From: an uncultured Myxococcales bacterium
GTDB lineage: Bacteria; Myxococcota_A; UBA9042
NCBI GenBank assembly: GCA_903955385.1
Contig: CAJBNH010000039.1
Span: 1 to 48,039 of the forward strand
Length of the DNA stretch: 48,039 bases
Direction of reading: 5' to 3'
A program made the position numbers and the translations under genes. The first letter of the stretch is position 1; the number at the start of each line of letters is the position of its first letter. Under the pieces are notes generated by a model. That model was not told the origin of the DNA. It did no database searches and saw only the letters and a program-made list of their open reading frames with translations. Below are positions 1-48,039 of the stretch, piece after piece.

Positions 1-612
1 CAGGCGTCCGAGCTGGCGATGACCGGCCTGCTCGTCACGGCGATGCTGCTGCTGAACGACTGGCTGACGGCAAAGGTCGTGTTCCGCGGCCTGAACTGCC
101 AGAAGGAAGTCAACGAAAATCAGAACGTTGCTGTCGCCGTGGGTCGGGCGGCCGGCGCCGTCGCGACGGGTCTGGTGATCCGCGGTGCGCTGGGGCACGA
201 CTCGGCGCTGCTGGACCGCATCCTGTGGGCCTTCATCGGTCAGGCGGCGCTGGTCGTCGTCAGCCTGCTGTACCAGAAGCTGACACCGTACGACGATCTG
301 GCCGAACTGAAGGGCAAGAACCTGGCGGCCGGTCTGCCGATCGCCGGCATCCTGCTGGCCGTGGGCATCACGGTCGAGGCGGTGCTGCACGGCGAGGGCG
401 CGGGCTGGGCGGCGGATCTGCAGTCGATGGGCGTCGATATGCTCGCCATGGTGGCTTTGCTGTTCGCAATGCGGGTGGCCACCGACCGCGTGATGCTCGG
501 TGGGGCGCGGTTGAAGGACGAGATCGTGCGCGATCGCAACGTCGGCGTGGGCCTGATCGAGGCCACCTCGTTCGTGACGGGTGCGGTGATCCTCGCGTTC
601 TTCTTGAGTTGA
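1..612 (+). CDS. DUF350-like inner-membrane protein, 5' end missing
   Basis: The reading frame is open from the first base, so the true start lies upstream; the first internal ATG is at 19. The visible 203 residues are almost entirely hydrophobic, with about six membrane segments. Three internal units each begin with Asn followed by a Gly/Ala-rich helix (NVAVAVGRAAG, NLAAGLPIAGI, NVGVGLIEATS). This is the spacing expected of tandem DUF350 (YjfL-type) domains, whose biochemical role is unknown. A charged loop with KGKN precedes the middle unit. The next supported genes run on the opposite strand, so this gene ends its transcription unit here. Family assignment is by recognition of the repeat pattern only. 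Confidence 0.7.
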   Translation, partial: QASELAMTGLLVTAMLLLNDWLTAKVVFRGLNCQKEVNENQNVAVAVGRAAGAVATGLVIRGALGHDSALLDRILWAFIGQAALVVVSLLYQKLTPYDDLAELKGKNLAAGLPIAGILLAVGITVEAVLHGEGAGWAADLQSMGVDMLAMVALLFAMRVATDRVMLGGARLKDEIVRDRNVGVGLIEATSFVTGAVILAFFLS

Positions 613-671
613 GTGGGTCGGCGGGGATGCGTGGCGGGGCGGGTGGTCGGCCCGGCGGTCTCCGCTCGCTC

Positions 672-832
672 CTACACGTGCTGTCCCAGGATCGCCGCCT
701 TGAGCAACGCCGCAAGCGCCGGATCGCGCTCTGCAAGCCGGTCTCGGTCGTCGTCCCCGGCCCCCCCACGTGCCGATCGAGCTGCCGCTCGATCCGGCCG
801 ATGGAATCGACCAGCAACACCTCCGCGTCCAC
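672..832 (-). pseudogene. Frameshifted remnant of a small ORF in the nucleotidyltransferase operon
   Basis: From a GTG at 832 one minus-strand frame reads protein-like sequence (VDAEVLLVDSIGRIERQLDR). At a run of seven C (761-767) the sensible reading moves to the next frame, which continues GDDDRDRLAERDPALAALLK and stops at 672 after ILGQHV. Either frame alone becomes Arg/Pro-rich on the far side of the C run. The frame is also open upstream of 832, so the original start could be nearer 907. It lies just downstream of the nucleotidyltransferase on the same strand and may be the third gene of that operon. A sequencing or assembly error in the homopolymer would give the same picture. Function not recognised. 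Confidence 0.4.
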
Positions 833-906
833 CTGCCGCAGCCGTGGCGCGCGCTCGAACTGCCGGCCGCCGGACGCCCGCGGGGCGGTGTCCGAGGGCG
901 TCTCGG

Positions 907-1410
907 TCAGTCCTCGCCGTCCTGGTGCGCCGGCCGCCGCAAGATCGCCAGCAGGTGCGCAACGGCCAGCTTGTCCTTATCGCGCCCCGCAGCCGCTTTG
1001 ACCTCGATCAGCGTCGGCAGGTCGAGTACGCGCACGGCATGGCCGGCAATCTCGAACAGATCCGTGTGCGGCAGCAACTCCTCGTAGCCGCGACCGTCGT
1101 TCAAGGTGCCCAGCAGGTCCAGTGGCCCCAGGCGCGTGGCCAGCAACAGGGCGCCGTCGCCTTCGAGGTGCGACTCATCGACGTGCACCCGGCGACGGTC
1201 CAAGCGCGTGTAGGCTTGCAGGTCGTCGAGGACGCGCAGCAGGCGGGCGATGTTGTCTGGGGTCCGGTGGCGGATGATGTCCAGGTCCAGCGTGCCTTGC
1301 GGCGAGCCGTGCAGGGTCGCCGCTGCCCCACCGATGACGATGAAGTCGACGCCCGCCTCGGCCAGGAACGCGATCGCCGCGACGACGTCAGCGACTCTTG
1401 GGTGCTCCAT
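907..1410 (-). CDS. Nucleotidyltransferase-fold protein (AbiEii/MNT-like)
   Basis: 167 residues. The N-terminal part reads VDFIVIGGAAATLHGSPQGT and then LDLDIIRH, which matches the beta-strand, glycine turn and D-x-D metal site of minimal nucleotidyltransferases used as toxins or partners in AbiE/MNT-type modules. A C-terminal helix (LPTLIEVKAAAGRDKDKLAV) is the typical end of this family, where Lys and Asp follow the catalytic sheet. It overlaps the small upstream gene by 23 bases, so the two are translationally coupled. By family knowledge these pairs often act as toxin-antitoxin or defence modules. The exact role here is inference, because the partner is not a recognised HEPN or AbiEi protein. 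Confidence 0.7.
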   Translation of the reverse strand: MEHPRVADVVAAIAFLAEAGVDFIVIGGAAATLHGSPQGTLDLDIIRHRTPDNIARLLRVLDDLQAYTRLDRRRVHVDESHLEGDGALLLATRLGPLDLLGTLNDGRGYEELLPHTDLFEIAGHAVRVLDLPTLIEVKAAAGRDKDKLAVAHLLAILRRPAHQDGED

Positions 1411-1600
1411 GCCCGATCTCCCACAGTCGGCCGAAGTTGCGCATGGACTCCAGGCGCTCCTGTGCGCTCAGCTCGCTCGCCCAGTCCAGCAGCGACACAT
1501 CGACCTCGAAGCTCATGCGCCAAAGCTCGGGATACTCGTCGCGGATGTGGTCCAGCACCTGTTGGCGGCGGAGGGCTTGCTGTTCGCGCGTCCCGACCAT
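1388..1600 (-). CDS. Small partner of the nucleotidyltransferase
   Basis: 70 residues, soluble and charged, beginning MVGTREQQALRRQQVLDHIR and containing FEVDVSLLDWASELSAQERL. The VDxSLLxWAxxLSxxERL pattern resembles short proteins encoded directly before nucleotidyltransferases in other deltaproteobacteria-like genomes. This is from memory, not a search. The stop codon lies inside the start of the downstream gene (23-base overlap), which implies a two-gene unit. The ATG at 1600 has only a weak GGGG-type ribosome site. It could be an antitoxin-like regulator or a structural partner; no DNA-binding motif is visible. Confidence 0.6.
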   Translation of the reverse strand: MVGTREQQALRRQQVLDHIRDEYPELWRMSFEVDVSLLDWASELSAQERLESMRNFGRLWEIGHGAPKSR

Positions 1601-1682
1601 CGGCGACCCCGAGGCCGGTAGCGTGCCCGGCGGCAGGAGGGTATGCGGCGGTCGGTGGATGTCAATCGAGGAAGCGAGACGC

Positions 1683-1753
1683 GAGGGTCAGGTATTCACC
1701 GTTAACCGATTCGGGTGTCGCGGGAAATGGGAAAGGGTTAATACCTGACCCTC
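1683..1753. repeat. 71-bp palindromic element with 14-bp perfect terminal inverted repeats (MITE-like)
   Basis: The left end GAGGGTCAGGTATT (1683-1696) is the exact reverse complement of the right end (1740-1753). A second inner pair, TTAACC (1702-1707) and GGTTAA (1736-1741), extends the pairing. The element sits between the nucleotidyltransferase pair and a Cys-rich lipoprotein gene and encodes nothing. GGTCAGGT-type ends resemble motifs I recall near RAYT transposases in environmental genomes; that link is memory-based and unverified. A bidirectional terminator is the main alternative, although there is no U-run. Confidence 0.6.
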
Positions 1754-1851
1754 ACCACGCGACGCAGTGCTCGTCGTGACGGTGACTCGTGTTCGGCACC
1801 GGCGCGAGGTGTATCGGGGGTTGTGAGGGCGAGGCGCGCCAGCGCTGACCG

Positions 1852-2649
1852 CTACTCCAACAGGCAGTCCTTCTTCCCGGCCTTGTAGGTGCATCGGCCG
1901 TACTGCTTGCATTCGACGGACTGCTCGCAATCGGCGGCGCTGCTCGGATGGCACCCCCCCTCGTAGTGCACGCCCCGCTCCCCCGCGCCGCCAAACCCGA
2001 CCACGTAGTGACATTTTCCTTGAATCTTGCATAGATCCGACCCGGCGCAGTCCGCGTCCGTCTGGGGGACGCATGCGCCACACGCGATGTCCGTCTGGGG
2101 GCACTTGCCCAGAACGAACGAGCACCGACCGTGAGTCTTGCAGACGACCGCCGCCTGGCAGTCCGCCAGCGATCCCGGCCTGCAGGTGCCATTGACGAAT
2201 GCGCAATTCCCGAGCTTCAGGCAGACGCCGGAAGCCGCACAAGCCGCGCTGTCGGGTCCTACCACGCAGTGGCCGTCTTGAAGCATGCACTTGCCCATGC
2301 TCTTCGGTCCCAGGCAGTTGGTGGATTGCTCGCAGTCGGCGTCCGTGAGCCCGATGCACTGCTTTCCGTCGCCGGCGAATTGGCACAAGCCGCAGCATTC
2401 GCAGTAGCCGACGGCGCAGCGGGGGTCGCGGGCCCACCCATCGTCGCCAGGACCGGTGTCATCGGCGTCCTGCGCAGCAACCGCATCGGTGTCCGGAACG
2501 ACGGCATCCGCACTGCCCAAACCGATGCTGTAGGGCGGAGCGGAGGCGCATCCCCAAGCGAAGACAAGCAGCCCGCCAAATGCTAGCCCCAACGCTAGCC
2601 TGGCAAGGAGCCGCGTCGGGACGCCGCACGCAGATACCTTCAACTGCAT
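1852..2649 (-). CDS. Cys-rich repeat lipoprotein
   Basis: 265 residues. A long signal peptide (about 1-33) ends in a lipobox-like VFAWGC with Cys34, so an outer-membrane or surface lipoprotein is likely. An Asp-rich linker (about 48-70) follows. The remainder is about six Cys-rich units of roughly 26-36 residues with the pattern DxDC-x2-S-x2-C-x4-G-x-C-x(5-7)-C. The regular cysteine spacing suggests stacked disulfide-bonded modules in an extracytoplasmic protein. It is clearly related in layout to the protein at 12881-13669. Function unknown; adhesion or extracellular binding is a guess from the architecture. Confidence 0.75.
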   Translation of the reverse strand: MQLKVSACGVPTRLLARLALGLAFGGLLVFAWGCASAPPYSIGLGSADAVVPDTDAVAAQDADDTGPGDDGWARDPRCAVGYCECCGLCQFAGDGKQCIGLTDADCEQSTNCLGPKSMGKCMLQDGHCVVGPDSAACAASGVCLKLGNCAFVNGTCRPGSLADCQAAVVCKTHGRCSFVLGKCPQTDIACGACVPQTDADCAGSDLCKIQGKCHYVVGFGGAGERGVHYEGGCHPSSAADCEQSVECKQYGRCTYKAGKKDCLLE

Positions 2650-2980
2650 CGTCGAATCACCCCGTCCTGAAGTCGCCCCATGTTCGGACCTCCAGCACGT
2701 CGGCCAACTCAGCAGCCGTCGGTCAATGACGGGTAGATCCTATGGACACCGCCCGCCACCGCGACGGGCTGCCGCGAAATCCCACTCGGGGGCCTTGCCC
2801 CCGACCCCCTGCGGCCTACGCGGCCGGCGCCAAGGACCTGCCGGCCCTTGGATCCCGCGGGGGTTTCCTTCTGGCCGCCCCAGGGCTGACAAGGCGGCGG
2901 TGGCTGGGCCACGCTGTGCCGGACGCGCGGGCTAGGGGCCCGTTGTTGCGTCCAAACGGTTCATCACCAAGGAGACAGCC
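2650..2980. other. Non-coding left flank of the IS110 gene, with strong hairpins
   Basis: No protein-like frame in 331 bases. It should hold the promoter of the minus-strand lipoprotein near 2650-2750, though I could not fix one. The half nearest the transposase is structured: a 7-bp stem CGGGGGC/GCCCCCG (2787-2803), a CCAAGG/CCTTGG stem (2830-2851), and GGCC-containing palindromes between them. IS110-family elements encode their bridge RNA in a non-coding flank, so this is one of two candidate sites. The motif GACCCC-TGCGGCCTACGCGGCC (2803-2825) has a close relative on the other side of the element (4711-4731). Confidence 0.4.
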
Positions 2981-4720
2981 GTGACCCAGCCGACCACCGC
3001 CACGCAGTCTAACGCCGCCATCCCAAGCCTGTACATCGCTCTCGACCTGGGCCGCTCGTCCTGGCAGGTCAGCCTGACCGATGGCGGCCAGAAGACCCGC
3101 GACGTCGCCGTCGACCGCTCCGACATCCGCGCCGGAAAGGCCGCCCTGCTCACCGAGATCGCCAAGGCCCGAGCCGCGTTCAGGCTGCCACCCGAAGCGC
3201 CGCTGCACGCCGTCTACGAGGCTGGCCGCGACGGCTTCTGGCTGGCGCGTTGGCTGCAGAGCCAGGGCGTGCAGTGCCTGGTCATCGACCCCAGCAGCAT
3301 CCTGGTCGACCGTCGCGCCAAGCACCGCAAGACCGACGCCATCGACGCAAGGGCGCTCGTCGCCCTGCTGATTCGCCACCACCGCGGCGAGAAGGCGTTT
3401 CGCCTAGTCGCCGTGCCCGACGTCGAAGACCAGGACGCCCGTGAGTTGGGCCGCGGCCTCGAGCGCCTGCAGCGCACCCGCCGCAGGTGGGCCGTGACCG
3501 TGCAGTCCATGCTGTTCGCGCACGGCATCGACCGCGGCTACGACAAGCGACTGCGCCAAGACCTCAGCGAACTTCGCACCGGCGACGACCGACCGCTCGG
3601 CGCTTCGCTGCGACACCAAATCGAGCTGCTGTGCGAGCAGATCGGGCGACTCGACACCGACATCGCCGCCTGCGAGCTCGAGCGCGACCAGCGCATCGCC
3701 AAGCCCAAGGCCGAGCTCGACAAGCGCGCCAATCACTTGGCCAAGCTCAACGGCATCGGCCCCGTCTGCGCGTGGACCATGGCCGCCGAGCTGGGCTGGC
3801 GCACCTTCGACAATGCCAAGCAGGTCGGGGCCTTCCTCGGCCTGGCGCCCACACCCTGGGCCAGCGGCAGCGTCGACCGCGAGCAGGGCATCAGCAAGGC
3901 TGGGTCGGACCGGCTGCGCGCGCTGATGATCCAGATCGGGTGGAGTTGGCTCCGCTACCAGCCCGAGAGCGCCCTGACCAAGTGGTTCCAGGAGCGCTTC
4001 GGCGAGGCCGGCAAGCGCTCCAGGCGCGTGGGCATCGTCGCCGTGGCGCGCAAGCTCGCGGTGGCGCTGTGGCGGTACCACACCGACGGGGTCATTCCCG
4101 AGGGTGCTCTGCTCAAGGACAAACCGTTCCCCATCCCGCGTCGGCGCCCTTGCGCTGAAGCTGTCGGCTGACGCGCCGCAAATCCGTCACCGTTCTGTAT
4201 GTTCATCCAGGAGGTCGAGCGAATCGCCATTCGCCACAGAACGCAGCCCGAAGGCTGCTGTCCGGTCGGGTCCGGACGTCCGTGCGTCGACGGGGTCGCC
4301 AACGCGATCGTCAGTTGTAGATTGGACGTCCGGCCCGCCGGTCCCCTACGCGCAAGTCGCATGTCGGATTGTGGCGTCGTGCCTGCGGGCCGGCGCCGGA
4401 TGGAAGTTCGAGGAGCGCCCAAGGTGGTGCCCTCGCTCAAGGGACCGGGCCCGAACTCGACAGTAGATCAGGTGGTTGCGAGCGTGGTAAATCGACGCTT
4501 GACTTCAAGGAGGGTCATGGAAGTCGACGCAAGCGACCAAGCCAGAGCATCCGAACCCCCGCGAGCCCCCTGCCCGTCCGCCACGGACCCTCCGAAGCCG
4601 CCGACAGGGTGTACTCCAGCGTCTACGCCCGCTCCAACCGGCCGTCAAGGCGTGTCTTTCTTGGTATGGTGATAAAGGGCCCCCGCCCAGCGCGCCTCCT
4701 GGACGCCCCGGACCCCGTGG
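2700..4720 (+). mobile_element. IS110-family insertion sequence; ends not resolved
   Basis: One complete IS110-type transposase gene (2981-4171) with about 240-330 bases of non-coding DNA before it and about 550 after it. IS110 elements lack conventional terminal inverted repeats and make no reliable target duplication, so the given limits are only the outer bounds set by the neighbouring genes. The shared GACCCC..GGCCTACGCGGCC motifs at 2803-2825 and 4711-4731 lie in the same orientation on the two sides and could be part of the target or of a host repeat. Which flank carries the bridge RNA is undecided. Confidence 0.55.
2981..4171 (+). CDS. IS110-family transposase (DEDD recombinase)
   Basis: 396 residues from a GTG start with a strong AAGGAGA ribosome site at 2969-2975. 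The RuvC-like N-terminal domain shows the DEDD residues: Asp22 (LYIALDLGRS), Glu80 (AVYEAGRDGFW), and Asp119 and Asp122 (KTDAIDARAL). The C-terminal Transposase_20 domain starts near 250 with LNGIGPVCAWTMAAELG and includes GLAPTPWASGS (the usual catalytic Ser-Gly region) and ISKAGSDRLRALMIQ. Length and motif order match an intact, probably active enzyme. The family inserts by bridge-RNA-guided recombination. It resembles the subgroup with EAGRDGFWL and a long 3' non-coding end. Confidence 0.93.
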   Translation: MTQPTTATQSNAAIPSLYIALDLGRSSWQVSLTDGGQKTRDVAVDRSDIRAGKAALLTEIAKARAAFRLPPEAPLHAVYEAGRDGFWLARWLQSQGVQCLVIDPSSILVDRRAKHRKTDAIDARALVALLIRHHRGEKAFRLVAVPDVEDQDARELGRGLERLQRTRRRWAVTVQSMLFAHGIDRGYDKRLRQDLSELRTGDDRPLGASLRHQIELLCEQIGRLDTDIAACELERDQRIAKPKAELDKRANHLAKLNGIGPVCAWTMAAELGWRTFDNAKQVGAFLGLAPTPWASGSVDREQGISKAGSDRLRALMIQIGWSWLRYQPESALTKWFQERFGEAGKRSRRVGIVAVARKLAVALWRYHTDGVIPEGALLKDKPFPIPRRRPCAEAVG

Positions 4721-4721
4721 C
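4172..4721. other. Non-coding right flank of the IS110 gene
   Basis: 550 bases without a credible reading frame; the ORFs here have random Arg/Pro-rich composition. The first roughly 340 bases, up to the AAGGAGGGTCATGGAA stretch (about 4508-4523), read like the conserved 3' non-coding part of this IS110 subgroup. They contain short self-complementary segments such as GCCCGAAGGCTGC near 4246 and GTCCGGACGTCC near 4270. This is the second candidate location for a bridge RNA. Beyond about 4525 the sequence is C-rich with a GACCCC-GTGGCCTACGCGGCC copy (4711-4731), and I see nothing else in it. Confidence 0.4.
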
Positions 4722-4845
4722 CTACGCGGCCCACTCCCCGTCCGCCCGGTCCCAGCCGTCCCCATCGTCCTGGGGCGCCGGCTCGACCGGAAACAGGTCC
4801 TCGGGCGGTCCCCGGATCGCCACGATGTCCTCAGGCACCGACCGG

Positions 4846-4899
4846 CAAGCCCGATGCGCCCGAATACATGGAGGGATGCAGCAGCGGGCGCGGCAGTAC
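4846..4899. repeat. 54-bp insert, copy B, in the IS91-type relic
   Basis: Aligns without gaps to 4974-5027 at 128 bases distance, with about 48 of 54 bases identical. The shared core is GCGCCCGAATACATGGAGGG. On the minus strand it reads LPRPLLHPSMYSGASGL, sequence not expected in the transposase family and placed just after VQRFLTRGLV. Confidence 0.6.
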
Positions 4900-4973
4900 G
4901 AGACCGCGCGTGAGGAACCGCTGCACCTCCGCCTTGTCCTGAACCGCCGCAACGATCCGACGCCGACCACCGT

Positions 4974-5027
4974 CAAGCCCGCGGCGCCCGAATACATGGA
5001 GGGAAGCAGCCGCGGGCGCGACAGTAC
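4974..5027. repeat. 54-bp insert, copy A, in the IS91-type relic
   Basis: Second copy of the sequence at 4846-4899, same orientation. On the minus strand it reads LSRPRLLPSMYSGAAGL and replaces the expected CPxC part of the transposase between FDALV and GGRRRIVAAV. The 74 bases between the copies remain transposase-like, so this is two separate inserts of one short element, or a conversion event, and not a duplication of the gene segment. Confidence 0.6.
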
Positions 5028-5580
5028 CAGGGCGTCGAATTGGAACGCCCGGCGCAGACAAACTGCCCAGGTCATTCGCTGCGCTGTCGCCTCGGGCGTC
5101 TCCACCCGCGCCTCGCCCGATGTGCCCGACGTGCCCGCCGCACCCGCGTCCTTCTTGCGCCGCCGAGGAGCCTTCGCTCCCGCCGCAACCACCTGCGCCC
5201 GCAACGGAGACGCCGGGGCAAAACATCCGTGATATCGCAGTAGCGCGCGACGAGGCAGGGGAATTTGCGCGAGCAATCTGAGTACCAGGTCCCGCGGCGA
5301 CATCACGACGGCCCGCACACCACCGGCCCATTCGTTCTTCAACGTGATGCGGATCTTGCCGTCGGCCGTCTCCTCCACCCGATGCGCCGCCACCGCAGGC
5401 CTACAGACATACCGGCAAAGCTTCTCCAGCCCCGACCGGTTCAGTTCGCCCACCCGGGTATTGGCGTGCAGCGAGAACCCCAACGCCTGCGCGCAATTCC
5501 GCCCGTGAGGCTTGGGTTGCACCGGACCCTTGCCGACCGCCAGCCGCTTGCCGGGTGTCGATTGTCGGGAGCAGGTCCGG

Positions 5581-6051
5581 CTACTGGGGGGCCCGGCCAC
5601 TGAACTGGCTGGCTATGATTGCGCCGTCCGCCTGCGCGGACGTCTCCTGCACCGCCGATTCACAAAGGTCGTCGGTTGTGCCGGTTCGGTGGTGCTCTGC
5701 CTGTTGGACGACGTACGCGCGGACGTCTGCCACGGCATCGGGTGACACCGAGAAGGCGCCATAGCCTCCCTGCCATCGAAACGACTCTGGTCGACGCTGG
5801 TTCGCCGCACGCGCGGACACCCCCTTCAGGTCGCGGACGAGTTGGGCGACGGCGAGGGTCGTGGGGAGCGCGCAGAGAACGTGGACATGATCCTCAATGC
5901 CACCGACCACCGCCCACGGGCAGCCACGCTCGCGTGCGGTGTTTGCCAGCATGGGCCACAGCCAGTCACGTGTTGCCGCATCCAGGATCGGCGCCCGGTC
6001 CCAGGTAGACCAGACCAGGTGAACGAACATCTCCTGTCGCCTCTCGAACAT
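5581..6051 (-). CDS. RAYT / Y1 (HUH) transposase
   Basis: 156 residues from the ATG at 6051, chosen because GAGG sits 5-9 bases upstream; an in-frame start at 6105 would put poor sequence at the N-terminus. MFVHLVWSTWDRAPIL is the first strand. GGIEDHVHVLCALP holds the His-x-His metal site, and VRAYVVQQAEHH carries the catalytic tyrosine, with GGYGAFSVSPDAV before it. These are the hallmarks of REP-associated tyrosine transposases, single-strand nucleases that act on hairpins. The last 14 residues are encoded by the flanking repeat, and the stop lies just outside it. The catalytic residues look intact. Confidence 0.88.
   Translation of the reverse strand: MFERRQEMFVHLVWSTWDRAPILDAATRDWLWPMLANTARERGCPWAVVGGIEDHVHVLCALPTTLAVAQLVRDLKGVSARAANQRRPESFRWQGGYGAFSVSPDAVADVRAYVVQQAEHHRTGTTDDLCESAVQETSAQADGAIIASQFSGRAPQ
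5591..5642 (+). repeat. REP-like inverted repeat, left copy
   Basis: 52 bases with hairpin CGTCCGC-CTGC-GCGGACG (5625-5642). The outer 34 bases are unpaired and nearly identical to the right copy. The end of the transposase coding sequence runs through it. Confidence 0.75.
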
Positions 6052-6056
6052 GGTGA

Positions 6057-8837
<2,781 letters not shown>

Positions 8838-8880
8838 CGGCGCCCGTCGGCCCGGCCGAACTCCCTGCACAAACGAATGC

Positions 8881-10260
8881 TTATCGCCGGTCGATCGCCT
8901 GCTGGGCGTCCGGCGTGCGCCCCAATCGCCGCTCCAGCCGCGGGCTGCGCACCAGCTCTTGCCCCAGCCACTCGCCCAGCGCGTGCTGACTGCCCGTGAC
9001 GACGACGCCCGGCCCCTTGCCGACCTCTCGCCGCGCCTCGGCCAGACACTTGGCCGACGACCCCACCGCCACACCCGCCCCCGGCGCCACGGTGTCGATG
9101 ACGTCCGACAGCAGGTCGGCCTCCAGCAGGGTTTCTCCCGACATGCGCGGCAACCAGAACGTCGCGGCAATCGGCGCAAGGGCCCGCACCACCTCTGCCG
9201 GATCGCGATCCTTGCGCACCGCCAGCACGATCTGCCAGGCCCGGCCACGCTCTGCCAGCAAGGCCGCCAACGCGTCTGTTCCCGCGGGGTTGTGGGCAGC
9301 GTCCAGCACCAGCAGCGGCCCCTGCTCGACCACCTCGGCGCGGCACGGCCAGTCCAGATGGGCCAGCGCTGGCACCACGTCCTCGACCGGCGGCAGCGTC
9401 CGCCCCTGTTCCACCGCGAACCACTCGGCCACGCCCTGCCACGCCCCGACCGCCAGACCGGCGTTCTCCAGCTGGTGGGCGCCGGGCAGTCCGACCTCGA
9501 GCTCCAGCGCCTCGGCCAGCGCAGGCCCCGACAGCACGCCGGCCGAGCGCCAGTCTGGCCCCCGCAGCGCGAACGGCCCGACCACCAACTCGTGCGCCAG
9601 ACCGACCAGCCGCGGCGAGCGACCATGCTTGCGCAATGCGGACTTGCACAGGCTCGGCTGAGCCGCGACCAGCATCCGACCATCGCGGGCCACGCCGCAT
9701 TTCTCAAACGCAATCTCGGCCAGCGTCCGGCCCAGCACCGCCATGTGGTCGTGCGACAGGTGGGTGACCACGCTCACGATGGGGTCGCAGGCGTTCACGG
9801 CGTCCAGACGCCCGCCCAGGCCGACCTCCATCACCGCCACGTCCAACTCAGCTCGGGCAAACAGGATCCACGCAGCGGCCGTCAGCGCCTCAAACGGGGT
9901 CGGGTCCAGTGCAGGCTGTCGGGCACAGGCGACGCTCGCTTGCTCCAAGGCTGCGTCCAGCTCGTCCGCCGTCACGCAAGCCCCTGCGATCCAAACCCTT
10001 TCGCGCGTCTCCCGCAGGTGCGGCGACGTGTAGTGCCCCACCCGCAGCCCCGACGCCTGCAACAGCGCCGTCAGCATCGACGAGGTTGACCCCTTGCCGT
10101 CCGTCCCCGCCACCACGACGTTGGGCTGCGCGCGGTCAGGACGGTCCAGGCGATCCAACAGCGTCTGCACCCGCTCGAGGCCCAGCTCCATGCCACGGCG
10201 CCCAAGCGACGCGAGCCACAAGTGGCCCGGGCCGCGATGCGAGATGATCGCCTCGTTCAT
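8881..10260 (-). CDS. folC: Dihydrofolate synthase / folylpolyglutamate synthase
   Basis: 459 residues from the ATG at 10260 (MNEAIISHRGPG), preceded by AGGAAATGGCG; the ATG 6 bases upstream is an alternative. It is a Mur-ligase-fold enzyme that joins glutamate to dihydropteroate and folates using ATP. The P-loop is GTDGKGSTSS, followed by HYTSPHLRETRERV. The central domain shows EVGLGGRLDAVNA and LSHDHMAVLG; the C-terminal domain has VLDAAHNPAGTDAL. Together with folD at 15864 and gcvT/gcvH it shows folate metabolism is well represented here. The TPR lipoprotein 22 bases upstream is probably co-transcribed. Confidence 0.92.
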   Translation of the reverse strand: MNEAIISHRGPGHLWLASLGRRGMELGLERVQTLLDRLDRPDRAQPNVVVAGTDGKGSTSSMLTALLQASGLRVGHYTSPHLRETRERVWIAGACVTADELDAALEQASVACARQPALDPTPFEALTAAAWILFARAELDVAVMEVGLGGRLDAVNACDPIVSVVTHLSHDHMAVLGRTLAEIAFEKCGVARDGRMLVAAQPSLCKSALRKHGRSPRLVGLAHELVVGPFALRGPDWRSAGVLSGPALAEALELEVGLPGAHQLENAGLAVGAWQGVAEWFAVEQGRTLPPVEDVVPALAHLDWPCRAEVVEQGPLLVLDAAHNPAGTDALAALLAERGRAWQIVLAVRKDRDPAEVVRALAPIAATFWLPRMSGETLLEADLLSDVIDTVAPGAGVAVGSSAKCLAEARREVGKGPGVVVTGSQHALGEWLGQELVRSPRLERRLGRTPDAQQAIDRR

Positions 10261-10282
10261 CGCCATTTCCTGAGGTTGCAGG

Positions 10283-11245
10283 TCACTGGGCGCCAAGCCC
10301 TTGGTCGATCAGCTGCTCATGGCGAATCCGGGTACGCTCGACGCTGTCCACGCCGTGCAGGTAGCCCTCGCCGGGGTCCAGCTCGTCGGCCTTGCGGTAG
10401 TCGGCAATGGCCAGATCGAACTGGCGGCTGTACTCGTAAACGACGCCGCGGTTCCAGTAGACCTTGGCCAGCTCGTCTCGCTCGACCTTGGCATCCGTCA
10501 GCAGGCGAATCGCCTCTGTGTAGGCCGCAACGGCCTGATCGTACTGCGAATTCGCCATGAACTTCACGGCGTGCTCGCACACGCTCTCCGCGGGGTCCTC
10601 GCAGTCGTAGAAGGTCGCCGTCACCTGCACGCGCTGCGGCGACAGCACCTGGGCCATCTCGTCGACCACCTGCGCTCGCAGCTTTTGCAGCGTCGCATGG
10701 GCCTCTTTCGGCAGGGGAGGCCGGTCGCGCTGTTCGTCGGTCTTGCCGGTCATTTCCGCAACGTGATGGCGCAGATACAGGACCTGTCCCTGCGCCGTCG
10801 TCACGCGCAGCAGCACGGCCACCCGCGCGTGCCAGTCGAACCACTTCATCGGGCAGTCCCGCTCGACCGATTGCTTGACCTTCACGCCGTTCTGTTCGAC
10901 CTCGACGTCTTCCTGACACTTCTGGGCGCGCATGCCCTCGACCAGTCTGACCGAGTAGTCGTCCACCTGACCCGCCGCGACCAGACCGCCACCATACTCG
11001 CGCAGGGCAACAACCCCGCCCACCGACTGCAGGATCCGCTGCTGCAGCTCAAGCCGCATCTGCCCCGCGACCTCGGCATAATCCGGGTGCATCGCCTGGA
11101 AGCCTGCCAAGCTGACAGAGCCGCCGTACGGTCGGGCGTTCAGCAGAGCGGGCTGCACGACCACCATCTGCACTGAGCTGGTGCCGCAGGCGGCAAGCGC
11201 AAGTCCGGTCAGGATCAGGGCAAAGTGGATGAGGGGGTGACGCAT
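10283..11245 (-). CDS. TPR-containing lipoprotein
   Basis: 320 residues from the ATG at 11245, chosen because it begins a good lipoprotein signal (MRHPLIHFALILTGLALAAC, lipobox LAAC with Cys20) and has GAGG upstream. The middle (about 30-220) is a beta-rich domain with several Cys and no family I recognise. The C-terminal third carries two tetratricopeptide repeats (AVKFMANSQYDQAVAAYTEA; VYWNRGVVYEYSRQFDLAIA). It is probably a periplasmic or outer-membrane scaffold. It sits 22 bases upstream of folC on the same strand. The 190-base gap to the divergent gene at 11436 must hold both promoters; I could not identify them. Confidence 0.75.
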   Translation of the reverse strand: MRHPLIHFALILTGLALAACGTSSVQMVVVQPALLNARPYGGSVSLAGFQAMHPDYAEVAGQMRLELQQRILQSVGGVVALREYGGGLVAAGQVDDYSVRLVEGMRAQKCQEDVEVEQNGVKVKQSVERDCPMKWFDWHARVAVLLRVTTAQGQVLYLRHHVAEMTGKTDEQRDRPPLPKEAHATLQKLRAQVVDEMAQVLSPQRVQVTATFYDCEDPAESVCEHAVKFMANSQYDQAVAAYTEAIRLLTDAKVERDELAKVYWNRGVVYEYSRQFDLAIADYRKADELDPGEGYLHGVDSVERTRIRHEQLIDQGLGAQ

Positions 11246-11435
11246 GATGGACCTCGGAGCCTGTCGGTGAAGGGCGTCTGCAGCCGGTCGCATCGTTCCT
11301 TGGCCATCGCGGGGGGTCAAGGGGCAAGCCACTCGCGCGGGCGTTCTCCCCCTTGCACGCGGGGTGCCGGGCCTCTACGCTGCCCGGCGGCGGCGCTGAG
11401 GATCCCCTCGGCGCGTGCGAAACCGAGGTCTACAG

Positions 11436-11936
11436 ATGCATCAGCCTTTCGACTGCGCGCAGTTCGCCAATGCCATCCGCGACGCGCTGACCCAGACGCT
11501 GACGGGTGTCGACGTGGCAGAGGAGCCGGGGGACGACGCCTCTGCGCTGACGTTCGTGCACCCCGTCCACGAGGCGACTGTCGTGCTGCTGGTCGAGGCG
11601 GCGGACAGCGCGACCTCGGTGCCCACGCTGCTGGTGTCGATCGTGATCGGCGACTGGCTGGAAGCACAGGAGAAGGAAGGCGGCGCGCAGCTCTTCGCCC
11701 TGAATCCCCGGCTGATGACCTGCGCGGTGGGCCTGATGCCCTTGAACGACGACGAGATCGCAGTCGTCCTGTGTCGGCGCGCTCCCGCTGCGGCCATCGC
11801 TGCAGACGAGGTACTGGGCGTGATCGACGACATGATCTGGGACTACGCCAACTGCGCGGGCTGGCTGGAAGGCGCCTCGGACCCCGCCATCGCCGGCGGC
11901 CGGTCGCGGTTGATCTCGAGTCTGGACGAGGTCTGA
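11436..11936 (+). CDS. Hypothetical cytosolic protein, YbjN/T3S-chaperone-like fold possible
   Basis: 166 residues from the ATG at 11436 with GAGG eight bases before it. Acidic, no signal peptide and no membrane segment. The order of elements (N-terminal helix QPFDCAQFANAIRDALTQTL, several beta strands including ATVVLLVEAADSA, VPTLLVSIVIGDWL and EIAVVLCRRAP, then a helical ADEVLGVIDDMIWDYANC) is compatible with the alpha/beta chaperone-like fold of YbjN and type III chaperones. That is a structural guess. It ends four bases before the next gene, so the two form a pair. Confidence 0.6.
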   Translation: MHQPFDCAQFANAIRDALTQTLTGVDVAEEPGDDASALTFVHPVHEATVVLLVEAADSATSVPTLLVSIVIGDWLEAQEKEGGAQLFALNPRLMTCAVGLMPLNDDEIAVVLCRRAPAAAIAADEVLGVIDDMIWDYANCAGWLEGASDPAIAGGRSRLISSLDEV

Positions 11937-11940
11937 CCCC

Positions 11941-12849
11941 ATGCCCCAGCGCCTGACGCTTGCCCTACCGCTACTGCTGTGCCTCACCGGCTGCACCTTG
12001 GGTCTGCAGCAGTCGATGCTGGTGCCGCCGGTGCAGGGGACGTGGCACTTCTCTGGCGTCGATCTGACCGCCGGCGCGGAGGCCGACACGGGAGAGCCCC
12101 TCGCCTTCGATGTGCAAATGCCGGGCGATTCCGGGCGGATCGACAGCGTGCGAACCGCGACGCAGCTGATGCTGGGTCTGGATGTGCCGTTTGCCCGTGC
12201 GTCGGTGGCCGTGGCGGTGGACAATGACCCGAACCTCGACCTGATCGAGATGAACCTGCTGTACAAGCACGAGCTTTTTGGCGACGACCCTACCTGGCAG
12301 TGGATGGGCGGCTTGACGCTCGGGATCCTCGAGTCACGCGTCGAGACGAGCCAATCGCTGGTGCTGACGGACCCGATCACGGTCGATGGTCTGGTGGTGC
12401 GCAACGGCGACGTCGTTCGCTACCAAGCGGCCGACATGCGAACCGGCTTCTACGCCACCTTTGGCATCGAGCGAGAGCTGGCGGACTGGCTGCACATCTA
12501 CGTCCAGCTCAACGCCCTGCTGACCGAGAGCGCCGACCGCGGCGAGGACCTGACGCTCACGACCCACGACGACTCCGGCAACGAGGACCAGACGCTGCAC
12601 CTGCTGACCGACAATCGCTTTCAGGTCAATGCCCGCGAGTCGGGGTCGATGAGCTCGACGATCGAGATGCCGGCCTTCACCGGTCTGGTCGGAATCTCGG
12701 TCACGTGGCCGACGTTCAGCTCGCTGAAGCGCCGCCCGGCAGACGTGCAGTACCGCAACCCGAGTCCCTACATGGACACACCGCCGGCCTATCCGTCGCC
12801 GCAGCCCTACGCACCGCAGCCGACCGACCCGACGCTGCAGCCGCGCTAG
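11941..12849 (+). CDS. Outer-membrane lipoprotein, predicted beta-rich
   Basis: 302 residues. The signal peptide LALPLLLCLTGC has a clear lipobox (Cys18). Alternating hydrophobic strands, many ending in aromatic residues (TWQWMGGLTLGILESRV, TGFYATFGIERELADWLHIYVQLNALL, FTGLVGISVTWPTF), suggest an outer-membrane barrel-like or transthyretin-like fold. A Pro/Tyr-rich tail (PSPYMDTPPAYPSPQPYAPQ) ends the protein. It starts four bases after the preceding gene stops. It converges with the Cys-rich lipoprotein at 12881. No family recognised. Confidence 0.65.
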   Translation: MPQRLTLALPLLLCLTGCTLGLQQSMLVPPVQGTWHFSGVDLTAGAEADTGEPLAFDVQMPGDSGRIDSVRTATQLMLGLDVPFARASVAVAVDNDPNLDLIEMNLLYKHELFGDDPTWQWMGGLTLGILESRVETSQSLVLTDPITVDGLVVRNGDVVRYQAADMRTGFYATFGIERELADWLHIYVQLNALLTESADRGEDLTLTTHDDSGNEDQTLHLLTDNRFQVNARESGSMSSTIEMPAFTGLVGISVTWPTFSSLKRRPADVQYRNPSPYMDTPPAYPSPQPYAPQPTDPTLQPR

Positions 12850-12880
12850 GCCCAACGAAACCCTCAAATGCCTCGGGTAT

Positions 12881-13669
12881 TCAAGGGGTCGCGGGCGTCT
12901 CCACGCACTGACCGTCCTTGGCCGTACACTTGTTCACCTGTTGGCAGTCGGAAGACCCGGCGCAATCCGCGTCGGACGCTGCGATGCACGAGGGGTTCAG
13001 CGAGCCCAGGTCCTTGGCGGTACACAACCCGAAGTACACGCATCCCTTGGACTTCTGGCAGTCCGCGTCCTTGCCCACCAGGCACCAACCGTTGTCCGCC
13101 GTGCACGCGCCCTTGACGTCACACGCGGTCGAGGGCGCGCAGTCGGCGTCCGACATGACCTTGCACTCGCCCGCGTCCAGCGTGCAGCGGCCCCACTCGA
13201 AGCAAGCGTCGGACATCTTGCACGCCTTCGGGTCGTCGGCCACACACTCGACGCCGTCGTACCCGCACTGTCCCTGCTCAGAGCACCCGGGGGACGCCGC
13301 GCAATCGTCCGCTGACCCGACCACGCACGCACCCGATTTCGCCTTGCAGCGCGCCCACATGCGGCAGCCCTCGGACAACGAGCAGTCCTCGTCGCTGGCG
13401 GCAATGCACTTCATGCCGTCCTCGGTGCAGCGCCCGTCCTTGCGGCAGACGACCATCGGCTCACACGCCCCCGGTGCGAGCGCATCCGGCGGCACGTCGA
13501 CCTTGACGTCCGGCGTGGTGTCCGCGTCGCTCAGGATGTCCAGCACCACATCGCCAAAGCGCGCGGTCGTGTCGTCGCCGGTGTCCGCCCCGCTGGTGGC
13601 GCTGGTGCCTCCGCCCGAGCACGCCCCCAACAGCACCAACATGCCCAACATGCTTGCGATCCTCGCCAT
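12881..13669 (-). CDS. Cys-rich repeat lipoprotein, paralogue of 1852-2649
   Basis: 262 residues. Lipobox LVLLGACSGGG (Cys17), an Asp/Thr/Val-rich linker (about 25-65), then about seven Cys-rich units in which DADC-x2-S-x2-C-x4-(G/R)-C-x(5-6)-C recurs (DEDCSLSEGCRMWARC; DADCAPSTACDVKGAC; DADCQKSKGCVYFGLC). The unit is the same as in 1852-2649, so the two are paralogues of an expanded family. It should be exported and disulfide-bonded; the ligand is unknown. The start has GAGG eight bases upstream and a plausible promoter at 13704-13733, back to back with the promoter of 13891. Confidence 0.78.
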   Translation of the reverse strand: MARIASMLGMLVLLGACSGGGTSATSGADTGDDTTARFGDVVLDILSDADTTPDVKVDVPPDALAPGACEPMVVCRKDGRCTEDGMKCIAASDEDCSLSEGCRMWARCKAKSGACVVGSADDCAASPGCSEQGQCGYDGVECVADDPKACKMSDACFEWGRCTLDAGECKVMSDADCAPSTACDVKGACTADNGWCLVGKDADCQKSKGCVYFGLCTAKDLGSLNPSCIAASDADCAGSSDCQQVNKCTAKDGQCVETPATP

Positions 13670-13703
13670 CCCACACCTCGTCCGACCGTCGCCGATCGCC
13701 CGC

Positions 13704-13733
13704 AGTATCGCGCCGCTGCCGCCGCTTCGCCAA
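13704..13733 (-). promoter_or_regulatory. Putative sigma70 promoter of the Cys-rich lipoprotein
   Basis: On the minus strand, TTGGCG (13728-13733), an 18-base spacer and GATACT (13704-13709), about 35 bases before the ATG at 13669. The match is reasonable for a GC-rich genome. Confidence 0.4.
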
Positions 13734-13741
13734 CCGTCGGG

Positions 13742-13769
13742 TTGTCGCCCCAGTCATTCGGGCTACACT
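13742..13769 (+). promoter_or_regulatory. Putative sigma70 promoter of the 13891 gene
   Basis: TTGTCG (13742-13747), 16-base spacer, TACACT (13764-13769) in the context GGGCTACACTCG. A very similar GGGCTATACTCG occurs upstream of the GH57 gene (34080-34090), which suggests a shared promoter style. Confidence 0.45.
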
Positions 13770-13890
13770 CGACGCCGCGCCGACCAAGTCAGGGCCTTGC
13801 CGCACCCCAAGTGAATCCGCCCTGCCCCGCTTTCGTACTGTCAGGTGGAACCCGCCGGTTGTCGACCGCACCCCCACCCGAGGCCCGCAC

Positions 13891-14961
13891 ATGCAAGCTG
13901 CCCATCGCCCCCTTCGCTTCGCCCCCCTCGCCGCCGCGTTGCTTTGCGCCGCCATCACGCTGGTGGCCGCCGCGCGTCCCGCACAAGCAGGCATCACGGC
14001 TCAGCCTTTCCACTGGTCCAAGGCCGCGTTTCGCGACAACGGCCAGGCCGTCGAGAGCCTGACGATCCGCGCCAAGTCCGGGGGCCTCGACACCTTCATC
14101 CGCTTCGCCATGGCCAACGCAGGGTTCAAGGACGGCGAGTTGACGATCTCGTTCCGCCAGGAAACCGCGAACGGCACCATCTATGCCAAGGAAACGTTCG
14201 ACGAGGGCGACTACACCGTGTTCGCCGACCACTTGGGGCTGAAGGCCGGCAAGCACCTGTTCGAGCTCAAGAACGGCCAACTGGTCGGTACGTTCGACTT
14301 CGGCACGACCAAGGCGAGCGTGACCATGACCACCTCGGCCGGGTCGCTGGCGCTGATGAACCGCGGCGGCCCCGGCTACGTCTCGCGCGCCCTGCTGGTC
14401 CCGATTGGCCGCGCGACAATTCAAGCCCAGGACGCCACCCGCAATGCCACGGTCACCGCGACGGGTTTCTGCGTCCACGAGGCCTCGACAGCGACAGCGC
14501 ATCAGGTCTTCGACCGTTCCGTGCAGCTGCACTCGCTGGTGGGCGGCAACTACATGATCGTCGACTACATCGTCACGCCTGCCTCACGTGGGGGAAAGCC
14601 GCTTGGGTTCGTGGTCGTCAGTGGCAAGGGCAAGACGTTCGTGGGCGAGGTCGCCTCGGAGACCCGTGAGAACGAGAAGATAGACTCCGCCATCGACTAC
14701 CAGGTGCCGTACACGGTCTCGGTGCTGGCCAAGCGCGGCGAGGGGCGCGCGGCGGTGCGGCTGACGGCTGAGAAGCAGGTGTCGCGCGAAGACGATCTGG
14801 CTGACCTGAACTTCCTGGCCCGCAAGGCCGTGGGCGCGCTGATGCATCCCGTGACCTACACGCTGAAGGCCCGCGCGGACGCCGAGGTGCAGACGCTGCC
14901 CACCGAACCGGCTGTGGCGCTGACCGCAAACGTGCGCTTCAAGTACTCGCAGGTCCGCTAG
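13891..14961 (+). CDS. Secreted beta-rich protein of unknown family
   Basis: 356 residues from the ATG at 13891, preceded by GAGG and starting a classical signal peptide (MQAAHRPLRFAPLAAALLCA, cleavage near ARPAQA-GI). The mature part has two beta-sandwich-like halves. The second begins around VFDRSVQLHSLVGGNYMIVD and contains GGKPLGFVVVSGKGKTFVGE, reminiscent of lipocalin-like or hydroxyneurosporene-synthase-type folds, but without diagnostic residues. The stop codon abuts the start of the metallo-hydrolase, so the two genes are in one unit. Function unknown. Confidence 0.65.
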   Translation: MQAAHRPLRFAPLAAALLCAAITLVAAARPAQAGITAQPFHWSKAAFRDNGQAVESLTIRAKSGGLDTFIRFAMANAGFKDGELTISFRQETANGTIYAKETFDEGDYTVFADHLGLKAGKHLFELKNGQLVGTFDFGTTKASVTMTTSAGSLALMNRGGPGYVSRALLVPIGRATIQAQDATRNATVTATGFCVHEASTATAHQVFDRSVQLHSLVGGNYMIVDYIVTPASRGGKPLGFVVVSGKGKTFVGEVASETRENEKIDSAIDYQVPYTVSVLAKRGEGRAAVRLTAEKQVSREDDLADLNFLARKAVGALMHPVTYTLKARADAEVQTLPTEPAVALTANVRFKYSQVR

Positions 14962-15849
14962 ATGTCGATGCTTTCGCGGCTGACGACGCGGGTCCCCGAT
15001 GCCCTGTTCCACCGCGAGGATCGGCCCGCTCCCGACGCTGCCGGCCTGCTGCTGCAGTGGCTGGGTACCGCCGGTTTCCGCTTGCAGCACAAGGGGTTTC
15101 ACTTCTGGCTGGACCCGCACCTCAGCCGCCACCGCCCGTTCGAGCTGGCGACCGGACGCGTGTCGCCCGACCTGCAACGCATCCTCGCTGAGGTGGACCT
15201 CGCCCACGCCGTCGCCGTCGGGCACAGCCACTACGACCACGCCATCGACACGCCCGCCATCGCCCGGCTGCACGGCGCTCAGGTCTATGGCTCTCGCGAC
15301 ACGCTGCAGATCTGCCGCGGTCAGGGCGTGCCTGAGCGGCAGCTGCACGAGCTTCGCGGTTGGGGAGAAACCTTCGACGTCGGTCCCTTTACCCTGCGTG
15401 CGGTGCGGTCCGAGCACAGTCCGCTCGCCCTCGGTCACGTTCCCTATCCCGGCAGGATCACAGAGCCTTTCGACGTGCCAGCGCCGCTGTCCGCCTATCG
15501 CGTGGGCGAGGTGTTCGGCCTGCACCTGCAAGCGTCGGGAACCAGTGTGTGCCACGTGGGCAGTGCCGCCTTGATCGACGCAGAGCTGCGAGGACTGCAG
15601 GCTGACGTGGTCCTGTGCTGCACCATCGGCCGACATGCCACGCCGCGGTTTGTGCACCGAGTGATCGACGCACTTCGCCCCAAGCTGCTGATCCCATGCC
15701 ACTGGGACCAGTTCTGGCGGCCGATCCAGGCCACGGCGCGACAGATTCCCGGCAACGATCTCGAGGGTTTTCTGGCCGACGTGGCCCGCCACCCGCAGGC
15801 ACCGCAGGTTCAGGTGCTGCCGCTGCGGGGCTGGACGACCCTTTCCTGA
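14962..15849 (+). CDS. Metallo-beta-lactamase-fold hydrolase
   Basis: 295 residues. The metal site GHSHYDHAID (HxHxDH) at about residues 88-93, a Cys-His-Val-Gly motif near 196 (SVCHVGSAALID) in place of the usual third-His loop, and a terminal IPCHWDQF histidine define an MBL-fold metal-dependent hydrolase of the UlaG/NAPE-PLD-like group (LLLQWLGTAGFRLQHKG at the N-terminus). Substrate cannot be deduced; phospholipid or lactone esters are typical for relatives. No signal peptide. It follows the preceding gene with no gap and is 14 bases before folD. Confidence 0.8.
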   Translation: MSMLSRLTTRVPDALFHREDRPAPDAAGLLLQWLGTAGFRLQHKGFHFWLDPHLSRHRPFELATGRVSPDLQRILAEVDLAHAVAVGHSHYDHAIDTPAIARLHGAQVYGSRDTLQICRGQGVPERQLHELRGWGETFDVGPFTLRAVRSEHSPLALGHVPYPGRITEPFDVPAPLSAYRVGEVFGLHLQASGTSVCHVGSAALIDAELRGLQADVVLCCTIGRHATPRFVHRVIDALRPKLLIPCHWDQFWRPIQATARQIPGNDLEGFLADVARHPQAPQVQVLPLRGWTTLS

Positions 15850-15863
15850 CGAAGGAGTGCCCC

Positions 15864-16748
15864 ATGCCCGACGCCCCCCGCGCGATCGTCATCGACGGCA
15901 AGGCGACCGCAGCCGCGATCCGCAGCGAGATCGCCTCGGAAGTCGAGGTCTTGCGCCGCGCTGGCGTCGTTCCCGGCCTCGCCGTGGTCCGGGTGGGTGC
16001 CGACACCGCGTCGGCCATCTACGTCCGCAACAAGATCAAGGCGTGTGCAGAGGTGGGCATCGCCTCGGTCGAGCGCGAGCTGCCGGAAACCACCTCGACC
16101 GACGAGCTGCTGCGGCTGCTGGACGACTGGAACGCCCGCGACGACCTGGACGGCATTCTGGTGCAGACGCCCCTGCCGCGCGCAGTGGATGCGCAGCGCG
16201 TGCTGCAGCGGGTGGCGCCGGAAAAGGACGTGGACGGCTTCGGCTTCGACAATTTGGGGCGATTGGTGGCGGGGCAGCCGCGGCTGGTCGCGTGCACCCC
16301 CGCGGCCGTGCTGGAGCTGCTGCTGCGCCACGGCCAACGCCACGACTGGTCGCTTTCGGGCAAGCACGCGGTGGTGGTCGGGCGTTCGGTGACGGTGGGC
16401 AAACCCATGGCACTGCTGCTGCTTTCGCAGGACTGCACGGTGACCGTTTGCCACAGCCGCACGGTAGGACTGGCCGATCTGGTGCGACAAGCTGACTTGG
16501 TCGTCGCCGCCGTGGGGTCGCCGCACCTGGTCAAGGGCGACTGGATCAAGCCCGGCGCGGTGGTGATCGATGTCGGCATCCACCGGGGACACGACGGCAA
16601 GCTGACGGGCGATGTGGAGTTCGACGTCGCGGTCACCCGCGCTTCGGCGATCACGCCGGTCCCGGGCGGCGTGGGACCCATGACGATCGCCCTGCTCTTG
16701 CGCAACACCCTGACCGCCTGCCGCGCCCGCCGCGGCCCGACGCCTTGA
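15864..16748 (+). CDS. folD: Methylenetetrahydrofolate dehydrogenase / cyclohydrolase
   Basis: 294 residues with a strong AAGGAG site. It interconverts 5,10-methylene- and 10-formyl-tetrahydrofolate with NADP. The catalytic Tyr53 and Lys57 lie in IYVRNKIKACAEVGI; LDGILVQTPLPRAVD, KDVDGFGFDNLG, VVGRSVTVGKPMALLL and TPVPGGVGPMTIALLL are the family signatures. DVDGFGFDN is a small departure from the common DVDGFHPxN. It is followed 116 bases later by gcvT and gcvH, whose reaction yields methylenetetrahydrofolate, the substrate of this enzyme. Confidence 0.96.
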   Translation: MPDAPRAIVIDGKATAAAIRSEIASEVEVLRRAGVVPGLAVVRVGADTASAIYVRNKIKACAEVGIASVERELPETTSTDELLRLLDDWNARDDLDGILVQTPLPRAVDAQRVLQRVAPEKDVDGFGFDNLGRLVAGQPRLVACTPAAVLELLLRHGQRHDWSLSGKHAVVVGRSVTVGKPMALLLLSQDCTVTVCHSRTVGLADLVRQADLVVAAVGSPHLVKGDWIKPGAVVIDVGIHRGHDGKLTGDVEFDVAVTRASAITPVPGGVGPMTIALLLRNTLTACRARRGPTP

Positions 16749-16864
16749 CTTTGCCCCCCGAAACGAGGACACCGCGAACGTCGCCTTCAAGGCGCACGCT
16801 GTCGAATCCGCTCCCCCCGATCTGGCCCATCCGGCCAGGCCCCCAGCCCCCCCTGGAGGGACCC

Positions 16865-17986
16865 ATGTCCACCGATTCCACCGCCCTGCCGAAGCGCACT
16901 CCCCTCTACGACGCCCACGTGGCCGCGGGAGGCCAGATGGTGCCGTTCGCTGGCTGGGAGATGCCGGTCCAGTACGCCAACCGCGGCCTCGTCGCCGAGC
17001 ACGAGGCCACGCGCAACACCTGCGGCCTGTTCGACGTCAGCCACATGGGCGAGATCCTGGTCGAGGGTCCGGGTGCGGTCGACGAGGTCAACCACCTCGT
17101 CACCAACGACGCGTCGAAGCTGATCGACGGCGGCGCGATGTACGCCCTGCTGCTGCAGCCGGACGGCAACGCGGTGGACGACCTGTACGTCTATCGTCTG
17201 GCCCCCGAGCTGTTCCTGCTGGTCGTCAACGCTTCGAACGTCGACAAGGATTTCGCGCACATGCAGGCGATGGCGCTGAAGCCCGAGCGCCTGCGCAACC
17301 GGTCGGACGACTTCGCGCAGATCGCGCTGCAGGGACCCAAGGCGTCAGAGATCCTGGCCAAGGTCGCCCCGGGAGAGGCCATCGGCCTGCCCCGCAACTT
17401 CATCCGCGTCCACTCGTTCCGCGGCGCCGACGTGCTGGCCGCCACCACGGGCTACACGGGTGAGGCGGGCTTCGAGCTCTACACGCCCCCCGAGATCGCC
17501 GTCGACCTGTGGAACGCCCTGATGGAAGCCGGAGAACCGCTCGGCCTCTCGCCCGTCGGTCTGGGTGCCCGCGACACGCTGCGGCTCGAGATGGGCTATC
17601 CGCTGTACGGTCACGAGCTCGACGACCAGACCAATCCGCTGGAAGCGCGCCTGGGCTGGGCCGTCAAGCTGGCCAAGGGCCCCTTCGTGGGCAGCGAGGC
17701 CCTGCAGCAGGTCAAGTTCGAGGGTCCCCGCAAGAAGCTGGTCGGCCTGAAGATGATCGACCGCGGCGTCCCCCGCGCCGACTACCCCGTGCTGTTCGAC
17801 GGCGAGGTGGTGGGCAAGGTCACCAGCGGCACCCACTCACCGACCCTGAAGGAGGGCGTGGCCCTCGCGTACGTTCCCAGCCTGCTCGCCACCGACGGCC
17901 GCATCTTCGAGATCGGCATGCGCGGCGGCAACCGCAAGGCCCAGGTCTGCAGCTATCCCTTCGTGCGCCACACCAGCGCGGGCTAG
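16865..17986 (+). CDS. gcvT: Glycine cleavage system T protein (aminomethyltransferase)
   Basis: 373 residues from the ATG at 16865 with GGAGGG upstream; the open frame before it is not protein-like. It takes the aminomethyl group from lipoyl-GcvH to tetrahydrofolate, releasing ammonia. Motifs: TPLYDAHVAAGGQMVPFAGW, GLFDVSHMGEI, VVNASNVDKD, TTGYTGEAGFELY, GLGARDTLRLEMGYPLYGHE, and FVGSEALQ near the C-terminal barrel. gcvH follows 51 bases later; no gcvP is in the window. I looked for a glycine riboswitch in 16749-16864 and did not find one. Confidence 0.96.
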   Translation: MSTDSTALPKRTPLYDAHVAAGGQMVPFAGWEMPVQYANRGLVAEHEATRNTCGLFDVSHMGEILVEGPGAVDEVNHLVTNDASKLIDGGAMYALLLQPDGNAVDDLYVYRLAPELFLLVVNASNVDKDFAHMQAMALKPERLRNRSDDFAQIALQGPKASEILAKVAPGEAIGLPRNFIRVHSFRGADVLAATTGYTGEAGFELYTPPEIAVDLWNALMEAGEPLGLSPVGLGARDTLRLEMGYPLYGHELDDQTNPLEARLGWAVKLAKGPFVGSEALQQVKFEGPRKKLVGLKMIDRGVPRADYPVLFDGEVVGKVTSGTHSPTLKEGVALAYVPSLLATDGRIFEIGMRGGNRKAQVCSYPFVRHTSAG

Positions 17987-18037
17987 GTCCCGTCGCACCG
18001 CCAAGGCGCTTCCCCCGCACCCCGAAAGGAGAGGATC

Positions 18038-18433
18038 ATGAGCATTCCCGCCAACCTGCTCTACACCCGTGACCATGAGTGGGCCCGCATCGAGGCCGAC
18101 GGCACCGTCACCATCGGCATCACCGACTTCGCCCAGAACTCGTTGGGCGGCATCGTCTACGTCGAGCTGCCCGCGGAAGGCGACACCGTCAGCGCCGGTC
18201 AGAGCATCGGCCAGATCGAGTCGACCAAGTCCGTGTCCGAGCTCTACGCCCCCATCGGCGGCGAAGTGGTCGAGACCAATGCCGAACTGGACTCGCAGCC
18301 CGACCTGCTGAACGCAGAGCCGTACCAGAAGGGCTGGATGGTCCGCCTGCAGCCGAGCGACAAGGCCGAGCTGGACGGCCTGATGACCGCCGCCGCCTAC
18401 GAGACGCACGTGGCCGAGTCCGCCGAGCACTAA
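18038..18433 (+). CDS. gcvH: Glycine cleavage system H protein (lipoyl carrier)
   Basis: 131 residues with an AAAGGAGAGG ribosome site. Small beta-barrel lipoyl carrier: YTRDHEWARIEADGTVTIGI at the start, LGGIVYVELPAEGDTV, and the lipoylated Lys64 in IESTKSVSELYAPIGGEVVE. It shuttles the aminomethyl group between GcvP and GcvT. It is the last gene of the folD-gcvT-gcvH run and converges with the ompA-like gene; the 93-base gap holds no clear terminator. Confidence 0.97.
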   Translation: MSIPANLLYTRDHEWARIEADGTVTIGITDFAQNSLGGIVYVELPAEGDTVSAGQSIGQIESTKSVSELYAPIGGEVVETNAELDSQPDLLNAEPYQKGWMVRLQPSDKAELDGLMTAAAYETHVAESAEH

Positions 18434-18526
18434 GCCTGCGCACAATCCCCTGACTTTCCTATAGGTTCGCCCGCTACTGTCGGGTGCGCCGCTGCGTGTG
18501 TTTGCTTCGGGATCAGGCCCGGCAAG

Positions 18527-19579
18527 CTACCGCGCGCGCATCCAATTCTTGGTCGGAAAGCCGCGGTTGGCGGGTGGCGGCTGCGTCGACAGCACGTACG
18601 AGGCACGGCGGTTGCGGATCTCGTCGGTCCCATCGGGCGTCGGGACCTTCAGCACGCCCTCGCCGAACCCCTGGAAGTGAATCGGGACGTTCAAGCCCTT
18701 CTTCGCGAACCACTGGGCGATCGAGTTGGCACGCTTCTTCGACAGCTCGATGTTGTCCGCCGGCTGGCCCACCGTGTCGGTGTAGCCGCCGATGTACAGC
18801 TCGATCGGCACCGCACCCGCCACCTTGCGCAATTCACCCATGATCTCGCCAAGTGGAGCGATGAGCTTGCCCTCTTCCGACGGCAGGATGTCCCACTTGT
18901 TCGTCTCGAAGACCACGTCTTCGTGCGGGATGTCGACGAACGTCACCGACTCGAGGCCGTTGAAGAACTCGGCGGGTTCGAACGCCTGCAGCATGAAGCG
19001 CGCCATCACCTCGTCGGGCTGCTGCTTCCACTCGACCGTCAGCGGCGTGCCAGGGGGGGCGCTCTGGAACTCCTTGACCACGGTCGCGATCGGGCTGCCG
19101 TTGTCGCCGATGATGTCGAGCTCGATCTTCCACGCCGGCTCGGACAGCCGCACGGTGATGCGGTGGTTCTCGGTGTCCACGTCCTCAGGCTTGATGTCGA
19201 TGCGCGGCGGCTGGCCGACCTTGACCTCGAACTCGGCGGGGAAGGGGCCGAACGACTCGCGCCCGGACTTGCCGAACAGGTTGCATTTGTAGACGAACAC
19301 GCCCTTTTCCTGAGGAATGACGATGCGTTTCTCAGCACCCGCGCGAATCGCTCCGGACCCCAACAGCACTTTCTTGCCGTCGGCGCGGGTGCAGTCGAAC
19401 TTGGTGAACGCGAGCGGGATGGTGGGCTGCAGGATGATCTCGGGCTTCTCCTTGCCGAACAGGGCCTTGGTCTTGACGCCAAAGCCAAGGTCGTCTGCGG
19501 AGATCTGCGCGTGAGCGACGACGGGAGCCAGCGTCAGGGCAAGGACAGCGGCCAGGAAGAACAGGCGGGCGCAATGCAT
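18527..19579 (-). CDS. OmpA-like peptidoglycan-associated protein
   Basis: 350 residues from the ATG at 19579 (GGAGG at good distance, start of the signal peptide MHCARLFFLAAVLALTLAPV, cleavage near AHA-Q). Residues about 25-215 form an unfamiliar beta-rich N-terminal domain with two Cys. The C-terminal 120 residues are an OmpA domain: VVFETNKWDILPSEEGKLIA, LYIGGYTDTVGQPADN, LSKKRANSIAQWFAKKG, and EIRNRRASYVL, containing the Asp and Arg used to bind diaminopimelate. It is a periplasmic or outer-membrane cell-wall anchor. The 221-base stretch to aspS (19580-19800) must hold its promoter. Confidence 0.88.
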   Translation of the reverse strand: MHCARLFFLAAVLALTLAPVVAHAQISADDLGFGVKTKALFGKEKPEIILQPTIPLAFTKFDCTRADGKKVLLGSGAIRAGAEKRIVIPQEKGVFVYKCNLFGKSGRESFGPFPAEFEVKVGQPPRIDIKPEDVDTENHRITVRLSEPAWKIELDIIGDNGSPIATVVKEFQSAPPGTPLTVEWKQQPDEVMARFMLQAFEPAEFFNGLESVTFVDIPHEDVVFETNKWDILPSEEGKLIAPLGEIMGELRKVAGAVPIELYIGGYTDTVGQPADNIELSKKRANSIAQWFAKKGLNVPIHFQGFGEGVLKVPTPDGTDEIRNRRASYVLSTQPPPANRGFPTKNWMRAR

Positions 19580-19800
19580 CGGGAACCTCCGGGGGAAAGC
19601 CGGGTAAAGCCTAGCACGTGATGCAAGACGCGGGGAGCGGTGGGGGGATTCGGTTTGGCTGAAGGCGGGCTCGCACCCGAACCTGACCGGCAGTGTCGGC
19701 AGGAGGACCGGCCACGGCCAGCGTCCACCCGCGCCAAACACAATAGGCACATCATTCCAATGGGTAATGGTCTGGGTTCGCGGCCGCCTGTGAAGCGCCC

Positions 19801-21588
<1,788 letters not shown>

Positions 21589-21727
21589 GGCTGAATCCTG
21601 TGTGCTCGAGGTGCTGGAGAGCGAGGCGAAGTATGGTAGGGCTGGCCTCGACTTCCCGCAACCCGCCGTCTACCCTTCGCGCACGCGATTTCGCTCTGGA
21701 CGCAACCCCGTTCCAAGGACTTTTCCA

Positions 21728-24721
21728 GTGCCAACTCACGGCCTTCGCCACTTGACCACCGCCTCGGCCGCCGCGGGTTTGTGCGTCCTGCTGCTCGGCA
21801 TCTCAGCCCCGGCCGCGCCCGCCGTCTGGCCACTACCGCCGCCGCTGGCCCTCGACCGCTTCACGCTGGACAACGGCATGCGCGTCGTCGTGCAGACCGA
21901 CCGGTCGGCTCCCGTGGTCGCGCTTGGCTTGATGGTCGATGCGGGTGCCCGCGACGAAACGCCTGGATTGTCCGGACTTGCGCACTTCTTCGAGCACATG
22001 ATGTTCCAGGGGTCGCGACGGGTCGCGAAGATGGAGCACTTCACCGCGCTGGAGGCAGTCGGCGCCGACCTGAATGCCTCGACCTCGACCGACCGCACCT
22101 GGTACTACGAGGTGGTGCCCAAGCCCGCGCTGGAGCTCGCGTTGTGGCTCGAGGCCGACCGCTTTGCCGCCCTGCAGATGGACCCCGCCAACGTCGACAA
22201 CCAGCGGGCGACGGTGCTCGAGGAGCGCAAGGAGCGCAACGAAAACACGCCCTACGCCGCCTCGCAGGAGACGCTGGAGCGCCTGGCCTTCACCTCGTGG
22301 GCGCTGGGCCACCCCGTCATCGGCGAGCCGCAGGATCTGGAGCGCGCGCCCGTCGAGGCGTTTCAAGCCTTCTGGGAGCGGTGGTACTCGCCCAACAACG
22401 TGATCTGCGTGCTGGCGGGCGACATCACCGTCGACGAGGCCAAGTCGCTGTTGGGCAAGTCGTTGGGCCGCCTACAGAATCGCGCGACCGTCGACCGGCC
22501 TCCGCTGCCCAAGGACTTGCCTCCCGCCGCGGTCTACCTGCCGTCGGCGCCGACGCGCACGCATGTTCTGAGCGTCCACGAGGAGAAGCTGGGCAAGACC
22601 CCCGCCCTGCATCTGGGCTGGCGGGTGCCGGCGTATCCCCACGACGACGCGCTGGTGCTGGACCTGCTGGCCGAGCTGCTGGCGGGCAGTGACGCAAGCC
22701 GACTGGAGAAGCGGCTGGTGCGCGAGAAACCCCTTGCCACACGCTACTATGCAACGACCCACGGGCGGCGCGACCTGGACCTGTTCCAGATCTACGTCGA
22801 GCTGGCAGACGTCAAGCCCAAGGCACTAACCGAGGTGCGGCAGCGGATTCGCAGGGAACTCGAGGATCTGGCGCGCCGTGGCCCGACCGCCGCTGAGCTC
22901 GACCGCGCCAAGGTGGCCTTCGAAACGGGCTATGTCTTCGCGTCGCTGGGCGTGGGGCGGCGGGCCGAGCTGCTGGCGACCTTCGAGCTGACGACCGGCG
23001 ACGCCCATGCGTTGGGCCAAGTGCTGCAACGGTACCGCTCGGTGTCGGCGGCCGACGTGCAGCGGGTGGCGCGCGACCTGCTGGACTGGGACCTTGGTGT
23101 GGAAGTGCAGGCGCTGCCTCAGGGTTTTCCGACGCCGCACGGAGCCGTCGTGCCGCGCCTGGCACCGCCGCCGCCTCCGCCGGCCGCCCTGAGCGAGATC
23201 CTCGCCCGTGACCTGGCCACACGACGCGCCGCCGAGCATCGGCAAGGGCAAGTACCTCCACGGATTCCGCCCGTGGATGCGCCCAGACCGACGGTGCCGG
23301 ACCTGGCTGACGCGATCTTTCCCACGCCCGTCGTTCAACAAGTGGCCGGGGTGCGGGTGGTGATCGTGCCGCGCCACCAAGCGCCCGCGGTGTTCGTGCG
23401 CTGGGTGTTGCCCGGCGGGAAGACCCGGGAATTCGCTGGCAAGGACGGCAAGTTGCAGTGGCCGGAGGGCACGCTGGAGCTGGCGGCCGATCTGGCGCTG
23501 CAGGGCACGCGCAGCCACCCCGGGACCCGGTTTGCCGAGACGTTGGGGGCCCACGGTGGCGCGATCTCGCTGACGGCGCTGGCCGACGCGGTCGTCGTCG
23601 ACGGGCAGGTGCTGAGCCATCAGCTGACGCCCTATCTGGACTTGCTGCGAGAAGTGCTGACGGAGCCGACGCTTGCCGCCAAAGATCTCGCAAGCTTGAA
23701 GCGGCGTTACCACGCGTCGCTGGAAAATGACGAGGCCGACCCGGCCACCGTCGCGGACAAGCTGGCGCAGCGGCTGGTGTTCGGTGTCACGATGGCCGGC
23801 GCGCCGCACCCCTACGGTTCATCGGGTCCGACGCTCGACTCACTGGCGGCCATCGGGTCAGCGCAAGTCCGCGCAGCGACACTGGATGCGCTGTCTCTGG
23901 GCGGCAGCACGCTGGTCGTGGTGGGCGACGTCGACGCCGCGGATCTGGCCGCGCAGCTGCAGCGTGCGTTCGGCAAGGCGCTCGATCGAACGGTGCCCGT
24001 GCCCCCTGCCCCACCGCCCCCAGTCGCCGAAGCCGCCGCGTGCCATGTGGTCGACGTGGCCGACGCGGGTCAGGCGGCGCTGGTGATCGCGTGGCCGGCG
24101 CCGCCGCGTCAGGTGCAGAATCGGGTGGACATCGCCGTGGCCAATCAGGTTTTGGGCGGGTCGGCCTCGTCGCGCCTGTTTCAGGAGCTGCGGGAGAAAC
24201 GCGGCCTCTCGTACGGCATCTACAGCAGCTGGTCGGGCCGTCGCCACGCGGGTGAGTGGTCGGTGACGGGTTCGGTGCGGCCGGACTCTGCGGGCGAGGC
24301 GCTGGCGGCGATTCGCGCAGAGGTGCGTCGGGCGCGCGAAGTCGCGGCGTCTCCGGACGAGGTGCTGGCAGCCCGGCGGTACCTTGGGGGACAGTTTGCG
24401 TTTGCCCTTGCGGCGGGTGACGAAGTCGCGGATCGACTCGCGGCGATTCCTCTGTATGATCTGCCGCCAGACGCTTGGACCCGCCTGCCGGAAACGCTGC
24501 GAGCAGCGACGCCGGAGCGGGTGCTGGCGGCGACACGCGACCATCTGGGTCAGGGCCCGGAAACGGCAGTGATCGTCGGACCGATCAGCGAAATGGGCGC
24601 CGATCTGAATGCGGCGTGCCCCACGGTTGTTCATCACGACGCACGAGGACACATCGTCCCCGCCCCCGGTCTCCCCGCCGCGCCCCCCACGCCGAAGCTG
24701 TCGCCCAGGAAGAGCCCATGA
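21728..24721 (+). CDS. M16-family metallopeptidase, two-half fused form
   Basis: 997 residues from a GTG at 21728 (AAGGA about eight bases upstream), which starts a signal peptide (HLTTASAAAGLCVLLLGISA). The N-terminal half is the active one: inverted zinc motif HFFEH (residues 86-90, GLSGLAHFFEHMMFQGS) with the distal Glu in VLEERKERNEN. A Pro-rich linker (APPPPPPAALSEI) leads to a second half that lacks the motif (ELAADLALQGTR) but keeps the scaffold (ANQVLGGSASSRLFQELREK, RGLSYGIYSSWSG). Such active/inactive halves form one peptidase chamber, as in pitrilysin relatives. Probably periplasmic. It overlaps the next gene by four bases (ATGA). Confidence 0.92.
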   Translation: MPTHGLRHLTTASAAAGLCVLLLGISAPAAPAVWPLPPPLALDRFTLDNGMRVVVQTDRSAPVVALGLMVDAGARDETPGLSGLAHFFEHMMFQGSRRVAKMEHFTALEAVGADLNASTSTDRTWYYEVVPKPALELALWLEADRFAALQMDPANVDNQRATVLEERKERNENTPYAASQETLERLAFTSWALGHPVIGEPQDLERAPVEAFQAFWERWYSPNNVICVLAGDITVDEAKSLLGKSLGRLQNRATVDRPPLPKDLPPAAVYLPSAPTRTHVLSVHEEKLGKTPALHLGWRVPAYPHDDALVLDLLAELLAGSDASRLEKRLVREKPLATRYYATTHGRRDLDLFQIYVELADVKPKALTEVRQRIRRELEDLARRGPTAAELDRAKVAFETGYVFASLGVGRRAELLATFELTTGDAHALGQVLQRYRSVSAADVQRVARDLLDWDLGVEVQALPQGFPTPHGAVVPRLAPPPPPPAALSEILARDLATRRAAEHRQGQVPPRIPPVDAPRPTVPDLADAIFPTPVVQQVAGVRVVIVPRHQAPAVFVRWVLPGGKTREFAGKDGKLQWPEGTLELAADLALQGTRSHPGTRFAETLGAHGGAISLTALADAVVVDGQVLSHQLTPYLDLLREVLTEPTLAAKDLASLKRRYHASLENDEADPATVADKLAQRLVFGVTMAGAPHPYGSSGPTLDSLAAIGSAQVRAATLDALSLGGSTLVVVGDVDAADLAAQLQRAFGKALDRTVPVPPAPPPPVAEAAACHVVDVADAGQAALVIAWPAPPRQVQNRVDIAVANQVLGGSASSRLFQELREKRGLSYGIYSSWSGRRHAGEWSVTGSVRPDSAGEALAAIRAEVRRAREVAASPDEVLAARRYLGGQFAFALAAGDEVADRLAAIPLYDLPPDAWTRLPETLRAATPERVLAATRDHLGQGPETAVIVGPISEMGADLNAACPTVVHHDARGHIVPAPGLPAAPPTPKLSPRKSP

Positions 24722-25344
24722 ATCGCAAGCTTATGATTTCCGCCGTTCTGCTGTGCTGCGTGGCGTGGCTGGGGACGGCGTTCGCGCAAGCCCCGTCCGA
24801 CGAGCCGCCTCCGTCGCGGTCGGCGCAGACCGGCGCGGTGCTGGCCCTGCTGCAGGCGCCACACCCCAAGGTCGAGGCGCGCCACCTGCAGCGCATCGGT
24901 CCGGACGTCAACACAATCCTTGTAGAGTTCGCCACTTCGACCACTGCCGAACCTCCGGTTCGCCTGCGCGCGATGGCGTGGCTGCAGCACTTCCCGACCC
25001 CGCAGACCCGCGCGGTGCTGCTGGACATCCTGCGGGCCCGCGATGCGCGTGTGACGGAGAAGCGGATCTGCCTGCGCGCCCTCTCTGCCGCGTTTGGCGT
25101 CGAGGTCCTGCCGGTGGTGCGCGAGCACCTCGAAAGCCGCAATCCGCTGGTGCGCGAGGCCGCCGCCTTGGCCTTGGGTGACATCGACGACCTGCGGGTG
25201 CGCGAGATCCTGATGGACCACGTAGACCGCGAAAAGGATGCCACCGTGCGCGATGCCGTGATGGCCAGCCTGCAGCGTATCGAGGAACGCGAGACCGCTC
25301 GCGCCCGCCCCAGCCCGGCCGCGCCCACGAACCGCGGTCGCTGA
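24718..25344 (+). CDS. Secreted HEAT-repeat protein
   Basis: 208 residues starting within the stop of the M16 gene (ATGA overlap), so translation is coupled. Signal peptide MNRKLMISAVLLCCVAWLGT, cleavage near AFA-Q. The mature protein is alpha-helical HEAT-like repeats (PPVRLRAMAWLQHFPTPQTR, VLPVVREHLESRNPLVREAA, ALALGDIDDLRVREIL, DATVRDAVMASLQRIEE). Probably a periplasmic partner or adaptor of the M16 peptidase; that pairing is inferred from coupling only. The tail is Arg/Pro/Ala-rich. Confidence 0.8.
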   Translation: MNRKLMISAVLLCCVAWLGTAFAQAPSDEPPPSRSAQTGAVLALLQAPHPKVEARHLQRIGPDVNTILVEFATSTTAEPPVRLRAMAWLQHFPTPQTRAVLLDILRARDARVTEKRICLRALSAAFGVEVLPVVREHLESRNPLVREAAALALGDIDDLRVREILMDHVDREKDATVRDAVMASLQRIEERETARARPSPAAPTNRGR

Positions 25345-25425
25345 CTTGCGAATCCACGGATTCTCTGTTGTCCTCTCTCCCCCCCCGGTATGCAGCCGGG
25401 CCACCACGCTCAGGAGCCTGCCCCC

Positions 25426-26331
25426 ATGACCTTTCGACTCGAAGGCACGATGACCGCGCTCGTCACCCCGATGCGGGACGACGCCGACCGCAGCCTGGAC
25501 TTGCCCGCTCTGGCGCGGCTGGTCGAGCAGCAAATCGCAGGCGGCATCGAGGGTTTGGTCGCATGTGGCACCACGGGTGAGGCGGTGACGCTGTCGGACG
25601 AGGAGTACGCTCTGGTGGTCGGCGGCGTGGTCAAGCTGGCGCACGGTCGCGTTCCGGTCGTCGCGGGTGCGGGCTCGAACAGCACGGCCAAGACGATCGC
25701 CAACGCGCGCCTGGCCGAGTCGCTGGGCGTCGATGCCCTGCTGGTGGTGACGCCGTACTACAACAAGCCGACCCAGGCGGGCCTGCTGGCGCACTTCCGC
25801 GCGGTCGCCGACGCCGTGAAGACCCCGATCATCCTGTACAATGTCCCGGGCCGTACCGGCTGCAACCTGCTGCCGGCCACCGCGGCCGAGCTGGCCAAGG
25901 ATCCGCGGTTCGTGGGCGTCAAGGAGGCCTCGGGCTCGCTCGATCAGGTGCAGGAAATCGTAGGGCGTGTGGCCGCCTTGGGCCGCGAGGACTTTGGCGT
26001 CGTGTCGGGAGAGGACGGCCTGAACGTGCCGATCTACTCGGTGGGTGGCCGCGGCGCGATCTCCGTCGCGTCGAACCCCGCGCCGACCCTGACGACGGCC
26101 CTGTACCGCCTGTTCCGCGCCGGTCGGACGGCAGAAGCCGGACGCGGCCAGGTGGCCCTGCACGGCTTCATCAAGACCCTGTTTTCTGAGCCCAATCCGC
26201 AGCCCGCCAAGATGGCGATGCACCTGTTGGGGCTGATGGAGCCGGTGACGCGGCTGCCGCTGCTGACCGCCCTGCCCGCGACGACCGAACAGCTGCGCAA
26301 GGACATGAAGGCCCTGGGCCTGCTCGCCTAG
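25426..26331 (+). CDS. dapA: 4-hydroxy-tetrahydrodipicolinate synthase
   Basis: 301 residues from the ATG at 25426 with AGGAG upstream. Class I aldolase that condenses pyruvate and aspartate semialdehyde, the first step to lysine and diaminopimelate. Signatures: GLVACGTTGEAVTLSDEEYA, VVTPYYNKPTQAGLLAHF, the Tyr in ILYNVPGRTGCN, and the Schiff-base Lys in FVGVKEASGSLDQ. A SVGGRGAISVASN loop follows. It is 27 bases before the PP2C gene. The link to cell wall supply fits the nearby envelope genes, but nothing shows co-regulation. Confidence 0.95.
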   Translation: MTFRLEGTMTALVTPMRDDADRSLDLPALARLVEQQIAGGIEGLVACGTTGEAVTLSDEEYALVVGGVVKLAHGRVPVVAGAGSNSTAKTIANARLAESLGVDALLVVTPYYNKPTQAGLLAHFRAVADAVKTPIILYNVPGRTGCNLLPATAAELAKDPRFVGVKEASGSLDQVQEIVGRVAALGREDFGVVSGEDGLNVPIYSVGGRGAISVASNPAPTLTTALYRLFRAGRTAEAGRGQVALHGFIKTLFSEPNPQPAKMAMHLLGLMEPVTRLPLLTALPATTEQLRKDMKALGLLA

Positions 26332-26358
26332 GCGAGCCCCCGCGAGGAAGATCGAGCG

Positions 26359-27513
26359 ATGTACAAGGTCCTCGCACATGGCGCGACCAACGTCGGCTGC
26401 GTGCGCAAGAACAACGAGGACACGTTCCGCCTGGCCCCGGACGCCGGCCTTTTTCTGGTCTGCGACGGCATGGGTGGACACGCCTCTGGTGAAGTGGCGA
26501 GCCAGATCGCGGCCGACGCGATGGTGCGCTTTGTCGCCTTGGACCGGCATCGCCCGGATTTCGAGTGGCCGGCAGCCTCGCGCCACATGCCCACGGAAGA
26601 AGCGCGGACGTTGGACGCTGCCGTGCGCCAGGCCAACCTCGAGGTCTACGTCCACTCGCTGGGCCACCCGGCGCACAAGGGCATGGGCACGACGATCGTG
26701 AGCCTGCTGGCGGGCACCGACGCGCTGGGTGTCGTCCATGTTGGGGACAGTCGCATCTACCGGATGCGCGACCGCGAGCTGGAGCAGGTCACCGACGACC
26801 ACAGCCTGCTGAACCACTATATGCGGACCCGCGCGATGACGGCGGAGCAGATCAGCACGTTCCAAGGCAAGAACGTGATCGTGCGCGCAGTTGGACTGCA
26901 CGAGACGGTGGAGCCTGAGGTGCAGTCGATCCCCTACCGGGCTGGCGATCTGTACCTGCTGTGCACGGACGGCCTGACGGACATGGTGGGCGACGAGCAG
27001 ATCGCCGAGGTGCTCCGCGACCGCTCTGAGGTGTTGCAGGAAGGTGCTGACGAGCTGATTCGGCTGGCGCTGGAGGCCGGGGGCAAGGACAACGTCTCAG
27101 TCCTGCTTGCGCGCATCATCGTCCACGTTCCCGTCGCCTCGCATCGCCGCAAGACTGAGCCCTACAAGGCCAGTTTCGGCGACACCAGCCCTGGCTTCGA
27201 TGTCCGCAAGTCCGCGTTCAGCGACACGATGACCGGCACGTCCCCCACTGTGAGGCCGCGGCAACCGAACTGGGGCTTTGCCCGCACCGATATCGCCCCA
27301 CCGCGTCCAAGCAGCCAGCCGGTGCAGCTGCCGGACAGCGCCCCCGCCCCCCAGACGCCCACGTCGGTGGAGCCCACCCTTCGCATGGTGCGCCCGTTCG
27401 CCAAAACCCCCGTGGACGGTGTGAAGCGGGTTCGCGCAAACGACGAGACCCCGGCGATCGGCTCGCCGGTGCCGCGCAAGGAAGATCTGGAACGTGACCC
27501 TTCGCAGAGTTGA
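26359..27513 (+). CDS. PP2C-type serine/threonine phosphatase
   Basis: 384 residues. The catalytic domain (1-255) shows all metal-site motifs: VRKNNEDTFRLAPDAGLFLV, CDGMGGHASGEVAS, GMGTTIVSLLAG, VVHVGDSRIYRMRD, LCTDGLTDMVGDEQI, and GGKDNVSVLLARI. It resembles Stp/PrpC phosphatases that reverse Hanks-type kinases. Residues about 262-384 are a Pro/Thr/Ser-rich, disordered-looking tail (SSQPVQLPDSAPAPQTPTSV), unusual for the family and perhaps a phosphorylation or interaction region. Myxobacteria-like genomes carry many such kinases; none is in the window. Confidence 0.93.
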   Translation: MYKVLAHGATNVGCVRKNNEDTFRLAPDAGLFLVCDGMGGHASGEVASQIAADAMVRFVALDRHRPDFEWPAASRHMPTEEARTLDAAVRQANLEVYVHSLGHPAHKGMGTTIVSLLAGTDALGVVHVGDSRIYRMRDRELEQVTDDHSLLNHYMRTRAMTAEQISTFQGKNVIVRAVGLHETVEPEVQSIPYRAGDLYLLCTDGLTDMVGDEQIAEVLRDRSEVLQEGADELIRLALEAGGKDNVSVLLARIIVHVPVASHRRKTEPYKASFGDTSPGFDVRKSAFSDTMTGTSPTVRPRQPNWGFARTDIAPPRPSSQPVQLPDSAPAPQTPTSVEPTLRMVRPFAKTPVDGVKRVRANDETPAIGSPVPRKEDLERDPSQS

Positions 27514-27580
27514 CGCAGACGCCCACCGCGTGTAGGCAGGCGCCCCGTTGGCAATCGCCACCCCCCACTAGAGGCATTTC

Positions 27581-29071
27581 ATGGCAAAGCTAGGACTCGA
27601 ATCCCACATCGTCGACCAGGGCGTCCACAAGCGCACCGTGCAGCGTTTCCGCGACAAGGGCATCGCCCTGCCGACGTTCGCTCAGCTCGAGAACCCCTCG
27701 ATCATTCCCGCGCATATCCGCGAGCAGCTGGCCAAGGTCGAGCCCGACGCGGCGCACCCCCTGAACCTGTTCCGCATCCACTGGTACAACAGCGCGGATC
27801 GCAAGAGTCTTGCCGCTGTGCCGGGTTACGTGGTGCTGCCACCGTCGCTGACCGGCGTGAAGGCCCCGATTCTGGTCGCGCTGGGCGAGCGCTTTCCGAT
27901 GATCGAAGCCCACAAGGTGCTGGCGGCCTATGGCTGCCTGGCGCCGCGACTGGTGACCGGCCAGTTCGATCCGACGCGAGACCTCGCGATCTGGCCTTCG
28001 ACGGGCAACTACTGCCGCGGTGGTGTGGCCGTGTCGCGCATCATGGGCTGCCGCGGCGTCGCGATCCTGCCCGAAGAGATGAGCAAGGAGCGCTTTGCCT
28101 GGCTGGATCGCTGGGTCTCGCAGCCCGAGGACGTCATCAAGACGTTCGGCAGCGAGAGCAACGTCAAGGAAATCTACGACAAATGCGCCGAGTTGGACGC
28201 CCAGCCTGAGAACGTGATCTTCAATCAGTTCTGCGAGTTCGGTAACGTGCTGGTGCACTACACCGCCACCGGCAAGGCGCTGGGTCACATCTACGAGGAC
28301 GTGCGCAACAGCCACCCCGGCCTCGAATTGTTCGCCTACGTGTCGGCGACCGGCTCGGCCGGCACCCTCTCCGCCGGTGACCGGCTGAAGGACGACTACG
28401 GCGCGCGCATCGTCGCCGTCGAGGCCGCCGAGTGCCCCACGCTGCTGAAGAACGGCTTCGGCGCCCACAACATCCAGGGCATCGGCGACAAGCACGTGCC
28501 GTACGTCCACAACGTCTTCAACACCGACTTCGCGGTCGGCGTGTCGGATGCCGCGTCGGACAGCCTGTTCTACCTGTTCAATACCGACGTGGGCCGCAAG
28601 TACCTGGCCCAGCGCCGCGGGGTTCCGGCTGAGGTTCTCGCCGCCCTGCCATCGTTCGGTTTCTCGGGCATCGCCAACGTGCTGGCCGCCATCAAGGTCG
28701 CCAAGTACTACGATCTCGGCCCGGATCAGGCGCTGATCACGGTCGCCACCGATGGCTCGGCCATGTACTCGACCGAGAAGCAGAAGATCCTCGAGCAGCG
28801 CTTCCACAACCGCTTCGACGACGTCGACGCCGGTCAGGTGTTCGGCCAGTACATGCTGGGTCAGGGCGTCGATTGGCTGCAGGAGCTGACGCGCGAGGAC
28901 CGTGAGCGCATCTTCAACCTCGGCTATTTCACTTGGGTCGAGCAGCAGGGCGTCTCGCTGCCCGAGTTCATCGCCCGCCGGGACCAGAAGTTCTGGCGCG
29001 ACCTGCGCAAGGTCGTCCCCGAGTGGGACCGCCTGATCAACGAGTTCAACGCCGAGTCTGGCGTACTCTGA
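27581..29071 (+). CDS. Fold-type II PLP-dependent enzyme (cysteine-synthase-like)
   Basis: 496 residues, no signal. [14 protein letters not shown] carries the likely PLP Lys112, and [20 protein letters not shown] (about 137-156) is the phosphate/Asn loop, giving the SxxK...STGN order of the tryptophan-synthase-beta superfamily. A glycine loop [17 protein letters not shown] follows near 262. An unusually long C-terminal region (about 400-496) has [20 protein letters not shown]. Genomes often label these 'PLP-dependent protein subunit beta'. Substrate unknown. The next gene, 25 bases downstream, is another fold-type II enzyme, so the two probably act together. Confidence 0.85.
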
Positions 29072-29096
29072 TCCTCACCCGACAGGGAAATGCACC

Positions 29097-30521
29097 ATGA
29101 GCCACCTCGATGTGCGCGTCGCCTGCGCCGGCTGCCATCAGCCGGTCGGGTCTGACGTCGTTCTGCCGTTTCGCTGTGCCCAAGCCGACGCAGGGGATGA
29201 CGCAGATCACTTGTTGTTCCGCACCCTTCCGTCCAGTCCTGGCGATTCGCTGTGGACCGACGCGGGGACATTCGAGCCGTTCCTGCGCTACCGCCATCGC
29301 CTGTACAGCTACGCGGTGGCGCGGGCGCGGGGGCTGTCGGACGCGGAATTCGTTCAACTCGTTCAGGACTTGGACGCCCGCATCGTCCAGATTGACGAGG
29401 CCACGTTCACGCGAACCCCGCTGGTGCGTCTGGGCGAGGTCGAGGCCGTGCTGAATCTGGGCTCGGACAGTCGGCTGTTCGGCAAGGTCGACGCGACCAG
29501 CGTGTCGGGGTCGCACAAGGCCCGACATCTGTTCGGGATCATGCTGACCCTGCTGGTGCGGGAGCGGCTGGGCGATACCGTCGGGCGCAAGCCGCTTGCT
29601 ATCGCCAGCTGTGGCAACGCGGCCCTGGCGGCGGCGGTGGTCGCACGCGCAGCGGACTGGCCGCTGCAGGTGTTCGTGCCGCCGGACGCCGAGGCCGTCG
29701 TGCTGGACCGGCTGGCCAAGCTGGGTGCCTCGGTCGAGCTGTGTGCGCGGCAGCCCGGTCAGGCGGGCGACCCCACCGTCCTGCGCTTCCGTGAGGCCGT
29801 GGTGGCGGGGGCGCTGCCGTTCTGCTGTCAGGGCAACGAGAACGGTCTGACCATCGAAGGCGGCGAGACGCTGGGCTACGAGCTGGTCGAGCAGCTGCAC
29901 GAGCAGGGTGCGCGACTGGACCGCCTGCTGGTTCAGGTGGGTGGCGGCGCCCTGATGAGCGCCATTGTGCAGGGTCTGGAGCACGCGGTTGCGGTGGGCG
30001 CCCTGCCTGCCCTGCCCCGCATCCACGCCGTGCAAACCCGTGGCTGCTATCCCCTTGCGCGCGCTTGGGAAAATGCGGCAGCGGCGATCGAGGCGGAGGT
30101 CGACAAGTGTGGCTGTGGCGAGAAGCTGCCGGGCACGACGGCCCCGCTACCGCAGCGGGCAGCGTGGCTGCACAGGCACTTCGACAACTCCTGCACCGAC
30201 CGCGTGCTGGAGCGGATGCGCACCCATCGCTCCGACTTCATGTGGCCTTGGGAGGAAGTGCCGCACAGCGTGGCCCACGGCATTCTGGACGACGAAACGT
30301 ATGACTGGCGCGTGCTGGTCGAGGCGATGTTGCGGACCGGAGGCTGGCCGATCGTGATCGACGATCCGACCATCGTGCGCGCGCGCGCCTACAGCCGCGA
30401 CGCAACCGGCGTGACGATCAGCGCGACCGGCGCCGCTGGCCTTGGCGGCTTGCTGGCGCTGCGGGACGGCCTGTCGGCTGGCGAGCACGTGGCCCTGATC
30501 CTCTCAGGCCGCGACCGCTAG
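29097..30521 (+). CDS. Fold-type II PLP-dependent enzyme, threonine-synthase-like
   Basis: 474 residues. Begins with a small zinc-finger-like segment (Cys10, Cys13 in CAGCHQPVG and Cys27 in LPFRC), as in some threonine synthases. The PLP lysine is Lys141 in SVSGSHKARHLFG, followed by IASCGNAALAAAVVARAADW (Ser-x-x-Asn loop) and LVQVGGGALMSAIVQGLEHA (phosphate-binding Gly loop). A C-terminal segment from ATGVTISATGAAGLGG closes the fold. Active-site residues are intact. Tandem with the preceding gene, which suggests a two-enzyme amino-acid reaction; substrate cannot be read from sequence. Confidence 0.85.
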   Translation: MSHLDVRVACAGCHQPVGSDVVLPFRCAQADAGDDADHLLFRTLPSSPGDSLWTDAGTFEPFLRYRHRLYSYAVARARGLSDAEFVQLVQDLDARIVQIDEATFTRTPLVRLGEVEAVLNLGSDSRLFGKVDATSVSGSHKARHLFGIMLTLLVRERLGDTVGRKPLAIASCGNAALAAAVVARAADWPLQVFVPPDAEAVVLDRLAKLGASVELCARQPGQAGDPTVLRFREAVVAGALPFCCQGNENGLTIEGGETLGYELVEQLHEQGARLDRLLVQVGGGALMSAIVQGLEHAVAVGALPALPRIHAVQTRGCYPLARAWENAAAAIEAEVDKCGCGEKLPGTTAPLPQRAAWLHRHFDNSCTDRVLERMRTHRSDFMWPWEEVPHSVAHGILDDETYDWRVLVEAMLRTGGWPIVIDDPTIVRARAYSRDATGVTISATGAAGLGGLLALRDGLSAGEHVALILSGRDR

Positions 30522-30617
30522 CCGCCAACCCCCGCTTCGTGCTAGGAGATCTCCCGCACCGCTTCCCCCCGGCCGGCGGCAGAGCCGTTCTAACCTTTCG
30601 CAAGGCCGAGGTCCCCC

Positions 30618-31793
30618 ATGTCCGACCTGTTTCAACCCTCCGAAGAGCATGTTGCGCTGCGGGCCATGGTCCGCGAGTTCGCCGAGCGCGAGCTGCAGCC
30701 GCAAGCCGCCCAATTCGACCGCGAAGAGCGCTTCAACCTGCGCCTGTTCCGCAAGGCGGGCGATCTGGGGCTGTTGGGCCTGACGGTGCCGGATCGGTGG
30801 GGTGGCGCCGGCATGGACGCGACCGCAGCCGTCATCGCGCACGAAGAGCTGGCGGCCGTGGACCCGGGCTTCACGCTCGCGTACCTGGCCCACTCGATGC
30901 TGTTCGTGCACAACTTCTTTCAGAACGCGAACGACGACCAGCGCAAGCGCATCCTGCCCAAGGTGATCTCGGGCGAGTGGGTCGCGGGCATGGGCATGAC
31001 CGAGCCGCAGTTCGGTACCGACGCCTTGGGGATGACGACCTCTGCGGTGCGCAAGGGCGACGTGTACGTGTTGAACGGCGCCAAGATGTGGATCACCAAC
31101 GGCGCGATCGACGACCACGCGTTGGGCGACGTTTTCCTGATCTACGCGCGCACCTCTGCGGGCCATCGAGGCATCTCATCGTTTCTGGTGGAGAAGGGGA
31201 TGCCCGGCTTCCGTCTGGGCCAGAAGATCAAGGACAAGCTGGGGATGCGGGCGTCCGGCACGGCCGAGCTTGTGTTCGAGGACTGTCAGGTTCCGGTGGC
31301 CAACCTGCTGGGGGCCGAGGGCGAGTCGACGCTGCACATGATGCGAAACCTGGAGATCGAACGCTTGACCCTTGCCGCCATGAGCCTGGGCATCGCCCGC
31401 CGTTGCGTCGAGGTGATGAACCGCTATGCCAGCGAGCGCCACTCGTTTGGCCAGCCGCTGCGGTCGTTTGGGCAGATCCAGCGCCACATCGCAGAGTCGT
31501 ATGCGGAGTGGAAGGCGGGGCGCTCGTATGCCTACGCAACCGCCGCAGCGTTGGACCTGCACAGCACCGGCAACCGCATCGACTCGGACGGCGTGAAGCT
31601 GTACTGCGCGGCAATGGCCAAGAACGTAGCTGACCGCGCCATTCAGGTGCTGGGGGGTTACGGCTATGTCGGTGAGTACGACGTCGAGCGGCTGTGGCGC
31701 GATGCGAAGTTGCTCGAGATCGGCGGCGGCACCAATGAGGCGCACCACAAGAACATGACGAACGATCTCGCCAGGATCTCCATCCTGCGCTAG
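30618..31793 (+). CDS. Isovaleryl-CoA-dehydrogenase-like acyl-CoA dehydrogenase
   Basis: 391 residues, the normal length. FAD-dependent alpha/beta-dehydrogenation of a short acyl-CoA. The catalytic base is not at the usual C-terminal position (LLEIGGGTNE has Gly there) but at Glu248 in LEIERLTLA, as in isovaleryl-CoA dehydrogenase (LDLERL). Flavin region GMGMTEPQFGTDALGM departs from the usual TEPNAGSD. RHSFGQPLRSFGQIQ and QVLGGYGYVGEYDVERLWRD are family signatures. Leucine or branched-chain breakdown is likely. The adenosyltransferase for B12 lies 10 bases downstream, which fits propionyl/methylmalonyl-CoA handling. Confidence 0.9.
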   Translation: MSDLFQPSEEHVALRAMVREFAERELQPQAAQFDREERFNLRLFRKAGDLGLLGLTVPDRWGGAGMDATAAVIAHEELAAVDPGFTLAYLAHSMLFVHNFFQNANDDQRKRILPKVISGEWVAGMGMTEPQFGTDALGMTTSAVRKGDVYVLNGAKMWITNGAIDDHALGDVFLIYARTSAGHRGISSFLVEKGMPGFRLGQKIKDKLGMRASGTAELVFEDCQVPVANLLGAEGESTLHMMRNLEIERLTLAAMSLGIARRCVEVMNRYASERHSFGQPLRSFGQIQRHIAESYAEWKAGRSYAYATAAALDLHSTGNRIDSDGVKLYCAAMAKNVADRAIQVLGGYGYVGEYDVERLWRDAKLLEIGGGTNEAHHKNMTNDLARISILR

Positions 31794-31803
31794 CCGGAGC
31801 CGT

Positions 31804-32382
31804 ATGGTCGTCCTCAATCGCATCTACACACGCACCGGCGATGACGGCACCACCTCGCTGGTCGGCGGCGAGCGGGTCGGCAAGGACGACCCACGCATCT
31901 GCGCCTACGGCACGGTCGACGAACTGAACGCAACGCTGGGCATGGCCCGCGACCAGAACGTGCGGTATGGCCACGATGATTTGGCGCGCGCCCGGCTGGA
32001 AACGTTGCTGTATGGCATCCAGCAGAAACTGTTCGATTTGGGCTCCAGCCTGGCGACCCGTCTGGAGAGCCGCTTCGCCGGTCAGCCCGTGGTGGTCGCG
32101 GACGATGTCACTGCGTTGGAGCAGGCGATCGACGAGCTGAACGCCGAGCTGCCGCCGCTGCGGTCCTTCGTGCTGCCCGGGGGTGGGCCGGTGGCGTCGA
32201 CCCTGCATCTGGCGCGCACGGTGTGCCGGCGGGCAGAGCGCGAGGCGCTGCATCTGTCGCGGCTGGAGCCGGTCAGCCCCGACGATCTGATGTACCTGAA
32301 TCGCCTGAGCGACCTGTTGTTCGTCGCCAGCCGGTGGATCGCCCGACGCAACGGCGAGCCCGAGCCGCTGTGGCAGCGGTGA
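31804..32382 (+). CDS. Cob(I)alamin adenosyltransferase, PduO/MMAB type
   Basis: 192 residues. Transfers adenosine from ATP to cob(I)alamin to make adenosylcobalamin. N-terminal ATP site YTRTGDDGTTSLVGGERVGK, then AYGTVDELNATLGMA, and the C-terminal helices with RSFVLPGGGPVASTLHLART and CRRAEREALHL: the usual trimeric PduO signatures. AGCCGGAGCC precedes the ATG. It lies 10 bases after the acyl-CoA dehydrogenase, suggesting that its coenzyme serves methylmalonyl-CoA mutase or a related mutase encoded elsewhere. Confidence 0.95.
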   Translation: MVVLNRIYTRTGDDGTTSLVGGERVGKDDPRICAYGTVDELNATLGMARDQNVRYGHDDLARARLETLLYGIQQKLFDLGSSLATRLESRFAGQPVVVADDVTALEQAIDELNAELPPLRSFVLPGGGPVASTLHLARTVCRRAEREALHLSRLEPVSPDDLMYLNRLSDLLFVASRWIARRNGEPEPLWQR

Positions 32383-32394
32383 CCGCTTAGATCT

Positions 32395-33918
32395 CTACGG
32401 ATTCATGCAGAATTTCGAACTTGCCGAGGCGCTGGACTGACACGTCATCAGCGAGGGGCAGTCGAAGTCCACGCTGCAGGTGCGCAGGCACAGCGACACG
32501 CCGATGTCGACGCAGATCGTGCCGAATGGACACGCCACGGCGCCGCCGCAGGTCGCCGCGCAGTAGCCTGCGGTGCCCTGCTTGTTGGCAAAGCAGTTCT
32601 TGGACAGGCAGTCGGACGAGGCCGTGCAGGGCGCTCCGGCGGTGGACTTGGGTCGCGGAGCGCAGGCGTAACCCAGCATCGCCGGGGTGCCCGGGGGCGG
32701 AATCGGCTGTCCGTACAGGCACTCGAGGTCGGGCACGCCGCCGCAGCTCGCAGCGTCGCCCGGTCCCTGACAATTGGGCTGGCAGCTGCCGTTGTAGTTG
32801 GAGCCGCTGGCGGGGACGCACACACCGCCCGACGGGCACGGCTTGTCGCCAGAGCATGGTGCGCCGCAGATGCCCTTCTCGGCTGCAGCCGCCAGCTTGC
32901 ACGGCCCGGCGGCCCCGCACTGGGCGTCGTTCAGGCACGAGGTGCCGCCAATCGCGCACGTGCCCTTGGCGAAGATGCTGCACAGCTTGGACTCGCAGTC
33001 GAGATCGGCCAGACAGGGGCCTCCGACGGGCGACGCCTTGGCCGTGTCCAGACACACCTTGACCGCCTTCTTGCCCAGATCGGTCTTGGCGACGCAGGAG
33101 CGCGGGTCTTTGCTGGGGATCTGGCAGTCTCCGTCCACCGCGCACGACTTCAGGCACATGGGCTTGCCGTTGCGCAACACGCACGCAGAGCCCGCGTCAC
33201 ACGGATCGTCGACGCCGCAGCCGACCCGCGCGCAGTAGCCGCCGGGGATGTCCGTCAGGCAGGTGGACGAGCCGGCACAGTCGAGCGCTTTCTCACACGC
33301 AAACCCGAGCGGGCTGGAGCCACCCGGCAGGCACATCGACGCCTCGATGCCACCAAAGTCCTGGGTCATGCGCTTGCAGCCGTAGCCGTCGCCCTTGCGG
33401 CAGTCCGCGTCGGTGTCGCAGCCCTGGGCACAGGACTGGGTGAACTCGGTCTGGCCCCAGCACACCGACGACCCGGGGCAGTAGGTGCCGGGCGCGTCGC
33501 AATTCGTGATGGTGCAGTAGCCCTTGGGCCAGTTGAAGCATGACAGGCCGGGCAGGCAGTCGAAGTCGTCGATGCACGCAGAGCCCACGGCCATGGTGCC
33601 GGTCGGGGGCAGCTCCTTGACGTCCTGCTTCAGGTCGGGACCGGTATCGACGGCGTCGTCCGTGGCGTCGAGGTCAACGTCCTCTGCGGTTTCCTCGGTG
33701 TCCTGGCCATCCTTGGGGGTGAAGCTGTCGACGATGGTGGTATCGGTTGGCGTGGTGTCTTTCTTGGTGTCGGTGGCGTCCTTGACGTCGGGTTGTTGCT
33801 CGGACGCGATCTCGTGACACTCCTTGCCGACGGCGTAATAGCCCGCCGGACAGAGGACGATCTCGTTTCCGCAAGCGGACATGGCAAGGGCCAGCACGGC
33901 ACAGGTGGCAAGTCGCAT
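32395..33918 (-). CDS. Large Cys-rich lipoprotein with Asp/Thr linker
   Basis: 507 residues. Lipobox AVLALAMSACGN (Cys16), a short Cys pair, then an Asp/Thr/Lys-rich linker (about 42-105: DATDTKKDTTPTDTTIVDSF). The rest carries about 40 cysteines in loosely repeated units such as ACIDDFDCLPGLSCF, CDTDADCRKGDGYGC, PCLADLDCESKLC and CTASSDCLSKNCF, the C-x(4-6)-DC-x(4-5)-C style common in delta-like genomes. Expected to be on the cell surface. It is divergent from the GH57 gene across 209 bases and could share regulation with it. Function unknown. Confidence 0.78.
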   Translation of the reverse strand: MRLATCAVLALAMSACGNEIVLCPAGYYAVGKECHEIASEQQPDVKDATDTKKDTTPTDTTIVDSFTPKDGQDTEETAEDVDLDATDDAVDTGPDLKQDVKELPPTGTMAVGSACIDDFDCLPGLSCFNWPKGYCTITNCDAPGTYCPGSSVCWGQTEFTQSCAQGCDTDADCRKGDGYGCKRMTQDFGGIEASMCLPGGSSPLGFACEKALDCAGSSTCLTDIPGGYCARVGCGVDDPCDAGSACVLRNGKPMCLKSCAVDGDCQIPSKDPRSCVAKTDLGKKAVKVCLDTAKASPVGGPCLADLDCESKLCSIFAKGTCAIGGTSCLNDAQCGAAGPCKLAAAAEKGICGAPCSGDKPCPSGGVCVPASGSNYNGSCQPNCQGPGDAASCGGVPDLECLYGQPIPPPGTPAMLGYACAPRPKSTAGAPCTASSDCLSKNCFANKQGTAGYCAATCGGAVACPFGTICVDIGVSLCLRTCSVDFDCPSLMTCQSSASASSKFCMNP

Positions 33919-34082
33919 GTCGGAACGCTCCCCCAGAATGGACGCCGGCCGGGCCGGTGCCCCGAATCATGCGGATGCTTGGCGGGAAAGGCAACGGACG
34001 CGCCCACAGCCCGGCGGGGTACGCGCCCCCCGAATCCGCATCGAAAGCGTCACGGCGCCCTGTGCGCGGCCTTGCCGTGGGC

Positions 34083-34088
34083 TATACT
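34083..34088 (+). promoter_or_regulatory. Possible -10 element of the GH57 gene
   Basis: TATACT in the context GGGCTATACTCG, 40 bases before the GTG start. No convincing -35 is seen 16-18 bases upstream, but the same context precedes the 13891 gene. Confidence 0.3.
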
Positions 34089-34127
34089 CGGCGACTGCGA
34101 ATCTCCCTCCCCCCGCGAGGCAATCCC

Positions 34128-37100
34128 GTGGCCAAGATCTTCCTCCCGCTCGCCCGGACCGCTGCCCTGACGACGCTGGCGCTCCTTCTGCTTTCGATGG
34201 GTTGCGTCCGCACGCCCGACGAACTGGCGCGCAACGCCTCGGGTGACCCTTGGCACTCGCCTGCCGCGGACTACAACGCCACGCTGGACGGCGGCCCGCT
34301 GCTGGACGTGCCGGTCACCGATGTGGAGTGGCCTCAGGACACGCTGACGGACGCCCTGCCCGACGGCACCGATCTGCCCGACACGACACCGGATCTCGTC
34401 GACGGCTCGGACATCGCCCTGCCCGACACCGACATCCTCGACACCGACATCCTCGACACCGACACCGTGACATGGCCGACAGGCCCCGCGACCTTCCTCA
34501 GCGCTGCGTCTCCCGACGGCGTTCAGGTGCGCGCCCGCTTCAACAAGCCGCTGGACGTGCAGAAGGGCCAGGACCCCACCGCGTGGAGCATCACCGGTTC
34601 CGACAACTCGTCGTTGGCCGTGGCCTCGGTCAAGGTCCTGATCGACAAGCCGATCGCCGAGCTGACGCTGGCCGCCAACGCCAAGCCCAACCCCGCGGTG
34701 ACGTACTACCTGCTGCCCAGCAAGGCCAAGCTCAAGGCCGCAGACGGACAGGCCCTTTCGTCGTCGACGACCAAGCTGAAGATCACGCGCACGGTCTACC
34801 TGCAGCTGCTGTTCCACCAGCACCAGCCGACCTATCTGGACCCGGTCGGCGACGTCCTGATGTCGCCCTGGGTTCGCAAGCACGCGACCAAGGACTACTA
34901 CGACATGGCCTCGATTCTCGAGGGGTATCCGAACGTGCACCTGACGATGAACCTGACGGCCGTGCTGCTCAATCAGCTGCTGCCCTACTACGTCGACCGC
35001 ATGGGTCCGTTCGTCGATACCAAGGCCACCACCATGGACGTCGCGGGCTTTCTGGCCAAGTGGAAGGGGCACACCGACCCGTGGGTCGATCTGCTGCTGG
35101 AACCGACGCCGTCGCCCGAAACGGCGACCGAGAAGCAGCTGGGCCTGCTGTACGCCGACCCGTGGAGCTGCGTGTCGACTGCGCCCGTGCTGATGGACCG
35201 CTTTCCCGACTACAAGAAGCTGCGGGAGAAGAATCCGGCGACCTACACCCAAGCCGACTTCCTGGGGCTGAAGTTCTGGTTCGAGATCGCGTGGATGGAC
35301 CCCGACTTCCTGCAGGGTCCGGTGACGCTGGCGACTGGCGACGTGGTGAACCTGACCGACTTCCTGCAGCCGCTTGCGGGCGGCAAGTACGGGCTGAAGG
35401 TGCCGCTGACCGACGAGCTGGCGCGCCGTGTCGTTGTGGAAGAGTACAAGATCATGAAGGCCGTGGTGCCCATCCACAAGAAGCTGGCCTATCACCCGGT
35501 CGAGCACACGGGCCAGATCGAGCTGACGACGACCCCCTTCTACCACCCGATCCTGCCGCTGGTGCAGGACACGAACCTGATGAGCCAGGGTCAGCCGTTC
35601 GACGCCAAGCCCGCGTCCCCCTTCAGCTATCCCAAGGACGCCGCAGCGCAGGTCGGCCGTGCGGTGGCGTACTTCGAGGACCTGTTCGGCGAGAAGCCGC
35701 GCGGCATGTGGCCGGGCGAAGGGTCGGTCGCAGAGGCGGTCGTACAGCACTTCGTCCAGCACAAGGTCATGTGGGTCGCCACCGACCAGCAGGTGATGGC
35801 GCAAAGCGGCCAGTCGCCCGGCGGCGCCCCGCAGAACCCCTTTCAGGTGGACGTGGACACGGCGTCGGGTTCCGGAGGGTCGACCGAGGACGTTCTGGGC
35901 GTCTATTTCCGCAACACCCAGATGTCCAACGACATCGGCTTCAAGTACCAAGGCATGGCGGGTGAGGACTCGTCCAACGACCTGATCAAGAACGTCAACG
36001 CCCAAGCCCCGTCGTTCGGTTCGTCGGAAGACCGCGTGATCACACTGATCCTCGACGGTGAGAACGCGTGGGAAACGTTCGTGATCGAGCACGACGGCAA
36101 GGGCTTCTTCCACAAGCTGTACAGCAAGCTGGAGCTGGCCTTCCAGACCGGCGAGATCGTCACCGTCACCGGCAGCGAGTACCTGATGGGCAACCCGGAG
36201 CGCGGTGTGCCGGCTCACCCGGTCGAGAAGCTCAAGGAGCTCGAGCCGCTGTTCCCGGGCTCGTGGATCGGCGGCACGTTCTCGACGTGGATCGGCGAGG
36301 GCGAGGAGAACGTCGCGTGGGGCTACCTGCTGCAGGCGCGCAATGATCTGGCCAAGAGCGGACTTGTGCAGCCCGACCCGTACTTGAAGCGTCCGGTCGA
36401 CACCAAGTCCGCCGACTACCACATCTGGGTTGCGTTCGACGAGATCTATGCGGCAGAGGGGTCGGACTGGTTTTGGTGGTACGGGTCCGACATGACCTCG
36501 CCCAGCAACGACGACTCGCCGTTCGACCAGGGCTTCCGCGCGCACCTGGGCGGCATGTACCTGCACATGAATCAGGCGCTGACGCTGCAGGGCAAGCCGA
36601 CCATCACGCCGCCCGAGTTCAAGCCCATCATTCAGGCCAACCCGCAAGCCCCCTTGGCGCCTTTGGATCCGCCGCCGACGCTGGACGGGCTGTTCACGCC
36701 GAACGAGGGGGAGTGGACCGTTGACGGTGGCTTCTTCTTCGACTCCGACACCTCGGGGGCAGAGGCATCGCCCGACGACTGGTTTGCGACCGTCTACTAC
36801 GGCTTCGGCAAGCAGGACGCCAAGGAAGGCGTGTTCGTCGGTCTGGCCCACAACTGGAACCTGACGACCTTGTCCAAGGGTGGCATCGGCCTGTACTTCT
36901 CGAACAAGCACATCGTGAACGCCGCAACCGGACAAGTGACGGAGGAAGCGGGCGTGAACAAGAGCCGCAACGGCGACACCCTGAGCTTCAAGGGCAAGGG
37001 CGCCGCCCGCGAACTGTGGATCGACCTGAAGAACGGCAAGGCAACGCCTGAGTGGCGCAAGAGCGACGGCACGGCCAACTGGACGGGCATCGCGGCGTCG

Positions 37101-37748
37101 GCGTTCGGCGGCAAGGTGGGAGGCCCGGTGACCGGCGGCAAGCTGCTGGAAGTCTTCATCCCGTATACGGATCTCGGGATCTCGGCCGGCGATCCGCTGC
37201 AAATGCAGCTGGTGTTTACCAAGGACGGCGTGACGAAGGACCTGGCCCCGTCGCTGGAGGCCCGACTGCTGGTCGAGGACCCGACGCTGGCCGTGTTCGT
37301 GACCTTCCAGTGCGACGCGAGGGGAGCGACGGCAAGCAATCCCCCGCTGGACGCCTTCGGACCGATCTACAACTGGCCGCCGCCAAACGGAAAGGGCATC
37401 GTCTACATCACGGGCAACGACCCCAAGCTGGGCATGAAGGCCAAGTGGGTGCCCAATAAGATCGGCCTGCGAGACGATGGTCTGTCGGGAGACGAGAAGG
37501 CCGGCGACAGCATCTGGTCAGGCGTGTTCGCGTTCCCGCAGGGTGCAAGCCTGAAGTACAAGTACACGATTGGCCTGCCCGAGAACGAAGGCCAGTGGGC
37601 GGGAACCGAAGAGTTCCCCCTGACTGAGCGCGGCATCGAGATCACCAAAGACCCGACCAAGAAGAAGATGAGCGTGTCGGACGTGTTCGCCGACCGCCCG
37701 CCGGTGTCGGGTCAGCAGGGCACCAAGACGGTCATCAAGGCGCTGTAG
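34128..37748 (+). CDS. GH57-family glycoside hydrolase, lipid-anchored
   Basis: 1206 residues from a GTG (GAGG upstream). Lipobox LLLLSMGC (Cys26); Asp/Thr linker (about 55-117); an Ig-like Big_5 domain (about 118-220); then a GH57 catalytic region (about 222-760) with LFHQHQPTY (230-236), YHPILPLV (472-479), MWPGEGS (Glu531, likely nucleophile) and LDGENAWE (Asp643 region). Residues about 860-1065 look like a DOMON/glucodextranase-type sugar-binding domain, and the last 130 (VYITGNDPKLGMKAKWVPNK) like a CBM20 or starch-binding-type module. It probably degrades alpha-glucans at the cell surface. Amylopullulanase-like activity is inferred, not shown. Confidence 0.88.
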   Translation: MAKIFLPLARTAALTTLALLLLSMGCVRTPDELARNASGDPWHSPAADYNATLDGGPLLDVPVTDVEWPQDTLTDALPDGTDLPDTTPDLVDGSDIALPDTDILDTDILDTDTVTWPTGPATFLSAASPDGVQVRARFNKPLDVQKGQDPTAWSITGSDNSSLAVASVKVLIDKPIAELTLAANAKPNPAVTYYLLPSKAKLKAADGQALSSSTTKLKITRTVYLQLLFHQHQPTYLDPVGDVLMSPWVRKHATKDYYDMASILEGYPNVHLTMNLTAVLLNQLLPYYVDRMGPFVDTKATTMDVAGFLAKWKGHTDPWVDLLLEPTPSPETATEKQLGLLYADPWSCVSTAPVLMDRFPDYKKLREKNPATYTQADFLGLKFWFEIAWMDPDFLQGPVTLATGDVVNLTDFLQPLAGGKYGLKVPLTDELARRVVVEEYKIMKAVVPIHKKLAYHPVEHTGQIELTTTPFYHPILPLVQDTNLMSQGQPFDAKPASPFSYPKDAAAQVGRAVAYFEDLFGEKPRGMWPGEGSVAEAVVQHFVQHKVMWVATDQQVMAQSGQSPGGAPQNPFQVDVDTASGSGGSTEDVLGVYFRNTQMSNDIGFKYQGMAGEDSSNDLIKNVNAQAPSFGSSEDRVITLILDGENAWETFVIEHDGKGFFHKLYSKLELAFQTGEIVTVTGSEYLMGNPERGVPAHPVEKLKELEPLFPGSWIGGTFSTWIGEGEENVAWGYLLQARNDLAKSGLVQPDPYLKRPVDTKSADYHIWVAFDEIYAAEGSDWFWWYGSDMTSPSNDDSPFDQGFRAHLGGMYLHMNQALTLQGKPTITPPEFKPIIQANPQAPLAPLDPPPTLDGLFTPNEGEWTVDGGFFFDSDTSGAEASPDDWFATVYYGFGKQDAKEGVFVGLAHNWNLTTLSKGGIGLYFSNKHIVNAATGQVTEEAGVNKSRNGDTLSFKGKGAARELWIDLKNGKATPEWRKSDGTANWTGIAASAFGGKVGGPVTGGKLLEVFIPYTDLGISAGDPLQMQLVFTKDGVTKDLAPSLEARLLVEDPTLAVFVTFQCDARGATASNPPLDAFGPIYNWPPPNGKGIVYITGNDPKLGMKAKWVPNKIGLRDDGLSGDEKAGDSIWSGVFAFPQGASLKYKYTIGLPENEGQWAGTEEFPLTERGIEITKDPTKKKMSVSDVFADRPPVSGQQGTKTVIKAL
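34425..34463 (+). repeat. 15-bp tandem repeat in the linker of the GH57 lipoprotein
   Basis: GACACCGACATCCTC repeated 2.6 times in frame, encoding DTDIL-DTDIL-DTD. Slippage here would change linker length without breaking the frame. Confidence 0.75.
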
Positions 37749-38019
37749 TCACGGTCGAGGCGGCGGACGAAGCTCGCCTCTCCCGTCCTCGAAGCGTGCG
37801 CCAGTCCTCAGCCCCACGTCATGAGTCATCGCGCGTGGATCGGGGAGTCGCCATCCCCGTTCTGCCATCGCAATGGTCAGGCGTTCCAAATGGTTATGGA
37901 ATGTGCAGGGCGGACGCGCAGCAGCGCAGGGGCAGAGGCGACAAGGACTGCGCCTCAGGTGGCGTTGGCCCCGCTGAACACGTCGCCATGGCTGGGGATT
38001 GTCGAGGAACTCGCTGTTC
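37749..38019. other. 271-base convergent intergenic region
   Basis: Lies between the stops of the GH57 gene and the SMB-domain lipoprotein. No reading frame of protein-like composition, no clear terminator hairpin with a U-run; I see nothing definite in it. Confidence 0.5.
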
Positions 38020-39342
38020 TTACGGGCAATACTGCGAGATGTCCGGGCAGCAGTCGCCGTATTGCGCGCACTGCGTGTCGCAGTAGCAGGCACCGGACTG
38101 GCCGCCGCACGCGCCCTGGCACGAATCGCCGCCGGGGGGGGTGCCGCCGCCGCCGCAGTACTGCTCGTAGTCTGCGCAGCAGTCGCCGTAGTCCACGCAA
38201 CCGGCGTCACAGTAGCAGGCGCCCGACGCCGGCTGGCTGTCGCACACGCCCTGGCACGAGTCGCCGCCACCGCCGCCGCTGACGCAGCCCTGAGCCTGGG
38301 CGCAAGAGGCAAGCGCGTCGTAGCCCGCCTGAGCCGCCGCGGTGCCCTGATCATAGCAGGCCTGATAGCACGAGCCGTCCGGGCAGGTGTCGAAGCAGCT
38401 GAAGATGCCCTTGCACGCCGCGCTGTTGAAGCAGCCGCTGTATTCCGTCGCGCACTTCTGGGCGACGCACGCCATCACCTCATCGCAGTCCTGAGGGCAG
38501 GTCTGCGCGGTTTCATCGGCGCCGCAGGTGCCGTCGCCGCACGAACCGGTGCTGCCGCCGCAGTCGGCCGGGCAGTTCACGGCCGTCTCGCCGGACTCGC
38601 AGTTGCCGTTGCCGCACTGGGTGATGGTGCTGCAGTCGGCCGCGCAGTTGCTCTTGGTCTCGCCGGACTCGCAAGTGCCGTTGCCGCAGACGGGGCCGGT
38701 GGAGCCGCAGTCGGACGCGCAGTTGGCCTTGCTCTCGCCCGACTCGCACTTGCCGTTGCCGCAGACGGGGCCGGTCGTGCCGCAGTCCTGCGGGCAGGTC
38801 GACGACGTCTCGTTGGTGTCGCACTTGCCGTTGCCACACTGGTTGGCGGCCCCGCAGTCGGCGGCGCAGTTGGCTTGGGTCTCGCCGGTCTCGCACTTGC
38901 CATCGCCGCAGGTGGGGCCCTGACCGATGCAGTCGGTGTTCTGGGCGCACATCAGCAGGTTGGTCAGCGCCTGGGGCTTGCCGGACGTGTCGTAGCACGC
39001 GAGGACGCAGGCCTGATTGCTCAGGGGGCAGGCATCCATGCAGGTGATGCCCTTGGTGCAGGACGCATCGCTCTTGCAGCCGTCCCACTGCGACGCACAG
39101 GCGGTCTGGACGCACTTCAGGGAAGCCGTCGGGCCTCCCGGTGTGGTGTCCTGCGGCGTGGTCGAGTCACCCGGCGTCGTCGTGTCCTTCGTGTCGGTGA
39201 CGATGGTGGTGTCGCCCGTCGTCTGGTCGTTCGTCACGTCGGTGACAAAGCCGCCGCCGTAACCGCCGGCCGAGCTGCCGCAGCCGCTGAAGAGGGCCAC
39301 GGAGAGGGCACAGAACGCCGCACACTGGGTGAATCGCTGCAT
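38020..39342 (-). CDS. Cys-rich lipoprotein with CGNG repeats and two somatomedin-B-like domains
   Basis: 440 residues. Lipobox LSVALFSGCGSS (Cys21), a Thr/Asp linker (about 34-70), and a region of paired cysteines. Six to seven tandem units of about 20 residues follow with the pattern CGNGxC-x-xGE-x4-C-x2-DC (CGDGKCETGETQANCAADC and similar). Another helical Cys region precedes two C-terminal modules SCQGVC...CYCDAGCVDYGDCCADYEQYC and SCQGAC...CYCDTQCAQYGDCCPDISQYC. Their CxC-x3-C-x(5-6)-CC-x5-C spacing is that of somatomedin-B domains, small disulfide knots known mainly from animals but present in delta-like bacteria. Surface binding or adhesion is an inference. Confidence 0.8.
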   Translation of the reverse strand: MQRFTQCAAFCALSVALFSGCGSSAGGYGGGFVTDVTNDQTTGDTTIVTDTKDTTTPGDSTTPQDTTPGGPTASLKCVQTACASQWDGCKSDASCTKGITCMDACPLSNQACVLACYDTSGKPQALTNLLMCAQNTDCIGQGPTCGDGKCETGETQANCAADCGAANQCGNGKCDTNETSSTCPQDCGTTGPVCGNGKCESGESKANCASDCGSTGPVCGNGTCESGETKSNCAADCSTITQCGNGNCESGETAVNCPADCGGSTGSCGDGTCGADETAQTCPQDCDEVMACVAQKCATEYSGCFNSAACKGIFSCFDTCPDGSCYQACYDQGTAAAQAGYDALASCAQAQGCVSGGGGGDSCQGVCDSQPASGACYCDAGCVDYGDCCADYEQYCGGGGTPPGGDSCQGACGGQSGACYCDTQCAQYGDCCPDISQYCP

Positions 39343-39396
39343 GTCGGATGGTCTCCTGGCGGCATGTCGTGCACCCGCCGCCTCACGGGCCCAATA

Positions 39397-39424
39397 GAAT
39401 AGGCTTCACCGGCCCATCACTCAA
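39397..39424 (-). promoter_or_regulatory. Putative sigma70 promoter of the SMB-domain lipoprotein
   Basis: On the minus strand, TTGAGT (39419-39424), 16-base spacer, TATTCT (39397-39402), about 55 bases before the ATG at 39342. Confidence 0.5.
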
Positions 39425-39551
39425 GCCCGAAATGGAGGTCGTTTGATCGCCGACAGGCCCGCAGACCCGCTGCCTTGCACGCGATCGACTTGCAATCGCC
39501 GTGGGGTGCCCGCACAGTCAGCGACGTCGCTTCCCTGCCCGCGAGGTCCCT

Positions 39552-40496
39552 GTGATCGTTCGACCGTCGCCCCGTCTTGCCGTCTGGTTCACCCTGTCGT
39601 TGACCGCCGCCGTCTGGTCCGCGACCGCGATGGCCGCCGATGCACCCGCCGCCCCGGGACCTGCCCCGCTGCCGGGGACCGAGGACCCCGCATTCCACGA
39701 GGCCACCGGAATCCGCAAGCGTCAGGCCGTGTCCCTGACCGGTGTCGCCGTGCCGACAAGCGAAGGCAGCCGTGCCGACGCGTTGGCTGCGGTGATGAAG
39801 CGCATCGCGTGCACCTGCTACAAGGACGGCGACCTTGTCATCAACACGGACAAAAGCGTGCTGCCCCAGGAGTGCGGGTGCCCGCAGGCGCAGATCGTTC
39901 GGGAGGACCTCGAGCGCAGCCTCGCGCCCCTGTCCACGCCCCAGCTGGCGGACAAGCGGCAGGTGGCTGAGGCGCTGGAAGGCACGTTCGTGCCCCTGCG
40001 TCCCGAGTACGAGCGGGTGTTCCGCTATCCGCAGGCAGACTACCTGTGGTTCATGGAGCATGTCCGCTGCGTGTGTGAGGGCTGCAAAGCCACGGTTTTC
40101 TTCAGCAAGTGCCAGCTGACCTGTACGCCCGCGATCCTGTACAAGCTGCGAGCGCGGGTGTTCATGGCGATGGGGTTCTCCCGCGACGAGCTCGTGGACT
40201 ACTACCTGGCTGAGTACAACGCCGACAAGCCGCCCCGCGAACAGGCGAGCCGCGACTGGCTGCTGCCCGAGAAGCAGAAGGACTACGGCTGGTTTGTTCC
40301 TGCCGTCGTCGTCCCCGGCGGCGCGCTGCTGTTGCTGTTCCTGCTGGTCGGGTGGGTGCGCAAGGGGCGGCGCGACAAGGCGACCAAGGATACGGTCGCG
40401 GCCGCTGCGGCGCCGGACACCCCCGCGGAGGCTGCGACGCACGCGCGAACCCGCGAGCGGCTGCGCGACGAGCTGGACAGCGACACCGAGTGGTGA
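39552..40496 (+). CDS. CcmH-like protein with duplicated Cys domain
   Basis: 314 residues from a GTG with GAGG upstream; signal or N-terminal anchor (LAVWFTLSLTAAVWSATAMA). Two Cys-rich units occur: residues 83-130 (C87, C89, C108, C110) and 168-222 (C173, C175, C178, C187, C191; HVRCVCEGCKATVFFSKC). The second unit leads into a helix pair (FMAMGFSRDELVDYYLAEYN) that matches the post-cysteine helices of CcmH (usually GKSxxEIxxYxVARYG). A membrane segment follows near 248-267 (VPGGALLLLFLLVGWVRKG), as in CcmH. CcmH-type proteins reduce apocytochrome c. The usual LRCxxC is altered, so the function is uncertain. Confidence 0.6.
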   Translation: MIVRPSPRLAVWFTLSLTAAVWSATAMAADAPAAPGPAPLPGTEDPAFHEATGIRKRQAVSLTGVAVPTSEGSRADALAAVMKRIACTCYKDGDLVINTDKSVLPQECGCPQAQIVREDLERSLAPLSTPQLADKRQVAEALEGTFVPLRPEYERVFRYPQADYLWFMEHVRCVCEGCKATVFFSKCQLTCTPAILYKLRARVFMAMGFSRDELVDYYLAEYNADKPPREQASRDWLLPEKQKDYGWFVPAVVVPGGALLLLFLLVGWVRKGRRDKATKDTVAAAAAPDTPAEAATHARTRERLRDELDSDTEW

Positions 40497-40508
40497 CCCG
40501 AGGTCCGG

Positions 40509-41501
40509 TCAGTCTTCCAGACGATACACCTTGACTTCCGAACATTTGCCCGCAATGACGGCCACCACGACGTGGGCGATTCCCGGGTACAGGGGCTGAC
40601 CGTCCGGGGCTGCTCCGGCCAGGTCGTCGGCCGAAAAGCGTGCGTCGGTGTCGACGTGCGAGTGCCAGAACGCGACCAGCGACCGCCCCTGCTCGGACTG
40701 CTGCGCCACGACCCGGGTGTCCAGTTGCCAGGCCGTCCGCGAAGTGCGGGGATGGCGTTCTGGATCCGCAACATGGCGCTCGTCCTGCAGATTCTTCGTC
40801 GGCACGACTTCGAGCCGCCCTGCCCCGTTTCGCACCAACAGACCGCAGGCCTCGGCGGGCGCGCGGGTCAGACACTCGTGCTGCAGCGCCAGCATCGCGC
40901 CGGCGTCGGCCAGCAGCTCGCCTTGCAACACCGCGTCGGCCCGCACCGTGCCAACCGGCTGCGGAGGCTGGGGTTTTCGCGACAAGCGGGGCAGGACCGG
41001 GTCCGTCCAGTCCCAGCACAGCGACGAGGGCAGCGGCGCCAGCTCAAACACGTCGTCCAGCAAGAGCCCGGCCGCCGCAGCGCCCACCGCCACCGCGTCG
41101 ACCGTTCCAGCGGGATGGCCAACGTCCCAACGCAACGTGCAGACCGTGGGCGAGGTGTCCGCCGAGGTCAGCCGCACGACGTCGACCGTCATGCCAAACC
41201 CGCGCTGGGCAAAGAAGAAGTGCGCGGCCGGAGGAACCGCTTGCCCGGGTCCATCGATCAACTGCACTTCGGGGTCCAGGTCGGCCAAGGCCAGCAGTTG
41301 GGCCTGCGGAATCGCCACACGTCCCAGTCCGGCACCGACCAGATAGCGGGCGGCCACCGCAGCAGCCTCCGCAGCGACCGGCGAGCCGTCGTGGCCGAAC
41401 ACGGCCGCCCAGCCGTGCAGTGCTGCCTGGCCGTGGAAAGCCGCGCCCGGCACCAGCAGCTGCCGACCATAGCGCGCGAAGACCTGGCGCGGGTCACGCA
41501 T
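40509..41501 (-). CDS. Degenerate E1-like domain fused to a JAMM metalloprotease
   Basis: 330 residues. The C-terminal domain (about 200-330) is a JAB/MPN+ isopeptidase: Glu in APAEACGLLVRNG, then WHSHVDTDARFSADD with zinc ligands His280, His282 and Asp293 and Ser290 in exact HxH-x7-S-x2-D spacing. The N-terminal domain (1-180) looks like ThiF/MoeB (FARYGRQLLVPGAAFHGQAAL at the start; a late GAAAAGLLLDDVF helix), but the nucleotide loop GxGGLG is replaced by GHDGSP, so it should be inactive. It overlaps the true E1 gene upstream by eight bases. Likely acts with it on a small ubiquitin- or MoaD-like carrier; no carrier gene is adjacent. Confidence 0.8.
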   Translation of the reverse strand: MRDPRQVFARYGRQLLVPGAAFHGQAALHGWAAVFGHDGSPVAAEAAAVAARYLVGAGLGRVAIPQAQLLALADLDPEVQLIDGPGQAVPPAAHFFFAQRGFGMTVDVVRLTSADTSPTVCTLRWDVGHPAGTVDAVAVGAAAAGLLLDDVFELAPLPSSLCWDWTDPVLPRLSRKPQPPQPVGTVRADAVLQGELLADAGAMLALQHECLTRAPAEACGLLVRNGAGRLEVVPTKNLQDERHVADPERHPRTSRTAWQLDTRVVAQQSEQGRSLVAFWHSHVDTDARFSADDLAGAAPDGQPLYPGIAHVVVAVIAGKCSEVKVYRLED

Positions 41502-42240
41502 GGACCCTCCCGCCGGTCAGCCGTGACGCTGCGCAAGGGCAGTCGCCGGCTGGGGAAACCGCCGTGCGGTGCACGCCGCGCGGGTCCAGCCGCAGCAACG
41601 CCGACTCGGCCGGGTCCGCCTGCCCCTGCAGCACCGCCAAGAGCGACCGCGCGGCCCAAGCACCGACCTGCCCCACTGCGGGTCCCATCACGCCGGCGAT
41701 GGCGCAGGTGCCGACGCACTCCGGCGGGGGCGGTTCCTCGAACAGGCAACGGTAGCAGGCGCCGTGGGGCGTGACGGTGAACAGCTGGCCCTTGCGCTGG
41801 ATGGCGGCGGCGATCGTGGCGACTCGGGTGCGCCCGTCCCGTCCGGGACGGATGGCCCAGTCATTCACCAGGAATTTCGAGAGCGTGTCGTCGGTCCCTT
41901 CGACCACGGCGTCGCAGCCCCGCAGCACCTCGTCGAGGGTGTCGGCCGTCACTCGGGCGACCACGCGTTCGATGACCAGCCCCGGCACCCTGGACTGCAG
42001 CCAGCGCGCCAGCGCGTCGACCTTGGGAACGCCCAAATCGCCTTGTCCGAAAGCCACTTGTCGATGCAGATTGGCGAGTTCGACGACGTCGGGGTCCACC
42101 AGACGCAGCCGCTTCACCCCGCCCAGCGCCAACGTCCAAGCAGCCGGCACGCCCAAACCGCCGCAGCCCAACACGGTCACACAGGTCTGGTCGAGCGCGC
42201 GTCGGGCAGGCTCGGACCACACCGGCGCCGCGCTGGTCAT
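41494..42240 (-). CDS. E1-like adenylating enzyme (ThiF/MoeB/HesA family)
   Basis: 248 residues. Nucleotide loop GCGGLG (25-30), acidic Asp49/Asp51 in RLVDPDVVELANLHRQ, Lys73 in GVPKVDAL, and GTDDTLSKFLVND are intact. CYRC and a terminal CPC could bind zinc, and ECVGTCAIAGVMGPAVGQVG has candidate catalytic Cys. It starts directly at the Rossmann fold and lacks the N-terminal RYxRQ segment that MoeB/ThiF use to contact ATP in the partner subunit. That segment is on the next gene's protein. Its start overlaps the VTT gene by four bases (ATGA). Role: sulfur-carrier or ubiquitin-like protein activation. Confidence 0.88.
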   Translation of the reverse strand: MTSAAPVWSEPARRALDQTCVTVLGCGGLGVPAAWTLALGGVKRLRLVDPDVVELANLHRQVAFGQGDLGVPKVDALARWLQSRVPGLVIERVVARVTADTLDEVLRGCDAVVEGTDDTLSKFLVNDWAIRPGRDGRTRVATIAAAIQRKGQLFTVTPHGACYRCLFEEPPPPECVGTCAIAGVMGPAVGQVGAWAARSLLAVLQGQADPAESALLRLDPRGVHRTAVSPAGDCPCAASRLTGGRVHA

Positions 42241-43130
42241 CCGGGCCTCCGCATTGCCCGATTGCGCGTCAGGTCGGCACGCGCCACCCGGCCAATCCAG
42301 ACGGCGACCAACACCGTGAAGCCCAAACCGATCCAGCGCAGCCAGGTCGTCTCAGGGGTGGTCGCGACCCCGTCCAAGGACACAGCCCGGGCCGACTCGG
42401 CCATCATCGCACCCGCCATGCCGTAGACCGAAGTCCAAGGGATGCCGCCCAGCGCCGCCGCAAGCGCAAACCGCCACCACACGATGCGCGTCACACCCGT
42501 CAGGTACGAAAGCAGCCCATACGGCATCACCGGCGACAAGCGCAGGCCCAACAGGATGCGCAGGCCGCGGGCGTCAATCGTGTCCGCCAGCGAGGCCAGC
42601 AGCTCACTCGTGCCGATCCACGCTTGCACATGCGGCCCAAGAAAGCGGCGAGCGATCCACAGGTTCAGCAGACCGCCCAGTACCGCGCCCAGAATCGCCA
42701 GCGCCGTGCCCTCGACAGTGCCCCAGACATAGCCGGGAACGATCGCCAAGGGTCCGACCGGCACCAGCGTCGGCACCAGGACGGCCACACTCAACACCAC
42801 GATACCCTTGCCCATCCACCCCGCATCGCGCAGCAGCACCGTCGCGCGGGCCAAGGGCTCGGGCCCCAGAGGCTCGAACAGCCACACGGCAAACAACGCA
42901 AGCGCCACGAACATCGCGAAGCGTTTCGCCACCTTCCACAGCTGCGAGACGACCAGCGGACGGCGGGGCGCGGTCTCGACGCGGCGGACAGTGTGGGGCT
43001 CGCTTGGCGCGGCTTGGTCGGCGGGGTCGACCTCATACACGACGGACGGCCGAGCCTGACGCCACCGTGGGTCGGCGGGCAGGATCTCGACTTCAGGGTC
43101 ACGTTCGGGGTCGCGCGGTCCGTTCTGCAT
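42237..43130 (-). CDS. VTT (TVP38/DedA-like) membrane protein
   Basis: 297 residues. A hydrophilic, charged N-terminal tail (1-65) is followed by about five or six membrane segments. The conserved VTT core is recognisable: LVPVGPLAIVPGYVWGTVEG, AILGAVLGGLLNLWIARRFL, LRLSPVMPYGLLSYLTGVTR (F/L-R-x3-P-P/M type loop) and LAAALGGIPWTSVYG. The family includes phospholipid scramblase/flippase-like proteins (DedA, VMP1). It lies 15 bases after trpS and overlaps the E1 gene by four bases, so it is part of the same operon; a functional tie to the E1/JAMM pair is not obvious. Confidence 0.85.
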   Translation of the reverse strand: MQNGPRDPERDPEVEILPADPRWRQARPSVVYEVDPADQAAPSEPHTVRRVETAPRRPLVVSQLWKVAKRFAMFVALALFAVWLFEPLGPEPLARATVLLRDAGWMGKGIVVLSVAVLVPTLVPVGPLAIVPGYVWGTVEGTALAILGAVLGGLLNLWIARRFLGPHVQAWIGTSELLASLADTIDARGLRILLGLRLSPVMPYGLLSYLTGVTRIVWWRFALAAALGGIPWTSVYGMAGAMMAESARAVSLDGVATTPETTWLRWIGLGFTVLVAVWIGRVARADLTRNRAMRRPG

Positions 43131-43145
43131 CGGTTCCGGGTCAGC

Positions 43146-44201
43146 TCAGGCCACTGGGGGCCGGGTGTGGGCGACAGACGACAGGCCGCACGCCGCGCGC
43201 ACGCGCTCGAGCACGCCGCGCGCCACAAGGCGAGCACGGGCCGCACCGTCCGCCAGAATGTCTTCCAAGTCATCGGGACGCGCCATCAGCTCGTCGTAAC
43301 GCACGCGGGCGGGGCCAAAGTGGCGTTCGGCAAGCTCCAGCAACGCCAACTTGGCGTGTCCATAGCCGAAATTTCCACCCCGGTACTTCTCGGCCAAGGC
43401 CTCCCGCTCTTCCGGACTCGCGAACAGCGAGTAGAGCGCGAAGACGTTGCAGGTGGTCGGATCCTTGGGCTCCTCCAGCGGCGTCGAGTCGGTCTTGATG
43501 GCCATGACCCGTTGCTTGAGTTCCTTGGAACCCGCGAACATCGGAATGGTATTCCCGTACGACTTCGACATTTTCTGGCCATCCAGCCCCGGCACCACCG
43601 CCGACGCCTGCTGCACCAGAGCCTGTGGACGCTTCAGCAGCCGACCGTCCCACGTGACGTCCTCGACCGTCCCCCCCTCTGGCGCGCCCATGAAGGCGAC
43701 GTTGAAGTAGGTGGCCATGTCGCGCGCCATCTCCAAGTGCTGCACTTGGTCCTTGCCGACCGGCACCAAGTCCGAGTCGTACAACAGGATGTCGGCCGCC
43801 ATCAGCACGGGATAGGTGACGACGCCCAAGTTCAGGTCCTTGCCCTTGGCCCGCGCGTCCTTGTAGGCGTGCGCCCGCTCGACCAGACCCATGCCGGTCA
43901 CACAAGACAGGGCCCAAGTCAGCTCGAGCACTTCGGGCACATCCGACTGCCGCCACAGCACCGACTTCGCCGGATCCAGACCGCTTGCAAGCAGCGACGC
44001 GGCGATGCCCAGACTGTCCTTGCGCAGCTGGGCGGCGTCCCGCACCGTCGTCAGCGCGTGCAGGTCGGCGACGAAGTAGTACGCCTCGTGCTCGCGGGCG
44101 AGCTCCAGCGCGGGCCGGATCATCCCGAAATAGTTACCCCAGTGCGGCTGCCCGGTCGGCTTGATGCCCGACAGGCACCGCATGCGTCTCGTCTCGGTCA
44201 T
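43146..44201 (-). CDS. trpS: Tryptophanyl-tRNA synthetase
   Basis: 351 residues, the usual bacterial size. Class I motifs: GIKPTGQPHWGNYFG (HIGH equivalent PHWGN) near the N-terminus, VPVGKDQVQHLEMARDMA, and GQKMSKSYGNTIP (KMSKS) near 219. Charges tRNA-Trp. The ATG at 44201 lies 45 bases after the upstream lipoprotein, and the VTT gene begins 15 bases after the trpS stop, so this essential gene appears to head or share the operon that ends in the E1/JAMM pair. Confidence 0.96.
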   Translation of the reverse strand: MTETRRMRCLSGIKPTGQPHWGNYFGMIRPALELAREHEAYYFVADLHALTTVRDAAQLRKDSLGIAASLLASGLDPAKSVLWRQSDVPEVLELTWALSCVTGMGLVERAHAYKDARAKGKDLNLGVVTYPVLMAADILLYDSDLVPVGKDQVQHLEMARDMATYFNVAFMGAPEGGTVEDVTWDGRLLKRPQALVQQASAVVPGLDGQKMSKSYGNTIPMFAGSKELKQRVMAIKTDSTPLEEPKDPTTCNVFALYSLFASPEEREALAEKYRGGNFGYGHAKLALLELAERHFGPARVRYDELMARPDDLEDILADGAARARLVARGVLERVRAACGLSSVAHTRPPVA

Positions 44202-44246
44202 GGGACTCCGTGAAATCAGGGTCGTGGAGAGAACGGCTCGCGCACG

Positions 44247-44735
44247 CTAGCGCGCGGCCATCGTCACCTTCAAGTCAACCCACGGAAGGTACAGCAAGTG
44301 CTCAGCATCATAGTCCTCGCCCGCTGCGACGACCTCGATGCGGACGTCGAACACGACTCGGTCGTCCTTTTCGTTGATGACGACCTTGCGATCGTCCTCG
44401 CCCTGCTGGACCACCAGCGACGCCGTGGCCGTCCGCAGCTCCTTGCCGTTGGGCGCCTGCATCGTCTGCCAGTCGGTCCTTACCAGCGACACCACGACCT
44501 TGGGCCCGTCGATGCCAACCGGATGGCGACCAACGCGGAACACGTCGCCCAGCTGGAACTTCTCGCCACGGAAGGAGTTCCACGCGTTGGGCGGGGCCTC
44601 TTCACGCGGGGTGGGCTTCTGGACCGTCGATGGGTCTGGCGCCGGCTGCACCATTGGATTGCCGCACGCGACGGCAAAAGTGATCCCCAGGAACACGGCC
44701 GCCGCATGTTGTACGGCGAAAGGCAGCTTGATCAT
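44247..44735 (-). CDS. Small lipoprotein
   Basis: 162 residues from the ATG at 44735 (GGAGC upstream). Signal MIKLPFAVQHAAAVFLGITF with lipobox FAVACGN (Cys26). A Pro-rich linker (NPMVQPAPDPSTVQKPTPRE) is followed by a single beta-rich domain (FQLGDVFRVGRHPVGIDGPK, TATASLVVQQGEDDRKVVIN, DVRIEVVAAGEDYDAEHLLY), possibly an Ig/C2-like sandwich. No family recognised. It is 45 bases upstream of trpS on the same strand and divergent from the rhomboid gene across 165 bases that must carry both promoters. Confidence 0.65.
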   Translation of the reverse strand: MIKLPFAVQHAAAVFLGITFAVACGNPMVQPAPDPSTVQKPTPREEAPPNAWNSFRGEKFQLGDVFRVGRHPVGIDGPKVVVSLVRTDWQTMQAPNGKELRTATASLVVQQGEDDRKVVINEKDDRVVFDVRIEVVAAGEDYDAEHLLYLPWVDLKVTMAAR

Positions 44736-44900
44736 CGTCTGCTCCCATGGCCCGGGGGCGGGCCGACCGCAAGAGGATACACCCAAGCCGCCAACACCGG
44801 GAGCCCCCGACGCATGGGCTTTTCGTCAAGGATGACCTTGCGCGCCGCCCTCGCGGCTGCTTCTCTTTGCAGACGTCCTGTCCGGGCGCAAAGCAGGCCG

Positions 44901-46163
44901 ATGTCCCCTACCATGCCGACGACGACCGCCGAAACCTCAGCCTTGGTGCAGCATTTTCTGCTCTACCACGGCGCGCGCTATGTCAGCCGCGCGTCTGAGG
45001 ACAATTGGAAGCGGGTGCCCGTGACCCTGCAGGTGCCGCCCCTCAACGTGGACGACGCCGACACCGGCCGCCTGCCCCCCCCGCCGCTGCCGCCCGGTGC
45101 CTGGCTGGTGCTGCCGTGGGACGCCCCCAGCTACGAGCACGTGGAGGCTTGGCTGCAGCGTCTGGCCGACGCCCGGATGATGCCAACGGTCTTCGTGCTC
45201 GTGCTGCTGACTCCCGTGCTGCGCGAGGCGCCGTTGATGCAGTTGGCCCGGCAGTTTGGTGTGCGGATCGTCGCAGTGTCGGCGATCGACGCGATGGCCT
45301 ACGGAGACCCGACGGCTGCGGCGGCACTGCAGACGCTGTTTCAACCGCAGCAGCTGCAGGCCCTGAACAACATCAATCCCTTGGACCATCTTGCGGCGCT
45401 GGGGGATCCCCGCAACCCCGACGTCTTCTTCGAGCGCCTGCGGCGGACCGGCCGTGGCTCGCCGGTGACGATCGCTCTCATTGCCGTGAACCTACTGGTC
45501 TTTGTGGCGATGATGGTGATGCGCCCCGACGCGTTCTCGGGGTTCCTGGGCGAATTTGACGGCAAGCAGCTCGCAGCGACCGGCGCGAACATCGCTGCGT
45601 TGACGGTGGGTGCCAACGAGGCATGGCGGCTGCTGACGTGCACGTTCATGCACGCCAACCTGCTGCACATCGGCATGAACATGTGGGTGCTGAAGTCGGT
45701 CGGCGACACGGCCGAGCGGCTGTTCGGGTCCGCGATGTTCGGTGTGCTCTATCTGCTTGCGGGCCTGGGCGGCTCGATCGCCTCGCTGGGGTGGACACTC
45801 GCCGACTCGCCGCAGCTGCCCAGTCTGGGTGCCTCTGGAGCCGTGTTCGGTCTGATCGGTGGCCTGCTGGGATTCGCCCTGTCGCGGCGAGGCTCGGTGC
45901 CGGCCCAGGTGTTCCGCGGGCTGACGCGCTCAGCCTTGATGTTCACCGTAGTCAACGTCGCGTTTGGACTTAGCTTTCCCATGATCGACAACGCCGCTCA
46001 CATTGGCGGCCTCGTGGTCGGCTTTGCCTCGGGCGTGGTCCTGTCGCGCGACCTGCCGCCCGCACCGCAGCCCAGCCGCATCCGCCGAGCCGCAGCCGTG
46101 TCGGCGTGTCTGGTGGTGCTGGGCATCGCGTTCCAGTTCGCGTCCAGCCTGGTGCGGATGTAG
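44901..46163 (+). CDS. Rhomboid-family intramembrane serine protease
   Basis: 420 residues from the ATG at 44901 (MPTTTAE at 44913 is an alternative). The first 187 residues are a cytosolic domain with a Pro-rich loop (DTGRLPPPPLPPGAW) and an alpha/beta pattern I do not recognise. Six membrane segments follow (about 188-415). Catalytic Ser312 lies in SLGASGAVFGLIGG and His367 in MIDNAAHIGGLVVGFASG; HANLLHIGMNMWVLKSVGD is the conserved L1-TM2 region. It should cleave membrane proteins in the plane of the membrane. Substrate unknown. It converges with moaA. Confidence 0.93.
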   Translation: MSPTMPTTTAETSALVQHFLLYHGARYVSRASEDNWKRVPVTLQVPPLNVDDADTGRLPPPPLPPGAWLVLPWDAPSYEHVEAWLQRLADARMMPTVFVLVLLTPVLREAPLMQLARQFGVRIVAVSAIDAMAYGDPTAAAALQTLFQPQQLQALNNINPLDHLAALGDPRNPDVFFERLRRTGRGSPVTIALIAVNLLVFVAMMVMRPDAFSGFLGEFDGKQLAATGANIAALTVGANEAWRLLTCTFMHANLLHIGMNMWVLKSVGDTAERLFGSAMFGVLYLLAGLGGSIASLGWTLADSPQLPSLGASGAVFGLIGGLLGFALSRRGSVPAQVFRGLTRSALMFTVVNVAFGLSFPMIDNAAHIGGLVVGFASGVVLSRDLPPAPQPSRIRRAAAVSACLVVLGIAFQFASSLVRM

Positions 46164-46184
46164 CCTCACTTCCTGATGAATTGC

Positions 46185-47312
46185 CTAACCGCCAATCGCG
46201 CTCATCGACTCTGGCGTGGCGACGGCGACCTCAAACCGATGCGCGTCGACCTTGCCCGTCAACGCCCCCCGGATCGCCGCTTGAAGGTCGGCATCGTCTC
46301 GACCTGCGCGCATCAGGTCCCGCAGTGACAGCGTCCCCGGAGCCGACAGACACTCCCTCAACGTACCCGTCGAAGAAAGGCGCACGCGGTTGCACGTCTG
46401 GCAGAACTTCTCGCTCAGCGCCGAGATGAAGCCCAGCCGTACTTCGACTCCGTCGCTGCGCCGTCGCCCGCGCCACGCCACGGCAGGTCCACCGCCGACC
46501 GGTGGCGGCCCGGGCTCAGGTGAAAGCTCCCAATGCTCGGCAAGCAACGCGCGGACGTCTGCGGCGGGGAACCACTTGTCCGGCCCCCAGGCGGCGTCGA
46601 TGCCGACCGGCATGTACTCGATACAACGCAGGATATGGCCATTCGCCGCGGCATAGTCGGCCAACGGCAAGACGTCGCGCTCGTTGATCCCGCGCAACAC
46701 GACCATGTTCAGCTTGATGTCGCGAAAGCCCGCCGACTGCGCCGACTGCAGCCCGTTCAGCACTGCGGCAACGTCGCCCTGCCGTGTCAGTTCAGCGAAT
46801 CGCTTGGGGTCCAGCGTGTCGATCGACACATTCAGTCGCTGCAGTCCCGCCCGTCGCAGGTCCGCCGCCAACTCGCCCAACAGATGACCGTTGGTCGTCA
46901 TGGCCAGGTCCTCGACCCCTGGAACTGCCGCCAGCCGTGCCACCAGATCCGCGATCCCGCGCCGCACCAACGGCTCGCCGCCGGTCAGGCGAACCCTGCG
47001 CACGCCCAGCGACACGAACAGCCGGGTCAACCGCTCCAGCTCATCGAACGAGAGCAAGTCGGCGCGGGGCACGACGTCCACACCCGTGACCGGCATGCAG
47101 TACGCGCAACGGTAGTTGCAGCGGTCGGTCACGCTGATGCGCAGGTACGAGACGGTGCGCGCCTGCAGATCCACAAGATCGTAGGGATTCCCAGCAACCT
47201 CCGGCGCCAGCAACCGCCTGTGTGCCGGGTCAGAAACCGCGTTGGCCCCGAGCGAAAGCGCGGTAACGGCCGTGCGAGAAGCGGTTTCCGCGAGAGACGG
47301 ACGGTCGGTCAC
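46185..47312 (-). CDS. moaA: GTP 3',8-cyclase (molybdenum cofactor synthesis)
   Basis: 375 residues from a GTG at 47312. Radical-SAM enzyme that makes the precursor of cyclic pyranopterin. N-terminal 4Fe-4S cluster Cys65, Cys69, Cys72 in CNYRCAYC; SAM-binding RRVRLTGGEPLVRRGI; the C-terminal cluster CQTCNRVRLSSTGTLRECL; and the essential terminal Gly-Gly (SAIGG). An extra 45 residues precede the usual start (LLAPEVAGNPYDLVDLQART). Its start overlaps the small gene upstream by four bases (GTGA). No other moa/moe gene is adjacent, though the E1/JAMM pair lies 4-6 kb away. Confidence 0.95.
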   Translation of the reverse strand: MTDRPSLAETASRTAVTALSLGANAVSDPAHRRLLAPEVAGNPYDLVDLQARTVSYLRISVTDRCNYRCAYCMPVTGVDVVPRADLLSFDELERLTRLFVSLGVRRVRLTGGEPLVRRGIADLVARLAAVPGVEDLAMTTNGHLLGELAADLRRAGLQRLNVSIDTLDPKRFAELTRQGDVAAVLNGLQSAQSAGFRDIKLNMVVLRGINERDVLPLADYAAANGHILRCIEYMPVGIDAAWGPDKWFPAADVRALLAEHWELSPEPGPPPVGGGPAVAWRGRRRSDGVEVRLGFISALSEKFCQTCNRVRLSSTGTLRECLSAPGTLSLRDLMRAGRDDADLQAAIRGALTGKVDAHRFEVAVATPESMSAIGG

Positions 47313-47551
47313 GCCGCCTCCCCGCCCGCCGCGACGATCTCGACCACGCCGCCCAACAGCCGGTACTCCGCTGCGACGTGCTCCGCCGACGCCCTTTCTT
47401 CATACCGCGCGACGTTCTGGGGGCCGACGGTCAGCTTGGCCAGCAGAGCCAACCGCGCGACGTGGTCCAACCCCGGATTGTGCTTCTGAACGACGCGCTC
47501 AGCGCGCTCATGGTGGTGGTGCGGCAGCGAGACCAGCTTGACGTCGTACAT
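47309..47551 (-). CDS. Small protein co-translated with moaA
   Basis: 80 residues with a strong AAGGAG site. Pattern MYDVKLVSLPHHHHERAERV, then a helix, then SAEHVAAEYRLLGGVVEIVA: the order beta-alpha-alpha-beta and the final xxAxxxxxLxxxGxxVEI are like the C-terminal domain of ribosomal bL12 or ClpS-like adaptors. A run of four His is notable and could bind metal. It ends AAGGEAA. Its stop overlaps the moaA start (GTGA), so both are translated together. Function unknown; a MoaD-like carrier is unlikely from the fold but not excluded. Confidence 0.7.
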   Translation of the reverse strand: MYDVKLVSLPHHHHERAERVVQKHNPGLDHVARLALLAKLTVGPQNVARYEERASAEHVAAEYRLLGGVVEIVAAGGEAA

Positions 47552-47820
47552 CGCGCACTCCTTGTCGGTTCGAAGGACCGATGGGTAGCATCGCCGCCGA
47601 CGGCAGGCCGGTCAACGATGTGTGCAAAGGCCACGATGCGACAAGCGATTGTGCACGCACCCCCGACGTGGCCGGGATGAAACGATGCGGTGGGGCCAGT
47701 GCGCCCTTCAAGGGCCTGCCCTCTTTGACGCGCAAGAAGCGGGAAGCTATCGTTTGAGGCCCCCCCGACACGTCTGGAAGGGCGCCGTACAGGTGGCCCG
47801 TCCTCAGCGAGGAGTCTCCC
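47552..47820. other. 269-base divergent intergenic region
   Basis: Between the minus-strand small gene/moaA unit and the plus-strand lipoprotein. A GCCCTTCAAGGGC palindrome (47704-47716) precedes the promoter at 47725-47753. No other gene is visible. Confidence 0.5.
47725..47753 (+). promoter_or_regulatory. Good sigma70-like promoter of the last lipoprotein
   Basis: TTGACG (47725-47730), exactly 17 bases, TATCGT (47748-47753). The predicted transcript would start near 47760, leaving a leader of about 60 bases before the ATG at 47821. It is the best promoter match in the window. Confidence 0.6.
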
Positions 47821-48039
47821 ATGCGCACCCAGTGGCTCGTGCCGTTCGTCATCGTCCTCGGATTTGCTGGCTGCGGCCAACTCGTCGTGCCGGCAGGGTC
47901 TCCGCCCGACGCTGTGGCGGACGCCGACGACACCACCACGGACACGGCGGGCACGGACGCCAGCGTCGATGCGCCGGAACCCGACGCCACGGACCACGAC
48001 GTCAATCCGGTCGACGTCGTTCAAGGCAACGAGTGCGAG
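47821..48039 (+). CDS. Asp/Thr-linker lipoprotein, 3' end beyond the window
   Basis: 73 codons are visible, open to the end of the window. GAGGAG sits well before the ATG. The signal MRTQWLVPFVIVLGFAGCGQ has a clean lipobox (Cys18), followed by an Asp/Thr/Val-rich linker (AVADADDTTTDTAGTDASVD and on). Just before the window ends comes NECE, the likely first cysteine of a Cys-rich domain like those at 12881-13669 and 32395-33918. It is therefore probably another member of that surface family. Confidence 0.8.
   Translation, partial: MRTQWLVPFVIVLGFAGCGQLVVPAGSPPDAVADADDTTTDTAGTDASVDAPEPDATDHDVNPVDVVQGNECE

Follow-up and report, generated by a model that had tools for sequence, protein, structure and literature searches.

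Can a bacterium divide one E1-type activating enzyme between two genes, with one product carrying the active site and the other, itself inactive, completing it? The question is raised by two overlapping genes on a contig of an uncultured Myxococcales bacterium (NCBI GenBank assembly GCA_903955385.1, contig CAJBNH010000039.1, positions 1 to 48,039), a stretch of 48,039 nucleotides referred to here as the window. Myxococcota are soil and water bacteria, and the genome around the window (G000) is a 5.3-Mb draft with 95.6% completeness. To our knowledge, the pairing of an active E1 subunit with a dead helper has so far been reported mainly from the eukaryotic SUMO and NEDD8 E1s. A recent review of E1 enzymes lists MoeB and ThiF under homodimers and mentions heterodimers only for eukaryotic E1s (PMC12355090). 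We found no bacterial heterodimeric E1 in the open-access literature, an earlier mention not being excluded. A preliminary description of the window had proposed just such an enzyme, with a helper subunit that carries its own deconjugating or processing peptidase. If true, a bacterial split E1 whose helper has been pared down to the finger and a few elements of the fold would open to experiment an old question, the purpose of the inactive subunit.

An intact E1 and a helper-peptidase fusion in overlapping genes

Both genes lie on the minus strand and share 8 bases (41494..41501). The first (41494..42240) encodes a catalytic E1 subunit of 248 amino acids, assigned to the ThiF/MoeB family by Pfam (ThiF, PF00899, E 3e-50) and lacking an N-terminal RYxRQ segment; the protein starts 24 residues ahead of its GCGGLG nucleotide loop (residues 25-30; 42151..42168, minus strand), which is conserved in the E1 alignment. 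Indexing of its residues placed GCGGLG at 25, followed by D49, D51, R60, K73, D117 and the pair C162/C165, and the protein meets the criteria of the ThiF/MoeB superfamily, namely GxGGxG, three ATP-site residues (Asp, Arg and Lys) and the Asp conserved in VEGTD. Eleven positions were invariant over 26 E1s (G25, G27, G30, D49, N57, L58, R60, K73, D117, C162 and C165).

The second gene (40509..41501, minus strand), delineated as an open reading frame and by its AlphaFold2 model, encodes a fusion of 330 amino acids that joins a degenerate ThiF helper domain to a JAMM peptidase. The helper domain (residues 1-178; 40968..41501, minus strand), an inactive adenylation or pseudo-ThiF domain by profile and structure matches, carries RYGRQ at residues 10-14 (41460..41474, minus strand), and the second Arg of this motif, R13, is the proposed arginine finger. 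GHDGSP, at residue 36, stands where a nucleotide loop would be. The JAMM/MPN+ domain (residues 190-330; 40512..40934, minus strand) was recognized by Pfam over residues 205-318 (Prok-JAB, E 3e-14) and meets the JAMM/MPN+ criteria, E...HxHx7SxxD plus the fold, with the catalytic Glu at E217 (40851-40853, minus strand) and the metal motif HSHVDTDARFSADD (H280, H282, S290 and D293; 40623..40664, minus strand), which is identical in all 17 family members aligned. Seventeen further genomes of the window's family encode the fusion along its whole length, with up to 49% identity, so it is not a chance product. The preliminary description had listed the E1's intact GCGGLG, Asp51, Arg60 and Lys73 and missing RYxRQ, the fusion's RYGRQ, GHDGSP loop and four JAMM residues (His280, His282, Ser290 and Asp293) and the 8-base overlap, all of which were borne out by residue indices and reading-frame coordinates.

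The helper domain is a degenerate ThiF fold

The same description had suggested a ThiF relationship for the first 180 residues of the fusion and proposed a profile comparison as the check. Scanned as a single sequence, the N-terminal half gave no Pfam match, to ThiF or otherwise, and a single-sequence search of the N-terminus returned weak matches only (Uba4, E 0.026; MoeB, E 0.31). A profile built from 28 helper domains, in turn, aligned with the rhodanese-E1s of the same genomes over 60 columns (hhalign probability 97.6, E 4.3e-12) and with the E1s that lack a finger at E 4.4e-9; likewise, the helper profile of the window's family (A4) matched the N-terminus of rhodanese-E1s in family genomes at E about 1e-10. 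These profiles agreed with the structure that AlphaFold2 predicted for the fusion (pLDDT 89.5, pTM 0.80). Its top Foldseek match in the PDB was E. coli ThiF (E 1.8e-5), and VIA comparison of residues 13-178 gave APPBP1 (Z 10.4, rmsd 3.2, 141 residues aligned), MccB (Z 10.3) and MoeB (1jwa_B; Z 9.7, range 13..179 on 14..239) as the best ThiF-type structural matches. APPBP1 is the inactive subunit of the NEDD8 E1. Residues 190-330, compared in the same way, matched JAMM proteins at Z 12-13 (2kks, 13.0; PfJAMM1, 12.3). The profile and structure matches together settle the ThiF identity of the N-terminus despite the missing Pfam hit, confirming the suggested relationship: judged by profiles and predicted structure, residues 1 to about 180 are a real, degenerate ThiF/MoeB domain. 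The RYGRQ arm (residues 10-15) had pLDDT <50 in the model of the isolated chain, as expected of a segment meant to lie on a partner; such predicted disorder is by itself no proof.

What the helpers have kept is very little. Among 23 non-redundant helpers (<70% mutual identity), some as little as about 20% identical to that of the window, only R13 and G58 were invariant, followed by Q14, Q25, A57 and A144. The sequence criterion for a heterodimeric E1, a replaced nucleotide loop (here GHDGSP) beside a retained and invariant finger (R13), is thus met. The smallest helpers measure 92 amino acids. A helper of 120 amino acids (L147; model pLDDT 81.7) aligned end to end with Uba4 (Z 9.5), MoeB (8.7), ThiF (8.6), SAE1 (7.5) and APPBP1 (7.4), and according to the model both ends of the fold are retained and the middle is deleted. 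In the same line, MoeB-type models matched the sequence of a 200-amino-acid helper (L087) in two stretches, with the middle likewise missing.

Relatives encode a sulfur carrier beside the pair

To place the pair in context, we scanned genome contigs with a carrier profile, which yielded 80 named loci; an earlier contig scan with the fusion itself as query had produced no match. In 12 family genomes, a ThiS-family carrier of the 92-amino-acid class (PF02597, E 1e-12) directly precedes the fusion gene, mostly in the order E1, carrier, fusion. These carriers end in ...PAIAGG plus 0-3 residues, and in carrier-bearing relatives with a linked E1 the carrier gene occupies the site at which the E1 and fusion genes overlap in the window. 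Outside the family, the order is E1, carrier, helper, JAMM in L043-L048 and cysteine synthase, E1, carrier, helper, cysteine synthase, JAMM in other Myxococcota loci, where the second synthase gene often parts helper from JAMM. In the Nannocystaceae-type loci, the synthases scored above the cut-off for TIGR01139 (cysK) and TIGR01136 and just below it for TIGR01138 (cysM); the order in the other Myxococcota is the same, assigned by sequence, and the window has no cysteine synthase. TusA has its own gene in L043 and is fused to the E1 in L047. The preliminary description had noted the absence of an adjacent ubiquitin-like carrier and proposed searching homologous loci for a nearby beta-grasp protein. 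The absence holds for the window and fails for most relatives: the search placed a ThiS-family carrier beside the fusion in the 12 family genomes and beside E1 and separate helper in further Myxococcota loci.

With its carrier and cysteine synthases, the parent operon points to a sulfur-carrier, CysO-like pathway and not to protein conjugation, and we propose that it works like CysO/CysM/Mec+ cysteine biosynthesis, the chemistry being inferred. In this proposal, the E1 would adenylate the roughly 92-amino-acid CysO/MoaD-like carrier at its C-terminal GG, a persulfide donor, in some loci TusA, would convert the adenylate to a thiocarboxylate whose sulfur a cysteine synthase would take, and the JAMM would re-expose the GG end, either from a cysteine adduct, as Mec+ does, or from a short encoded tail. 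JAMM trimming of encoded carrier tails is known from HcyS/HcyD and QbsE/QbsD. Like the CysO-MoeZ-CysM-Mec+ system of M. tuberculosis (PMC3227635), the parent loci combine a GG carrier, an E1, a cysteine synthase and a JAMM in one operon. They differ in that an inactive ThiF helper accompanies the Myxococcota E1, which has neither finger nor rhodanese, in that many loci have two cysteine synthases, and in that the window's family has a helper-JAMM fusion without adjacent synthases and the window genome no carrier. The carrier criterion of that system, a GG-ending ThiS-type protein beside E1 and JAMM, is accordingly failed by the window and its genome and met in the 12 family genomes and in other Myxococcota. 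ThiS/MoaD, E1-like, JAB and cysteine synthase genes also stand together in the operon types 4b/4c that Iyer et al. described in 2006 (PMC1779556); their E1 is described as rhodanese-fused, unlike the split E1 of Myxococcota, and the passages searched mention neither a split E1 nor an inactive E1 partner.

The scan also brought up natural fusions that link the fingerless E1 to sulfur transfer. L047 encodes an E1-TusA fusion (1140-2027; PF01206, E 9e-15), L045 a similar one by sequence likeness (4281-5168), and L048 an E1-carrier fusion with the tail GGWY (2568-3554). Separately, we observed that the carriers of L024-L047 (for example L028, 1789-2067) vary in what follows GG: C is commonest, and R, V, G, AD, AHG, WR, CFK and WYHGGRDVA also occur. 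The genome-encoded GG-Cys end resembles the CysO-cysteine adduct itself. Nine loci (L061-L066, L027, L028 and L037) encode a conserved protein of about 150-170 amino acids with a shared ...RAFSQ.AGRY... stretch directly before, and often overlapping, the E1; it has no Pfam match and is itself preceded by a glycosyl hydrolase 31-type gene in several genomes. A sulfate-type symporter is a further neighbour in relatives' loci. Two loci are recorded under unexpected titles, L079 as Klebsiella pneumoniae and L124 as a Bifidobacterium breve MAG; the former title is surely wrong, since L079 has the gene layout of G001, a genome of the window's family.

The E1 has outlived its carrier in the window genome

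A ThiS-family search of the window genome found no CysO-type carrier, and the same absence in G003, G006, G010 and G019 makes five carrier-less genomes, none of which can run the parent pathway as such, a point against our proposal. What the window genome does encode is a ThiS, located next to a ThiG-like gene, as well as a rhodanese-E1, a fused MoaD-MoaE and a TcdA-like protein; beyond the ThiS and ThiF families, these names are presumptive and rest on our own reading of the sequences. In the E1 tree, the window's E1 is nearest to that of the carrier-bearing L028 (99/80), so the carrier losses were not one event.

Is the pair, then, a relic that is decaying after the loss of its carrier? This is a possibility we take seriously without thinking it likely. 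The missing carrier speaks for it, as does the state of the JAMM, whose conservation is lower than in carrier-bearing relatives. It was less conserved than the helper in 5/5 carrier-less genomes, the reverse of what was seen in 12/12 carrier-bearing ones. Complementarily, pN/pS in a carrier-less sister pair (L038/L039) increased from 0.22 in the E1 through 0.45 in the helper to 1.00 in the JAMM, compared with 0.23 (helper) and 0.19 (JAMM) in a carrier-bearing pair. As it comes from one pair and a hard JAMM alignment, this contrast is a pointer and no proof. Decay of the E1 is a different matter: in the window, both frames are intact and neither the E1 active site nor the JAMM motif has lost a residue, the E1 pN/pS in L038/L039 is 0.22 after carrier loss, and E1 identity to relatives is unchanged by that loss (0.55-0.58 vs 0.54; for the window, 0.557 vs 0.539 in carrier-bearing genomes). 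Carrier-less genomes thus show an E1 outliving its carrier, and the shifts in conservation tie the JAMM to the carrier and place the helper nearer the E1. Going by these comparisons, the JAMM of the window genome may be under weaker constraint or retargeted, for example to the GG-S junction of MoaD-MoaE. The C-terminal tail of ThiS was considered as a JAMM substrate in these genomes and rejected; all five ThiS proteins end exactly in VGGG.

The proposed arginine finger sits on the partner

We then asked how consistently finger and E1 are separated. None of 48 Myxococcota E1s of this type has an in-frame RYxRQ upstream, and each starts at most 25 residues before the loop; the set comprises 18 E1s from the window's family, 7 from neighbouring families, 15 from further helper-bearing Myxococcota and 8 from Nannocystaceae-type loci. 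One regex match to RYxRQ upstream of the L087 E1 falls in untranslated sequence. The criterion of a homodimeric MoeB/ThiF enzyme, an own RYxRQ in the catalytic subunit, is consequently failed by the window's E1 and the 47 others. Rhodanese-E1s of the same or related genomes keep RYxRQ/H directly before the loop (one reads KYARH), and RYxRQ/H also stands before the loop in the E1s encoded next to related carriers in Hakubella and in a Phycisphaerales MAG. Both Hakubella E1s group with the finger-bearing rhodanese-E1s in the E1 tree (100/98). Support for separating all fingerless E1s from the rest is weak (81/47), so the tree allows a single loss of the finger without proving it.

A finger-bearing helper was present in the locus or genome for 39 of the 48 E1s, as a separate gene of 90-200 amino acids (L043-L048, L076 and L086-L154) or, in the window's family alone, fused to the JAMM. 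Separate helper genes in the other families indicate that the JAMM fusion is secondary and the helper's role independent of the JAMM. No homologous E1 paired with such a helper retained its own RYxRQ; the preliminary description had named such retention as something that would have refuted its proposal. Within the family, 18/22 genomes have the fusion, E1 and fusion are jointly absent from 3/22, and an E1 without fusion occurs only in one 810-contig draft. These counts cover related genomes, not independent events, and drafts may hide genes.

These observations bear on a different account, which we judge improbable: the E1 would be a fingerless homodimer, and the degenerate ThiF domain would assist the JAMM as an accessory, for example as a platform on which the carrier is held while being trimmed. 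The nine E1s without a helper come from one fragmented draft (G020) and from the eight Nannocystaceae-type loci (L107, L112, L131, L132, L134, L141, L148 and L106), in which no helper gene was found in the locus; in six Nannocystaceae genomes, the helper profile significantly matched solely full-length E1-type ORFs of about 400 amino acids. The helper is thus dispensable in one lineage. Moreover, MoeB R14 and ThiF R11 act across the dimer, yet neither is catalytically essential, and TcdA has no finger (PMC13139853). Both points count against a heterodimer, as does the location of the E1 gene away from the fusion in genus g5, and the fusion of helper and JAMM in the window would suit an accessory. 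Most Myxococcota helpers, however, are not fused to the JAMM and often stand apart from it; the helper is more constrained than its fused JAMM after carrier loss; and a mere platform would not need R13, which stayed invariant while most other positions drifted.

Overall, we hold that the two genes probably encode a heterodimeric E1 in which R13 of the fusion completes the ATP site of the E1, a reading that builds on observed sequences, conservation and gene order and on modelled single-chain folds; the dimer and the geometry of the finger are inferred. The co-occurrence of E1 and fusion in family genomes favours it, as do the cysteine synthases, ThiS-family carrier, TusA and JAMM of the operon. 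The shorter protein would be the active adenylation subunit, and the N-terminal half of the fusion the inactive one, reduced to what pairing and the arginine finger need, with R13 reaching into the ATP site of its partner. The initial proposal of a bacterial heterodimeric E1 with a peptidase-carrying helper is hence supported by a ThiF-type helper, a finger found only on the partner and the invariance of R13. The confidence given to each alternative does not imply that all are mutually exclusive with a heterodimer.

Such a pair would share the fold, the active-site residues of the catalytic subunit and an RYxRQ supplied by the other subunit with the MoeB, ThiF and Uba4 homodimers, in which each subunit is active and has its own finger, whereas the Myxococcota pair splits these roles over two genes. 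With eukaryotic APPBP1-UBA3 and SAE1-SAE2 it would share one active and one inactive adenylation subunit; APPBP1 is the best ThiF-type structural match of the helper and, together with SAE1, is among the matches of the minimal helper. In contrast to these, it has no FCCH, catalytic-cysteine or ubiquitin-fold domain, its helper is cut to 90-200 amino acids, and it sits in a sulfur-carrier context in another lineage, presumably by independent origin. Yeast Tcd1-Tcd2 (PMC13139853) is likewise a ThiF-type heterodimer whose subunit without a working active site lends the arginine finger, but it modifies tRNA, has no carrier or JAMM and keeps both subunits at full length. We incline to the wider view that Myxococcota evolved a heterodimeric E1 apparently independently of eukaryotes, in which an inactive subunit miniaturized to as little as about 92 amino acids gives the finger in trans, and that one family fused this subunit to a deconjugating or processing peptidase, uniting carrier activation and release in one complex. 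The genomes offer a natural deletion series: E1s with their own finger, separate helpers of 200, 120 and 92 amino acids, a JAMM-fused helper, and none in Nannocystaceae.

Present-day substrate of the window's pair

In the proposed sequence of events, the helper became fused to the JAMM in the window's family and the window genome lost the carrier gene. The continued conservation of the E1 makes it most likely that the enzyme serves one of the carriers left, either ThiS or the MoaD part of MoaD-MoaE, this substrate being inferred. A more specific version, in which the JAMM of the fusion cuts the genome's MoaD-MoaE between GG and S and the E1 then activates MoaD in a molybdenum cofactor role, strikes us as doubtful. 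The genome does encode MoaD-MoaE as one chain, with ...PAASGG before and SGRAQ after the presumed cut, and moaA lies 4 kb away; M. tuberculosis MoaX needs a cut between Gly82 and Ser83 (PMC4326299), and D. radiodurans DRJAMM cleaves MoaD-MoaE (PMC8832034). Long ThiS frames of MoaD-MoaE size, however, also occur in family genomes without the JAMM fusion (G005 and G014), which is why we rate this version so low, and in genomes with a dedicated carrier; the rhodanese-E1 (L001) could serve MoaD, and constraint on the JAMM drops instead of rising.

A ubiquitin-like conjugation or anti-phage system (Bil, CBASS Cap2/Cap3 or type 6A), suggested by the presence of E1 and JAMM and by weak PADLOC E1-E2 and JAB matches, is scarcely credible and was set aside on gene context: the PADLOC matches cover E1/JAMM superfamily parts only, the genes around the relatives encode cysteine synthases, TusA and a sulfate-type symporter, and no E2 or RING gene was found among the neighbours scanned, so that the E2 criterion of Cap2/Cap3/Bil failed.

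Two neighbours of the pair were observed in passing. The convergent neighbour of the fusion (39501-40496, plus strand) encodes a membrane protein that looks CcmH-type and has paired Cys motifs and no Pfam match. Beyond it, 38020-39342 (minus strand) encodes a cysteine-rich protein that has two somatomedin-B domains in addition to repeated units resembling CGNGxCExGETxxNCPxDC.
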